Of a DNA stretch of 64,000 nt, positions 1 to 64,000 are shown piece by piece (within the stretch, counting starts at the first letter, position 1; each line of letters opens with the position of its first letter). This stretch comes from Aurelia coerulea (lineage: Eukaryota > Cnidaria > Scyphozoa > Semaeostomeae > Ulmaridae): the NCBI GenBank assembly GCA_039566865.1, contig CM076954.1, positions 7,014,001 through 7,078,000 on the forward strand, in the 5' to 3' direction. The translations under genes and the position numbers were made by a program. The notes under the pieces were generated by a model that worked only from the letters and a program-made list of their open reading frames with translations, made no database searches and was not told the DNA's origin.

Positions 1-125
1 GTTTTCTTCTTTTGTGTGATTGTTATCAGACAGAATAGGTTTCCTTTCCTTTCGACAACGAGGCTCTTATTTTCATGTGATCAGTTTAAAACAGCCTGCC
101 CTTAATCAATCAAATTCTCGAACAG

Positions 126-706
126 TTACATGCATGTCAGCATCGTGTCAGCAGTTTTAACTGTTCGTACATGCAACTTATTGATACATGGACACAGTGC
201 CTTTAATGACATGAACGCAAAGACTTTGAAAAACGATTCTTTCAAGTTATTATGTTTATTTCCACATTGAAAAACATGTCTTGGAAAGATGCACGACGAG
301 ACTCCAGACCCTGACTCTGAAAAGTGGTTGTTCATGCGGAGGCGGAAGTTTGTCGTTTGACCAATATAACTGACTCTTTCATGACACAAATTGCATGATA
401 AAAAGTAAACAACGTTTTTTGCTCTTGCATGATAAATCGCCTTTTATGTTCCAAATAACGTTTTTTGCTGCTAAAAGCGAATCAACAGGCTGTAAATACA
501 ATTTACAAAGTTCACATCGCTTATCATTGCAAAGAGTGATACCATTTGAGGATATTGTTGCTGCTGTCGTGCCCTGGTTCCCTGTGATTGATAATTTCTG
601 ATAATCAGAAATTAAGATGGCTAACTCGAGGCAGGAACTTCTCGCGAGATCGAAGCATTTCCTCTCTTGAACCAACGTGTATGGCAGAGAATAAAGTTGG
701 AAGACC
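126..706 (-). mobile_element. Penelope-like element, C-terminal fragment (linker plus GIY-YIG-type endonuclease)
   Basis: Two overlapping minus-strand reading frames belong together. The upstream one (706 to about 400) carries a Cys cluster, CNDKRCELCKLYL, and a segment leading into the endonuclease. The downstream one (to 126) carries CHERVSYIGQTTNFRLRMN, which fits the YIG part of the GIY-YIG nuclease that ends Penelope-like reverse transcriptases. Around 415-420 a run of six A (minus strand) holds one extra base; in the shifted frame the missing link NVVYFLSCNLC appears, so the break is a simple frameshift. There is no RT core left: the copy is 5'-truncated. In intact elements this nuclease nicks the target DNA for reverse transcription. 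A dead remnant, of a different subfamily from the copies at 5285 and 22118. Confidence 0.75.
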
Positions 707-1084
707 AAGTCGTGGCGACCCCCAACATGCCTTATACCGTAGCAAGTCTATGTATGAATTTTGGACAAGGCTGAAGTACTGAAGTCCGAAATTTCCGACG
801 TGGTGGCGTGATGAAGTCAATTTCAAACAACGAATTTGCTCTGTAGTCGTTGCAGAGTTATCACATGTGCTTCACAGGTTCGTGTACTCACTGTGCATAG
901 TTGAAAAGTGAAACACTGACTAACAAACATGCTGATCGCATCAAAGAAACGGTAATGATGGTGATGTGCACGTAGGATAAACTTGTTTCTCACCGTGCTC
1001 GGTGCTTCCACAAGGCTTCCTTGCTTTGTTTATTTCTTTCACGAAGCACTGAGCCCGCGCAAAGCACTAACGTTGCACAGGTCC

Positions 1085-1470
1085 CTTTAATAGAGTTGTA
1101 AACCATCGATCTACAATCTTCATCGATAAGCTCACGAAAGGTTTTCCAACCAAAATTCTAAATGAGTGGTCTACTTGGGGTATCAAAACTGCTGTTCATT
1201 AAAATTCTAGCAGCTCTGTTTTGAAGCTTTTGGAGATGATTAATATCAGTGGTGGCACAACAACCCCATACAGCATAACATTATTGAAAATCGGGCTCAA
1301 TTTTTGAGTACAATATTTTCAAAGAAGCAATTGGGAGAATATTCTTTGCATGTTTCAAGAATCTGATGGCTCTGGATACTTTGGTAGATACGGTTTCAAT
1401 GTTCTTTCCAATCTAGACATTGTTAACGTGAACACCAAGGTATTTTGACAACGTCCAGTTCACTACTGAA
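1085..1470 (-). mobile_element. Non-LTR retrotransposon fragment, RT C-terminal region (group C)
   Basis: The minus strand reads, with interruptions, a stretch matching the element at 7160-8440: IETVSTKVSRAIRFLKHAKN, then a Y/WGCC block, then LQKLQNRAARIL. This is the thumb and connection region after the RT active site in jockey/CR1-type proteins. No catalytic motif is included; several stops and frame changes are present, so it is a pseudogene. It continues towards 1470 with a degraded 'KYFGVHVNN' that corresponds to the KYLGVQLD motif. Family assignment rests on similarity to the second copy in this window; the clade is not resolved by eye. Confidence 0.7.
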
Positions 1471-1774
1471 ACATTTACGCTCGCGTAAATGTATGCTAAT
1501 GAAAAGAAGGCGCATGAATGCCTCCCACTAGCTCCCAGCCCTCCGCACCATCAGGGCGTGCTCCACATGTTTGCCATAGCAGCGAAAGTCAAATGATATC
1601 TAAAATGTCAAGTTTAGAGAAAGAATCCTCTGGCAGGTTGTTAAGTTGTCGAGGTTGATTCAAAACCTCCGTGAACTATGAAGAATTACTTGCAGGCCAA
1701 CTTACATCAGTAAAACTTCAATCACTGATCGTCTGATAAATTCAGTTGGAAGAGGGCCTCAATGAAGTATGGCG

Positions 1775-1835
1775 CCAAGACAAGACAAGACAAGACAAGA
1801 CAAGACAAGACAAGACAAGACAAGACAAGACAAGA
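1775..1835. repeat. (CAAGA)n microsatellite
   Basis: About twelve uninterrupted copies of the 5-mer CAAGA. The open frame that runs through it is low-complexity translation, not a gene. Confidence 0.95.
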
Positions 1836-2702
1836 TCAAAGATCAAAAGGTTTGGCTTATGGTCTCATTGCGCTGGAAGGAAAAGTTTGTTTAACACTTA
1901 TCTGTCTGATAGTCTATAAAAGAAGTCCAATGAAGAATCAAGGGAAGAGAATTTCATACAAGTCGTTGATGAACGGGATCCTTCAATGTCAAGAAACAAA
2001 TCAACCAAATTCATAACATTTCGTATCAAGGTCAAGAACTGTGCAATCGAGGAAAGTCAAAAGAAAGGGTTCAAAACAAAGCAGCCAACCAGCTCTTTAA
2101 TAGGTGCAAAAGGTATTGTGTATCAAAGATTATTACAAGCATACATAGTGATGAAAACAGTTGATGAGCATCTGTAATGTCTCAGTTTGTGTAGCTAGAG
2201 CTAGTACCTCTAATCTAGCAAGGAAAAAGCTGACCTGCCCCTCATCAGGCAGTCAGTGTGCAAAGGTCCTATTATAAGGATTCACAGGGCACATTGTATG
2301 CAAAGTCCCGTTGATTGAACAAGCAGTCAAATGTCAGCAATTAGTAAGTAAAAGTCCCCGTGCTTGCATTTAAGCAGACATAGGGCACATTGTATGTAAA
2401 AGTCTCTTGATGGTATACAGTCAAAGGGTAGCTAGTATGTTACGTTTTTGCAAAATTTAGCAAGAGGTTATTGCCCTTCAACCAAGAGTCTAAGTGCTCG
2501 AAATATGACAGATATCAGCTCCAAGTGGAGTTACGCTTACGTCTTTAAGGTGGAAGTCACCGATCTGTGCATCAGCTACAATCTCTTCCAGAAGTGTTGG
2601 ACCCCTACGAAAATCTATGTTTTTCGGAAATATTGTCCAACCTCCCCCCATTTCGATGTTGCTTGCATTGGCGAAACATTCTTTTAGTGGATCTGCATGA
2701 TC
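1836..2702. other. No gene recognised; short diverged direct repeat
   Basis: Short ORFs here have no recognisable domain. Between about 2285 and 2440 the phrase 'GGGCACATTGTATGYAAA' recurs about 105 bases apart (near 2286 and 2388), a diverged direct repeat of unknown origin. I see nothing else. Confidence 0.4.
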
Positions 2703-2774
2703 TGAAACGGGGGGAGGGAGGACAAAAATTCGAATTTTTCAATAGGGGTCCAACACTTTTTTAAGAGATTGTCT
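2703..2774 (+). repeat. Dispersed 70-bp repeat, copy 1
   Basis: Nearly the same sequence as 3920-3991: GAAACGGGGGGAGGG, then an AATTCGAATT palindrome, then a block ending TTTTTTAAGAGATTG. One or two differences by eye. It looks like the tip or core of a dispersed element whose other parts are not recognisable. Confidence 0.8.
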
Positions 2775-3919
2775 GAAAGTAGAGTTTTCAAAAAATATTT
2801 TGAGGGCGTTGTATAACTAGCAGCTAGTTGAAAATTGGCCAAAATCTGTTGAAGGCCAACTTGTTCCCACTGGTATTAAATACATTGCCTTCGCTCTCTT
2901 ACTTCTTCCACAATACTGCATTAGAAATGGCGAAAAATTGCACATTTCATGTTATTTGCTAGCATAATTGTCAACTGTCAAAAAACTAGTGATGTGTGAA
3001 AACACTTTATTTCTATATTCTATCTGTAGTCACTGATAAAATGTAAGATTTCAAAACGTTAAAGGACTTCACATTCAATGTTTAAGACCGATTTCGAAAG
3101 TATTTTAACATTGATTTTATTGACTCTTAACTCTTTTATGATATGCAAAAATGGCAAAATTGGTCCTTAGTATATTCCTCTCGGGTAATTGATCCAACAG
3201 CCATAACTACTTCGTTATTACTACCCATGGCACAGGTTCTCATAGGAAGGAAAGAAGGGTACTCTCGATTGTGCATTACTGTATGAGATATAACGAGAAA
3301 ATTGCCATTTCAAGAGGATTTTTGCCTGAAAATACAAGCAGAAGATGAACTCAGCCTTACTGCACGCCCAAAAACATATTTTCTCTTCCTTTCTTCTGGT
3401 GCAGCCTCGAGGCTATTTGTATAAGTTCTTCATAAATGACCTAGTTTTTGGCATAAGATTGATGACTTTAATAAAATGCATCCTTGAACTTGTAGAACTT
3501 GCCCAAAACTGCACTTTTACCACAAGACCAAGCTCTTTACAAAGGGGCCACACCCTTTAAAACTGTGACACGCCCTCTTTAAATTCCAGTTTTTGCAGCC
3601 ATTGAGGTCATTCGGATGAAGAATGTGTCGTTTTAGTTGTTTATTTACCGTCAAAGTACACAGGAGATTGTAAAGCCCAAATTGCCCATACAGCAACAAC
3701 AACAAACACCGCACCGAGTACTGTAGTGCGTCCTGTTGACAGTACTCACTACAGTTCTCACTTTGAAAAGGCTCACAAAATTGGTAGATACCTTAGGATC
3801 TGCCCATAAATGAGCTTCAATCATGTCAAATACTTATATGAACGAGTTAAATTCATTAACGTTATTAATACAAACAGCACTGTATGTATGTAAAACACCT
3901 CTTTGCCAGGCAATCAACA
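2775..3919. other. No gene recognised
   Basis: AT-rich sequence between the two copies of the 70-bp repeat. Only short ORFs without recognisable domains; no inverted repeat or retroelement motif noticed. Confidence 0.4.
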
Positions 3920-3991
3920 TTGAAACGGGGGGAGGGGTGGACAAAAATTCGAATTTTTCAATAGGGGTCCAACACTTTTTTAAGAGATTGT
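3920..3991 (+). repeat. Dispersed 70-bp repeat, copy 2
   Basis: Second copy, same orientation as 2703-2774; similarity starts and stops abruptly at both ends. Confidence 0.8.
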
Positions 3992-4923
3992 AGTTAGATG
4001 CAATGAGCAAACAACAGCTACAAATACAAATCTGACATTATGTGCGGAAAGTAAAGAGTGCAAAAGATTGATCATACCTATTTAAACATGTTTCAAATAC
4101 TTCTCCACCAATCGACTCATAAGCAACATCAATTCCACGCTGCAAAAAAAGAAAAACTCGTAAAACAATGCAGTTGTAACTCTGCAGTTCTTCGCTTTTT
4201 CTCCTTGTCAGCTTTTAGACCCCTATCAAAAGTTCTAAATCAAGCAGACTTCTGAAAGAATTTCTGTGTAGACGCGTCATTTCTGTCAACTGATTACTGC
4301 AAGACAAACAGAAACTGAACTCACAATCAAAAATATCTCCTTTGTATTTGTTGATGAGACGAGCGTAAAATGCCTCCAATTTTCTTTTGCATTGCTGAAT
4401 ACTGGAGAAGTTTACTGAAGAAGGCCAACACGGGTGTCTGAAGGATATTAGTGTAAAAATAATTGATCGGCTAACGGGGGGAATAGGATGCGGGAAAACT
4501 TCTGGCAATATCGGCTGGTCTGCTTTGTCCTAAGGGATTAAACAATGGGCAGTTTGCTACATAGATTTGATTTTTGTTTACATTTTGGTTGTTTGGTCGT
4601 TTTGATTTTTGCGCTCAGCTTTTCACAAGGGGCACAAGCTGTGTTTTTAGGAATCTCTTTTCTGCCAATCCGCTCTTGGATCTTTCTTTCTATTGCTTGT
4701 TTTGTTATTACACATGTTTTTTCCATATCCCGCGAGACATACACCGCCGCCGACTTTAGCAGCTCTTAACTCTGCGCTTCTTTGATCTTCCTGTTGCCGC
4801 CTCTGTTTACATCCATATTTTACACCTTTTACGACTTATTGTATGAACCAGGATACGTATTTGAATTTGTATTTGAATTTCGAGATCTATATGTATTCTC
4901 TTTCTAATTTTGTAAAGTTATTA
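3992..4923. other. No gene recognised
   Basis: Overlapping short ORFs on both strands around 4540-4770 have a hydrophobic reading but no family I know. No splice-site-framed exon stands out. Confidence 0.35.
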
Positions 4924-4956
4924 CTGAGGAAGGCTTACACCGAAACGTTTAAACGA
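4924..4956 (+). ncRNA. Possible hammerhead-like core (degenerate)
   Basis: CTGAGGA is followed by a short GG..CC pairing and then GAAAC, then the palindrome CGTTTAAACG. This matches the hammerhead order CUGANGA - stem II - GAAA - stem III. Stem II is only about two pairs and stem I is not evident, so an active ribozyme is unlikely. It lies about 360 bp upstream of a Penelope-like fragment on the same strand, the element class known to carry hammerheads. Confidence 0.2.
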
Positions 4957-5284
4957 ATATGTTTTTCTTGAGTTTACATATCTCTTCTATTACATATTGT
5001 GAATGAGCTAATGAGAATATAAATAAAGGCACACTGTCGTGGGGTTGATTGGATAAATGAGACAATATAAAAGAACAGAATTAGGCAGGCTTCAGTAACT
5101 TCGCTGTACACTGAAATTCGTAAAGGTGATAACGATCTGACTCCTTTTATTCTCGAAACAAAGTATGACACAGCAGCATAAAGGTTTGGTAATTATCAAA
5201 AGGACAGGTCATTAGTTTGTCATTTCAACATCACGACTAGCTAATAACAGCCACGACAGTGAGCCTTTAGAATAAAATTAAAAC

Positions 5285-5600
5285 AAAAATTAATTGCAGG
5301 GTAAGAGACTTCCTTTATGTCTTCACATGCAATAGATGTAAAGAGAATTACATTGGAGAATCAGGTGACATATAAGACATAGAACAGCGGTCCATCGAAA
5401 TCAAATAATTCATTCCCAGTAGGAAATTAAATGCAAGTAATCATATTTATAACTGCGCAAACAGTATCTCTCCGATGTTCAGAATTTGTCCATTCTACAA
5501 GCTCCAAAGCTAGGATGAAAAATTTCGAAAAGAGAAGGAGGAATACTTCATAAAGAAATTCAAGCCTTCCCTAAATAGTGCTCAGAATAATTAACAGATT
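5285..5600 (+). mobile_element. Penelope-like element, GIY-YIG C-terminal fragment
   Basis: The plus strand reads RDFLYVFTCNRCKENYIGES, i.e. the start of the GIY-YIG nuclease with its Cys pair, then, after in-frame stops, KLNASNHIYNCAN and PMFRICPFYKL. The end continues with a charged tail, FRKEKEEYFIKKFKPSLN, to a stop. The same blocks appear on the minus strand at 22120-22500, so both copies belong to one subfamily. RT is absent and stops interrupt the frame; a dead fragment. Confidence 0.75.
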
Positions 5601-5690
5601 CTGGTTTTCCGAATATTCAATCAATACGTCACATTTATCAAAGTACAACATGTATTAATTTAACGGTATGAATGCATAACATTCATTACC

Positions 5691-5730
5691 CTGAGTAGTC
5701 CGCTTGAACGGACGAAACTAGTAGCATCAT
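5691..5730 (+). ncRNA. Hammerhead-ribozyme-like motif beside Penelope-like fragment
   Basis: The order CTGAGTA, a perfect 5-bp stem II (GTCCG / CGGAC around loop CTTGAA), GAAA, then CTAG and TA fits a minimal type I hammerhead with a very short stem III. The CUGANGA box has one important deviation (U where the conserved G8 should be), and stem I is not convincing, so this is probably an inactive relic. It sits 90 bp after the end of a Penelope-like coding fragment on the same strand, where such ribozymes are known to lie. Confidence 0.35.
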
Positions 5731-5821
5731 AAAGTTGTAGTCATTTGAAGTTCTGAGCTGAGTCATTTCTATGTTTTACTCTATATTTAACATTGCACAG
5801 ATCTTTTTCCGTTTTAACATA

Positions 5822-6952
5822 CCGGGTGTCCCAAAAAACGCAACGGATTTGATCGGGACTAGCAACAAAAATTTGGGTCCAATCCATAATAATTCTTTAT
5901 ATAATCCTCGATAGCTATCTTGAAGATAGATACCTTGTTCGTCGATATTGGTGCATGGAGAGTTGGAATATTTATCTTCAAAGTTCAAATTTGCCTGAAC
6001 CTCCAAACCAGAGCTTGTGGCTTTTAGCCTAAACTGCAAACGCGCTATTTTAGGGAATCTCCTGAATCACCGTGAAATAGGAGAATAAAGCCTCACGCTG
6101 AGGAAAATATTTGAATAGAAATTAAATCAAATTCATCAATTTTGTCCTGAAAAGACATCTTTTTTTAAGCTTCAAAAGTTTCGAAAAGTTAGCACTGCAT
6201 CTGTCTCATAAAAGAAAGCAATTCGCGAAATACTTTGCTTGGGTGTGAAAATGAATTAGTTCTTGCAATCTTCATGACTTTAAAGTAAATCAACGGGGTT
6301 AAAAAGCAACTTAGCTAGGGGGACTGGGTCCATCTAAATATAACCTATTGTATTTGATGTTCTTGATCGATGAAAACAATAGAAAAATAAATGGCGCCTG
6401 CCGTTCTTTTGTGCTATGTTTAGATTATGTCGCTATATCTCCGTTCATTTACTTTAATGAAATGCATTTTGTATAATCTTTCTTCGAATTGTTACGAAAC
6501 AAGACATCAAATATACCCAAGGGAAAATTATCCATGGATAATATCCTTAAAAATGTTCATTCGTGCTTGGCTCTCTTGCAGGACGTGCACTATGATTGAA
6601 GAAATATATTCCTTTGTGAATTTTCCCTTCGGCATTGTTGATTGTCAATTTTTAGCTTTCAAATTTCAATTGAAATGTGTGCCAAAACATGTGTGCCTTA
6701 GCATGCTCACACTACTACACTATGCAAATGACTGAGGAGATTCCTCAAGCACGTTTTCAATTAGGCCAAAACCTGAAACCTCTGGTTTGGAGATGGAAGC
6801 AAATTTGGACTTTCAAGATTGATTTTCCAACTCTACGTACACCAATATCAACAAACAAGGTATTTATCTTCAAGTAAGCTATCGAGGATTTGGACCTAAA
6901 TTCTTGTCGCTAGTCCCGATCAAATCCGTTGCGTTTTTTTTTGGACACCCGG
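5822..6952. mobile_element. Foldback element, CCGGGTG termini, TA duplication
   Basis: The ends are inverted copies: CCGGGTGTCCCAAAAAACGC at the left and its complement at 6933-6952, with TA directly outside both. The arms can be followed for about 240 bp each (for instance the blocks containing 'GATTTGATCGGGACTAGC' and 'CCAAACCAGAG'), with many differences. The 600-bp middle has no coding potential that I recognise. Non-autonomous; the TA duplication and simple TIR fit Tc1/mariner-type mobilisation (inference). Confidence 0.85.
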
Positions 6953-7159
6953 TACATATATTCTGGAGCACTAAGATGGCATCAAACCCAAAAGAAGACG
7001 TCAACGAACCGATAGCAATCAAGAAGAAAACATCACTATGAGCCAAACAGATGAAAGATGTGTGTAAGTCTGATTCATATTGGATGCGAGGCGTCTATAG
7101 TGTGAATGAAAACTCATCCACACAAACTCAAATTTCAAATACATAATATTGCAAACTAT

Positions 7160-8440
7160 GAACCTTGAACAGACAGCACAGGCACGATAAGCTAATTAGG
7201 TATGGTATAACTGGTCTGGAACATTCTTGGTTTGTTTCATATCTGAACAACAGACGGCAATACTGCACAGTCAATGGTGCACTTTCGCAGACTAAGGATG
7301 TCACTTGTGGTGTTCCACAGGGCTCTTGCCTTGGTCCCCTACTGTTTTTAATCTACGTTAACGACCTCCCACTTACTCTGCGAAATTGCAACGTGACTAT
7401 GTATGCAGACGACACCAGTCTTTCATATGCATCAAAAAACATAGAAGAGCTTAACCAATGTATGAACGAAGATCTAAATTGTTTAAAAGATTGGCTGCAG
7501 GGAAACAAACTTTCCTTAAACACCTTTAAAACTATGCAATGATAGTTGGATCCCGTCCAACTATCATTCCTTTTCTATAAATGGCACACAGATAGAGACT
7601 GTGGAGAGGACTAAATACCTTGGTGTCCAGTTGGACAGTCATCTTGTCTGGGATGAGAATATAAAGTGTATGAGAACTAAAGTATCTCGAGCCTTAGGTT
7701 TTCTTAAGTATGCAAAGAAATTTCTCCCTGAGGAAACACTCAGTAAGATGTACAGAGGAATTGTTGAACCCCACTTCAGGTATTGTTGCTCAGTTTGGGG
7801 ATGCTGTGGTAAAACCCAAATTGACACTCTCCAAAAATTACAAAATCGAGCTGCAAGAATTGTTACAAATAGCAGCTATGATGTTTCAGCAGCTGGTCTG
7901 ATCAAAAGGCTGAAATGGCCAACTATTTTAGACATTATTCAAAGTGAGACAGCGACTATAATGTACAAGTCAACAAATAGTCTTGTGCCCGAATATCTGT
8001 CTGAGTTATTTGTAAAAAATTCAGCTCTCAACACAATGAGACTAAGAAATACCGAAGCTGACTTGCGTGTTCCTTTCTTCACAACGGCAAATGGGCAGAA
8101 GTCCATTTCATTTCGAGGGCCTAAGGTTTGGAACCAATTAAGTTCAGATGTCAAACATGCACCCTCCCTTTCAACTTTCAAAAAGAGGCTAAAAAAGAAA
8201 TTGTAGAGGGTTTTTGGTTTTTCTTTTTACTTTTCTTTTGATAAATTTAGGAGCATTTCTATTTGTATCTATTATCTATTTATATTATATTAATTGTAAA
8301 TAAGGCTTAACCGTAAATAAGATTTGAAATTTGTTATAATAGTATTTTGCACGGCCCCCTGTAAAGCAGTCTCTGCAGACTGACGGGGCTACCGTGGTTA
8401 AAAAAGTAAAAAATGAAAATGAAATGAAAAAGAAAAAATG
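7160..8440 (+). mobile_element. Non-LTR retrotransposon, 5'-truncated, frameshifted RT (group C)
   Basis: Two consecutive frames encode the second half of a jockey/CR1-like reverse transcriptase. The first (7165-7542) has the palm motifs GVPQGSCLGPLLFLIYVNDL and MYADDTSLSY, so the catalytic YADD is intact. After indels at about 7540-7575 the second frame (to 8206) has TKYLGVQLD, VEPHFRYCCSVWGCC, NRAARIVTNS and the usual end, FRGPKVWNQLSSD followed by FKKRLKKKL. The 3' UTR to about 8440 ends with an A-rich GAAATGAAAAAG tail. The endonuclease and first RT blocks are missing; typical 5' truncation. Confidence 0.85.
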
Positions 8441-8558
8441 TTTTTGAGCGGTGGAGACCCTGGAGGGAGAACAGTAGCGGCGGCAGTTGTTGTCGGTGGT
8501 GTTCTCTCGGCCGGGGTTTCTGCTGTTCAGCATTATCGCATGTACTAGCCTGACCACG
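8441..8558 (+). mobile_element. Group-A retroelement 3' UTR, first half (split by insertion)
   Basis: Aligns with the 3' UTR at about 27245-27360: a GTGGAGACCCTGGAGGG-type start, a Gly/Val-like GTTGTTG stretch, CTCTCGGCCGGGG, CTGTTCAGCAT and CTGACC. The match resumes at 10473, so the two halves were one piece before the foldback at 8559 went in. Confidence 0.7.
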
Positions 8559-10472
8559 ATGGCACGTGAAAATCACAAAAACCTGATAATCCTAGTTTAT
8601 CACCGATAAGCTAGGATTATCACTTTGATACACTAGGTTTAGAGGAGCATCGCCCTAAATGGTCGGCTGACGTTTTTCATCATATCTGACCGCGCTGCAA
8701 AAACTTCGTTTCAAAAGGAGTTCGGGCCTGGATTTTGCAGGAAAGTGCGTTAAAATTATTTGCTGATGCCAGTTCTGAGATTCTGTCTTGTTGTTTTCGT
8801 TTTGTACCGCTTATCCTTGTCCTGAAGGATGTTTTTAAAACACTTCCCTGAAATGGATAAAGGTAAGAGTATTTTATGTCCTTGTTGTTTTCCAAGCCTA
8901 ATATTTGTTTTCTTCGCGTTGCCTCAGGATTTTGTATAAAGTACAACTAAAGTTTGTTTACAGGCAACTCCAACTCTCCAAAGGTCATTTTTGTAGAAAA
9001 ATCTCAGAAATTTGCAATGAATGTAAAAGCCGGGGGCTTTATCTCGGTTGTGGTCAGACTGGCCTACCTTCGCCCCTATTGGTCAGCCTGTGGATTCTGA
9101 TTTCCCTTACTGACCCCCCTGTCAACCACACTAATAGAAGTCCTAAGGAAAAAGTCATAATCCTCAACATAAAGTTAAAATTATAAATCTTGAACTTTTT
9201 GTCAAATACTGCCTTGTTGATTTCACTTGTGTAAGGTTTCATTCACGAACTAAATTCCCGTTGTAGTCAATTTCGTCATTTTATCTATCAATAATTTGAA
9301 ATGTAACCATATCAATTCATGCTTCTTGCAAACCCCTCCTCCCTTTGCTTCATTTTCAAAAAATATCTCGTAAACCTCCTTATTCCTTCCCCCGGCACTC
9401 ACAGTTTAATAATCCTGTTTAGGTTTGCTGCGACGAGATAACTTCAACAAGGTAACTGCGAAGGCGTCGTTATAAATTTAGGGTACGTCCAAATTAGACG
9501 CCATGCCAAAGATTAGGCTTGCGTTTGAACTGAAAATTTACCAAGACAAGCAAGGAGCTAGTCGTTACACTTAAGTTTAGCTTTCAGAAAGAGTTACTGA
9601 ACATTTTTATCGTGATTTGCCCAGTCCTAGGGCGTTTCCTTATTTTTAAATCAATTTTGTTGTGAAACCTGACCATTTATGGCGAAGCCTCTCTATCACA
9701 ATAAACTGGGTTGATCAATTGATAAACTGAGATTATCAACATTTCTTCGATAAACTGGGTTTATCAGAATGATAAACTAGGTTTATCAAAGGGAACTTCA
9801 TTATCACTTGATAATCAGAGTTAGTGCTGATAATCCTAGTCTATCAATGAGTGTTAACTGAAATTATCGAATTTCATCATCTTAGTTTATCAGTCCCGCG
9901 TGTAATGGACAAGCAAATTTTACCAAATTCCAGCAACGTATGTTAGCGCGTTCATTTCTCAAGGGGGGGGGGGCACTACACATATTTACATATTTTGGGT
10001 ACGGAGACATGCCAATCGGGAAGGGTATCGATTTTCGTCATTTTGGTATCAGGAACGGTATCGATTTTCACAATTTTGGTATTAGTATAAGGTCGGGTCC
10101 CAGGAGGGGTACTCATCATTTCATTGAGTTACTCCTCTTCAGCACACAGTTGGTTTGAGCGCCAAATACATGAACGCGCACCCGCGTTCAAAGCGCGTCT
10201 TGTTTACGAACAATATGTACGAGATAATCTCCTAAACAACAGTACTCGATAAACCTAGTTTATCAGTTGATAATCCTAGTTTATCAAATTTTTGGTTGAT
10301 AAACCTAGTTTATCACGTTGATAAACTCAGTTTATCGAAGAAATGTTGACAATGTCAGTTTATCAGTTGATAAACCCAGTTTATCGTGACAAACATAGTT
10401 TATCAAAGTGATAATACTAGTTTCCTAGTGATAAAGTAGGATTATCATGTTTTTGTGATTTTCGCGTGCCAT
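8559..10472. mobile_element. Foldback element filled with GATAAAC-type palindromes
   Basis: The termini are inverted: ATGGCACGTGAAAATCACAA at 8559 and its near-complement ending at 10472. Inside, three clusters (8585-8640, 9700-9890, 10240-10450) hold roughly twenty or more copies of a ~17-bp palindrome of the type GATAAACCTAGTTTATC. No ORF with a recognisable domain is present. At 9962-10110 sits a G-run repeat ('GGGGGGGGGGCAC' then 'GGTATCGATTTTC' twice), probably a separate small insertion. The element splits a group-A 3' UTR; an 8-bp target duplication (TGACCACG / AGACCTCC) is possible but poor. Confidence 0.75.
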
Positions 10473-10660
10473 AGACCTCCAGTGTGAAACAGATCCTAGT
10501 ATGTATCGATATTTAATAGTTTATATGTAGCTCTTTGTAATTGTATATGATAGTATTTAGTTGCATGATGTATTTTTTATGGAATGGCCAGAGAGTTGTC
10601 ATTGTCTTTTGCTCTCCCTGGCATCGTCCTCGTAGTGTTGTACAGTAACTCATAGGTAGG
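10473..10660 (+). mobile_element. Group-A retroelement 3' UTR, second half
   Basis: Continues the match to 27365-27530: GTGTGAAACAGATCC, TGGCCAGAG, CATTGTCTTTTGCTC and GTAGTGTTG. The CTTTTGCTC block is also in the 3' UTR at 18205, marking the family. Confidence 0.7.
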
Positions 10661-11621
10661 GCTTGAAAATGTCCGGCAGCGGCGCTGCCAGGAAGTTTTT
10701 AGACGAAAATGGCTCGCAGGAAAATTGTCACTATTTTGCAGGAAATTTGTGGCATATTCTGGCATATTCCTAATTATCAAGTTATTTTCTTGTTCTACAT
10801 TCCATTAATTTGCAACTAAATTTTCGTGACAGTTTTTGTTTGAATGACGTCTTTCCACAATTTCACACTACTTGTAGAATACAAATACCTGGTGACCCAA
10901 AAAAAAACTTCACAAGCTGGGTCATATAGCTAGCATTCTGAAAAAAAGTTATTGAAAATGGGTTGTACATATGGGTTTGTACCAGCATTTATTCAAAAGG
11001 CTTAACTATCTTTTGAGTTCCTGTATAGTCACTTCAAGCTATGATTACTGTTCGAAAAACGAGATATCGAAAGAAAATTTCGAGTTCATTATTTCTCATT
11101 TGCAGTGAAATAATCCGATTCCTTTTCCAGTCAATATTTTGTAAAAACTTAACGTAAGGGGTGGACTTGAAGTCATCTGGCGAAATTTTTTGTTTGAAAA
11201 ACGATCTATATCTGTTCCATGTTCAAAAATCGTGCTACTAAGCAAAATTTAGAATTTAGCTTTGTCCCGTCTTCTTAAACATGGACGGGAATAATAATAA
11301 TAATAATACTAATTAGGGTTAGCCACTTCTAAATTGGGAAGCAATTGGCAATCATTGATTGTTACAGTGTCACTGTTGCAGTTGATCTTTCGTCAAGAGT
11401 CACTTTTTGCATCTATTTTCTTGAAGCAGTCAGACAGGAATTGACCTTTGCTTATTTTGCTTGTTGATATCGTTCTTTCTAGTATAGAAGGCACTTTTCG
11501 GCCTCTTCTTTTGATTTGATCTTGATCTCTGATCTTGGAAAAGGAGGAAAGATTCCATGAAATGACTGAATCATCATATCTTAGGACTGGTTTTTGAGAG
11601 GATAGTCTTAAACTAACCAAG
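10661..11621. other. No gene recognised
   Basis: AT-rich, short ORFs only. A short AAT run near 11290. Nothing else noticed. Confidence 0.35.
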
Positions 11622-11623
11622 TA

Positions 11624-12903
11624 CAGGGTGTCCCAGAAAAATTGTTCGAAATTTGATTAACTGTCAAAAAATAATGATACAATGTACAAGTTCCTGGTTA
11701 GATAACCCCGTTCCTAAGATTTTAAATTAATCTTAGACGCCAGAATCTTCCGAGTCTGCGAAGAATTCACGGAGTTACGAGCTTTTGAAGTTTAAGATTG
11801 TACGAAAGCTGAATCCAGACGCACCTAACGGACTTGTTGTCTAAAAAAGACGTCCTAAAACCGAGGTAAAGGAAGACTGTCGAATGTGTTACCTCTTGTT
11901 GATATCAGAGCAAACAAAATAGGATTCAAAAGTAGTTTAATTCTTGCAACCGTTGCCGAAATTGATTAAGAATGCAAGTATCTGAAAACATGGAATGAAA
12001 ACTTAATCGATGAGAAATGGGGCGATTCCAAATTGTGCTGAACAGGATTCCTCCAAGCAGCAACATAGGGCTCAAATCTTTAAAAAGGTCGGTGTAAAAT
12101 TCTATTTCAGTTTCCTTTGAACTAAATGGCTTAGAAGGAACTTAGGGTTTTTTGCTGTAAATCTGTCGTGGCAATTCATTGATACCTTGATTAGCTTCAA
12201 AATGGCGGCATAGATTATATTTGAGGCTATGACGTCATCAAATTTCTAAATCCTAAACCAGAAAAGATACTGATTTCTGCTTTTCACCATATTGTAGGCC
12301 TTCATAAACTATGGTTTTCTGGAAAGTTACATGATTTTTCCTCCCTTGGTTTAGGATTTACGATGATTTTTAAATGTTTTCAAAATTTTCCAACATTTTT
12401 TTCAAAAATCGTCAAATTGCCGCCATTTTGAAAAAAAAATCAAGATATCAAAAAATTTCCACGGCAGATTTACGGCCAAGTACTATAAGTTCCTTTCAAG
12501 CCATTCAATTAAAAGAAAAATGCAATAGAATTTTACACCCACCTTTTTAAAGATTTGAAAGATTTGAGCCCTATGCTCCAAGCATCCATACATAACCTTG
12601 ATTCAATGTTATAGAAAGCTAGTTTATCAAAAGTGCTTTTGAAATTACATTTGATTTGCTTTGAATAAACGAGATTCCATTTTCACAAAATATGCAATTT
12701 AGGGGCGTCTGGTTTCAGCTTTCGCACAAATTTGAACTTCGAAAACTCATAACTCCGTGAATATTTAGCCGATTTGCTAGCTTCTGGTGTCTAAAATCAA
12801 TTTACAATCTCGGCAATATGGTTATCTTCCCATGGAGCCCGTTAAATATTTCGTTATTTTTAAATATTTAATCAAACGCCGAACAATTGTTTTGAGACAC
12901 TCA
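11624..12903. mobile_element. Long foldback element, CAGGGTGTCCCAG tip
   Basis: Almost the whole 1.28 kb is one imperfect palindrome centred near 12265. Outer arms: CAGGGTGTCCCAGAAAAATT at the left, and CGAACAATTGTTTTGAGACA reading out at the right. Further in, blocks with 'AGGGCTCAAATCTTTAAAAA' and 'AGGAACTTA' on the left recur inverted at about 12480-12580. TA precedes the left tip; the right tip is eroded. No coding sequence. Confidence 0.8.
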
Positions 12904-13260
12904 AAGGAAGCATAGCCTTTCAGCTACATGCTGATACCTTGTTTGTGTTGATAACATTTGTTTTAAAAACATAGACGTGATCCAGCTTGTTTAGCATATT
13001 TCTGGGTCAGCCGGTGCCTTTTTCATAAGACTCTACTCTCAGATCGCCAAAAGCATTAAGAAACTCAGGTACTAAAAATATTGATTAAGAAAAATTTTTA
13101 TTTTGTCTGCAGCTTTCTTATTCCGCCTGAAGCATACTTTCGCTTTTCGTTCTACTTTGTTACTCGCTGATACTTGAGTAATGCATATAAACAGAGGCGT
13201 AGTTTCATAAAACTGGCTATGATGTATTCACGAAAGTGCCGGAGATCCCCCAACAATATA
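12904..13260. other. Spacer between two foldback elements, nothing recognised
   Basis: No ORF, repeat or motif of note in this stretch. Confidence 0.35.
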
Positions 13261-13262
13261 TA

Positions 13263-14124
13263 CCGGGTGCGCCAAAATGAACTATGCACGTTTGGCAGGC
13301 CACGATAAATCGTACACAAGACCAATTTTGAAGATTTATGACTTGATCTTTAGCAGAAGGCCTGAATTAGATTCTAGGATTTTTTGCAAATTTTTCTGTT
13401 TTCAGTTTTTAGAGCTACAAGCGAGTTTCTTAAAATTTTTGTTTTCGAAAACACTGAAAACGATCAAAAAACGTCGATCAAGCTTTCTAAAGAATCGACA
13501 TGAATGGACAAAGAAAAAACTTTTTCATGGTGATTTGGGATTTAGAAATCGACTAATTGTAAGCTGCTGTACGAGAGTTTGTACTATCTTGTGAGAAATG
13601 TAATAATATTTTCAAGAATATAAAGAAATTTCTTTTATGCTTTGCTGCAGGCTGTGTTCCTGTATCAAGGGGGTTAAAAGACAGGAGAAGTAGAGTCATG
13701 GGGCCAGCAAGCATGGAGTTTTGTTACATTTTTGATTTGTGACGGCTTTTGGGGCGGCACTTTATTGAAACTACTACAGAATTTCGCAACAAGCCAATTT
13801 TTGAAATAACACTCGTGCAGAAGTTTACAATGATCAATTTCCAAATCCCCAAATCACGCTGAAAACATTTTCTCATTGTCCATTCATGATGAGTCTTTAG
13901 AACATTTGATCAACGTTTTTTGATCGTTTTCAGTGTTTTCGAAAACGAAAATTTTAAGAAACTCGCCTGTAGCTCTAAAAATTGAAAATGGAAAAATTTG
14001 CAAAAAATCTTAGAATCTAATTCAGGCTTTCTGCTAAAGATTAAGTGATATATCTTCAAAATCGGTCCAGTGTACGATTTATCGTGGCCTGCCAAAAGTG
14101 CATAGTTTATTTTGGCGCACCCGG
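13263..14124. mobile_element. Foldback element, CCGGGTGCGCC termini, TA duplication
   Basis: CCGGGTGCGCCAAAATGAAC at the left end and its inverse at 14105-14124, each flanked outside by TA. Arms of about 230 bp mirror each other; the same peptide shadow (beginning AGHDKSYT) is read on + from the left arm and on - from the right arm, which is why both strands show a matching small ORF. These mirrored ORFs are a by-product of the palindrome and I do not call them genes. Confidence 0.9.
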
Positions 14125-14126
14125 TA

Positions 14127-15085
14127 CAACATCAATGCGAAGAGCTTTTATGAAACCGAAACTCTCAGTTCTCAAAATCTGCTAGAATCAACAAACTGTC
14201 AGTACTGGATCAATTCTTATCTTCTTATGAAAAACACGTGTAAGGGTGGAATCAGTGGAAAAATCACTACCTGAAAGTCTGAAATCTATTTCAATTATGT
14301 TCCAAATCTGCATTTAATGAATGACGGTCAATGTGAATGTTCCTCTGCCACATAAATCGGGTTGAGATGGCAGCAATAAAAAAACAAATTTTAAAGGAAG
14401 CAATAGGATCAATGTGTAAGGAGATCCAATGAAGCTGTTGCCTCCAGATAATATTTTATGAACCAAGCATTTGGCATTAATTGAGGCCTTTGTCAATTCA
14501 AGTTTTGAACCTCTGATGAAGATAGGAAGTATCATTTTAATGATTAAAAACTTGTTTCACCATCAAAACACAAAATAAAGCTTTTATCCATGTAATTGAG
14601 TCGTTCATGAGATCCTCAAATGGAACAGCAACCATAAAACCCAAAGCAAATGGGTGGTTTACTAAACATTAGCTGGGTTTGTAATTATGTAAAATTAAGT
14701 TTACCCGTTGAACAACAAGAAGTGTGGTCCAAAGACTTTCCATGACCACCTAATTCAATGTAAATAGTCACCTTGTTTTCAAGCAACATTTTTAATTCGA
14801 AAGGCAGTTCTTCAAGTACAAGTTAGTTCATTAGTTAGAATGCAAGTTCATTCCAGACAGAATTCAGGGATGCTGTTTGAACCAGTGAAATATCTTATAA
14901 TCCTACTTGCAGCAAATTTCGGCTAGATTTCGAAGGAAATTCTGATTTTTGAATTTTGCTGCAAGGAAGAAAAAACCTTTTTCCAGCCCTGTTAACATAT
15001 GCCCATGTCTGAGATCGAACCCGGGGTCTTCGTGTCGAAAGTTTCTCTTACAACAAGTAGTTGACTTTTTCTCGTCTACCTATGA
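14127..15085. other. No gene recognised
   Basis: AT-rich. A tRNA B-box-like string on the minus strand near 15010-15030 is isolated (see rejected). No convincing ORF. Confidence 0.35.
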
Positions 15086-15089
15086 CAAC

Positions 15090-18000
15090 ATATATTATTT
15101 GAGCCAATAACGTCTTATACGCTATTTGAGCCAATAACGTCTGACATCGGTCTTCATCAGCTGGTATCTGAACCAACCCACTTAATGGGTGATTCTAAAT
15201 CTTGCATAGATCTAATTTTTACTGACCAGCCTAACCTCATTACTGAGTCTGGTGTTCATCCGTCATTACATGAGCAGTGTCACCATCAAATAGTTTATGG
15301 AAAACTATCTTTTTCGAATGTAGCACTACCTCCTTATAAGCGAAGGATTTGGCATTATGATAAAGCAGATTTCGTTGCCATTATGAAAAGTATCGAAATG
15401 TTTAGCTGGCGCGAGCATCTTGACAAAATCGTGTGCCCGAATGAACAGGTCAAATTACTCAATGAAGTCCTTTTAAACATCTATTCTAATTTCATTCCCA
15501 ACCAAGTTAAAATAATCAAACCTCGCCAAGCACCCTGGATAACACAAGCTGTCAAAAAATTTCTAAGGAAAAAGAATCATGCTTATAAAAACTTCGTGAG
15601 AAACGGCCGGCCAGACGACAAGCTTGAGGGAATCAAAAGTATGATATCTGAAGGTGCAAAAATGATCGAGAATGCCAAACAAAATTACCTCCGTAAAACA
15701 GGGCAAACTTTAGCAAATCCTGGGACCACTAGCAAAACATACTGGTCTTTAATTAATACTGTTCTTAATAAGGCAAAGATTCCTATAATACCACCCCTGT
15801 TAGAAAACGGGTTGTTCGTAACTGATTTTACTGAAACTGCTCAGCTATTTAATGACTATTTCATACTCCAATGCACGACAATTGACACAGGTAGTGAAAT
15901 TCCTCTCGAAACCCCAGGACATCTTATATCAATAAGTGATTTTGTCATCTCTGAGGAAAAGATACTGGAAATTATAAGATCACTTAATCCTAACAAAGCA
16001 CATGGTTAGGATGAAATTTCTATAAGAATGATGAAACTAAGCGATGTCTCATTAGTTACTCCTCTTAAGATCATATTCACAAACTGTTTGAAACGTGGCC
16101 TATTCCCCGATACTTGGAAACGTGCAAATGTAGTCCCTGTTCATAAGAAAAATGAAAAAAATGTAAAGAACAACTACCGTCCTATTTCTCTTCTGCCAAT
16201 TTTTGGAAAGATGCTTGAAAAACTTATGTATAATTCCCTATACTCGCATCTTGTTTCGTGTGACCTACTTAATCCCAATCAATCTGGTTTTCGCCCGGGT
16301 GACTCAACAGTCAACCAATTAATTTCAATAACGCATACTATTTTTGAGGCTTTTGACTGTAACCCTCCTCTGGATGTTCGTTCCGTGTATCTTGATATTT
16401 CCAAAGCATTTGACAGAGTATGGCATGACGGTCTTATTTATAAACTAAAACGATGTGGCGTCTCAGGACAATTTCTTTCTCTTATCCAAAGTTTCCTTAA
16501 GGATCGGAAGCAGCGAACAGTTTTGAACGGAAAATGTTCTAATTGGGGAGATATTTTAGCAGGAGTGCCTCAAGGTTCTATATTAGGACCATTGTTTTTC
16601 CTTGTGTACATCAACGATCTCACCTCAGACTTGAAATGTAGCGTCAAACTTTTTGCCAACGACACATCCTTGTTTACGGTTGTTCAAGAACCTAATGCAG
16701 CTGCCGAGGATATGAACCATGACCTGGAGTTGATAGGTCAGTGGGCCTATGATTGGAGGATGTCATTTAATCCCGATCCACAAAAACAAGCTGTCGAATT
16801 GCTACTTTCAAAGAAAAGAAATGAAATAGATCACCCCGTTATCCTTTTTAATAACATGCCCGTTAAGAAAGTAAATGAACATAAACATCTAGGTATTATC
16901 CTGGACTCAAAGCTTTCTTTCTCAGCTCATGTTAAATCTGCTATCTCTAAAACAAGAAAGGGCATTGGTCTACTAAAATATCTCTCCAAATATCTGCCCA
17001 GACATACCCTGAACGAATTATATAAGCTATATGTACGACCCCACCTGGACTACGGACACGTTATCTATCATATTCCATCTAAAGTATGTGAATTCAGTCA
17101 AAACATCATACTACCAAATCTAATGGAAAAACTAGAGTCTGTTCAATATTCTGCTGCCCTTGCTGTAACAGGGACATGGAGGGGAACATCACGTGAAAAG
17201 CTTTACACAGAGCTTGGCTGGGAGTCACTAAGTTCCCGAAGGTGGAGTAGACGCCTGACTTTGTTTTATAAGATTATGAATAATCTTACCCCGTTGTATA
17301 CAAAGGAGCCAATCCCACCACTTCATGTGTCGAATTACTCCCTTCGCAATCAGGATGCTATTTGGCGAATAAAGGCAAGAACAGAAAAATTTCAATCTAG
17401 CTTCTATCCAAACTGCATCTCCGAATGGAATAAACTTGATCCTGAAGTCAGGCTTGCACCGTCCGTTGCTGTTTTTAAGACAAAGCTTCTATCAATAATT
17501 CGCCCCCCTCCAAAACCTGTATTTGGTATTCATGACCCGAGAGGCCTATCATATCTTTCCCAAATAAGGGTCGGTCTCAGCAAACTAAACTTCCACAAAT
17601 TCAAGCATAATTTTAGAGACACCGTAAACCCAATGTGCCCTTCGAATGATGGCATAGAAGATGCGGAACACTTCTTGTTGCTTTGCCCTTCTTTTGATGC
17701 TCAACGACGAGATCTTCTCGCTGGAGTCTTTGATGTATTACGACCGTTTGGACATAGTAATCTTTCAAATAAGGTCCTAACTCAGCTTTTACTGTACGGC
17801 GATGAAAAGTTCTCTTACGACCTCAATAGAACTATTCTCAACTTGACTATACAGTTCATCCGCGAAACTGGACGGTTTGAGTAAGGTCGCTTCTAACGAA
17901 AGATGTGCACCACGTAACCACTAAATCCCTGTCTGTTTCTTTTTTGTCTCTTTAAGTTTGTAAGTCTGTTGCGTGTTGGACGGCAGGTGCATGGTGGTTT

Positions 18001-18310
18001 TTTTTTCATGCTTAAAGAAACTTCAAGATAAATTTTTCTCCACCAGTTACTTTTCCTCGCCATCACCTGGATCTGACGTCTAATATGCAGCAGACTTAGG
18101 TATCAATCGTTCTTATTATCCGTATGTGTAGTTTTAGTAGTGTTCTTTAAGATTAAGTAGTTTTTCTTTCTCTTATCTATGTTAATTCCCTTGGGGTAGA
18201 CACAGCCTTTTGCTCCCCGGGGGTATTTGTCCCAGTAGTATTGTAAAGTAATTCTTGTAAGTAGTGTAGACCGTAATATGTATTGTAAAATTCTATTGAT
18301 TTATAAAAAA
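15090..18310 (+). mobile_element. Group-A non-LTR retrotransposon copy 1, mutated RT
   Basis: 5'-truncated within the endonuclease: the first blocks read LVSEPTHL and KSCIDLIFTDQPNL, the C-terminal end of an APE-type nuclease. The RT follows. One stop (TAG at 16008-16010, where the sister copy has Trp) separates two long frames, 15185-16009 and 16028-17884. RT blocks in order: NNYRPISLLPIFGKMLEKL, SGFRPGDSTVNQL, YLDISKAFDRVWH, GVPQGSILGPLFFLVYIND. The active site reads FAND instead of FADD, so a catalytic Asp is lost. The C-terminal part has the Cys/His segment MCPSNDGIEDAEHF followed by LLLCPSF. The 3' UTR ends in an A-rich tail at about 18305. Dead by at least two lesions, yet otherwise well preserved. 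Confidence 0.9.
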
Positions 18311-18339
18311 AAAACAAATAAAAACAACATATTAAAACT

Positions 18340-18485
18340 TGATAATTTTAACATTGATGATATACGAGTGAGGCTGATATACGCTCTATTATGGAAGACT
18401 GGGCTGGTTAACCATATTCACAGTCCAACTTGCTTTAAATCTGCAAATGGTAGATGCATCAATTTAACCCTATCTGAAATAGCCC
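18340..18485 (+). mobile_element. Short endonuclease remnant of a non-LTR element
   Basis: The plus frame reads SPTCFKSANGRCINLTLSE, which resembles the conserved 'PTCFKS...CIDLILTN' block near the end of APE-type endonucleases. It follows directly after the tail of copy 1. Too short to assign a family; similarity is by motif only. Confidence 0.5.
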
Positions 18486-19407
18486 CCCTACCAGCTTTGT
18501 CTCGGTAACTTTTGTATGATAATTGCTAAGCTAACTATTTTACGAGAATTTTCCTAACAATCTTTTTCGCATCTTTTACCAACATTTCTACAAGATATCT
18601 GTTTTTGTGTTTATGTGTTTTTGGAAATATAACAATTTTTTCAGAGTCAGAATGTGTTTGCTTTAACGTCTCAAACTCTGAACTAAGACAATTCTTGACA
18701 AAAATGAGATAAATGGATGAAATTTTCAATGCAACCATAAATCAATAAGAAAATATGGAAATAGCTAATTTTTTGTTTTTCACATGAAGTCATATATGTA
18801 ATGAACAGAGGGCAAATTTTGTAATAGCCAATCAGAAGCCCTTTTCAACAACAAATCAGAAGCCAGAACGGTGACATCACTTTTTTACGTTTTTCCTGCC
18901 TCCCCCAAAGCTGTCGGGAGAACCTGCTCACACAAACACGGCCGTCGCCAATGCATACTTGCCTGAAACTCTCCAAGTTTCTGGCAATATCTTTTCAAGG
19001 AAACAACTCGCGAAAAACTCGCGGCCTTAAGTGATCGCTACATGAGGTTTTTCTGCAGCGAAGTTCAAATTTCGTCGTATCAAATTTGTATTTTAGATGG
19101 GCCTATGCATCAGGGAGGGTGACTCCCACTCCCAAAGGACGGCATAATTCGCTACCAAAACTGCAAAATTCCTCAAGGGAATTCTTTTTTATTTGTTCCT
19201 TTATTTCATATTAATTTGCTATTAATTGTAAATTTATCTATCCCCCCGCCTCCCTAAAATTAGTCATGTGAAAATTTCCTGCGGAAAAAAATCTACAATG
19301 GGCGTGATTCTGCAAATTCTGGGATGGAGCATAACGCGAGAAGGAGGACAAAGAAAATCAAAACTCTTCTTCAACACGAAGTTGTTTCATCATGGCCAAC
19401 CATGGCA
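18486..19407. other. No gene recognised
   Basis: Short ORFs without domains. The joint to the next retroelement is at about 19408. Confidence 0.35.
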
Positions 19408-21810
19408 ATATATTTCATTCTCCAATGCACAACCCTGGATACTGGTAGTGAAATTCCACGTGATGTGCCAGTGTGTGCTCCTCCGTTGAATTGCTTCCAA
19501 ATATCAGAGGACAAGATACTTCGGATCATTCGGTCATTAAATCCCAACAAGGCCCATGGATGGGACGAAATTTCAATACGTATGATTATGATATGTGATT
19601 GTTTACTTGTAACACCTCTTAAACTGATTTTTGAAGCATGCATGATGCAAGGTACCTTTCCCGACATTTGGAAACGAGCTCATGTAGTACCAATTCACAA
19701 AAAAATGACAAAAAAACTTGAAAACAACTTATCGTCCGATATCCCTGCTTCCAATATTTGGGAAAATGCTGGAGAAGCTAATATTTGATACCCTTTATGA
19801 ACACTTGACATCAAATAATCTACTAAACCCTAATCAGTCGGGTTTTCGCCCTGGTGATTCTACTATAAACCAATTATTATCAATAGTTCATACTATCTTC
19901 GAAGCCTTTGATTGTAACCCTCCACTCGATGTTCACTCAGTGTATCTAGATATATCCAAAGCATTTGACAGAGTGTGGCACGAAGGTCTTATCTTCAAAC
20001 TTCGTCGTTGTGGTGTATCAGGTGAACTGCTTCTTTTAATCAAAAGCTTTCTTAGTGATCGCAAACAACGTACAGTTTTAAATGGCAAAATGTCAGAGTG
20101 GGGAAACATTGCAGCTGGTGTTCCTCAAGGCTCTATTTTAGGTCCCCTATTCTTCTTGATATACATAAATGATCTGACAGATAACCTGAGGTGCAATGTT
20201 AAGCTTTTTGCAGATGATGCATCACTTTTCACAGTTGTTCACGACCCAAATAGAGCTGCTCTCGACATGAACCATGACCTAGATATCATTACGTGATGGG
20301 CACACAATTGGCGAATGTCCTTTAATCCTGATCCGACTAAGCAAGCAGTTGAAGTCATCTTCTCAAGGAAAAGGACCTCAGTAGACCATCCAGTAATCCT
20401 TTTCAATGATACCCTAGTTATGAACGTTAGTGAGCACAAACACCTAGGGCTTGTTCTCGACACAAAATTATCTTTCTCTAGTCATATCCAGGCAGCCATT
20501 ACCAAATCCAGAAAGGCAATCGGAATGCTACGCTTTCTCTCCAAGTACCTGCCCCGGCAAACTCTCATAGAATTGTACAAACTATACGTTCGACCACATC
20601 TGGATTATGGCGATGTTATATATCACATTCCACATAAGACTTGCGATTTCAGTCAACTTATAACATTGAATAATCACATGGAAAAGCTCGAATCCGTTCA
20701 ATACTCCGCTGCGTTAGCGGTAAGTGGAGCATGGAAAGGCACATCACGTGAGAAACTCTACGATGAACTTGGGTGGGAATCGCTCAACCTCCGTCGATGG
20801 AGTAGGCGTCTTGTTCTTTTTTATAAGTTTGTTAACAACCTAACACCAGATTATACAAGAGTGCCAATTCCACCTTTGCTAGAATCGTCTTACCCTTTTC
20901 GCAAACGCAACGTAGTTGGGCGAATCTGTGCAAGAACAGTCAGTTATGGTGCAAGTTTTTATCCTCATTGTCTATCTGAGTGGAACATGCTTGATCCTGA
21001 AATCAGATCATTACCCACAGTAAGTGCATTCAAGAACAAATTATCATCTCTTATTCGTCCCCCTGTAAAATCGGTTTTCAGTATTCACGATCCAAAAGGT
21101 TTTGCAATTCTTACACAGTTACGTGTGGGTCTTAGCAAACTAAATCTCCACAAGTTCAGGCACAATTTTAAGCATACAATAGATCCAATGTGCTCAATAA
21201 ACGATGGCATTGAGGATACGGAACATTATTTGCTGTTCTGTCACTTGTATGTTGTTTGCAGACGTGATCTTCTCAACAGTGTCAATGCAATATTGCACCA
21301 ACATGGCCTGTCAAACCTTTCTAACAAAATTATGCTTAGAGTTTTGTTGTATGGCGATGAAAGGCTGCCAATTGTCTCGAATACAGAAATCATCAAGGCA
21401 ACTCTGAAATACATTCATGCATCAGAACGTTTCCGATAAATCGCTGCAATTGTTTCCTCTCGCAAACAGTTTCCCTTTTTTTCATTACGTGATTTTTCTT
21501 TTATAGTCTTGTTATTTGTTTCTTTTATATTTGTTGTCAAAGTCTGTTCCAAAATAGTAACAGGTAAGGCTTTCTTCTCCGACAATCACTATTACTCATG
21601 CATATCTCGATATTCATCGAAATTTTCCGAATGTCTGGCCTGGCGTCTATTTTGGGACAAACTTTGAGTTAATTTCAAATGGCCGCAGGGTTGTTGTGAA
21701 AGTCCATGCTCCCTGTGGCATCGTTGTGTAATCGTATGTGATTGTGTGTATGTAGGTTGTATTTGTAGTTTAGATATATTGTAAATATTATGAGCATATA
21801 AAAAAACCAT
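19408..21810 (+). mobile_element. Group-A non-LTR retrotransposon copy 2 (FADD intact, two lesions)
   Basis: Begins abruptly with YFILQCTTLDTGSEIP, matching residues about 230 onward of copy 1. The frame shifts at about 19720-19740 (an indel in an A-rich stretch) into 19718-20296, which holds TYRPISLLPIFGKMLEKLIF, SGFRPGDSTINQL, VYLDISKAFDRVWHEGL, GVPQGSILGPLFFLIYIND and an intact KLFADDASLF. A TGA at about 20294 interrupts just before HNWRMSFNPDP; the frame continues 20315-21439 through the thumb and the C-terminal segment MCSINDGIEDTEHYLLFC. The 3' UTR, with short A runs near 21805, has no recognisable gene. Older or equally old as copy 1, but with a different set of mutations. Confidence 0.9.
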
Positions 21811-21828
21811 GGCAATCTCAAAGAAGGC

Positions 21829-22117
21829 CTTTCCAGCTTAAAATTTTATTGATGAGGGAATCTACACGACCATGTCCAGCTTCAGCAACAACAGTCTCAT
21901 CGTAGGCATCATCATCGCGCCATCCATCAACCATCTCGTCGTCTTCATCACTGGCACTGTCGTAAACATGAGTACAGCGTTGCTTGCCTTTTTACTGAGC
22001 TCGCTAGCAAATTGCTTCAGAACTTCCTTGCATATTGGACATGAACCGATGTCTGGAAGTAAGCACGCGGTGTAGAATGAATGGCCACATCCATGATAAA
22101 AACGCCAAATTGGTTTC
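21829..22117 (-). pseudogene. RING-like zinc-binding C-terminal exon with acidic tail, frameshifted
   Basis: The minus strand reads FYHGCGHSFYTACLLPDIG followed by SCPICKEVLKQFA: the spacing C-x-H then C, then C-x2-C fits the second half of a RING or related zinc finger. About 30 residues on, a frame change lets an acidic tail follow (SASDEDDEMVDGWRDDD), ending GRVDSLINKI and a stop near 21830. This looks like the last exon of a real protein, but the first zinc ligands are missing at the junction with the Penelope-like element at about 22118, and a frameshift separates the two parts. I do not recognise the gene. It could be a host exon or transposon cargo. Confidence 0.45.
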
Positions 22118-25100
22118 ATCCTAGCTTTTGAGCTTGTAGAATGGACAAATTCTGAACATTGGAGAGATATTTTTTGCGCAGTTATAAATATGATTACTTA
22201 CATTTAATTTCCTATACTGGGCATGAATCATTTGATTTCGATGGACCGCTGTTCTATGTCTTAATGTGTCACCTGATTCTCCAATGTAGAAATCGGAGTG
22301 TTGGCAAGAAAACGAACTTTCACCAAAAAACGGAGTACAAGAATTGCGACGATGATCATATTCATATTGAAAAAGACATTTCAAATTTGACAAGTTAATT
22401 TTGAGACATATCCAGAATGACAAATCCGATAAGTATTTCTCCAATGTAGTTCTCTTTATATCTATTGTATGTCAAGACATAAAGGAAGTCTCTTACCCCG
22501 CAATTAATTTTGGTTTTAATGTTGAAGATTGCCTTGTTGTCTTTGCAGCCTATTTCTACCTGGCTGCCAGCAAGAATTTCTTTGCAGGTTTGACAGCGGG
22601 GGTCCTTACATTGAGATATTTTGGGTTCGTTGGAAGAAGTATAGTTTGTTTCGAATTTAGCTCTGGTGAGAATTCGTTTTATATTTTCTAGTTTCGTCTG
22701 CTATGTATTAATTTCATTTCTTTCATTGTTGTCCATTTTGGGGATTGCATTTAAAATTGGTATAGATTCCCGTATTACTGAGAACATATCTGGATTTCTT
22801 GGATTATTTGTTGATACTAAAGTCAACAGACTATCTGTTGTGTCTTTTGGTGTATTTGAATGTAATGTTTCATGTGGAATGTTTTTGGCGTTACTTACAC
22901 CTTGATTTATCAGAGTTAATAGATAGCCAAGGTGAGTAAGGGTATTTGTAAGTTGTTCTAGTCTGGTGTCTAGTGTAGATCTCTCGTCAATAATCGTGCA
23001 TAATCGTCTTGCAAGGTTATATGGGATGTTTTTTAGTGTATGTTTGGGATGGGATGATTTAAATGGTACATAGTTTTGGGTATCTGTTGACTTGTAATAT
23101 ATGTCTGTCATAACTTTATCATTTGAGATTAGGAGCTGGACATGCAGAAATGCATCGTATCAGAACTTGATTCCATAGTGAATTTGATGCTTGGATGTAA
23201 ATCGTTTAGCTCTTCGTGAAGTTCGTCCTCGTTACAGAGTTTACTGTCCCAGTAGATGAAACAATCATCTAAGTATCTTAGCCATTCCTTTTCAAATGGT
23301 TTTCAGTGTTCCTCCCCAAATTTAGCTTCAGATTTTTGGTACAATTTGACTTCCAAGTAGGCTACTACCAAAGTTGCATAGGCGGGAGCGCATTTCGTGC
23401 CCATAGCTGTTCCTTGGATTTGCAAATATTTCCAACCATCAAAATTGAATATATTTTTCTCGAGAAATATTTTAAAGCTTTGTAAAATGAATTCATCATC
23501 AATATTTCTTGCTTTTGTGGAAGGATACTTTTCTAACTAGTATTTCATGGCTTCTTGGCTTAGATCGTTATCAATATTAGTGCACATGCTTGAAATATCA
23601 AATGTTAAAAACCTTCGCGTTTTATCGGCCACCCGTGGTATTTGTAAAGAAAATCAATGTCATCTCTGATATAACTTTTTACTTTGTGGAGGTATGGTCT
23701 CAGGATTTTATCAATGAAATCACTGAGTCGACTTATGACACATTGTGGCCCTTCTATGATTGGTCTCATTGTAAGGCTTGAAGCGCAACCTACAGTTAAA
23801 CATTCGTTTGGTTCAAGTGCTATTTTGTCGATTATTTCTTTACATTTGTGTACTTTAACTAAACCGTAGATATTGCTAGGTTTATGATCAAAGTTTGTAA
23901 GGTAATCACATTCTTTTCTTGCTGCGTTGTTATCAAAGTTTCTTGTTAAGATTTTGATTTCATTAAACATTTCTTTTCAAATTATATATTACTATCAATA
24001 CATGTATACGTTTTTGTGTCGCTAAGTAGTGTTAATATTTTGTCTCTTTTGTCCATAATTACGCATGATCCTCCTTGATCTCCCTCTTTCTATGATTGCT
24101 GACCATTCGTCCTTCTTGAGGTTACATGAATTTTTTTCTTATTTTGACATGCTTCATCAAAAGGACATTTTGTCAGGTAATCTACATATGTGTCCAAAAT
24201 TATATCTCTGTGTGCTGGGGGATTAAATGTACTTTGACTTTTTACGAAGCATGGATCAAAATCATGTAGATTAGTAGAATCGTTTTTATCTCCCCAATAT
24301 TCAATCAATCGTAATTTCCTACAGAATTCTTTCTCTACAGAACATCACTTTTCAGTTCTAGATGACCACTCGTTGGTGTTGGAGTAAATTCAAGTCCATA
24401 TATCGTTAAGACTTGTTTTGCATTGTTACCAATAACCCTTTTTGTTAGTATAAGGAGCTTCGGTTTTGTTATTCGTGGACTTTCTGCTAGAATTTGGTTG
24501 TTCGTCCCCGGCCTCGGGACAAAAAAGAACCATTTTGGTTTCCTGCTGCTTGGCCTGTTGCCATGTTTCGATCTGTTTCTCTTTCCTGTCCGTTGGCGAA
24601 TCTTCTGTTGTCTTGTTAGAAATCTGAATCGATGTTGAGGTTTGGTCTGCTTTGTTGTTGTTGTTGGTGTTGTTGGCGAAAGTTGTTGGCTCTGTTGCTT
24701 GGAGGTGGCTGGTTGGTATGCTTCGGTCTGGTGTTCCGCTCATTTATTTGGTTTGTTGGCTGGTCTTCGCTGTATTGTTGGTTATATTGTTAGTCCGTAG
24801 TTTTTTCTGGTTCCAGCTTTAAAAGCCATTCTTCTTTTCTTTCCAGACTTTTTTTTACCTTGCTTCCTCTTCTTTACATTCTTTCATCCACAGTTCAATC
24901 AGTGCTGTCGTCGTGGATTCGTCATTGCCTGCTGTTTGAATTCCTGATACAATCGTTTGATGAACTGCTTCGTATTTTCATTTCATTGATTGCTTGGCAT
25001 GTCTCATTCTTATTTGTTTTTGCTCTTCTGGCTCACCCTGTATTGGTTTGGGAGTGTACTTTTTAGGGAGCACTGCTGGTTCAGCTGTGTACCATTCTCC

Positions 25101-25330
25101 ATATTTCTTTACGATGTTTTCTGTTCTTAAAAGTGACCAATAACCTTTCTTTCCTTTGTTTAGATAATTCCTCCATGATTTTATTTGTGATTTTAGGTTT
25201 TCTTTATCCTTTTGTACCAAAATGTTGCTTGCTGAAATTGCATATATTGTGATGGTTGAAAATCCTTGTTGTATTGTTTGTCGAGTCTCTTCAAATTCTG
25301 TTTTGATGAGTTCCTCGGGGTTCTTGTTTT
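22118..25330 (-). mobile_element. Penelope-like element, near complete but broken
   Basis: Read on minus from 25220 downward. N-terminal region: SWRNYLNKGKKGYWSLLRTE then EPAVLPKKYTPKP. A Gln/Asn/Thr-rich linker lies at 24426-24743. The RT starts at 23970: SNIYGLVKVHK, MRPIIEGPQCVISRLSDFID, VKSYIRDDIDF. Further on (about 23400-23240, with a stop) come GTAMGTKCAPAYA and the active site RYLDDCFIYW, with YLDD at 23264-23275 intact. The RT end is at 22701-23111 (KSSHPKHTLKNIPYNLARRL). The GIY-YIG nuclease follows at 22500-22120 (ENYIGE; FYIGESGDTLRHRTAVH; NHIYNCAKN; FRICPFYKL). Several stops and shifts make it non-functional. The 3' end is cut at 22118 against a RING-like exon. Confidence 0.85.
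22289..22436. repeat. 148-bp insertion in the GIY-YIG region, 12-bp direct repeats
   Basis: TTCTCCAATGTA is present at 22277-22288 and again at 22437-22448. The related fragment at 5285 has this string once and continues straight through, so the 148 bp between are extra. This looks like an insertion with a 12-bp target duplication, or a local duplication. The insert shows no inverted ends and no poly-A, so its nature is open. Confidence 0.55.
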
Positions 25331-25439
25331 TTTTTTATATTTAATTAAAACTTTTACATATAGGAAGTACCTAAGATGTTAATTCTCCAATTGTGGTAGC
25401 CCACTCACGATAAATATATTTCGCTGTAAGAGACTATAG

Positions 25440-25760
25440 CCTTCTTTGGAAATAGAATGTGGCAGCTACTACCACATGAGATAAAAGACTCAAACTCCTT
25501 TCCAATCTTTAAAAAGCAAATAAAGTGCTGGAAAGGCGATAAATGCAACTGCAGGCTCCGCAAAATATATGTACCACATGCTGGGTTCCTAACAGGATAG
25601 ACCTTTTACGTTTTTATCCTTGTGTAACAAATTAGTATTAAAAATAGCCTTAAATAACGGACTCATCATATTAAACCCATAAACGCAATAAAAACAGTAT
25701 TAATATGTATCAAAGTAGTATTTGCTGCTACGCAGTAGCAGCTTTCTATACGGGATTCAA
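25440..25760 (+). mobile_element. Group-B retroelement 3' end fragment
   Basis: Plus-strand reading NRMWQLLPHEIKDSNSFPIF followed by CWKGDKCNCRLRKIYVPHAG and a stop near 25600 equals the last 50 residues of the group-B proteins (here CRLRK replaces CRLCK). The 3' UTR follows, containing AGTATTAATATGTATCAAAG, a string that also borders the alpha-kinase transposon at 30900. Confidence 0.75.
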
Positions 25761-25965
25761 TCGAGTTCGTTTGGTAGGGTGGATTATTTTCAATGGAAAG
25801 CCAAACAATAAGAACAACAACAATAACATGCCTTATTACAGCGCTGTGAGAACGCCCACGACTTTGCTTTTGTGACTATGTTTTGGAGGAAGGAGAAGAA
25901 GACGGGGATTTTCACGCATTTTGGTACGTATAACATCGTTTTTTACAGCTAATTTCATTTCAAAT

Positions 25966-26226
25966 ATGAAGGGATTTCTTTTTATCCTCTTTATTTTCTT
26001 GACCATGCACTGTTTTACAGCGGATAGATTTCAGGAAGATGTCAGCAATGAGGGCCTATCTAGGCCTACTATATACGTTGTTTACGCTTTCATTCATAAA
26101 CAGCAGAAAGCATCGCTAGCCACCGGCAGGACCTGGATCAGCAGAATAACTTCCACAGCTTATCTGTTTCAAAGACGGGAACAAGACGATGGGAGCCTAT
26201 CCCAAGGCAATGATTTCAGGGCCTAA
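25966..26226 (+). CDS. Candidate small secreted peptide (tentative)
   Basis: An 86-codon frame starts with MKGFLFILFIFLTMHCFTA, a textbook signal peptide (Lys, long hydrophobic core, small residue before a likely cut), followed by a polar region with a dibasic RR near the end (QRREQDDGSLSQG). The ATG follows closely on a pyrimidine-rich TTTTTTACAG that could be a splice acceptor. The frame may be part of a larger spliced gene or chance; I recognise no family. It is one of the few sequences in the window that does not look like a transposon. Confidence 0.3.
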   Translation: MKGFLFILFIFLTMHCFTADRFQEDVSNEGLSRPTIYVVYAFIHKQQKASLATGRTWISRITSTAYLFQRREQDDGSLSQGNDFRA

Positions 26227-26370
26227 CTTGAGGTTATTACTTTGACCTACACAAACAAATATGCTAGGTACCACCGGCGGCAGGGGATTGATGAGGGAGA
26301 GGGAGGGAGGAATGCTCAAAAACTGACACTGGAGGTTTGCAACGAATTGCTGGGTTAGGCCAATAACATT

Positions 26371-27598
26371 GAGCTTGGCTGGGAGTCGCTAAGCTCCAGA
26401 AGATGGAGTAGACGCCTTACATTGTTCTATAAGATTATGAATAATCTCATACCCCTGTACACAAAGGAGCCAATTCCACAGCCTCATCAGTCAAGTTACT
26501 CTCTTCGTAACCAGGATGTCGTTGGGCGAATAAGGGCGAGAACCGAACAATTTCAATCCAGCTTCTATCCTAACTGCATATCTGAATGGAACAAGCTTGA
26601 TCCAGAAATCAGGCTTGCACCATCGGTTGCTGTTTTTAAGAAAAAGATTTTGTCGATAATTCGCCCCCCTGCAAAATCTGTATTTGGTATTCATGACCCA
26701 ATAGGCCTGTCGTATCTTACCCAAATAAGGGTCGGTCTGAGTCAATTAAATTGTCACAAATTCAATCATAATTTCCGAGATAACATTGACCCAATGTGCC
26801 CAACGAACGATGGCATTGAGGATACGGAGCACTTTCTGTTGCTCTGCCCTTCATTTGACATTCATCGACGAGATCTTCTCGCTGGAGTTTCGGAATTATT
26901 GCGACCATATGTTCGAATAAACAGCCTTCCAAATAACGCACTGGTCCAAATTTTATTGTATGGTGAAAAAGACCTTTCTATTGATATTAATAGAAACGTA
27001 CTCAAGTTAACCCTAGATTTCATTCACAAAACAGGCCGGTTCAATTGAAGTGGTTTAAGCAGCTGCTATACTCCCCCCCCCCCTCCCGTTCGCAAAGCCT
27101 CTTTCTCTCCTTTTATTCGTTAGTCCCGGTCCAAAAGTCTGTTTCACATTGGATGTGAGGTTCGACAATTTATCTACACAAATTCAAACATCTAAATATC
27201 TACGTTATTGTGATCAATAAACCCAGACAACATACAGGCGCTATGTCTTGGGCAGTAGGGACTCTGGAGGGGGTCAGTAACAACAGCAATTGTTGCTGTT
27301 GTTGGTTTTCTCTCAGCCGGGGATTCTATTGTTCAGCATCAGACGCCTCCGTCACTGACCTGACAATCAATGTGAAACAGACTCCAGTATATATCAGTAT
27401 CTTATCGTATGTATATAATTTTGTAGGTGTTTATGTAGTTACTTAGTTGTATGTTTTTATGTGTTGGCCATGGGGTAGACATTGTCTTTTGCTCCTCAAG
27501 GTATCTTACTGGTAGTGTTGCATAGTAGTTAAAGTATAGTAGAATGTAGCATATCTTGTAATATTTTATATTGATAAAAAAAAAAAAAAAAAAAAAAC
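26371..27598 (+). mobile_element. Group-A non-LTR retrotransposon copy 3, 3' fragment with poly-A
   Basis: Starts inside the thumb at ELGWESLSSRRWSRRLTLFY and stays open to 27048, ending THE usual way (FIHKTGRFN, stop). The C-terminal Cys/His segment is MCPTNDGIEDTEHFLLLC. The 3' UTR has a long C run at 27074, the GTAACAACAGCAATTGTTGC palindrome at about 27280 and the CTTTTGCTC block, and ends with a run of about 20 A at 27578-27597. Strong 5' truncation plus an uninterrupted frame and tail suggests a fairly recent insertion. Confidence 0.9.
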
Positions 27599-27616
27599 AT
27601 CTTATTAAGTGTTTCA

Positions 27617-30190
27617 AGTTATTATTATTATTATCATTTTATTTAAAGTTGGCAACTTACATAGCTAAATATAAAAAGAAATGCTAATTCAAGCCAACAA
27701 ATTAATTACAATGATACCAGTAAATACAATGATACAAAATATATACAAGTAAATAGTCAATAAAATTACAAAATTCATAAAATCTATATATAAAATCTAC
27801 AAGCAAGATGTATGAAACTATAAAAAGCCGAGCCCTGGTATATATCGTTTGCAAAGTCTGCAGTCATAATCTACATTTTTCCAAAATTTTATTTTATTCT
27901 TGAATTGTTGCACAGAATTTGCATCTTTGATTTCCTGTGGAACGGACTGCCAAATACGCTGCCCTCTATATTGGACCGTTTCAGTACCATGATTAACAGT
28001 ATTTACCTTTGGAACCATGAATGTATTTATATTTCTCAAATTATAGGCAGAACTTCTTTGAAGAAAGATCTCATTCATAAATGGGGGGTTTAGATTATTT
28101 ATTGTTTTGAACATTTCAGTCATTAGCAACTGCATATTTTTCTCATGTACTGTTACAGATCTATCTTTTTCCAGCAAAGTTGCGAAACTAGAACTATAGT
28201 CTTTATATGCTATCCTCAGGGCTCTCTCGTGCAGCCTATTGATTTTGTTATTCATCTTTCTGCTATGAAACATCCAAACCAACGGACAGTATTGGAATTG
28301 GCTAGTCACAAATGCTCTCATTAAAAGTCTCAATTTATCAGTACCTAGATATGCCGACATCCGTGACAAAGCAAAGAGTTTGTTACCAGCCTTTTGACAA
28401 ATATTACTTATGTGCTTTTCAAAGCTAAGATTTGCGTCAATTAAAACTCCTAACAGCTTCTCCTCCTTTGAATTAGTAACGGCACAGCTGCCTATATTTA
28501 TGTTGACCTCTTGATGTGTTCTTTCACCAAATATCATAAAATGGCATTTGTCTTCGTTTAGCTTCATGTAATTGTTTCCAAACCACTCGATTATGATTTT
28601 GGAATCATTTTCTAGCCTAGAGATTACATTTTCGAGACGCATATCGCATGTATAGATGGTTGTATCATCCGCATAGTTACATATATCTGTTTCTTGTATC
28701 GATAACAGAAGATCATTGATATAGATATTGAAAAATAGAGGACCAAGGACGGATCCTTGAGGAACACCAAGCCTTAGATGCTTATAGGTGCTGAAAGATC
28801 CATTGATTTTTACTCGTTGTTGCCGATTTTCCAAATAGCTGTAAGCAAGCCATAAAGCTTCACGGCTAAAACCGTAGGCATGTAACTTAGCAATAAGTAA
28901 GTCATGTCGAATACAGTCAAAGGCCTTTGAAAGGTCCATAAAGATAGCTCCTATTTTTCCACCGTTGTCCAGGCACGTTTTCCATTTTTCAGTTGCCCGC
29001 ATCAATGCATGTTGGGCATTGTAGCCCTTGCGAAAACCACAAAGCAGCCATGATAAATACGGAGACATGTGTGCAAAAATCTGAGTAGCCATGAGCCTTT
29101 CAAACACCTTTGACACTGTCGGGAGAACACTAATAGGTCTGTAATTACCCTTGAAAGTTTTGACTTCTTTTTTAAAAAGAGAAGATACATCAGCTAACTT
29201 CAATTCATCGGGAAATGAAGATTGTTCTACTGAGTTATTAAATATGATTTGCAAAGGTGTAGAGACTAGATCGGACTCATTTTTCAACAGCTTTGGAGGG
29301 ATACTCTTGAAAGTGGTTGACTTCGAGGGGTTTAGCTCATCAATTTCGTTTTTCATATTGTCAACTGACACCTTTTTAAATGAGAAAGAACCAGTGTCCC
29401 CATTCAAGGAACGAATTTTTTGAATACTTGGGTGCCTTGAGAACCTAAATAATATTTGTTCGATAGGATCACTAATACCTTCAGGATCAAGAATAATATT
29501 TTCATTTTCGATGATTCCAAGAGATTCGGTGATTGTAACAAAAAAGTTATTAAAAGTCTCAGCTACTTCAGACTCGTTCGACACAATTTTCCCTTCTTCA
29601 ATCAATGTTATTCTTGATTTTGAAGAGCTTTTATCCGAAATAAAAGGTTTGACAGTCTTCCAAAATTTTTTGTTGTCTGTAATTTCTGAAATGTCAAGTT
29701 GATTATAGAAACATCTTTTTGCCTGACGGGATAATTTAACGCACAGATTACGCTGTCTACGGAAAGCATCCCAGTTATCAGCTGTTCTATTCTTATTATA
29801 TTTATTCTTTAGTCTTGTGCGTAGCATAAACGCCTTGTGAAGAGTTCGGTTCATAAAGGGACTGTCATTGGCACGAATGTACCTCTTTTTCATTGGTGCA
29901 TGTTTATCTAGAACACGTTGAAACGTATCCTGAAAGGATGTGTAGGTCAAATGTTGTACTTCAAGATCAGCGAGTTCAGTCTGAAGATCCTGTCGAAATA
30001 TATCTTCTCGAAAGTGTTTATAGTCTCTGTAATTTACAACGTTTGGTTTTTGCTTGTCAAAAGAAGCTTTCAAAACGGTAACAATCATTTTGTGAAAATC
30101 AGATAGCCCAGTTTCGATCGCCGTTGTGTGTTGAAAGTTCCTTCCTCTATTTGTCAATATCAAGTCAATACATCTAGGGTTACCGGACTT
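27617..30190 (-). CDS. Group-B non-LTR retrotransposon, almost intact reverse transcriptase
   Basis: A 781-codon open frame (30163 to 27818) with all RT blocks. It begins with the last part of the APE endonuclease: CFKSGNPRCIDLILTNRG just upstream, after a frameshift at about 30185, then GLSDFHKM. RT: NYRPISVLPTVSKVFERLM, LLCGFRKGYNAQHALM, IFMDLSKAFDCIRHDLLIAK, GVPQGSVLGPLFFNIYINDL, and the active site ICNYADDTTIY with both Asp present. Then MKLNEDKCHFMIFG, KLLGVLIDANLSFEKHI, a thumb, and the end YRGQRIWQSVPQEIKDANSV then DCRLCKRYIPGLGFL. The 3' side runs into an ATT/AAT tail at 27617-27640. Only the 5' half (ORF1, most of the nuclease) is missing, so it cannot move alone, but the RT frame is undamaged. 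Confidence 0.9.
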
Positions 30191-30915
30191 AAAACACGTA
30201 GGCTCTTGTTAGTGCAATGCTGTTGTAATACTGTTTTGTACAGTGTTGATGCTTGATACGGCAAATAAATGTAAAAAAATGATATTGATAGAAATACTCC
30301 GTGACACAATATGTTGTACAGAATCTTTTACATTAAAGCCTTATTCACTTTTTGTTTTTGTTGCAGGACCAAAGAATTCCTAGCCTGCGTGCAGACTCGA
30401 CTGCCTGTTCCAATTCCTGTAATGAATGCATTCTGATCTGATTTGCATTCATCCACACTGAAACACAGTGGAAAGGGAAGTCATTAAATAAAAGAATGTG
30501 CTGCAGGATGGACCATAATTGAACAGTTGTCATTTCGCATTATGAACTCTTTCCACCAAGATTGTTTTCACACATTCACTCATACAAAACCTGTTTTTCT
30601 ACATTTTTGGAATTACACAATACACATTGAACAGTTTGTTGTGATGATGCAGCTGTTTCATTGTTGCTGCTGATGCTTATCAATGCAGTTGGATGGAGCA
30701 AACAATGAACAATGATAAGTGAAAGCTAATTACAAAGAACTGATAAAAGCCATTGGTGCAAATATGACTGTGAACGAAAGTTCACAAGAACTTTTGGACT
30801 AATGAACAATAACTGAACTGCAGTACCTGTACTTGAAAAGTAAGATAGGAATTGCAGCATTTGATGAATAATATTTACTACTAGTAATATGTATAAAAGT
30901 AGTATTAATATGTAT
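30191..30915. other. No gene recognised; 3'-UTR-like sequence at the end
   Basis: The last 80 bases contain 'AGTATTAATATGTATAAAGT' twice in variant form, resembling the group-B 3' UTR at 25690. The alpha-kinase transposon has inserted into it. The rest has only short frames. Confidence 0.4.
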
Positions 30916-30923
30916 AAAGTAGT

Positions 30924-31254
30924 ATGGTGGCCCATCGTTGTCAAAACAATTCTGAGTTATATTTAATTTTTTTTCGCATTTAAATCACATTTACAATCAA
31001 AGTCAACTTGAAATGAAACCAAATTCAATTTGAAATTAAATTTTGTTTCGATCTGAACCTAAATCAATGCTAATAAAAACTTGATTTTACATTAAAGTTA
31101 ATTTTAGTTTCAATTTCATTTTTGTTTTAGTTTCAATTCTACTTTTAAAATATATTTGCCTAAAATTCAAATTGCCAAGTGGACCATCGCTATCATTATC
31201 ATTTTCAAATCGAGGCTGGTCTCGGAATCATGACCAGAAAGTTTTGGCGGGAAA
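30924..31254 (+). repeat. Left terminal inverted repeat (331 bp)
   Basis: Matches the complement of 35456-35786 over its whole length, including a run of eight T. Differences seen: two substitutions in the 'GATCTGAACCTAAATCAATG' segment. It ends at GTTTTGGCGGGAAA, about 100 bp before the preferred kinase start, so it should contain the kinase promoter. Confidence 0.97.
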
Positions 31255-31355
31255 ACATATGTCTCGTACCATATGCTCGTTTCGTACAGATCGTGAACTC
31301 TCAAAAAGCACGCAGCACGTGGTATTCGAATAGAGGGGAAAGGTGCGAAAAAATT

Positions 31356-32624
31356 ATGTCTGGGGCTGCTAGAAAGAGAACATGGGAAGATCTCAAAAGA
31401 GATGTCGCAAGCAAAAGAAGTGGCAAGGCTACAACAACATCAAAGAAGTCGATGCCTGCACCTGCTACCATAATGGTCCAAAGAATGAGTTCTGTACCTA
31501 ATAGATCTAAGAAATATGACCCATTGGACACTCGGGATTTTGTAGATTTTTCAGCCTATACTGAACTGTCACTTGAGAATATAAAAGATGCCTGTGAAGG
31601 GTATTATGAGATGCCACAAGGCTCATGTGATGTCCTTTTAAGTGACAGAGGCCCATCTTGTTTCCTCACAGAGCAAGTGGCTGGAAAGAAATTCTATTAT
31701 GTTAGATTTACAGATATCCTATGCCCAGCACCAGCAAAAGTAAGAAAAACTACGAAGATTGATGCAGACAGAGATGAAGTTAGAGTCCACTCTCAGGGCA
31801 TTGCACAGGAGATCAGTTCACTCCCCCCTGTTCCACCCACTGCTTTCCCCAAATCAGTATCTGTTGCAACACTACTTGAGGCAAGAAAACTCATCACACC
31901 ACCAGATGTCACAAGAACCAAGCTGAGGCTGGAGAGTTTTAATGTGGCTGAGAAAAAATGGGTAGAACTGCCTGTCTTCGAAGTTACCAAGGAAAACAAA
32001 CCATTTGCCGAAGGGGGCTTCAGAGAAGCGTTCTTGGCAACGGAAGTTCTTCCAAACAATAAATCTGGCAAGAAATGGGTTGTTAAGACATACAAGTCAG
32101 GTCAGATGGATAAAATTTTGACAACAATTGGCATGACTGCAGAGCAGCATACCAGAAAACAGGTTCAAATGCATTGTGTTGCCCACAACATAGCAGTGAG
32201 TATGTTAAGAAAGTGTCCTGTGGAGTTTGGAGAGTCATTCTCATATAACAAAGTGTATTTTTCCTCAATGGAAGGAGTACCTATCACATCAGAAGAATAT
32301 ATACCTGGTCGCTTTGTAAAGTATATCAACAATAATGGAAGAATTGCAAATGCTTCATCACTCCTTGGCAAAACCTTACTGCAGAAAGCAGAATGCTTTG
32401 CACATTTTTCTTACATTCACACACAGAGAAAAATGATGGTCTTGGACTTGCAGGGAGTTGACTACATGTTATGTGATCCTGAGATTTCAACTTCAACTCT
32501 AGTTGAAGATGGTGAGCTGAATTTTTGTTCAGGCAATCTGTCTACTGATGCTATGACAACATTTTTTGAAGAGCACAAATGCAATAGCTACTGTGAGCTA
32601 CTAAAGTTGGCTGCAGAGACATGA
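31356..32624 (+). CDS. Alpha-kinase (MHCK/EF2K family) encoded by a DNA transposon
   Basis: The open frame runs from 31179, but its first 25 codons lie in the terminal repeat. I prefer the Met at 31356 (MSGAARKRTWEDLKRDV), giving 422 residues. Numbered from 31179: residues 60-200 are a basic then mixed region I cannot assign; the alpha-kinase domain covers about 255-478. Motifs: FAEGGFREAF (276-285, phosphate loop), VVKTY with the ATP-binding Lys303, EEYIPGRFVKYINNNG (372-387), LDLQG (422-426) and LCDPEI (431-436) with the catalytic-site Asp residues, GNLS (452-455), and the zinc motif HKCNSYC (466-472). All hallmark residues are present, so the enzyme is probably active on Ser/Thr of an unknown substrate. 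No signal peptide or membrane segment is seen; probably cytoplasmic or nuclear. It has no introns, as expected for transposon cargo. Confidence 0.9.
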   Translation: MSGAARKRTWEDLKRDVASKRSGKATTTSKKSMPAPATIMVQRMSSVPNRSKKYDPLDTRDFVDFSAYTELSLENIKDACEGYYEMPQGSCDVLLSDRGPSCFLTEQVAGKKFYYVRFTDILCPAPAKVRKTTKIDADRDEVRVHSQGIAQEISSLPPVPPTAFPKSVSVATLLEARKLITPPDVTRTKLRLESFNVAEKKWVELPVFEVTKENKPFAEGGFREAFLATEVLPNNKSGKKWVVKTYKSGQMDKILTTIGMTAEQHTRKQVQMHCVAHNIAVSMLRKCPVEFGESFSYNKVYFSSMEGVPITSEEYIPGRFVKYINNNGRIANASSLLGKTLLQKAECFAHFSYIHTQRKMMVLDLQGVDYMLCDPEISTSTLVEDGELNFCSGNLSTDAMTTFFEEHKCNSYCELLKLAAET

Positions 32625-33457
32625 TAACATATGTATTTGCTTTATATAAGTTTAAGTTTTCGCGTGGCTTTTCATTTCGTTTCAAGGCATGGAATTAAAG
32701 CTTTTTAGCTGCAGTGAGAGAAACTTTTCAATTTATGATGTAACATTCAAGGGACTGGGTCATGTAACCATAAACAAACCTGTTATCTCTATAATCTATA
32801 TTTTTGCCCACATGTGTCCATTGTGCTCTGCACGAATTTTGGTGGATGGGGTGAATCCACAAGAAAGTACTTCTAAGAATCCACCAATATCTCTGCAATC
32901 GTACATCAAACGAGTGAATCATACAGCATAGAGTTCATCTTCAAAATGACACTTTCATTTTGAGAAAGATAGTGGAAAATCTCTGTGATCTGCAAAATCA
33001 TTGTTTGAAAAGAAGTTTGTTAGGTGACCCAGCCCATTTAATGTCAAAAACCTTCCAAAAACTATCTGTTTGATATTGCCCGTCTTACATCCATTTCAAC
33101 TTTAAATGTTGGAATTGAATTGGTAATAGTAAACAGTTTATGTTGGGCCATCAAATACTGTTTTTATTGGATTAATTAAATAAATCTTTGATAAAAAAAA
33201 CTTGGCAGGAATAAAGATTCCTTAAAATGTACCTTATAGTCAACAAGCAGTATTATGTCTTCCCTTGAGAAAAAGTTCAGCTTGCAACAAGCTTGACAGA
33301 AGCATGATTTTGGCTTGAAGGAGCTTGAATTGAGTATGTTGCCACAATTTTGGCTAGTTTGCATGTATCATTACAGCTTGATCAGGCCTAGCAATAATCA
33401 CATGCTAGAATTATTCTCAAACATACTACGATCAAGCTTGATAGAGTTTGCCTTCCA
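32625..33457. other. Transposon spacer between the convergent genes, first part
   Basis: AT-rich. An 80-codon frame at 32689-32931 (+) begins MELKLFSCSERNFSIYDVTF; it has Cys pairs (CPLC) but no family I know, and the opposite strand is open too, so I leave it uncalled. An ATTAAA near 32694 could serve as poly-A signal for the kinase. Confidence 0.5.
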
Positions 33458-33777
33458 CCCAGGGGGGGGGGTACTCTGCTACATTTAGGATATGGTGCTC
33501 AGGTTACTTCTTTGGGTCTAACATTTGGGCAAGGGTTATTATGTTTGAAGAATGATTTTTTTAATCAATGATTTGTACACTTTTTTGGGTTCCTGAAATT
33601 CTGTCTCACTTTTCTACTGATGTAAGATACTGACTTCATAACTTTGGGGTATGTAGGGTCAGGAAAATTATTTTTTTGGATGTATTTTCATGCTAAAAAT
33701 TATTTGTTGGGTTGATGCTTTGTACCCCAGCCTGAGCACCCTATCCTAAATATACCTGAGTAGCCCCCCCCCCTGGG
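33458..33777. mobile_element. 320-bp G-run foldback nested in the alpha-kinase transposon
   Basis: The ends are CCCAGGGGGGGGGG at the left and CCCCCCCCCCTGGG at the right, with mirrored 'TTTAGGATATGGTGCTCAGG' blocks inside. The flanks GCCTTCCA (33450-33457) and ACCTTCCA (33778-33785) form an 8-bp target duplication with one mismatch. Size, 8-bp duplication and CAGGG-like tip suggest a hAT-type non-autonomous element. It inserted after the host transposon gained its present spacer. Confidence 0.8.
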
Positions 33778-34198
33778 ACCTTCCATTCAGAAGATGCATG
33801 ATGCAAGGTAGCTCCAGCAGTGCAAAAATCTTACTTGGATCAAGCTCTCAAATCATACTCAAAACAAATAGCATATTAGGCTTGAAGCATGCAAGATACT
33901 CGATATTTTGCTAAGGGTTGTTGCTGTAAGTGAAAATGTTGTTTCTTACAAAAGATCAATGTATGCCTTTATATATGCCGTGTAATGATGGATATGGGAC
34001 AGCTCAAACACAATTTGTTATCACAACTGTTAAAACAAATAGTTTATTTTTTGACTTGTTTATGTTGATGTTAGTATTTTCCAGGACCACAGGGACACAG
34101 TTAGCATATGTACTCTATCGTGCTGTCAGTTAGTTCTGTTTGTTGAGACAAAATACAAAGAAACTACTAAAACTTTCATTTCTTGGATTTGCTTTTTC

Positions 34199-35401
34199 TC
34201 AAATTATTGTATCAAGTACATCGGATCGTACCATAAAATTGAAAGCTTCAACTATATCATTACAGGGCACCTTTTCTGGTTCCTTCAAAATGCTACTCAG
34301 TGCATGTCGATGCTCCTGACATATGTAGTCTAAAGTTTCCACATCTGCAAGATCATTAGCTTCATTCAAGGATTCTGCAGAGATTGCAAGCCCTTTTTCC
34401 TCTGCTTCATATTGGTTGGGAAATGCATACATGTGATTTGGAATTCCACAGGGCAATATAACTCCTTCTTGCTTTCTGATCCTATGGGAATTCCAAATCC
34501 TCACAAAAGTGTCACATTCCCTTTGCAAGATTGGAATTACCAAATAAGACAAGATAATACGGTGCCTTTGATTGTGTGGGTCATAAGAATGTGAAGACAA
34601 AAGATGCAAAAGATGAGCCTTTATGTCTTTCTCCATCCTATGGTGAAGATCCCTCCACCATCTCTCAATTTTGTTGGCTGTGGATGGTCCATAGATCACT
34701 GCATCAGTTTCTTCCTGAAAGGTGCCCAACTTTTGATGTAAATAACAGTGGATTGTAGCCATCAACCCTGTTTCGTTACCCCTGTCCAAACGAAGGTAAT
34801 GTGGCAGCACTCTGGATTCAGTAAGATATTGAAGAAAAAAATTTGCAACAAGTTTTGGGTCTGAGTTGCCATTCCAAACTCGGAGAAATACTATTTTCCG
34901 GGAAAAAGTATCTTGACATCCATAAATGGCAAGAGGAAACGTTGACTTCTGAAAACCCATCATTTTGTCGTGCCCATCTAGTGAAAATGTCCAGTTAGGG
35001 CCATCAGAAGAAAAGGGTCGCTTCGGGGTTTTCTTTTTCCTCTTCACACATCTGGATTCAACACCTTCTGGGTCTAATTCCCACATTGTATCGTAGACGA
35101 TCTTTCTCGGCACACAAATACCATACTCAGTTCGCAGTTTCTGGTTCATTGATCTGTAGCCAAGCAATTTCCCAGGCCCGTTCATTTCTTCTTCCAGTGC
35201 TTTCGTGACCACAGACAAGTCAGTGTCCCTCTCTATGTAGTGGATTCCAAAGAATCTGAGACGACGGTCAAGTGTGGCTAGGCTCCAACGGTATTGTGAA
35301 AAATCTCGACACATGAAATCAAGGATCTCTTTCCTTTTCAAATTTTGCTGTACATATATTTGAAGGCACTTTTTAAGATCATCATTTTCACTCCAGTTCA
35401 T
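34199..35401 (-). CDS. Integrase-like DDE transposase of the alpha-kinase transposon
   Basis: A 400-residue uninterrupted minus frame starting MNWSENDDLKKCLQ, 55 bp inside the right terminal repeat. Residues 5-60 look like a helix-turn-helix DNA-binding part (KRKEILDFMCRDFS...TLDRRLRFFGI). Residues 70-115 hold the GYRSMNQKLR / DPEGVESR signature preceding the catalytic core. The core (about 135-255) fits an rve/retroviral-integrase fold: Asp142 in SLDGHDKMMGF, a conserved YGCQDTFSRKIVFL strand, Asp206 in LRLDRGNETG, and Glu246 in TANKIERWWRDL, i.e. D-63-D-39-E. It should cut and join the ends at the 331-bp repeats. The match to the IS3/Ginger/IS3EU-like range is by motif; exact superfamily unknown. 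It points towards the kinase gene (convergent). Confidence 0.88.
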   Translation of the reverse strand: MNWSENDDLKKCLQIYVQQNLKRKEILDFMCRDFSQYRWSLATLDRRLRFFGIHYIERDTDLSVVTKALEEEMNGPGKLLGYRSMNQKLRTEYGICVPRKIVYDTMWELDPEGVESRCVKRKKKTPKRPFSSDGPNWTFSLDGHDKMMGFQKSTFPLAIYGCQDTFSRKIVFLRVWNGNSDPKLVANFFLQYLTESRVLPHYLRLDRGNETGLMATIHCYLHQKLGTFQEETDAVIYGPSTANKIERWWRDLHHRMEKDIKAHLLHLLSSHSYDPHNQRHRIILSYLVIPILQRECDTFVRIWNSHRIRKQEGVILPCGIPNHMYAFPNQYEAEEKGLAISAESLNEANDLADVETLDYICQEHRHALSSILKEPEKVPCNDIVEAFNFMVRSDVLDTII

Positions 35402-35455
35402 CTTTTGCTAAAACACGTGTACCTAAATAAAGTCTGTTTTACCATTTCCCTACCA

Positions 35456-35786
35456 TTTCCCGCCAAAACTTTCTGGTCATGATTCCGAGACCAGCCTCGA
35501 TTTGAAAATGATAATGATAGCGATGGTCCACTTGGCAATTTGAATTTTAGGCAAATATATTTTAAAAGTAGAATTGAAACTAAAACAAAAATGAAATTGA
35601 AACTAAAATTAACTTTAATGTAAAATCAAGTTTTTATTAGCATTGACTTAGGTTTAGATCGAAACAAAATTTAATTTCAAATTGAATTTGGTTTCATTTC
35701 AAGTTGACTTTGATTGTAAATGTGATTTAAATGCGAAAAAAAATTAAATATAACTCAGAATTGTTTTGACAACGATGGGCCACCAT
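35456..35786 (-). repeat. Right terminal inverted repeat (331 bp)
   Basis: Complement of 30924-31254. It lies immediately upstream of the transposase start on the minus strand, so the same repeat sequence that precedes the kinase also precedes the transposase. Confidence 0.97.
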
Positions 35787-35796
35787 AAAGTAGTAT

Positions 35797-35904
35797 TAAT
35801 ATGTATTTTTTAATTTTTCATATTTTGTATAGCGTAAAGTATTCTTAAATTAGCTGTAATTTGGAGCTATGATTAATTCTGGACTACTGTGAAAATGAAA
35901 CAAT
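35797..35904 (+). mobile_element. Group-B-like 3' UTR remnant right of the transposon
   Basis: Contains AAATTAGCTGTAATTTGGAGC, similar to the 3' UTR at about 54345 (TAATTAGCTGCAATTTAGC), and leads into a trinucleotide tail. With the fragment left of 30915 it marks the pre-insertion target. Confidence 0.45.
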
Positions 35905-35905
35905 A

Positions 35906-35976
<71 letters not shown>
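35906..35976 (+). repeat. (ATG)n microsatellite
   Basis: About 23 tandem ATG units, likely the microsatellite-type tail of the preceding non-LTR 3' UTR. The poly-Met and poly-Ile frames are artefacts. Confidence 0.95.
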
Positions 35977-35977
<1 letters not shown>

Positions 35978-36249
35978 GTAAGTTTCTCACTGTATGTTCC
36001 ACAAACGTGGTGCAAGTTTGGACCGTGCTTCTGCTTTAAAAGTGCCACGTCCCGGTGCAAACAAACTACAAAAGCATCCCGGATTCCAACAACTGAAAGC
36101 AACAACTACAACTGATGAACCGAATAGTACATGCAGGCTCAGCAAATTTGTTTCTTTCCTGGTATCAAGCTAAGTACTTTTGTTTCTTCGTATGTTTCTT
36201 CTTCTTTCCTAATATACTGCCTAACTCTATCCCATTTCCTTCTCTCGTT

Positions 36250-36396
36250 CAGTCTTTTCCTTTCCCTTTCCCTTTCCCTTTTCCTTTTCCTTTTCCTTTT
36301 CCTTTTCCTTTTCCTTTTCCTTTTCCTTTTCCTTTCCCTTTCCCTTTCCCTTTCCCTTTCCTTTCCTTTCATTTCCTTTCCTTTCCTTTCCTTCCC
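36250..36396. repeat. Polypyrimidine tract, (CCCTTT)n / (CCTTTT)n
   Basis: Almost pure C/T on the plus strand for about 145 bases, built of CCCTTT and CCTTTT hexamers. Such tracts can form H-DNA. The Phe/Pro- and Lys/Arg-rich frames are not genes. Confidence 0.95.
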
Positions 36397-36404
36397 TCCC
36401 CTTC

Positions 36405-36543
36405 TAGACTTGCCCCAAGTCTATTTCGTCAACTGTAATAAGTCTATCTGAAAGTACACTACAAAATGTTATTTCGCTTTTCACTTTTCCCTTCAATTTT
36501 TTTGACGAAATTTTTTTGACGAAATAGACTTGGGGCAAGTCTA
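36405..36543. mobile_element. Short hairpin element, AGACTTGCCCCAAGTCT tips
   Basis: TAGACTTGCCCCAAGTCTA and ATTTCGTCAA at the left recur as the complement at 36515-36543. The tip itself is a palindrome (AGACTTG-CCC-CAAGTCT), so each end can form its own hairpin. About 139 bp including TA at both borders; a miniature element with no coding capacity. Confidence 0.8.
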
Positions 36544-36843
36544 CTCCTCTTCTTTTCACTTCAGTTTCTTTTGTCTTCGTACCTTCTTCCTTCCTGGCAC
36601 TTCAGCTGCCTTCCTGATTGCGCCACTACCACGCTACTTCATTTGTTGAGCTCTGCATGCAGCATTGATATCCGTGTTGATATTAACATAAACAAGTTTC
36701 AAGCACATACCGCATATTCCTTCTTCAAGACGTCATTTAGTTTCTCTTCCTTGTAATTAATAACTCTGTCACAACCCAAATCCTGTAACACATAACAAAA
36801 AATGCTTGTTAATATTGAAATGCAAATTTGAAAAACATTCCAA

Positions 36844-36945
36844 TAGACGATTGCGCTAAAGATGGCGGCGAGGAACTTTTACCAAGATGCATTGTGTTCG
36901 AAATACGAATAGTTCCTCACCGCCATCTTTAGTGCAATCGTCTAG
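36844..36945. mobile_element. 102-bp hairpin element, TAGACGATTGC tips
   Basis: The left 33 bases (TAGACGATTGCGCTAAAGAT... to GAGGAAC) pair with 36912-36945 with two or three mismatches, leaving a loop of about 35. TA at both ends could be duplication or part of the tip. Confidence 0.8.
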
Positions 36946-37615
36946 CCTCACTACACAAAGACCTTCAATTTACGCTCATCTAATTGAATTGAAATAATGT
37001 TGTTGTTGTCGCTCCAGTGAGGGCCAAATTGCCAAACTCTTCTCAAAACGGCAAACTTGACTTTCAATTGTACGGGGGTGGGTGCACTCCAAGAAAAAAA
37101 TGTTTCACCCGGCTTGAGAAATTTTCCCTCGAAATGATAGCTGGCTTTAGAAAAAATAGGTGAAAAGCATGCCCCTAAATGTAAAACTTCGTCGAAAAAC
37201 AATGAAATAATACTTTTGACAACCGGCTTTAGACAAATTACCTTCTTTTGATACCCGGCGTTAGAAAAAAGAGGCAAAAAACGATACCCGGAAAGGAGTG
37301 CACATTGCGTCAGCAAAATACACTAAGTAACTCCCCCCCCCTCCCGGGTCCCTCGTGTTACATTTAGGTCCATTCCACGCCAGTGCAGTACAGCTCGAAA
37401 TTCATCTGAATCTTTGCAATCATCATTCCAAGTAGTCCTTTGCATTTCTCTTTTCCTGTATGTTTAAACTGTATTCTTTTAACGAAATAGTTTGATATGA
37501 AGCATCCTATCACAAGATAAACTGATAATTTATCTCTTCGTGTTTTGCAGATACCAGTTGCCATTATTGGTAATTTTTTTTCTTTTTCCGCGAGGAGAAA
37601 CCAAGCCCTCTCCTA
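36946..37615. other. G-run repeat remnant, no gene
   Basis: At 37080-37345 phrases of the form CCCGGCTTTAGAAAAA recur four times at irregular spacing, ending at CCCCCCCCCTCCCGGG. This resembles the arms of the G-run foldbacks at 33458 and 48276 but I find only one arm. The rest has short frames only. Confidence 0.4.
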
Positions 37616-37619
37616 TGCG

Positions 37620-38145
37620 AACAGAAGATCCCTTAGAAACAGGAGGAAGTACAGTAATGTGTCTGTGATTTTTCTTGCTTAATGTATCAGCAGCCTTAAA
37701 GAGAGCACTGACGTCGCCAGCCTTAAGATCTGTAGGGAAATCTAATTTAGCGATGAAGCTGTTTAGATTTGTTTGTAAAACAGAAAAAATGTCGGCATTT
37801 TCTTTCAATATTTTCCCTGGGAGACTCCCTTCGGGGGCTGATTTTTTTGGATCAAACTTAGTTAGCTGCGGAACAATTTCACTTAAAGTAACTTCCTTAA
37901 GGTCAAATTTTTCGCTAAATTTGACATTCTCCTTCATTTCGATGATACTGGGATGTGAAATGTATTTTTAGTGGCAATATCGATAGTATTTGAAAGAATT
38001 ATGTATGAGCAAATGATGACTTTTGTGATAAGTTTCTTATCAAATTTTCTTTGCAGATTTAGAAAGGGGTATAATACACAGCACGCACTTTTGAACCTGA
38101 TAGAGAAATGCAAACAGGTTTTAGACAAAGGAGGTTACACTGGCG
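37620..38145. mobile_element. Group-B RT fragment with internal inversion
   Basis: The minus strand 37965 to about 37630 reads the segment before the RT core (SHPSIIEMKENVKFSEKFD, then PGKILKENADIFSVLQ, then ITVLPPVSK). The plus strand 37977-38145 reads exactly the next segment (VFERIMYEQM, then CRFRKGYNTQHALLNLIEKC). The two halves meet head to head at about 37968, and the protein break is at the same VS(K) residues in both. This is a 5' inversion as produced by twin priming. The plus half stops after about 55 residues, so a later truncation occurred. Confidence 0.75.
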
Positions 38146-38159
38146 AAGAAGATTTATTA

Positions 38160-38617
38160 ACTTGAGAAAACAAGGGATTTATGTGGTTTGAAAAACAAAG
38201 CCAAGGGAATAAGCAACAAAGAAACAACCAAGGACAATCTTGGTAGCAGGTATGATATTTTACATATTATTAGAAGTCTCCTTTAACTTGATTTTAATCT
38301 CGTCTTCTAGCCCTTGAACACATAACAGATATGCTACAACTCAAATTCTGGCTTTTCTTATAAAATTATATAGAATAATATCAAATAGATATCACTCTAA
38401 TTACAAATCTACATAGTGAACGATGAGAAAGAAGAGAGACAACATCTTCAGAGAGCAGGCATCGACTTGATCTTTTGCGCTATTCATTTTCTATTCAGTC
38501 ATCTGCTAACTAGATTCGGCCAACAGGCCATCATCAGAGCAACTCTACAAATCTAAATTGATACTGATTGTACGGACAGACAGTTTACTATAAACAGTGG
38601 TTGATACTTTGAAATAA
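38160..38617. other. No gene recognised
   Basis: Only short frames; AT-rich. Confidence 0.35.
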
Positions 38618-38664
38618 TCAGTTGCACTGAAGATGCCCAAGTGGGCAAAACTAGTCAGCACTGA
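38618..38664 (+). ncRNA. Hammerhead-ribozyme-like motif
   Basis: CTGAAGA (38627-38633) fits CUGANGA. A perfect stem II follows (TGCCC / GGGCA around AAGT), then AAAC, then CTAG-TC, like the stem III and cleavage triplet of minimal hammerheads. Flanking TCAGTTGC and GCACTGA can pair as stem I with one bulge. The deviation is A (or overlap with stem II) at the position of G12. No Penelope-like coding sequence is adjacent. Candidate relic of a Penelope-like element or retrozyme. Confidence 0.35.
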
Positions 38665-39440
38665 AATAAAGAATAAAAAGGGCAAAAGACCAAATTTGAT
38701 GCCTCTTTTCTTTGAGTGGTTAGGTCCTCTTCAACGGTACACTGTATAGATACTGATTATACGGATTTGCGGATCCAAAGTCGTAACATGCATCATTTTG
38801 GAATCATCCCCGTCATCACGTCTCACTTATCTTTCCATGTAATGTGTGTAAAGAATGCTAGGACACACGGTATGAAATGGAACCGTACATTATAGCTACT
38901 TTGAAAAGGGTAAATCTTACCTTCAAGAACGTTGCCTTTTCACTCGTTGAACATAATCCGATGACATGACAGCCATTGTTTTTGACAATTTGTACCTAGG
39001 ATGATAACAACATAGGATGACAACAGATCAATCCAACTTCGCCATTTTGCCGCACTTTATAGGTCCAAAAAGCGTCAAGAACGGCGCCTCAAGTGCAAAT
39101 TCAGCTTAGGGCAACTCTACCCTCCACTCCAGTGAGAGACAAGTCCCGATCAACGGAAGCCCGTAGCTCACCAGAGGGGACGGCAAAATCACCCTTAGGG
39201 ACAAAACTATACATAAAATACAAATTACAATACAGTACAAAGTACAAACAATGCATACGCCATCGTCGCAGTCCAGGGCCATAGAATTCAACCTACCAGA
39301 TATAGGAGACAACGAAAAAAACTCATTGAAATCGTTTAGTTTGCTTGACGAATTCAACAGTACATTTTAGTGTCATTTCGCTAGCTTTCTCGTTATAAGC
39401 ATTACTTCCAAAAAGAAGAAGATCAACCTTATTCAAATGT
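38665..39440. other. No gene recognised
   Basis: Short frames without domains. Confidence 0.35.
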
Positions 39441-39446
39441 TGCGCT

Positions 39447-40002
39447 CTAATGTTGTCGCGAGTTATAAAATCGGACTAAGCTTGACACTGCAACCTTTTT
39501 AACTATTTCGTTTACAGTCAATGCTAGATCTGTGAGTTTGTCTGCAATTCGGTCAGGCTCCCTGTCGCGAAAGCTGTTCGTTCTACACATCAGAAAGACC
39601 AAACTTGGCTTCATATTTACTGGAGGTTCAACACAAGAAAATTCTCTTGGGTTTTGCAATACGCTGTCTTCCTCGACGTCACGTCACGCCTTGGAGGGCC
39701 TGCTTGTACCTGCGTTTGTCTCATCTTGACTACTTCATTATAGTCGTAAACCTCAGGCATAATGTTTCTTCCTGTGGTAACAAAACGCTCCTCGTTTGAA
39801 TCAATTACACATATGTCTTCTTCTTTTCTTTTTCGATGCTTCCAGGGAATGCCTTCGGTGCTGGATTGATCTCTCTTGATATTCTGTCTTCCACTTCAGA
39901 TTTCTCTGTTTGTGGCGTTGGCAACTCGTTGTATTTGTTCCAATGATAATTGCTTGATGAGTCTTCAATTTGTATCAATTCAGACTCAATACGGAACTTC
40001 AA
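39447..40002 (-). pseudogene. Possible retroelement ORF1 remnant with esterase-like piece
   Basis: On minus, an open frame from 40002 (MKFRIESELIQIEDSSSNYH) continues to about 39645 as a polar, charged sequence (KTYVIDSNEERFVTTGRN, PEVYDYNEVVKMRQTQ). A second frame, 39659-39447, contains FRDREPDRIADKLTDLALTV followed by VKKVAVSSLV. The latter resembles the 'GTNDL...IA..I..L......V.IS' segment of SGNH-type esterase domains found in ORF1 of some CR1-like elements. The resemblance is weak and by motif only; a host exon is the alternative. Confidence 0.3.
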
Positions 40003-40555
40003 TTCTACGAGCTGTCATTAGTCTGGTGCATTGCGCATTGAATGTGAAAAAAGGTGAACAAACCGCGGTGCACAGAGAAGCGTTTCCATGTAAACATAGC
40101 CCCAATCCGATATGAAATTAAAACGGCATCGTGTGAACAGGGCTCAGACTCACGAGGTAGTTGCAGTTATCGCAACAACAAAAACACGTTTTTGCTCAAA
40201 CTGGGACTTATAGACTTTCACATAAAAATTGTGAAGGAAAGGGCACCGATGTTCAATTCGCGCACAAACGGGGCTATGCGGCGTAGTCATGACAACCTTC
40301 GGTAAATTGGAAATTCTTATTGCTGTGGTGAGCATGTGAGCTAACGGAAGCTAAGTGAATGAGGAAATCCGGGTTGAAAGTGAAAGGTTTGTTGATTCTT
40401 GGATTGAGGAAACATTCATCTGGATACTTGCGGCTTTTGTTTATTGTTAACTCATAGAAAACTTGAATTTGAGGCGTTTTATCATTTGAGGCTTGAGCAA
40501 ACAACTTAGGCTCTCCGCCATTGCCTGCAACACTCACTTCATTTCATTTTATCAA
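40003..40555. other. No gene recognised
   Basis: Short frames on both strands, none with a domain I know. Confidence 0.35.
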
Positions 40556-40559
40556 TATA

Positions 40560-42368
40560 TGTGCACGCTACTCCTTTCAGCCTATTAACAAATCATTTCA
40601 ACGAAAAAAAAATGAATAATTAGTAAACAACTTTAATATGCGGCTCTACCAAGGAGTCGTGTTTGGGTCTTGTAGGTTCAAAAGATACTTTCTAAAACCT
40701 GTTTTAAAACGAGCAATTGATTCTTTTTCTCGAATGTTGTAAGGGATATAAATCCAATTTTTGACACCAGAGAAGTAGAATCTTCGCTTTGCATATTCTA
40801 ACCTAACTTTAGGAATTTCCAGATGTCCATGATTTCAGGTTCTATATTCTGAAATCATGGATCTTTCTGTGAACTTATGGCGAAGATTTTCGAGGCAAAG
40901 GTCATGCAGAATTTTATATCGGGTGAGCCAGAAAAAAGTTCCCACTTTCTAAAATTCGTAGCACCACAACTACTTCGTGGATTTGAATGATTCAAATTCT
41001 AGTTGAAAGCCAAAAGATCGAAGTATTTTTATGATTTTTCTCGTCTTCTTACAAGCACTACAAATATAGGTAAATTAAACTTTACAAAAATTTCATGGCT
41101 GCAAAATGACAGAAAAAGGCCTAAAACACTTGATCAAATCGTTAGGACTCTCCTCACACAGAACAATACGCACATGCGTTTCACCTCTCTCAAGAGTTAC
41201 AAGAAATAGATTCTCTTACAGATACTAAAGATTTTCAATCCCATGGCAATAGATGTGCAGACGATATCTCTCACCCACGAGAAATTGCATTTTCTCTGTT
41301 GTTCTGAGCGAGGAGTCCTTTATGATTTGATCAAGCATTTTAGGCCTTTTTCAGTCATTTTGCAACCATGAAATTTTTGTAAAGTTGAATTTACCTATAT
41401 TTGTAGTGCTCGTAAGAAGACGAGAAAAATCACAAAAATACTTCGATCTTTTGGCTTTCAACTAGAAATTGAATCATTTAAATCCACGAAGTACTCTTGA
41501 TGCTATGAATTTTCAAAAGTGGGAACTTTTTCTGGCTCACCCGGTATGTCATGATTCCTTTGTCAAAGGAGAGCAAAGATTTTACATTCAGCCATTTATA
41601 ATTACAATGCTCCTTATACTTAAAGTCCACTATTAGCTTCTTTGCCCTTGTCTGTAATTGTTGCAGTTGGGATAGTTTTGTGTTGAAAAGAGCACTCCAA
41701 ACACTGTTGCCATAGCGAAGATGGCTTTCAAAGAGAGCTTTGCAAACTTGGTCAAGTTTCCTTTTCGGGAGGATGCTTTTAAGCTTTCTCAAGGAGCTCA
41801 AGCCCCCATTCAGCTTGTTTTTTTTATAGTTTTGTACTGCTCTTTCCAAGGATTTCGTCGACGTTGCTTTCTAAATATTTGTCTTGTGAACCCTTTTGAT
41901 AACTTCATTATTGAGGAAAAGATTTGGCAAATCATCACCTACCCCATTCAGTTGCCGCCTATGGCCTATAACAGTAGATTAACTTTTGCTGGCATTCAAA
42001 CTAAGTTTATGAAGCCTCGTCCAGTTCGATATATTTCCCAGCTCGTTTTTCAAATCTGTTAGAAGTTCATTCAGGTTTTCTGACGCAATATTCACACATG
42101 TATCATCGGCATACATAGTCGGGTTTCTGCGTTCCAGATAGTTCTCAAAATCATTAGTGTCTAGTATGTAAAGCAAGGGTTCCAAACACGAGCTGTGTGG
42201 AATACCACACTTCATACCGCTTATGCTGGAACTAGTTACATCAAAATAACAGAACTGCTCACTATTGGTCAGATAAGAAATGAAACAGCCGTGGGAAGTA
42301 CCATCGACACCATACTCTCGTAGCTCAGCTTCTCGTACAGTGTTGCTATGGTTTCCATATCTGGACAT
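40560..42368 (-). mobile_element. Group-D non-LTR retrotransposon, split by a foldback
   Basis: Minus strand. 42368-41979 holds RT blocks: SHGCFISYLTNSEQFCYFDV, a degraded GIPHSSCLEPLLYILDTNDF, and PTMYADDTCVNIAS with YADD kept. 41849-41546 is the thumb (LRKLKSILPKRKLDQVCKAL, SHLRYGNSVWS, LQQLQTRAKKLIVDFKY, ending FDKGIMTY). The foldback 40919-41544 follows. Past it the frame resumes exactly with KILHDLCLENLRHKFTERS and then the usual end FYFSGVKNWIYIPYNIRE, to about 40650. Frameshifts occur at about 41850-41980. 5' truncated at about 42370. Confidence 0.8.
40919..41544. mobile_element. Foldback element (626 bp), TCGGGTGAGCC / GGCTCACCCGG tips, TA duplication
   Basis: Inverted arms of about 200 bp: GGGTGAGCCAGAAAAAAGTT at the left, its complement at the right. 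TA lies at 40917-40918 and 41545-41546. Taking out the element and one TA restores the open frame of the interrupted retroelement (ACA TAT AAA ATT), so the borders are certain. Related in its arms to 46967-47498. Confidence 0.92.
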
Positions 42369-42610
42369 GAAACCGAGGGAAACAATTTCGTCCTAATTTT
42401 CAATGTGAACGTCCAAAGGTCGTAGTTTGAGCGTCCATAGTCTATCATTAGCGATAACTACGAACTTGTAATCAGTCTAAACAGGGCTTACATTTCAAAG
42501 AAAATATTACTTACGGCTAAATGACCAGTACCACCTGCTGCAGCTACAACAACAAAATTTGCTTTGACAATGGATGAGTAATCATAGATCATAGATCACA
42601 GCAAATCCTA

Positions 42611-42860
42611 CCGGGTGAGTCATAAAGCAATCCCTATGCGAATTGCTATTGGCTACTTGGATATAAAACGCTACCGGAAAATATATTGTTTGACAGCGAA
42701 GAATTTCGAAAATATAGTTAACTCAAATGACGTTTCGCTTTCACTTCATCAAAAAAGATATTACAATGCACCACTTCAATCACAGGAGGCCCAAACTATT
42801 GCGCTGAGGTGGCCTTCCCACAGTGATCCAGGGAATGAAAAGAATACCAAAACATGATTT
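42611..42860 (+). mobile_element. Half of a CCGGGTG-tipped element
   Basis: TA followed by CCGGGTGAGTCATAAAGCAA looks like the left tip of the foldback group, but no inverted partner is found before the ATT repeat at 42870. Either a truncated copy or one whose right arm was lost. Confidence 0.4.
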
Positions 42861-42867
42861 CTTGCAA

Positions 42868-42872
42868 GAATA

Positions 42873-42928
<56 letters not shown>

Positions 42929-42978
42929 TAATTTCTTTTATTATTATAATATTATTATTATTATTATTATTATTATAT
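42868..42978. repeat. (ATT)n microsatellite
   Basis: Long ATT run with one interruption near 42930; a second, less regular run lies at 43072-43128. Confidence 0.95.
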
Positions 42979-43040
42979 AAACTAAAACCACATCCAGAAT
43001 AAACAGAAAATAAAATGTAGAAACACAACTGTTTAAATAA

Positions 43041-43069
43041 AAACGTTTCGATTATAAAATCTTCGTCAG
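43041..43069 (-). ncRNA. Hammerhead-like core between two ATT runs
   Basis: On minus: CTGACGA (fits CUGANGA), one extra A, stem II GATT / AATC around TTAT, then GAAAC and GTTT. Stem I and stem III are not evident, so only the core order is met. Confidence 0.2.
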
Positions 43070-43132
43070 TTATTTTTATTATTATTATTATTATTACTAT
43101 TTTTATTATTCTTATTATTATTATTATAAAGG

Positions 43133-44400
43133 CCCCCGTTAGCTATGTTTGAATTATGATATCATACACATAGCTTGCCTCAAAGTAATAGAATATATAT
43201 TTGCAATTGCAATGCATGATTTAGTTCATATCGAAATGGATGTAGCCTAATAACTAGCCCACTTGATGAAGCAGACCAGATTTCTTGATATGCATCAGAA
43301 CTATTACATTAGATGTAGCGAGAGTCCAAAGACGCAGGGAACCGAGGGCACTGGGGGCACGTGCCCCCAAGATTTTGCAAAAAACCAAAAGGTGCCCTTT
43401 TTGTCTCAGGATGTGCCCCTTTTAAAGACCAATGCGGACAGAAAGTAGTTTAATTATGCTATTATTTACTTCGTGATTTAGTTATGTTTACTTCTCATTT
43501 TGTTCCCTCCAAGTTTAAGATGCTTCCAACGGCACTAAGTGAAACTAAAGGATATTGACAATATACGACGATATATACAAATTGCTTACTTTATCCAGTC
43601 AAGAATTGCCACTACAACAGTGCCACGCTTGTTTCTTGATAGTATTTTATGGGTTGGTAGGTTCCCTTGTTAACAGTTATTGATATTGAAGATTTCAAAC
43701 AGTAAGGGCAGTGTGCCAGGTCAAAGATGTCAAATTTTGAAATTGCCTTGTAATGAGTTGGCAACTGGATTAATGTCAGGAGCAAGTAGCAATTAGCCAT
43801 AATGATGAAATGTGAATTGGCAACTACGCCAAAATTGATTGTTGGCTCAAATATCTCTGAATTGTTTTGATTGTATATATTAACATTGCATGTAAATATC
43901 TCAAATGCTTCGTTGATTGTTTCGATTGTGTGCATAAATAATGCCTGTTGTTGCAACATTAATGATTCCTATCTACCTATATAGGTAGATAGGTAGGTAA
44001 GTAGGTAGGTAGGTGTATTCCTTCCGGTTGGAGCAAAAGCCCCTCCATTAATATTTGCAATTTTCAAACATAATTAAAGGCCTCCATTAGCCATGTTTGC
44101 AGAATGAGATCATGATAAAGTGCTAAATTTGCATTTACAATTGAATCTTTTAATGTACGATTTACAGCACATGAGTTGCTTACTTCCTTGATAACAGACG
44201 TCCATTTTGAAATTTCAAGCAGTAAGGGAACTTTGTCAGGTCAAAAAGGTGACATTTTGAGAATCGCTTTTCAATGAGCTGCCAGGTCAATTGATGAATT
44301 GATTAACAGCTAGAATTTGTTAGCTTAACCCAGTAATTAACCATAACGAGGAAATATCATTTGGCAGCTCACCCAAATTCGATTGTTAGCCAGTTATTAT
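43133..44400. repeat. Diverged duplication, two copies
   Basis: 'AAAGGCCCCCGTTAGCTATG' at 43131 resembles 'AAAGGCCTCCATTAGCCATG' at 44081. Downstream blocks (43680-43870 and 44195-44395: 'TTTCAAACAGTAAGGGCAG...GTCAGGTCAAA', '...GATTGTTGGCTC') match in the same order. The copies are clearly diverged and of different length, so this is an old tandem duplication or two insertions of the same repeat. Between them, at 43972-44014, is a CTACCTATATAGGTAG palindrome followed by (GTAG)n. The translated frames show no domain. Confidence 0.6.
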
Positions 44401-45180
44401 CTATAACTCACAAGATCTACAGTGCGTTCGAAGAAATTCCCAGCCATGAAACTAGAGCCGTCTTTCTTGACTTGTCTCTCGTTGATTCGGAATTATTTGG
44501 CAAATCGAAAACAGCGCGTAGTACTAAAAGGCAAAATCTCACAATGGGTATCAATATCTGCAGGAGTGCCACAAGGCTCAGTATTAGGACCATTGTTTTT
44601 CTAGTGTACACAAATGACCTTGTCGATAATGTTCACTGCGATGTGAGAATGTTTGCGGATGACACATCTCGTTTTTCTGTTGTAAACGAAGTCAATAGAA
44701 CTGCAGAGGACTTAAATAGGGACCTTGAGACGGTACGTTTATAGGCATGGCAATGGAAAATGCAGTTCAATGCGGATAAAACTAAAGAAGTAATTTGTTC
44801 TTGCAAGAGACTTAGGCCCTCCCATCCTCCCCTGTCTTTGGGATCCAACGAGATAGATACAAAATCCGAGCACAAACAACTGGGACTAACTCTTGACTCT
44901 AAATTAAGTTTTGAAAGCCATATCCGAGAAGTTAGTTTAAAACAAGAAGGGGTATCGGTATGATCAAATATTTTTCGAAATATGTTTCTAGAAATGTGCT
45001 CGATCAGACATATCAGCTCTATGTGAGGCCCCACCTGGATTATGGAGACATCATATATCATAGATATGATCCTTAAATGCAATCTGCTTTCACTCAAAGA
45101 CTGGAGCATATTCAATGTTCAGCTGCCCTGGCAGTCAAGAGCGGTATTCTACGTCACTGGAGCGGAAATGAAGGGTGGTC
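44385..45180 (+). mobile_element. Group-A-like RT pseudogene with internal deletion
   Basis: Three frames in turn carry RT pieces: SQLLSITHKIYSAFEEIPSH and RAVFLDLS, then directly IRNYLANRKQRVVLKGKISQ and GVPQGSVLGPLFF, then VYTNDLVDNVHCDVRMFADD with an intact FADD. The 'KAFDRVWH' block between the first two is missing, an internal deletion of about 35 residues. Then SEHKQLGLTLDSKLSFESHI and LYVRPHLDYGDIIYH. It ends at about 45180. Dead. Confidence 0.75.
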
Positions 45181-45855
45181 TACGTTGTGTATTGTTCTAG
45201 AAATGGAAAGGGGGGGGGGGCAGTGGTCTACTAACGAAGACTTGCGAATGAATATCAAACACGAAGAAGAGCGCTGTTTGTGGAGGAATTACACACATTT
45301 AGCAAGATTGACGCAGAAAAGGAAATAAAAAATGCATAGCCCCAGGTTCAAGGTATGTGCTCTGTTTTTTCCATAAATTTTTAGAAAGTTTGGGGTGAGT
45401 TAGAGCTAGAATTGGATAGTACGCCGATATGAAGGGAGTGAAAGGTTTTTTTGAAGCATGCGTTCGAAGAATCAAATGTTGGCTTATTTACCCATGATGC
45501 TTTGCTTTCTATGATGCTTTGCTTTGCTTTCTATTAGAGCTAATTCTCGGTGTTTGCCTTTTTTATATTTTCATATTTGATTCATTTAGGGAGGGTTGCA
45601 CTTCAACAAAGTTGTTTTTCAAGGGGCCCTCCATTGAAAGTTTGTTTTTTTTTTTTTTAAATTTTGAAGTGGCATACCGAAACCATGCTTTACAGAAAAC
45701 CACAGTCAATAAATAAAAATGCATTATACCTCAAATTGCAAATCCTACCTGTTATCAATACGTTTTCTTTTGGCTTTAGTTCTCCAAGCTAGGAGTGAAG
45801 GAATCGTTGCATTTAAATTGGATGTAAAATGAATCAGAGAAATAAAGTTTCTAAG
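45181..45855. other. No gene recognised
   Basis: A G run (45211-45220) and short repeats of CTTTGCTTTCTAT near 45500. No domain found. Confidence 0.35.
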
Positions 45856-45859
45856 TAAA

Positions 45860-46850
45860 ATACAAACAACAAAAGAAATCTCAACATAGCAAAGTTTCAA
45901 CTTGAGTACACAAAAAAGGTTTCAATCTTTTTGGGCCTAAAGATTGGAATGAAATACCCATTGAAATGAGGGAACTCCCCTCGCTCTACCGGGTGACCCA
46001 GAAAAAAGTGACCCAACGCAATCGACTTTAGAAAAAAAAGTGCGTGATGATGGAAATCATTCAAACGTTGTTCTGTCGCTAAAAAACTGGCCTTCATTAT
46101 GCGTATTTTTTGAATTTTTCGGCACTGTAAATGTCCCGAATTAAAGATTTTGAGAAAAAAGTAAAGCTTGAAATCCATAAAAAGTCGTCAAAAACAGGGG
46201 ATCGATTTAAAGCAATTTCAGATCTTCAAAACAATGAGAAGGGTGTTTCTTTTCAGCCTGGGAATAGGCAACACATTTAAAGTTTCCAGAACAAGTTTAT
46301 GATCCCTAGGTACCTAAGCATTTGCAGCTGAAAATAAATGTTCGTTGTAAACTTGTGGAATTTCAAAGGGATTTAATTTTCCACGCAAATCGAAATCTTC
46401 AAGAAATTGCTAACAGAAAAGAAGGAGTATCCTTGTCCCTTGAGACAAGAATATTTTAGGTATCTACAGACTATAAACTTGCTCTGACAACACTCAATTG
46501 AGTTGCCTATTCCAAAAGGCTTAAATGAAACACGCTGTTCGTTGTTTTGAAGATCGGATAAGGCTGCAAATCGATCCCCTGTTTTTGACGATTTTTTGAA
46601 GATTTCAAGCATGCCCCTTTTCTCATAATCCTTAATGCGGGAAATTTAACGTGTTAAAAAAATTGTGAAAAATACTCATAACGTAGGCTAGTCTTTTAGC
46701 GACAGAACAACGTTTGAAGCATTTCAATCAGCCACTTACTTTTATTCTATAACAGATTGGGTTGGGTCACTTTTTTGGGTCACCCGGTTTAACTTAAAAA
46801 GATAAAAAACGCTCATAAAGAGTTCAGTAAACCCTAAGTAAACGTGACTC
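45860..46850 (+). mobile_element. Non-LTR C-terminal fragment, split by a foldback
   Basis: The plus strand reads FGPKDWNEIPIEMRELPSLY up to 45988, the standard end of group C/D proteins. Past the foldback, from 46790, a matching but damaged 'FNLKR.KTLIKSS' follows. Both halves were the last 45 or so codons of one copy. Confidence 0.65.
45989..46787. mobile_element. Foldback element (799 bp), CCGGGTGACCCAGAAAAAAG tip
   Basis: Left CCGGGTGACCCAGAAAAAAG and right complement (TTTTTTGGGTCACCCGG), preceded by TA and followed by TT (one base changed). Arms mirror for over 300 bp, e.g. 'CGACAGAACAACGTTTGAA' at 46700 against 46050, and 'GGGGATCGATTT' against 46570. Interrupts the C-terminal codons of a retroelement. 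Confidence 0.85.
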
Positions 46851-46966
46851 CCAGGATGATCAGAACTTCTCAGGTCTGACCTTATAGGTCTGACCTTACA
46901 ATCCGACTGACCTTACAATCCGACCAAATAAACAAATTTAGGAATCAACGCTAAGATTCATTCATA

Positions 46967-47498
46967 CCAGGTGAACCAGAAAAAAGTATTTTTGTGATTT
47001 TTCTCGCCTCGTTACAAGCACTGGAAAAATTGCTAAATTCAAATTTAGAAAAACTTTGTGGTTGCAGAATGACTGAAAAAGGCCTAAAATATTTGATCAA
47101 ATCATAAAAAACTCCTATTTCATAACAACCGAAAAATGCAATTTCTCATGCATGAGAGATATCGCCTGCACATTTATTGCCATGTTATTGAAAATCTTTC
47201 GTATCTGTTCGAGAATCTATGTCTTATTACTCTCGGGAGACGTGAAACGCCCATGCGTATTGTTCTGTGTGAGGGGAGTCCTAACGATTTGATAAAGTGT
47301 TTCTCAGTCATTTTGCAACCATGCAATTTTTGTAAAATTGAATTTACCATTATTTGCAGTTTTCGTAAGAAGACAAGAAAAATAACAAAAGTACTTTGAT
47401 CTTTTGGCTTTTAACTAGAATTTGAATCATTCAAATCCATGAAGTACTTGTGGTGCTACAAATTTTCGAAAGTGGGAACTTTTTTCTGGCTAACCCGG
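46967..47498. mobile_element. Foldback element (532 bp), same family as 40919
   Basis: Tips CCAGGTGAACCAGAAAAAAG and TTTTTTCTGGCTAACCCGG with TA on both sides. The arms share 'TTTTTCTCG.CTTCTTACAAGCACT'-type sequence and the 'GAAAGTGGGAAC' block with the element at 40919, though the left arm has lost about 70 bases near its tip. Confidence 0.85.
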
Positions 47499-47500
47499 TA

Positions 47501-48002
47501 CATCAGAGCGTTTCTTGTAGCACAAGCAAATACAATTCTAGGTAATTAGTCTTCTGTTCTCCTTCTTTCCTGTCAATCTTGAATCTTCTTATTACACAAT
47601 AAACGTATAGTAAATGTATCTAATGTTACTAAACACTATGCCAAAATATGTTAATTTATAATTTTGATTCAAGCGGTAGTATCGTCTTAACTTTTGATCA
47701 ACCCAGTTGAGGAGAGACCTAAAGAGAGGCAACGAGAAATTTTGATACAGCCCTTAGCATCTGTATTATCATTTGTTAATATTATTAAGGGTGGCTATGC
47801 CTACCACGCTGACAATGGTATCGTCTTTGTAAGTATGGTTTTGTTAAATAGTACATGTTTAGGTTATGTACAAAAAAGATCCAATCTTGGTTATGTGGTC
47901 TATCGTGCCTGTAAATATTAGTACGATATCGCAGGAAGCTCACAGAAAGTAAACGACTGATTTTGGCCATGTCTAAGCTCAAGTAATATCATAAAAGTCC
48001 CG
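47501..48002. other. No gene recognised
   Basis: A 75-codon frame at 47694-47921 has no recognised domain. Nothing else noticed. Confidence 0.35.
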
Positions 48003-48275
48003 TACGTATTATTACTATTATTATTATCATTATTATTATAAAAAAATGAATAGCTTAATTACACCTAATTAAGGTCTACTATTTATAATATACATAATTT
48101 GAAATAAAACTATTAATATATATTACAGGACAAATCAGAGTTAAAATCTATCATGTTAGAAACCCAACTTGCGGGATATATACTTTGCAAAGCCTACAGT
48201 TCCATTTTCCACCATTCCAGGAAACGAATCATTGACATAAAGCCCCACTCCCCCTCGTTTTACATTATGTGGGTG
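48003..48275 (-). mobile_element. 2A-bearing group-B deletion derivative: 3' part
   Basis: On minus, from 48275: the endonuclease continues as NVKRGGVGLYVNDSF, then, without RT, the sequence jumps to WNGGKWNCRLCKVYIPQVGF, the end of group-B proteins, followed by a 3' UTR matching 54270-54410 and a TAA-type tail at 48003-48040. The junction lies at about 48225, near TTTCCTGGAATGG. So at least 750 codons are missing. The upstream continuation is at 50384 (see next entry). Confidence 0.8.
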
Positions 48276-50383
48276 CTCGGGGGGGGTAACTGAGCCTAGT
48301 TTTGGACGGGGACGTGCCATTTTGGTTCAGAATTTGGACCCATAATTCCGCACATATTTGAAAAAATGTGACCCATAATTCCGCAAACCTGATGAAAACA
48401 TGGCCCATAATTCCGCAAAATGATGAAAACTTGGCCCATAATTCCGCAAGGCAAAGAACAATGCAAAAACCGCAACTTCACTTTCACCTATATGATAGTT
48501 AATGTGGTAAAGAGGGTACGGTAAAATCTAAGTACATGTTTTAAGGGCAACATTTCTCTTAGTCCAAAGAGTTTTCAGTTCTGACTGAAACCCTGTTAAA
48601 CCCGGGGGTGGAGGTGCCTAAACTCAAGGACGTGTATGTGCGAAGGTGCAAACAAAACATTACCCAAAAACTGGATGGCTTATGACAAAAGTGATACCCA
48701 AAACTGCAGATTATATTGAAATAACCATACCCAAAACTGGAACTTTCAAACCAGTGTCTTTTATAAACCACAAAAAGGCAAACAAACAAATATCTCTCTC
48801 AAACTGACCTCCCCTGGCTTTTTCTGCACTTAAAATTGATGTCGGTGCGCATACCATTGCCTTACAATACAGGCCTTTGCGCATCGTCAATAAAAGGATT
48901 CAAGATTTCTTGAGAATTTTGAAAGGATTCTTTCCATTCTAAAAAGAATTCTTAAGCCATATGAAAGAGTATGTTTTGAAAGTTTTTAATTTAGATCACT
49001 CAGTATAGTTCAGTATCAGGTCCTGCACATCTAGTGGAGAAACGGGGTCTGCATGCAGAGGTAAAATGCAGAGGTCTGTACTGTATATACAGGGTACAGG
49101 TTAAGTGTCAGACAGTATTTTGCAAAAATGTTTGAATTAGTTTTGAGATATTATTGAGCTACAGCAAACCGTTTGATGTTAAACTCAAGTCATAAGTGAA
49201 GTAGTAGTGAAGTTGAATTTTTGAATGTTGATAAAAAATGATTCACATCACAGGCCTTATTTATGGTCCAGTCCAGTTCAATCAATGATCAAATGATGAG
49301 CAATAGATGAAAATAATTTCAAAATAGGATGTGCAATCATGCCACTGGCACTCCTAGTTCTAAATTTAATAAAATTCAATCTTACCTGCCAGTTAATTGT
49401 GTCACATTGTTCACATCTCTTCTCTCACTCAGCTCAATTTTCATTTTGTATTTGTTAAAGGCCATCATGTTCCTGTGTTGTTGCTGTTGTTGTTTTATCA
49501 TAGAACAACAACAACACATTGCCATGATGGCCTAATGCAAATAATATGAAAGTTGATAATATGATGAGATGTAGAGAAGAAAGGAGAGCAATGTGACACA
49601 ATCAACTGGCAGGTAAGATTAGATTTATTTAGAACGACTACTAGCCGTTCTAATCTCCACCACCTGACAAACAAACAGATTAATGCATGTTCTGTATGAG
49701 AAGTGCCTAATGATAGTGCTAGCACACATAAAAGCTCATACAGGGCAAGGCCAAGTTAGTTAGTTGCCTACCTTTTTTATACATGAACATGATATAGTCT
49801 AGCGCAGTTTGGTGGTATGAAGACTTGTATGATGTACTTTTATGCAATGGCTCGAAAAATAGTCTAAAATAGTTTTAGTACCTGGCTTGGTACATGTACA
49901 TACACACACAGCATAGCTCACAAACGTATCTTTACCCAGGTGAATTTTTCTTGTACACCTTGGTTATATCTTGTTTGAATGAAAAACATGTCCAAAACTG
50001 GGTGGATTGTAGAAACCATACCCAAAACTGGTGCATTATTGAATTATGTGAAAAGGATACCCAAAACTGGGAGGGGGTAGAAATCAGACCAACTGGGGTT
50101 CACACATACCCATCCTTGGCTTTAGGCACCTCCAGGGCTTCCACCCCCAGGCGCTAAACTTGCCTCCTAATAATTCTGCAATATTTCTTCAGAATGATAC
50201 CCAAAAGTCTGCATGTTTCTTCAAATGGTACCCATAATTCCGCACATACTGCTGAAAATGATACCCATAATTCCGCACATACTTCTGAAAATGATACCCA
50301 TAATTCCGCACTTTTCAGAAAAAAGGTACCCCTAAATAATGGCACGTCCCTGTACCTCAAACCTATTAAGTTACCCCCCCGAG
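48276..50383. mobile_element. 2.1-kb nested palindrome element, 8-bp target duplication
   Basis: TGTGGGTG is found at 48268-48275 and 50384-50391. The tips are CTCGGGGGGGGTAACT and its inverse. Three palindromes sit inside one another: outer arms 48276-48500 / 50165-50383, with tandem ~30-bp units built on CCCATAATTCCGCA; middle arms 48601-48790 / 49960-50149, with units built on ACCCAAAACTGG; and a core hairpin 49355-49643 whose arms include CTTACCTGCCAG. These may be three insertions, each in the loop of the previous one. No coding capacity. The 8-bp duplication is hAT-like. Confidence 0.85.
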
Positions 50384-50658
50384 TGTGGGTGGCTGCTTTT
50401 CATGAATGTGTAGCCTATGAGATCTAAATTGTTGAGACCTACAGTGTTGTCCAGGTGGGTCTCGACAATACCAATCAAATCGTAATTATAAACTGAGTTA
50501 TACGCTTCAATAAGAGAAACGCGTGCAAAATCGTGTACGCAAATGCTATTTAAATTCCAGGAGCAAAAATTGAAAGTGCTATGGTCTGGACCAGGGTTGA
50601 TCTCAACGTCACCACTCATTACGATTGTCTTGTATGTTATCCATTCCAAGTGAAGCGT
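50384..50658 (-). CDS. 2A motif and endonuclease N-terminus of the group-B derivative
   Basis: On minus: the frame enters from the other side of the large foldback and reads LEWITYKTIVMSGDVEINPGP. GDVEINPGP (50587-50613) is a full 2A ribosome-skipping motif (D-V-E-x-N-P-G-P). Directly after it the APE-type endonuclease starts: FNFCSWNLNSICVHDFARVS, LIGIVETHLD (with the catalytic-type Glu of the ETHL/ETW block), and GYTFMKSSHPH, where the nested palindrome interrupts. In family terms, 2A separates the leader from the enzyme during translation. 2A in APE-type non-LTR elements has been described in sea urchin and other animals. Confidence 0.85.
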
Positions 50659-50667
50659 ATAACATAC

Positions 50668-51116
50668 AAGATAGGCACTAAATCCTTACTGGCTAACAAA
50701 ATTGACACGTGACACACTCTAAACCAATCAAATGGAGCCAGAAACCAACCGGGAAGTTTGAAATCTCGGATTTAGGCCCGTTTTGGACGATTTACCACCC
50801 TTCGCCAAAATATCATTCGATAGAAAAAAGTTTCTTCGCAGACCTATTCCCAATGCCCTAATGCATAGTCAATCAAGGGCGCTACGAATTATTTCAAAAT
50901 TTGAAGAAATGCCAAAACTTTGAATTCCACCTCATTGTCACTGTAGTTTGTCATAGTGAACAGCTAATTGATGACTGAAACGCATACTCATAGAGACTAA
51001 ATATTTTGATTCGAAGGTCTCCTTCTGTGTGTTGAAGTATCTTCAAAACTTCTTCAAAAGATGCCAAAATTAGAGCACTATCTGGATCTTTTTTCAGTTT
51101 GAAACTGATATAAATA
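50668..51116 (+). repeat. Left arm of the 6.6-kb foldback, outer part
   Basis: Complement of about 56805-57259. Interrupted at 51116 by the RTE-like insertion, whose 10-bp duplication GATATAAATA is at 51107-51116. Confidence 0.9.
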
Positions 51117-54100
51117 TATATATATATATACGCCTATGACCCGATACGAGTATAACACAAAAACATAAAGATGAGTTACAGTCCAGAGTCCAAAAATACA
51201 CGATTGAAGTGTTCAAGAAGCCTGACATAGTTTGCTCTTATTTTCTCTGGTGTCGCTTCTCACGCATCCTTTTGTTGTTCTCTTTCCTCTTTTGATCCAT
51301 TCGGCCACCTACTTCAAACGTCAACTTGCGCCATTTAAGACGATCATCTACACTTTCTGTCCATGTTTCAAGAACATCGCCTCTTTTCAGAATGTCTTTG
51401 ATGGTATCCTTGAATCTAAGCAGTGGTCGACCTACTTTCCTTCTCCCTTCTGCAAGCTCACCGTACAGAAGTGCCTTAACTGGTCTTGTCTTTGGCATAC
51501 GGGTAACATGACCCATCCAACGCAATCTGTTTCTGTTAAGGACAATTTCAATATCGTCTGCCTTTGCGAAACCTAGGACTTCATCGTTAGTGATAAGTCG
51601 TCCCATTTAATTTTCAAGATGAATCTGAAGTGACGTTGCTGAATGGTTCTAAGCTGCCTGATGTGTTTTCGGTAAAGTGTTCATGTTTCGCTCCCATACG
51701 TTAACAAAGGAATTACACACTGATTGTACACTATCAGTCTTGTCTGTGTTGTTAGATCCCGACAATCAAATACTCTGTTCCTTAGCCTTCCTACTGCACA
51801 TGATGCAGCTTGTATACGTGCTGTGATCTCTTCATCCATTTTACAGTCTCTGGTGATATAGCTGCCCAGGTATTTAAAACGATCCACTGTGGCTAGCTTT
51901 TTTCCATCGATGTTAAAGACCACACTAGTGCCAATGCTCATAGTTTCAGTCTTTTTTATATTGATACATAAGCCCATTTTCAAGGATAATTCATTGTAAG
52001 CAGACAGAAGATGTTGAAGTTCTTCTGCGCTACTGCAAAAGATAGCAATGTCATCTGCATATTGGGCTTCTCTTATGAATAAAGTGAGTGTCTTAGTTGT
52101 TGATTTTAACCTACGAAGGTCAAAGATATCACCATTCATACCTGAAGCGAACATTGATGCTGTATGCGTTATTGGTATTTTTGAATGCTAGCACAAGAAG
52201 AACAGCTGCATAGATCCCCAAAAGGGTTGGAGAAAGCTTACAACCTTGTTTTACGCCACTATTGTATTCAATCGGCTTCGATAGTTCTCCATCTATAATT
52301 AGTCCAGCATGCACATCTGAGTATAGACTTTGATGATACTAATGAATTTTGGTGGGCAACCAAGCTTTTCTAAGATTTTGAAGAGAAGCTCTCGATTCAC
52401 ACAATCAAACGCCTTGGTAAAATCAATAAAGGCAATATGCAAATCTCTTTGTTGTTCTCTGCATTTCTCCATAATTTGTCGTAATGTGAAGATACCATCA
52501 ATCGTACTTCTACCTTCTCTATAACCTGATTGGGACTCTGGATAGTATTCACAGATAGCTTAGGAATCTCTGTAAATGACTCACTTTTGCTACCAACAAG
52601 TGATATACTAGATCCAATTGACAAATCTGTTAAGAAATACGAAGCTCATCCAAGTATTTGCAAAATTAAAAATACTATTAAATGTTCAGACAAATTTGAT
52701 TTCAGAAAGGTCGCCACCGAAGAGGTTGCTATTAAGATTAGACAACTCAATCCAAGAAAAGCCTCTCCAGTTGACTACATCCCTGCAAAAATTCTAAAGG
52801 AAAATGTTGACATATTCTCTGTTGCCATACAGAATTTGTTCAACTCTGGTTTATCCAAGGGTACTTTTCCCAAAGAATTGAAAGCTGGAGATATAAGCTC
52901 GCTCTTCAAAAAGGAGGATGCCTTTACGAAAAAGAACTACCGACCGATTACAGTCTTACCATCGGTATCAAAAATTTATGAAAGATTGGTGCAAGACCAA
53001 ATGCTACCTTTTGTCCAAAGTTTCCTGTCCTCACTCCTTTGTGGGTTTCGAGAGGGCTATGGTACACAGCATGCACTTCTACGTTTTGTGGAAGCCTGCA
53101 AGAAGACAATGGACAGCGGAGGCGTCGCAGGGGCTGTCCTTACAGACCTTTCGAAGGCTTTTGATTGTCTAAATCATGAACTACTAATAGCAAAATTGAA
53201 TGCATATGGCTTCAGTAGATCTGCCTTGCTGTTTATCAATAGCTATCTCACCGACAGGAAGCAGAGGGTAAAGGTCAATGGTTCATTCAGCACATGGACA
53301 GAAACCGTCCTGGGAGTACCGCAAGGCTCGGTCTTGGGACCCCTTTTGTTTAACATATACCTGAATGACCTTTTTATGTTCCTGGAGGACACCGAAATAT
53401 GTAATTATGCGGATGACACAACTATTTATGCGTGTGGTCCTAACATCGAAAAAGGCCATCATGCATTTGGAGAATGATGCCCTTAAGATAACTGAATGGT
53501 TTCCAAACAATGGCATGAAGCTAAATGAAGACAAATGTCACTTAATGATTTTTGGTGCAAAAGGGAGTAATGAAACAACAATTAAAATAGGCGAGGCCTA
53601 TGTGAAAGAAAGTTCAGAGGAAAATCTTCTCGGTATAACCTTTGATAAATCACTTTCTTTCAAGCAACACGTCAAGACTGTTTGCAAAAAGGCCAGCCAA
53701 AAACTCCACGCTCTTGCTCGAATTTCACGATACATGGACACTGAAAAACTGCAGCAGTTAATGAGGGCGTTCGTTTTGTCCCATTTCAGCTACTGTCCTC
53801 TTGTTTGGATGTTCTATGATAGAGCTTTGAATCATAGAATAAATCATATTCAAGAAAGGGCATTACGCATTGCATATAAAGATTACGAGAATGATTTCGG
53901 TTTTCTCCTGGAGCAATCTAAATCGGTGCCAATCCATGTAAGAAACCTACAGTTGCTCATGACTGAAATTTATAAAACAAAATGCTGTCTGAATCCATCA
54001 TTCATGAAGGATATTTTCATGCAACGAAATATTAGGTACTGCCTAAGGCATGGTAATGACGCTCAACTGCCAAAAGTACGAACTACGTCCTTTGGAGTTG

Positions 54101-54405
54101 AGTCCATTACTTACCTTGGAAATAAACTGTGGCAGCATTTACCGCAAGAACTAAAACAATTAAACAGCCTTCCTATGTTCAAAAAACGAATTAGATGTTG
54201 GAATGGTGGAACATGGAACTGTAGGCTTTGCAAAGTATATATCCCGCAAGTTGGGTTTCTAACATGATAGATTTTAATTCTGATTTGTCCTGTAATATAT
54301 ATTAATTTTAGTTTTATTGTAAATTATGTATATTGTAAATAGTAGGCCTTAATTAGCTGCAATTTAGCTATTAATTTTTTAGCCTACTTTAAATAGATAT
54401 TTAAT

Positions 54406-54464
<59 letters not shown>

Positions 54465-54980
54465 TCTCTGCTAGGGCCTTGAACAGTTGAAGTATGATGT
54501 CAGAAAAGATTTTACCGGCGACACTTAGCAAGGATATACCGCGGTAGTTTCCACACTGGCTGCGATCACCTTTCTTAAACAAAATGGAAATGTTAGCGTC
54601 AATCATATCAGATGGTAGGTTCTCCGTCACCCAGAATGTGTTAAAAGTGTCCGTACGCTTAATGCTGTGTATGGTCATAAACCAAGAAACGTACATCCGG
54701 TTAGAGATAAAAAGGGCGAGCTTCTTTCAGCGCCTGACGAAATCAAGGACAGATGGGTTGAACACTTTAATGAATTACTTAACCGGCCGACAGACGTTGA
54801 TTTTGACATACTTAATGACATAGGGCAGTTACCAGTCATGGAACATTTTGACAATTTAATCACTATGGAAGAGCTGAACACGGCACTCAAGAACACAAAA
54901 CTAAAGAAAAGCCCAGGTCCAAACGGGTTACTACCAGAGGTCTTCGTCCATGGAGGCAATCTTCTTAAATCTGTACTTTT
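51117..54980 (-). mobile_element. RTE-like non-LTR retrotransposon (group F), twin-primed, in the foldback arm
   Basis: GATATAAATA borders both sides (51107-51116, 54981-54990). The 3' end, a TA-repeat tail, is at 51117. On minus: RT blocks at 54650-54480 (NISILFKKGDRSQCGNYRGI, SLLSVAGKIFSDIIL), then after the group-B insertion 52545-52330 (SGYREGRSTIDG, IAFIDFTKAFDCVNRELL), 52314-51681 (NSGVKQGCKLSPTL, AQYADDIAIF with intact YADD, FKYLGSYITRD) and the end 51606-51238 (RLRWMGHVTRMPKTRPVKAL, GRRKVGRPLLRFKD). On plus, 54667-54980 holds the segment that should come before (WVEHFNELLNRP, LKKSPGPNGLLPEVF). So the 5' end is inverted, as in twin priming. Frame damage throughout. Confidence 0.82.
52555..54466 (+). 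mobile_element. Group-B non-LTR retrotransposon inserted in the RTE-like copy
   Basis: 5'-truncated; begins LGISVNDSLLLPTSDILDPI. RT blocks: YRPITVLPSVSKIYERLV, LLCGFREGYGTQHALLRF, VLTDLSKAFDCLNHELLIAK, GVPQGSVLGPLLFNIYLNDL and ICNYADDTTIY. A one-base change at about 53447, in an A run, shifts the frame; the second frame (to 54267) gives HLENDALKITEWFPNNGMKL, MRAFVLSHFSYCPLVWMFYD and the end WNGGTWNCRLCKVYIPQVGF. The 3' UTR and an AAT tail (54404-54464) follow. A single frameshift separates it from an intact RT; the 3' end is nearly the same as that of the 2A derivative at 48003, so the two are close relatives. Confidence 0.88.
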
Positions 54981-54990
54981 GATATAAATA

Positions 54991-55407
54991 CCTCCGGAGA
55001 TATTCAAGATTCAATGCTGGGGGGTAGAATGAACAACGGGAAAAGTTGTACTGTACGGACCTAAAAAACCAAACCGTCGTTATAAAGAAGAGGCGAATTA
55101 AAAGGTACTTACATTTGTATCTTGCAAAAAAGGACAACTAATCAAAATCGTGAAGCAGCACAAATAATAAACGTACTTTAACTGGTTTGATATCAAAATT
55201 CCACTATTTGAACCGCATTCTACTGCCAGTTTCTCCAACAAATCGTTCACATTTCTTCTTCCAACAACATTGTCAACAAGGTCCCCCAACAAAAAGAGGG
55301 CGAAAACGTCAATGTTCAGCCACATATATGCCAGCCATCAACAAATAACATACGATTCCAATGAACTTTGAACAAATAACAAATATATTTACTCTCCACT
55401 TTCCAGA
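54991..55407 (-). repeat. Left arm of the 6.6-kb foldback, inner part, with coding-like segment
   Basis: Complement of 56403-56800. On minus the frame MWLNIDVFALFLLGDLVDNV then GRRNVNDLLEKLAVECG is read (55325 downward); the right arm has the same on plus (56488 upward) with about ten changes. Both are open for about 45 codons and followed by a GT-type donor site (AATGTAAGT, plus strand of the right arm). This may be an exon captured by the element. Family unknown. Confidence 0.7.
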
Positions 55408-56402
55408 ATGGCAAGAACTGCAATATCGAACGTGGTCAGAACGAACGATTTGGTGATGTCCTCCTCGATAACACTTGTCCTCATGCCTTTATCCTATTCT
55501 GCTGTCATTCTTGTGAGATTATGGGTGGTAATCGACAATTACATCAGCCAAAAACCTTGTATAAATTTATGAATGGCGGTCCTTGCTTTCAGCAGCACAA
55601 ACGATATAGCTGTCGTTTCTCCTCTTACCGTACAGTACAGTGTATAGCAAGTACATAAAATAAGTATGAAATGCTGATTAACGTAAGAAAGAATATAATA
55701 GCAACAAACGGAAGAAATGTACATTTGTTTTTAATGTGAAAAAATAGATTGACCATTTCGACAAAATAACATTTGAAATACTATTTTGAAAGCTCTTTCA
55801 TATCAATTTCACATTCTGAGGGGATGTTGTAGAAAAATATCTATCTTTGGGCTACTTGCATCAGAGCAGAGGTCATCCATTAGAAAATCACCCTTTTATG
55901 GTCAAGCAACACAGTAGCAGCGACCAAAGCTGGACATTTGTATCGCACTTGTAGACTCTTGGAAGCATGCACGTATTTTTCGTAAGATGGCAAAGCTTTA
56001 AGTCAGTGCATGTATCTTTTTATAAGAAACAGCTCACAAGAACCAGTAGGTTCAATTTTCGAAAGTTAACAAGCAACCCTACATGAATCTAAAAAGCTAA
56101 GGAACTTAATAATTTGCAGTTACAATTTTCCCAGCGCATCAAAAAATGTTTTGGCACTATACAGTTATAAGGTTATAGCAACTATTTGGACATTACTTTG
56201 AGTGCGAATTATGTTATTTACTTGTTTTGAGATCTTACTAAGTAATCTGGAAGCACTCTTGACAAGGCTAAATTAACTCTACACTTCTGGCACAATACAT
56301 CTTTTGGTTAAAACTTTAAAACTTTTGGTAGAAAAATTGCCCAAATATTTAAGAAATTGCCTGCCACTCTGGGATCTCCTGTGTCTTTGTAACACTTTAT
56401 AA
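55408..56402. other. Loop of the 6.6-kb foldback, no gene recognised
   Basis: Single-copy within the window; short frames only. If the element once had a transposase here, it is gone. Confidence 0.5.
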
Positions 56403-57259
56403 CATTCTGGAAAGTGGAGAGTAAATATATTTGTTATTTGTTCAAAGTTCATTGGAATCGTATGTTATTTGTCGATGACTGGCATATATGCGGCTGAACA
56501 TTGACGCTTTCGCGCTCCTTTTGTTGGGGGACTTTGTTGACAACGCTGTTGGAAGAAGAAATGTGAACGATTTGTTGGAGAAACTGGCAGTTGAATACGG
56601 TTCAAAAAGTGGAATTTTGCAATCAAAACCAGTTAAAGTTCGTTCATCATTTGTGCTGCTTCACGATTTTGATTAGATGTCCTTTTTTGCAAGATACAAA
56701 TGTAAGTACCTTTGAATTCGCCTCTTCTTTATAACGATGGTTTGGTTTTTTAGGCCCTACCCTCAGCATTGAGTCTTGAATATCTCCGGAGGTATTTATA
56801 TCAGTTTCAAACTAAAAAAAGATCCAGATAGTGCTCTAATTTTGGCATCTTTTGAAGAAGTTTTGAAGATACTTCAACACACAGAAGGAGACCTTCGAAT
56901 CAAAATATTTAGTCTCCATGAGTATGCGTTTCAGTCATCAATTAGCTGTTCACTATGACAAACTACAGTGACAATGAGGTGGAATTCAAAGTTTTGGCAT
57001 TTCTTCAAATTTTGAAATAATTCGTAGCGCCCTTGATTGACTATGCATTAGGGCATTGGGAATAGGTCTGTGAAGAAACTTTTTGAAAATATTCATTTCC
57101 CTTCTATCGAATGATATTTTGGCGAAGGGTGGTAAATCGTCCAAAACGGGCCTAAATCTGAGATTTCAAATTTCCCGGTTGGTTTTTGGCTCCAATTGAT
57201 TGGTTTGGAGAGTTTCACGTGTCAATTTTGTTAGCCAGTAAGGATTTAGTGCCTATCTT
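56403..57259 (+). repeat. Right arm of the 6.6-kb foldback with coding-like segment
   Basis: Contains the open segment MRLNIDAFALLLLGDFVDNA / GRRNVNDLLEKLAVEYG at 56488-56620, a possible donor AATGTAAGTACC at about 56699 and a possible acceptor TTTTTTAGGCC near 56750. A protein-coding origin is suggested because the two arms keep the same frame open, but I do not recognise the protein. Confidence 0.65.
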
Positions 57260-57268
57260 ATAACATAC

Positions 57269-57526
57269 TAAACATGTTGCATAAAAGTAAGTGTATCTAA
57301 GAAGTATAAACTTCAAGGTCATGCGTCCATCGTGAGTACAACCATCGTGAATGGCAAGACAGGAATTGAAATAAAAACCGAGAATACAGCAAAACATGTA
57401 TAATTTGGAGATTGAAAGAAGCATTGATAAAGGTTTGACTTGCAGATGCATGTTAGCCTTTGTGTTTATGGATAAACGGGAAGATGCTATTGCAACTCGC
57501 CAATGATTTGTATCAACCGGCATCAC
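57269..57526 (-). CDS. Leader region of the 2A-bearing group-B derivative
   Basis: The minus frame MHLQVKPLSMLLSISKLYMF then CCILGFYFNSCLAIHDGC, RYTYFYATCLVCY reaches the 9-bp duplication at 57268-57260 in the same phase that continues at 50667 on the other side of the foldback (codon phase checked by position). The leader is Leu/Ile/Phe-rich and could act as a signal or membrane sequence upstream of 2A. An earlier Met exists at 57526. Start codon not decidable by eye. Confidence 0.65.
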
Positions 57527-58284
57527 GAAACATTAATCTTCTCAACAAACGAAAAGCGATTTCGCAAATCCATGATTTGATATGGCAATTGGCTTTGTTT
57601 AGTTTTCCTCTCACTTTCACAAATATTGACGCGTGATGCAGAATTCGAAAACGAGGCAAGGAAATGTGCTTGCTGCGACCTGTGATTTTGAAGAAATGGC
57701 TGCAATACGATGTTGCAATGTAGTTGATTGCAATCATTTCGTTCAACAATTTTGCAGATATGCAGGTGCACGACATGGAAAAAAACATGTTTTTATGGAA
57801 TATTGTAGCTTGATATGAGATGAACAGTGTAATTTCTTGTTCAATTACTAGCATTACCGACCGTTTGCAAGGCGTTTTTATCAACAAACTTGGAACATAT
57901 TATTGGAACATCACCTACCTCTTTGCGGGCCTTGCGCTATCGAATATTTCGCACAGTAAAATGATCAACAGGTTCAAACGTTTGATCTTAGTGTCTGAAA
58001 AGAAGTTATGGAAGAGGGCAACAGACATAAGGTATTCTCCTGAGTGAAATAGCAAACCAACAAATATTCACTCAGAAAAAAAGCCCAGATATCTGGTTTG
58101 CATGATACAATTTATTTATTGCTAGTCAAATCTTTCAAAAAAGACATATGCTTCAGAAGCATTAACAGAGTGTAAGCATTCAGAAGAGACCCATTACTTG
58201 AACCTTTGAAACAAATATTTCTGGAAAGAATTGCATTTTACTAATGCGCACAATTGACTTGCGACTTGCTGGTGGAGGAGAAAT
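57527..58284. other. Upstream of the 2A derivative; no gene recognised
   Basis: Overlapping short frames on both strands at 57513-57890. It may contain the 5' UTR of the 2A element, but I cannot find a 5' end or its target duplication. Confidence 0.35.
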
Positions 58285-59115
58285 TATCATTATCATTATT
58301 ATTATTATCATTGTTATTATACATTATTTATACACGAAAAATCCCTTCAGCAAGCAAAACTTAATATATAAAACTACAAACCTACAAAAAGATATAGAAA
58401 AAAATTCATAGTTCTAGGGTGGGGCTGATCTTCCAGGTTTGAGTTTGAGTTTGTGTTTTAGTTGAATTCAGCTCCTCAAATGTATTTTTAGGTGTTTTTT
58501 AAATTGTTGCAAAGTAGAGAGCTCCCTGATGGTAGTAGGGATCTCGTTCCAAGCTTTCAGACCCGAATAATGAAAGCTTTTCTTTGAATACTCAAGATTA
58601 TATCTCGGAATTTGAATATCCGTGCAGTTTCTTGTTTTATAATTTAAGTGCGTGTTTCTTGTTTGATATCTATCCCAAAGGCTTTCAGGGCAAATCTTAT
58701 TCATCATCTTATAGGTCATCACCGATCGGTCAAATTTTATTAGTTGTTCTACCGTCAACCAGTCACTAGACCACTGATCTTGGATTCTTGCCTTTTCTAT
58801 CATAGAATGTACTCTGTTTTGAAGACGTTGAAGGGATTCTACTTTTGTGTTGGAGAGAGACCCCCAAATGACGTTAGCATATCGTAAATGACTCTCCACA
58901 AGGGCATGGTAAATGTTAACCAGCTGGGATTGCAGAACGATTTTCATTAGCTTTTTCAGAGACCATACTCCACCAGAGACTTTCCCTTTAACTTTCTTGA
59001 ATTGTTCGTTTCAATTCAATCCTCCGTCAACAATTATACCTAGCGATTTTGTCTCCTGAACATGCTTAATTTCTGAGCCATTCAACGTAAGTGGCTCAGA
59101 TAAGGGCTCAGAAGG
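58285..59115 (-). mobile_element. Group-D non-LTR retrotransposon 3' fragment
   Basis: On minus from 59115: EPLTLNGSEIKHVQETKSLG then, in the frame 58947-58468, QLVNIYHALVESHLRYANVI, LQRLQNRVHSMIEKARIQ, LIKFDRSVMTYKMMNKICPE and the end FHYSGLKAWNEIPTTIREL. The 3' UTR ends in ATT/ATC trinucleotides at 58285-58325. One stop near 59010. This copy shows what the element at 40560-42368 looked like around its foldback insertion point (VMTYKM). Confidence 0.8.
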
Positions 59116-59351
59116 GCTCAGAAATGGACTGGGCATATGTTCTGTTAGTTCTTGACTTGGAAATTAGACACACGTGAAATGTCACAACTTTTAGGCTACA
59201 TACAGCAAACACTAGCAAAGAACATTACTTTTAGGAAATCTAATTGAAAAAGTTGAAGTGGGCTTCATAAAAAAACGTGTTGTTTTCATTGTCATATTTG
59301 GAAGTAGTTTTTGTCATAATGTATAGTTGTCAGGATTAAGTCTACACATCT

Positions 59352-59510
59352 TTCTTCATAAGAAACTCAACTGTCAGATTTCCAACAGAATAAGAAACTC
59401 CAGTACTGGCATAATATAGTTTAAGAAACTATTTATTTTGATAATGCAAATCCTCAGCATTATTTCACTTTTCTTCGCTTCTTTCCTGTATCATTTTATT
59501 CGTGAGCAAT
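59352..59510 (+). repeat. Left arm of an AAGAAACTC-type inverted repeat
   Basis: CATAAGAAACTCAACTGTCA, then AAGAAACTCCAGT and TAAGAAACTATTTATTT. Complementary to 61845-61982, with mismatches, up to 'TTTCCTGTATCAT'. Two retroelement pieces and another foldback lie between the arms. Confidence 0.65.
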
Positions 59511-59513
59511 GTC

Positions 59514-60530
59514 TTACATACATACATACATACATCATATATTTGTTAACGCAGGTTAACTAATGGTGGCAACATAAATGTTGATGTGGACCTGCTATGC
59601 TACCTATTATAAATACTCTAAGTTAAGCAAATAGTTCTAAAAATGAAATTAAAGATGATACTGATAACAACTGTTATTTAAAAGGTGATGTTAAAATTAA
59701 AGATGAAGAAAGAAAAAAAAAGAAAAAAAACTTTAAAAGTATACGAAATCTACGGATTTAGAAGTAATTTGTGATGCTTCCTTTTTAAAACTAACTGATA
59801 AAATTACTTCCTTATTGCTTTTGAGTTTTCTCTTAAACGAACTTAAAGTTGTTATTGCACGAATTTCTGGTTTTAGGTTGTTCCATAAAAGCGGTCCCCT
59901 ATAACTAAATGATGTCCGGCCTTTCTCGGTGCTTGCCCTTGGTATTGACAGGGTATCTCTCTTTGCATATCTGTGTATGTTCTTGGTCACATATGAATTA
60001 GCCTGTCTGTCGTCTCCATGATATGATTTGTGCACAAAGGTTAAAATCTTTCTTTTGTAAATGTAATCTAATGGGTCCCAAGATACAGTGGCAAGCACGT
60101 TTTCATTGCTTACATTTCTTGGCAAGTTGTGAATTAGTTTAGCAGCTCGGATGTGAGTTTTTTCAATTTCAGTCATCAGTGCTGGTGAACACGTTCCCCA
60201 GACTGCCATCCCATAGGAAACTGATGATATGATGGTCTTAAAGTAAATTTCCTCTTTGACTGTTACAGGTAAGTAAGACATCCTTCTTAGCTGACTGACC
60301 TTTGCCTTGTATGATTTTGATACTCTACTTATATGAAGGTTCCAATTTAAGTGGTTATCTATTGTTACACCCAGACATTTTGAGCTCTGAACATAATCAA
60401 TAATATCCTCCCCAATCATGACTGGTTTCAATGGTCCAACAAAATCATGGCCAGTCATTAAAAGGACCTCACACTTTCCACTGTGTATTGACAATTGATT
60501 TTTCTGGCACCATCGATTCTTCTTTTTATT
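59514..60530 (-). mobile_element. Non-LTR retrotransposon 3' fragment (group E)
   Basis: An uninterrupted 253-codon frame (60494-59733) begins shortly after an RT core: NQLSIHSGKCEVLLM, SKCLGVTIDNHLNWNLHISR, ISSVSYGMAVWGTCSPALMT, IRAAKLIHNLPRNV, and the usual FSYRGPLLWNNLKPEIRAI then FKRKLKS. The YADD part is truncated away. The 3' side reaches a (TGTA)n-type tail at 59514-59534 on this strand. Distinct from groups A-D by sequence. Confidence 0.8.
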
Positions 60531-60559
60531 GGAAGGGCTTCAAAAACCTTGTTTTGAAA

Positions 60560-60855
60560 CATTCATAAGGGCACATGTAGTGAACATGAAGATTGCTATG
60601 CAATCTTTAAGAAATTGTTGAGAAACTCCGCGTACTCAAAATCTGATGAATTTGAGAAAGTTTCAGCGCTGGCCCATATTCTTAGTTTGTTATCACAAAA
60701 TGTGTACAAACATTTTTTTATAAGAAACTAAGAATTTGGGCCGGTCCTGAAAGTCTCTCAAAATTATCAGATTTTCAATAATCAGAGTTTCTTACGAGTT
60801 TCTTAGAGGTTCCATTTGACAATCTTCATGTTTGCTAAATGTTCCCTTGTGGACA
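60560..60855. mobile_element. Foldback element (~295 bp), AAGGGCACATGTAGTGAACA tip
   Basis: AAGGGCACATGTAGTGAACA and GAAGATTG at the left are mirrored by CAATCTTCATG and TGTTCCCTTGTG at the right. Inner blocks 'GAGAAACTC', 'AAAATCTGATGAATTTGAGA' and 'CCCATATTCTTAG' pair with 60725-60800. It shares the AAGAAACT phrase with the surrounding arms. Confidence 0.7.
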
Positions 60856-60889
60856 TTTAAATAGAAGCTCTTTTAAAATATTTCTAGTG

Positions 60890-61815
60890 TTTATCTTGGA
60901 ATAAAGAAGAATGTGTGCGTATGCTTTATTGATTACGAAAAGGCTTTTGACCGTGTCTACCACAAAGAGCTAATTGAAACAGTCAAACAAATAGCAATCG
61001 ATGGAAAAGATATAAGATTCATTCAAAATTTGTACTGAACCAATGCGCTAGCATCAAATTAAGAGAAGGAGAATCAAACGAGTTACAGATCAAAAGAGGC
61101 GTTCGTCAAGGCTGAATTTCGTCACGTAAGCTATTTAACTTGTACACAGAAGAGATTTTCAGGAAAACAGATAAGTTGCCAGGTATTAATATAGGTGGTA
61201 AAAATTTCACGAATTTACGTTATGCAGATGACACAGCATTAGTGGCAGAAACAGAAGAAGCATTACAAGAAATAGTTGATTTAGTGAATGAAGAAAGTGC
61301 AAAGAAAGGTATAAAAATGAATGTAAAAAGACCAAGACCATGGTAATATATAGAAGTAAAGAAACACCTCAAATTGAGATTAATGTTGATGGTACCAACC
61401 TTGAGCAAGTGAAGCAGTTTAAATACTTAGGACAGCTAATTACTGAAGATGGAAAAACTGATAGTGAAATAAGAAGAAGAATTGAGATAGCGCGCAAGAA
61501 TTTTATGAATATGAAGGATACGTTAATATTGCAATTAGCCAAAACAACTAGACCCCTCAAATTTGAAATAAAGCAAAGGAAAATAAGATACTTTGGGCAC
61601 ATAATTGGAGCAAATAAGATACAAAAAACAATAGTGACAGGAAAAGTAGAAGGCAAAAGGGGAAGAGGTCGTCCAAGGAGAACATGGGTCAATGACATCA
61701 CACAGTGGACAAAGAGCAGCATGACACAATGCCTGCGAGAAGCTAACAAGAGAGAACAGTGGAGATATCTATCCGCAAATCTACCAGAGGTAGTCGCGAC
61801 CAACGGGTAACAGAT
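60890..61815 (+). mobile_element. RTE-like retrotransposon fragment with internal deletion (group F)
   Basis: Plus strand, frames shifting: CFIDYEKAFDRVYHKELIET, KRGVRQGCISSP with one stop, NFTNLRYADDTALVAETEEA (YADD intact), then after a one-base shift at about 61335 KTMVIYRSKETPQIEI, KQFKYLGQLITEDGKTDSEI, RIEIARKNFMNMKDTL. Then the protein jumps to KQRKIRYFGHIIGANKIQ, GRGRPRRTWVNDITQWTKSS and stops at 61810. The joining of KDTL to LQLAK skips a stretch of about 70 residues (the LYG.E.W / IE..RR block), so there is an internal deletion. Tail 'GTAACAGGTAACAAGGTAAC'. Confidence 0.82.
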
Positions 61816-61844
61816 AACAGGTAACAAGGTAACAGGCATCACTA

Positions 61845-61982
61845 AGTACCCTGTGAGTAATATGATACAGGAAACAAGTGACATTAAAGAAACTTGTGTC
61901 AAATAAATAGTTTCTTAAGTTATATTTTCCCAGGACTGGAGTTTCTTAACTTTTTGGCGATCTGAGTTGAGTTTCTTATGGG
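61845..61982 (-). repeat. Right arm of the AAGAAACTC-type inverted repeat
   Basis: Mirror of 59352-59510. A further weaker copy of the 'CCAGGGCTGG...AGTTTCTTAC' phrase is at 62190-62220, so the repeat is present more than twice here. Confidence 0.65.
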
Positions 61983-63312
61983 CAGTTACTTATAAGAAAT
62001 ACATGTATTGTAAATAAGCAGAAGTCTCCAGTCCCATGCAAAATTTCCTTGCAATGTCACCTGAGCCATACAAGTTTAAATAGCAGTATTTTCAACTTGT
62101 CTCTCCTCCAGATAAACACCAAATGATAGCACCATTTCGCAAGATTTCCATGACAAACATACCGTGATCTACACCCAGTTTTATAAGAAGCTAAATTCCA
62201 GGGCTGGTGGGTAGTTTCTTACATTTTAGGACACTTGCTACCAAGAGCTTCTCCTTAATTTCTTGTATATGTTTAAAGCCAGAATTCATCTTTGTACGGT
62301 TTGTGCAAGGTTATAAGCTTGCATTTGCGAAGAGCAAAAAATCTAAGAATAGCCTTATTCAAATTGGTGTCCCACATGTGCTGTGAACAGTTGATAACCA
62401 AACAAATAATGTTGTGCAGGAATCTTTGCTTCGCTCTATTTATAGAGAAGCCAACTACAAAGGGGTATTGCACACTCCATTTAAAAGCTCCCAAATCAAA
62501 GCTCCCCTTCTATCGAACCACCCCCTGTGTGGACAGAAGGTTAATACCCAGTGAAAATTATAATAGAAGTAAAATTTTTTATCGGGGAGTTTAGATCACT
62601 GATAAAACGTAAGTCACGACGTGCACCAGTGATTCGCACCGGTCCCAGCGATCTAAACCATAGAAATCTTACCTACTCCAATCAGTGGCGTAACGGAGAC
62701 ACTCAGGGCCCGTAGGAGGTTGATAAGATGGGGCCCTTATGAATAGGGACCGCGAAGTGAAGTGAGATATATACGGGGGAAGCGGGTTGGGGTGGTGGGG
62801 AAATTTTTGAGACCATGCCCTTTAAAACATCGAAAAATCCACGTTATGTGGAAAAGACAGTTTTATTACATAGGAAAAATCAACGGTAAATTTAGCACAC
62901 TTATATGAATTGCGTTTCAAAATGTTAAGTAGTTTATATAACAAACTGTTATTCTTCGGTATTGAATTATATAATACCTGAACTTTTTCTTAAAGAAACA
63001 CGGCAATATTCAAAGGTTAGGACGGTACTACTGCTGGACACACAAAAATGTCAAAAATGACACGAGGAACGATGAAGAAGTTGATGAGTATCAGTCGGTT
63101 TCTTATACAGATCTGTGACTACTTTGTTACCTTGCGTAATAAACTGATAATAAGATAATAATAAGATAATTAATATCTTTATCATTATTAGATATTAAAA
63201 TCATATCAATCTAGATTATTAGTACAGATTATTATTATAGATTATTAGTATATATTATATTAGTATAGATTATCATTATTAGATAATTTAAGATAATATT
63301 AATATTAATAAG
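61983..63312. other. No gene recognised
   Basis: Short frames only. A CAGTGGCGTAAC string at 62682 resembles some hAT tips but has no partner. 63145-63310 is extremely AT-rich with ATTATTAGAT phrases. Confidence 0.35.
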
Positions 63313-63802
63313 ATGTTCGAATATAGCGACTTTCCTGACAAAGTAAAACTGGCTGATTTATCACCTACCTTCAAAGCTGGCAATTCTACATTAGAATTTA
63401 ACTTCAGGCCTATAAGTGTCCTCCCTGCCATATCCAAAGTCCTTGAGCGCATCATGGCCAAGCAAATGACACCATCTGCAAATATCAGACTTTCTAGTTT
63501 GCTGTGTGGCTTCCGTAACGGCTACAGTACACAACATGCATTGTTTCCGCCTTATTGAAGCCTGCCGCAGTACACTGGATAAAAAGGGCTATATTGGAAT
63601 GGCACTGATGGATTTGTCAAAAGCTTATGACTGCCTTCAACATGATCTCTTAATAGCCAAGCTGACTGCCTATGTTTTCGGTCTGAAAAGACTGAAACTA
63701 TGTTCAAATTATCTCTCAGATAGGAAGCAACATGTCAAATATGGCAGACTGTTGGAGCAATTGTTTCATATCTTAAAATCATCACAGATGATTATTGCAT
63801 GA
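63313..63802 (+). mobile_element. Group-B-like RT fragment
   Basis: Two frames: FNFRPISVLPAISKVLERIM and LLCGFRNGYSTQHALF, then after a shift at about 63545 RLIEACRSTLDKKGYIGMAL and MDLSKAYDCLQHDLLIAK, LSDRKQHVK. These are the first RT blocks of a group-B protein; the GVPQGS and YADD blocks are missing, so both ends are cut. Beyond 63802 I see nothing. Confidence 0.75.
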
Positions 63803-64000
63803 CTCTGCTTTTTCCTTGCACAAAATGTGGCACCAGGTGGCAGATAAATTCATGGCTTTCAAAAGAACAAATTAGAAATAAGATGTAGTTTTAGTTCGTT
63901 GCAAATTTGAGTGCATCTGTTGAAAAAAATTGAATCGATTGAGAAAAAATATTCTTTTCTTACAAATTTCAACTTTTAACTCTTTAAATACTGCATGCAT

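Follow-up and report, generated by a model that had tools for sequence, protein, structure and literature searches.

Elements of the IS3EU/GingerRoot group of DNA transposons have TA..TA ends and a target-site duplication (TSD) that is usually 6 bp, and according to the parts of the account available here their transposase has an integrase-like DDE core without an HHCC motif, the first D lying 100-300 residues from the N-terminus (PMC10045372). A search for the term 'kinase' in that paper returned nothing. In the available portion of a second report, fungal TET+ IS3EU families are described as carrying a transposase and an alpha-kinase in opposite orientation, and those of rusts as having a 6-bp TSD, TAYGG..CCRTA ends and terminal inverted repeats (TIRs) of over 30 bp; within that portion the kinase is mentioned once, without alignment, selection or function (PMC12730594). 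The Styx element of Zymoseptoria also has an IS3EU-like transposase, its four ORFs being the transposase, GATA and CCHC proteins and a DUF3577 protein, with an ancestor encoding two proteins proposed in the sections available (PMC10853768). A literature search that covered few subscription papers found none on an alpha-kinase with a transposable element in coral.

The window (the whole stretch of 64,000 nucleotides of Aurelia coerulea DNA that was analysed) contains a transposon of 4,865 bp at 30923-35787, with the following features:

30917..30922, no strand: left copy of the TSD, AAGTAG, in the element's flank
30923..31254, + strand: left TIR, 332 bp, starting with TATGGTGGCCC
30927..30943, + strand: terminal motif GTGGCCCATCGTTGTCA in the left TIR
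31179..31195, + strand: second, inner occurrence of the terminal motif in the left TIR, as GTGGACCATCGCTATCA
31243..31254, + strand: E2F-like TTTGGCGGGAAA where the left TIR borders the interior, upstream of the kinase (putative role)
31356..32624, + strand: alpha-kinase gene, 422 aa, single open frame
33458..33778, no strand: MITE-like nested hairpin in the spacer, with CCTTCCA flanks at 33451 and 33779
34199..35401, - strand: DDE transposase gene (rva_4 integrase core), 400 aa, with D142, D206 and E246
35456..35787, - strand: right TIR, 332 bp
35456..35467, - strand: E2F-like TTTGGCGGGAAA where the right TIR borders the interior, upstream of the transposase (putative role)
35515..35531, - strand: inner copy of the terminal motif in the right TIR
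35767..35783, - strand: terminal motif in the right TIR
35788..35793, no strand: right copy of the TSD, AAGTAG, in the element's flank

The element ends in TATGG..CCATA. A first reading made from the sequence only had given inverted repeats of 331 bp with two differences; the two mismatches are confirmed, but the repeats extend over 332 bp and the element is one base longer at each end. Its 8-bp flanking repeat, AAAGTAGT, in fact consists of the element's final A, the TSD AAGTAG of 6 bp and the element's first T, and the TSD has the same length in four other copies with perfect TSDs. An 8-bp TSD, as in hAT and other 8-bp elements, is excluded by the 6 bp found in all five. The hairpin in the spacer is an additional observation, absent from that first reading. 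No Rfam family reached the gathering threshold and a tRNA search found none.

The kinase (+) and the transposase (-) form a convergent pair, and both are intact, as the sequence-only reading had stated for an alpha-kinase and a D-D-E protein: the former matches PF02816 with 115.2 bits (cut-off 21.3) and the latter PF24764 with 75.7 bits (cut-off 26), while no run without a stop exceeded 169 codons when the element was shuffled 300 times. The kinase has a second in-frame ATG upstream at 31230, and the motifs noted earlier (VVKTY, LDLQG, LCDPEI and HKCNSYC) are present. Its residues K244, D364, D374, H350, H407, C409 and C413 align with chains 1ia9 and 3pdt, and we take them to be the ATP-binding lysine, the D of LDLQG, the DP motif and the zinc-binding H and C residues. 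The predicted catalytic and zinc residues are conserved. Another seven kinases encoded by transposons, whole or fragmentary, likewise exceed the PF02816 cut-off. The kinase domain and catalytic residues are common to the alpha-kinases of solved structure, namely the TRPM7-type channel kinase, MHCK-A and eEF2K; as the E-values against these three are alike (2e-14 to 3e-13), the nearest relative is not clear. Unlike them, the transposon kinase has its own conserved N-terminal region, and a profile search of it found no known domain besides the alpha-kinase. With the transposase, inspection by eye saw no HHCC motif before D142, and a match to HTH_21 falls under the cut-off. NCBIfam gave nothing above a cut-off for the element proteins, PHROGs gave a weak 'transposase' match (E 0.016), and AlphaFold2 models made without an alignment (mean pLDDT 40.2 and 33.3 for the two proteins) were too poor for use.

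Six full-length copies of this family (4,841-4,878 bp) lie in non-matching flanks in the genome, all with TATGG..CCATA termini and all with the kinase. Five of them have a perfect 6-bp TSD, each its own, the exception being L013, and only 1-7 substitutions separate these five. Both frames are open in four of the six, and L010, a young copy with a perfect TSD, has a stop at kinase codon 212. The TIRs, transposase and alpha-kinase have thus moved as one unit, and the element is a young, repeatedly copied transposon. Scans of a collection of viral contigs (queried with the two proteins, a fragment of each and the 21-mer from the end of the element) and of a collection of genome contigs (with both proteins) found no relatives.

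In related families, with 46-64% transposase identity, eight of 12 loci show a kinase on the strand opposite the transposase, three of them delimited by both TIRs; these locus counts cover a minority of the 105 transposase matches. No kinase was seen at the other four (L033, L044, L046, L047). D142, D206 and E246 are aligned in the transposases of the other families except in that of L033, which has E at the second catalytic D, a D in the other seven aligned sequences. Outside the 12 are L029 and L031 (64% transposase), where only 1.5 kb per side was viewed and no kinase was present in it; at L030 the kinase is absent from the 1.5-kb flanks and present further out. The termini are TATGG at both ends in families F5, F34 and F17 and TACGG at both ends in F1, with TSDs of CTGTAC in F34 and CTATGG in F1, and no perfect TSD was found for F5 and F17. 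An E2F-like core lies ahead of both genes in all four kinase families with delimited ends, which is a mere hint, as the chance per family is 0.06-0.2 by shuffles and the core was sought only after its sighting in the window. Together with the kinase-bearing copies and their TSDs, the eight related loci bear out the earlier proposal of a DNA transposon that moves with an alpha-kinase; the contrary pattern it had named, the same TIRs and transposase with the kinase missing everywhere else, is contradicted by the kinase in all six copies. In a deeper clade (29-35% identity), a HECT ubiquitin ligase occupies the place of the kinase at three of six loci, and no kinase was found at the deeper-clade loci examined.

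Inside the window family dN/dS is powerless, with 0 to 11 differences per gene relative to the window copy. Between this family and F5, pN and pS are 0.249 and 0.827 for the kinase and 0.236 and 0.830 for the transposase. Both genes are under purifying selection, to an equal degree, and the convergent pair is old; the kinase is a long-standing selected partner and not fresh cargo. A recent capture of the kinase is rejected, as pN is far below pS and the pair is kept in other families.

Taken together, the window element is probably an autonomous IS3EU/GingerRoot DNA transposon with a transposase-kinase pair, the kinase being a putative helper for transposition. In each TIR the transposase would bind both the terminal motif and the copy further in; it would cut at the TA..TA ends and join the element to its target with a 6-bp stagger. 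Each TIR may contain the promoter of the adjoining gene. Less surely, the element's kinase may promote successful transposition by phosphorylating either the transposase or a protein of the host; the latter, acting in chromatin, repair or the cell cycle, would be the likelier target of the two. The HECT ligase at the same position in the related clade suggests that the partner's job may be post-translational modification of proteins.

One alternative is that the kinase serves the host or shields the element from silencing, with no direct part in cutting or joining, a role like that proposed for TET/JBP in fungal transposons; the presence of another protein-modifying enzyme in the related clade is consistent with it, as is the proposal, in the available part of the fungal report, that transposon TET/JBP genes aid escape from silencing (PMC12730594), and we consider it somewhat unlikely. 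Phosphorylation of the transposase itself, regulating its assembly or activity, would fit the conserved two-gene plan and the equal constraint on both genes; however, related-clade transposases in the same genome occur without a kinase at any locus examined, and this reading is also rather doubtful. That a host kinase was captured once and rides along as a passenger without a role in transposition would agree with the four related loci lacking it, the stop in L010 and the fact that five of the eight related-locus kinases are broken, truncated or interrupted by a stop. Against this, kinase frames are open in families that share 62% identity and have saturated synonymous sites, and fungi are reported, in the text available, with the same pair and orientation; captured cargo, which the sequence-only reading had left as an option, is improbable because the constraint on the kinase, with pN far below pS, equals that on the transposase. 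A lone host kinase gene lying by chance among unrelated repeats, or an assembly artefact, is ruled out for practical purposes by the six kinase-bearing full-length copies, five with differing perfect TSDs.

With the kinase taken as a putative helper, a passing remark on fungi becomes a testable system, namely a transposon that has a protein kinase of its own and near-identical copies, with the families bearing a HECT ligase as a natural comparison within one genome. Genome counts of alpha-kinases may amount to counts of transposons. The alpha-kinase family is described, in the part of the source available, as greatly expanded in rusts and missing from Microbotryomycetes (PMC4469406), and kinase-bearing IS3EU elements are described from rusts (PMC12730594, available part); the expansion may be linked to these elements. 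A tentative extension, to which we give well under even confidence, is a two-gene IS3EU plan in which an exchangeable protein-modifying enzyme (alpha-kinase or HECT ligase, in the same convergent position and with like ends) would license transposition by acting on a single type of step in the host, perhaps in the control of the cell cycle or of repair. If so, the expanded kinase families of certain eukaryotes, rusts for example, would consist largely of transposon genes.

The window element matches IS3EU/GingerRoot, where it is placed by its features and not by a tree, in its TA..TA ends, 6-bp TSD, integrase-like DDE core without HHCC and position of the first D. An IS3EU-like transposase is also common to it and Styx, whose four ORFs as given in the text available include no kinase, unlike the window element. 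The first reading knew of no superfamily that has a kinase of this type as a partner; the pairing of alpha-kinase and transposase is not unprecedented, however, given the report of fungal TET+ IS3EU, and was found described only in brief, for fungi. Those fungal elements have a TET/JBP gene between the two genes, whereas none was recognised in the window element. As far as the available portion of that report goes, the opposed transposase and alpha-kinase are common to the window element and the fungal TET+ IS3EU of rusts and Tuber, the kinases being compared by description only, and the rust elements are like it in TSD length, TAYGG..CCRTA ends and TIRs longer than 30 bp (PMC12730594).

The element is a complete DNA transposon of 4,865 bp (window 30923-35787) with terminal inverted repeats (TIRs) of 332 bp containing two mismatches, the termini TATGGTGGCCC..GGGCCACCATA and AAGTAG on either side. 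The sequence-only reading had placed AAAGTAGT outside both ends; a repeated flank is indeed present there, but that string includes one base of the element per side. The insertion site is itself a local repeat, with 19 identical bases on both flanks, so the length of the target site duplication (TSD) is uncertain from this copy alone and was settled by other copies. The element carries two convergent genes, separated by a 1.6-kb spacer:

31356-32624, plus strand: alpha-kinase gene, 422 aa (PF02816, 115.2 bits; Pfam cut-off 21.3)
34199-35401, minus strand: transposase gene, 400 aa (PF24764 rva_4, 75.7 bits; Pfam cut-off 26)

The period-3 signal of both ORFs exceeds each of 200 shuffles, with none found in the spacer by the same test, and the longest stop-free run among 300 shuffles of the element is 169 codons. 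Nested in the spacer is a MITE-like hairpin with poly-G/C arms (33458-33778, flanked by CCTTCCA), which was inserted before the burst of copies, since the alignment with each of the other five full-length copies runs through it. Immediately left of the element lies a 781-aa minus-strand open frame (27818-30163), reverse-transcriptase-like by eye.

The kinase matches TRPM7-type, MHCK-A and eEF2K chains (E 2e-14 to 3e-13) and possesses FAEGGFREA as well as K244, H350, D364 of LDLQG, D374 of DPEI, H407, C409 and C413, among them residues with catalytic and zinc-binding roles in alpha-kinases. No Pfam family is matched by its N-terminal 212 residues, a region that the families nevertheless share in part: five kinases are identical at 18 of the first 110 positions. 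In the kinase domain 47 of 211 positions are invariant, a count lowered by two of the five sequences lacking their last residues (stop or stretch end). The catalytic residues of the window transposase are D142, D206 and E246. Among eight aligned transposases the first D is present in all and the second in seven, while the E is found in all seven reaching that position, family F17 being represented by its first exon only. The exception at the second position is locus L033 (G000:C22:4024500-4031000), where E replaces D in an open frame. In the F17 transposase (L039/L036, G000:C17:7747900-7755400), residues 3-245 and 244-331 match separately, and the roughly 240 bp between the two pieces are a probable intron.

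The Aurelia genome (G000; 574 Mb, 294 contigs) has 16 TIR matches, comprising six pairs and four single ends, and the window copy was compared with five other full-length copies and four partial places. The six full-length copies measure 4,841-4,878 bp and five have a perfect 6-bp TSD (AAGTAG, GTCCTG, GACCTG, GATGTG, GTTAAC), none being found for copy L013. The TSD-bearing copies are 1-7 substitutions apart, with L013 52-55 from them, and the 300-bp flanks of different copies show no match to one another. The element has therefore moved recently, both genes as one unit, with a 6-bp TSD. The kinase is present in all six; its frame is open in five (in L010 a stop interrupts it at codon 212), as is that of the transposase (shifted in L013), and both are open in four. 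In L010 both the TSD and the transposase frame are intact, so either a copy can rely on a working kinase encoded elsewhere, or its stop post-dates insertion. One partial place has an open kinase frame and a transposase with one stop; the others hold a transposase only, a piece of transposase and a piece of kinase, respectively. One partial copy has a second, distant rva_4 transposase about 3 kb away (L018:3729-4955, 29% identity), and L018 also contains a PIF1 helicase piece (2058-3119).

The terminal motif GTGGCCCATCGTTGTCA reappears within each TIR as GTGGACCATCGCTATCA. A pattern matching both forms, built from these same four sites, occurs four times in the window, each time within a TIR, and never in 100 dinucleotide shuffles. 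The inner copy also occurs in families F5 and F17, 269-300 bp from the end, and was not found in F34 or F1; in copy L012, 25 bp missing from one TIR overlap it. Two transposase sites per end are predicted.

Searching the genome with the transposase yielded at least 105 matches of 29-100% identity (104 of 506 candidates scored). Twelve loci of other families, at 46-64% identity, were inspected 3' of the transposase, and an opposite-strand kinase was found at eight (F5, F34, L035, F17, L043, L045, L048, L049). None was found at L033 (6.5-kb stretch), L044, L046 or L047 (about 3 kb each). Judging by near-equal search scores, L033 and L035 appear to belong to the same family, as do F34 and L047, so a missing kinase may be a loss in that copy. 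At the expected kinase place L044 has a 607-aa open frame (1140-2960) with DDE_Tnp_1_7, which we take to be piggyBac-type. The kinase frame is complete and open in F5 and L043 and open as far as the stretch reaches in L049; that of L045 is cut by the stretch end, those of F34, L035 and L048 are broken, and that of F17 has a stop immediately ahead of HKCNVYC. Both TIRs were delimited in F5 (4,869 bp), F34 (4,414 bp; TSD CTGTAC) and F17 (5,100 bp), and the ends are conserved, all three starting and ending with TATGGTGGCCCAT; F5 and F17 showed no perfect TSD.

Between the window family and F5, pN and pS are 0.249 and 0.827 for the kinase (412 codons) and 0.236 and 0.830 for the transposase (397 codons); the remaining nine kinase pairs give pN 0.30-0.48 and pS 0.74-0.83. 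As synonymous sites are saturated, no exact ratio is given. Both genes are under selection, and the values point plainly to its being purifying and similar in degree, which argues against the kinase being passenger cargo, an option raised in the sequence-only reading. The kinase-transposase pair is old.

Transposases with 29-35% identity form a separate group: in an eight-sequence tree F1, F22 and L018b split from the other five (bootstrap 100; other nodes weak, 37-73). No kinase was found 3' of the transposase at six loci of this clade, or in 9.7 kb around L018b. At three of the six loci the opposite-strand neighbour of the IS3EU-like transposase is instead a HECT-domain ubiquitin ligase, with a match above the profile cut-off (23.9 bits):

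F1 (L040/L037/L041), G000:C1:40322400-40333500, opposite strand to transposase: HECT exon, 36.7 bits
F22 (L038/L042), C22:8940200-8947600, opposite strand to transposase: HECT, 31.0 bits
L051, C3:13401000-13404500, opposite strand to transposase: HECT with CUE, 36.2 bits

The match at L053 (20.4 bits) is below the cut-off, and no HECT was seen 3' of the transposase at L050 or L052. Both ends were delimited for F1, which has TIRs (8,909 bp, TACGGTGGCCCACAAG at both ends, TSD CTATGG); for F22 and L051 we infer that the gene lies within the element.

From its DDE class the transposase would cut and join DNA, and the TIRs may each provide a promoter for one gene. Each TIR carries TTTGGCGGGAAA at its inner edge, in front of the gene next to it (31243-31254 and 35456-35467), a sequence that we take to be E2F-like; the core occurs in all four kinase families with delimited ends and hints at S-phase expression. 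Since the related clade does without a kinase and has a ligase, we lean towards a host factor as the putative kinase target.

Published work on the IS3EU/GingerRoot superfamily describes TA..TA ends, a TSD usually of 6 bp and an IS3/integrase-like DDE transposase without HHCC (PMC10045372). For the fungal TET+ IS3EU families, which carry a TET/JBP gene, it gives TAYGG..CCRTA as the termini in rusts and an opposite orientation of transposase and alpha-kinase (PMC12730594). The literature searched yielded no account of the pair outside fungi, no demonstration that its two genes move together and no report of constraint on the kinase. The window element agrees with IS3EU/GingerRoot in all features open to comparison, and on these features it belongs to a known superfamily and carries a gene pair that is known but hardly studied.
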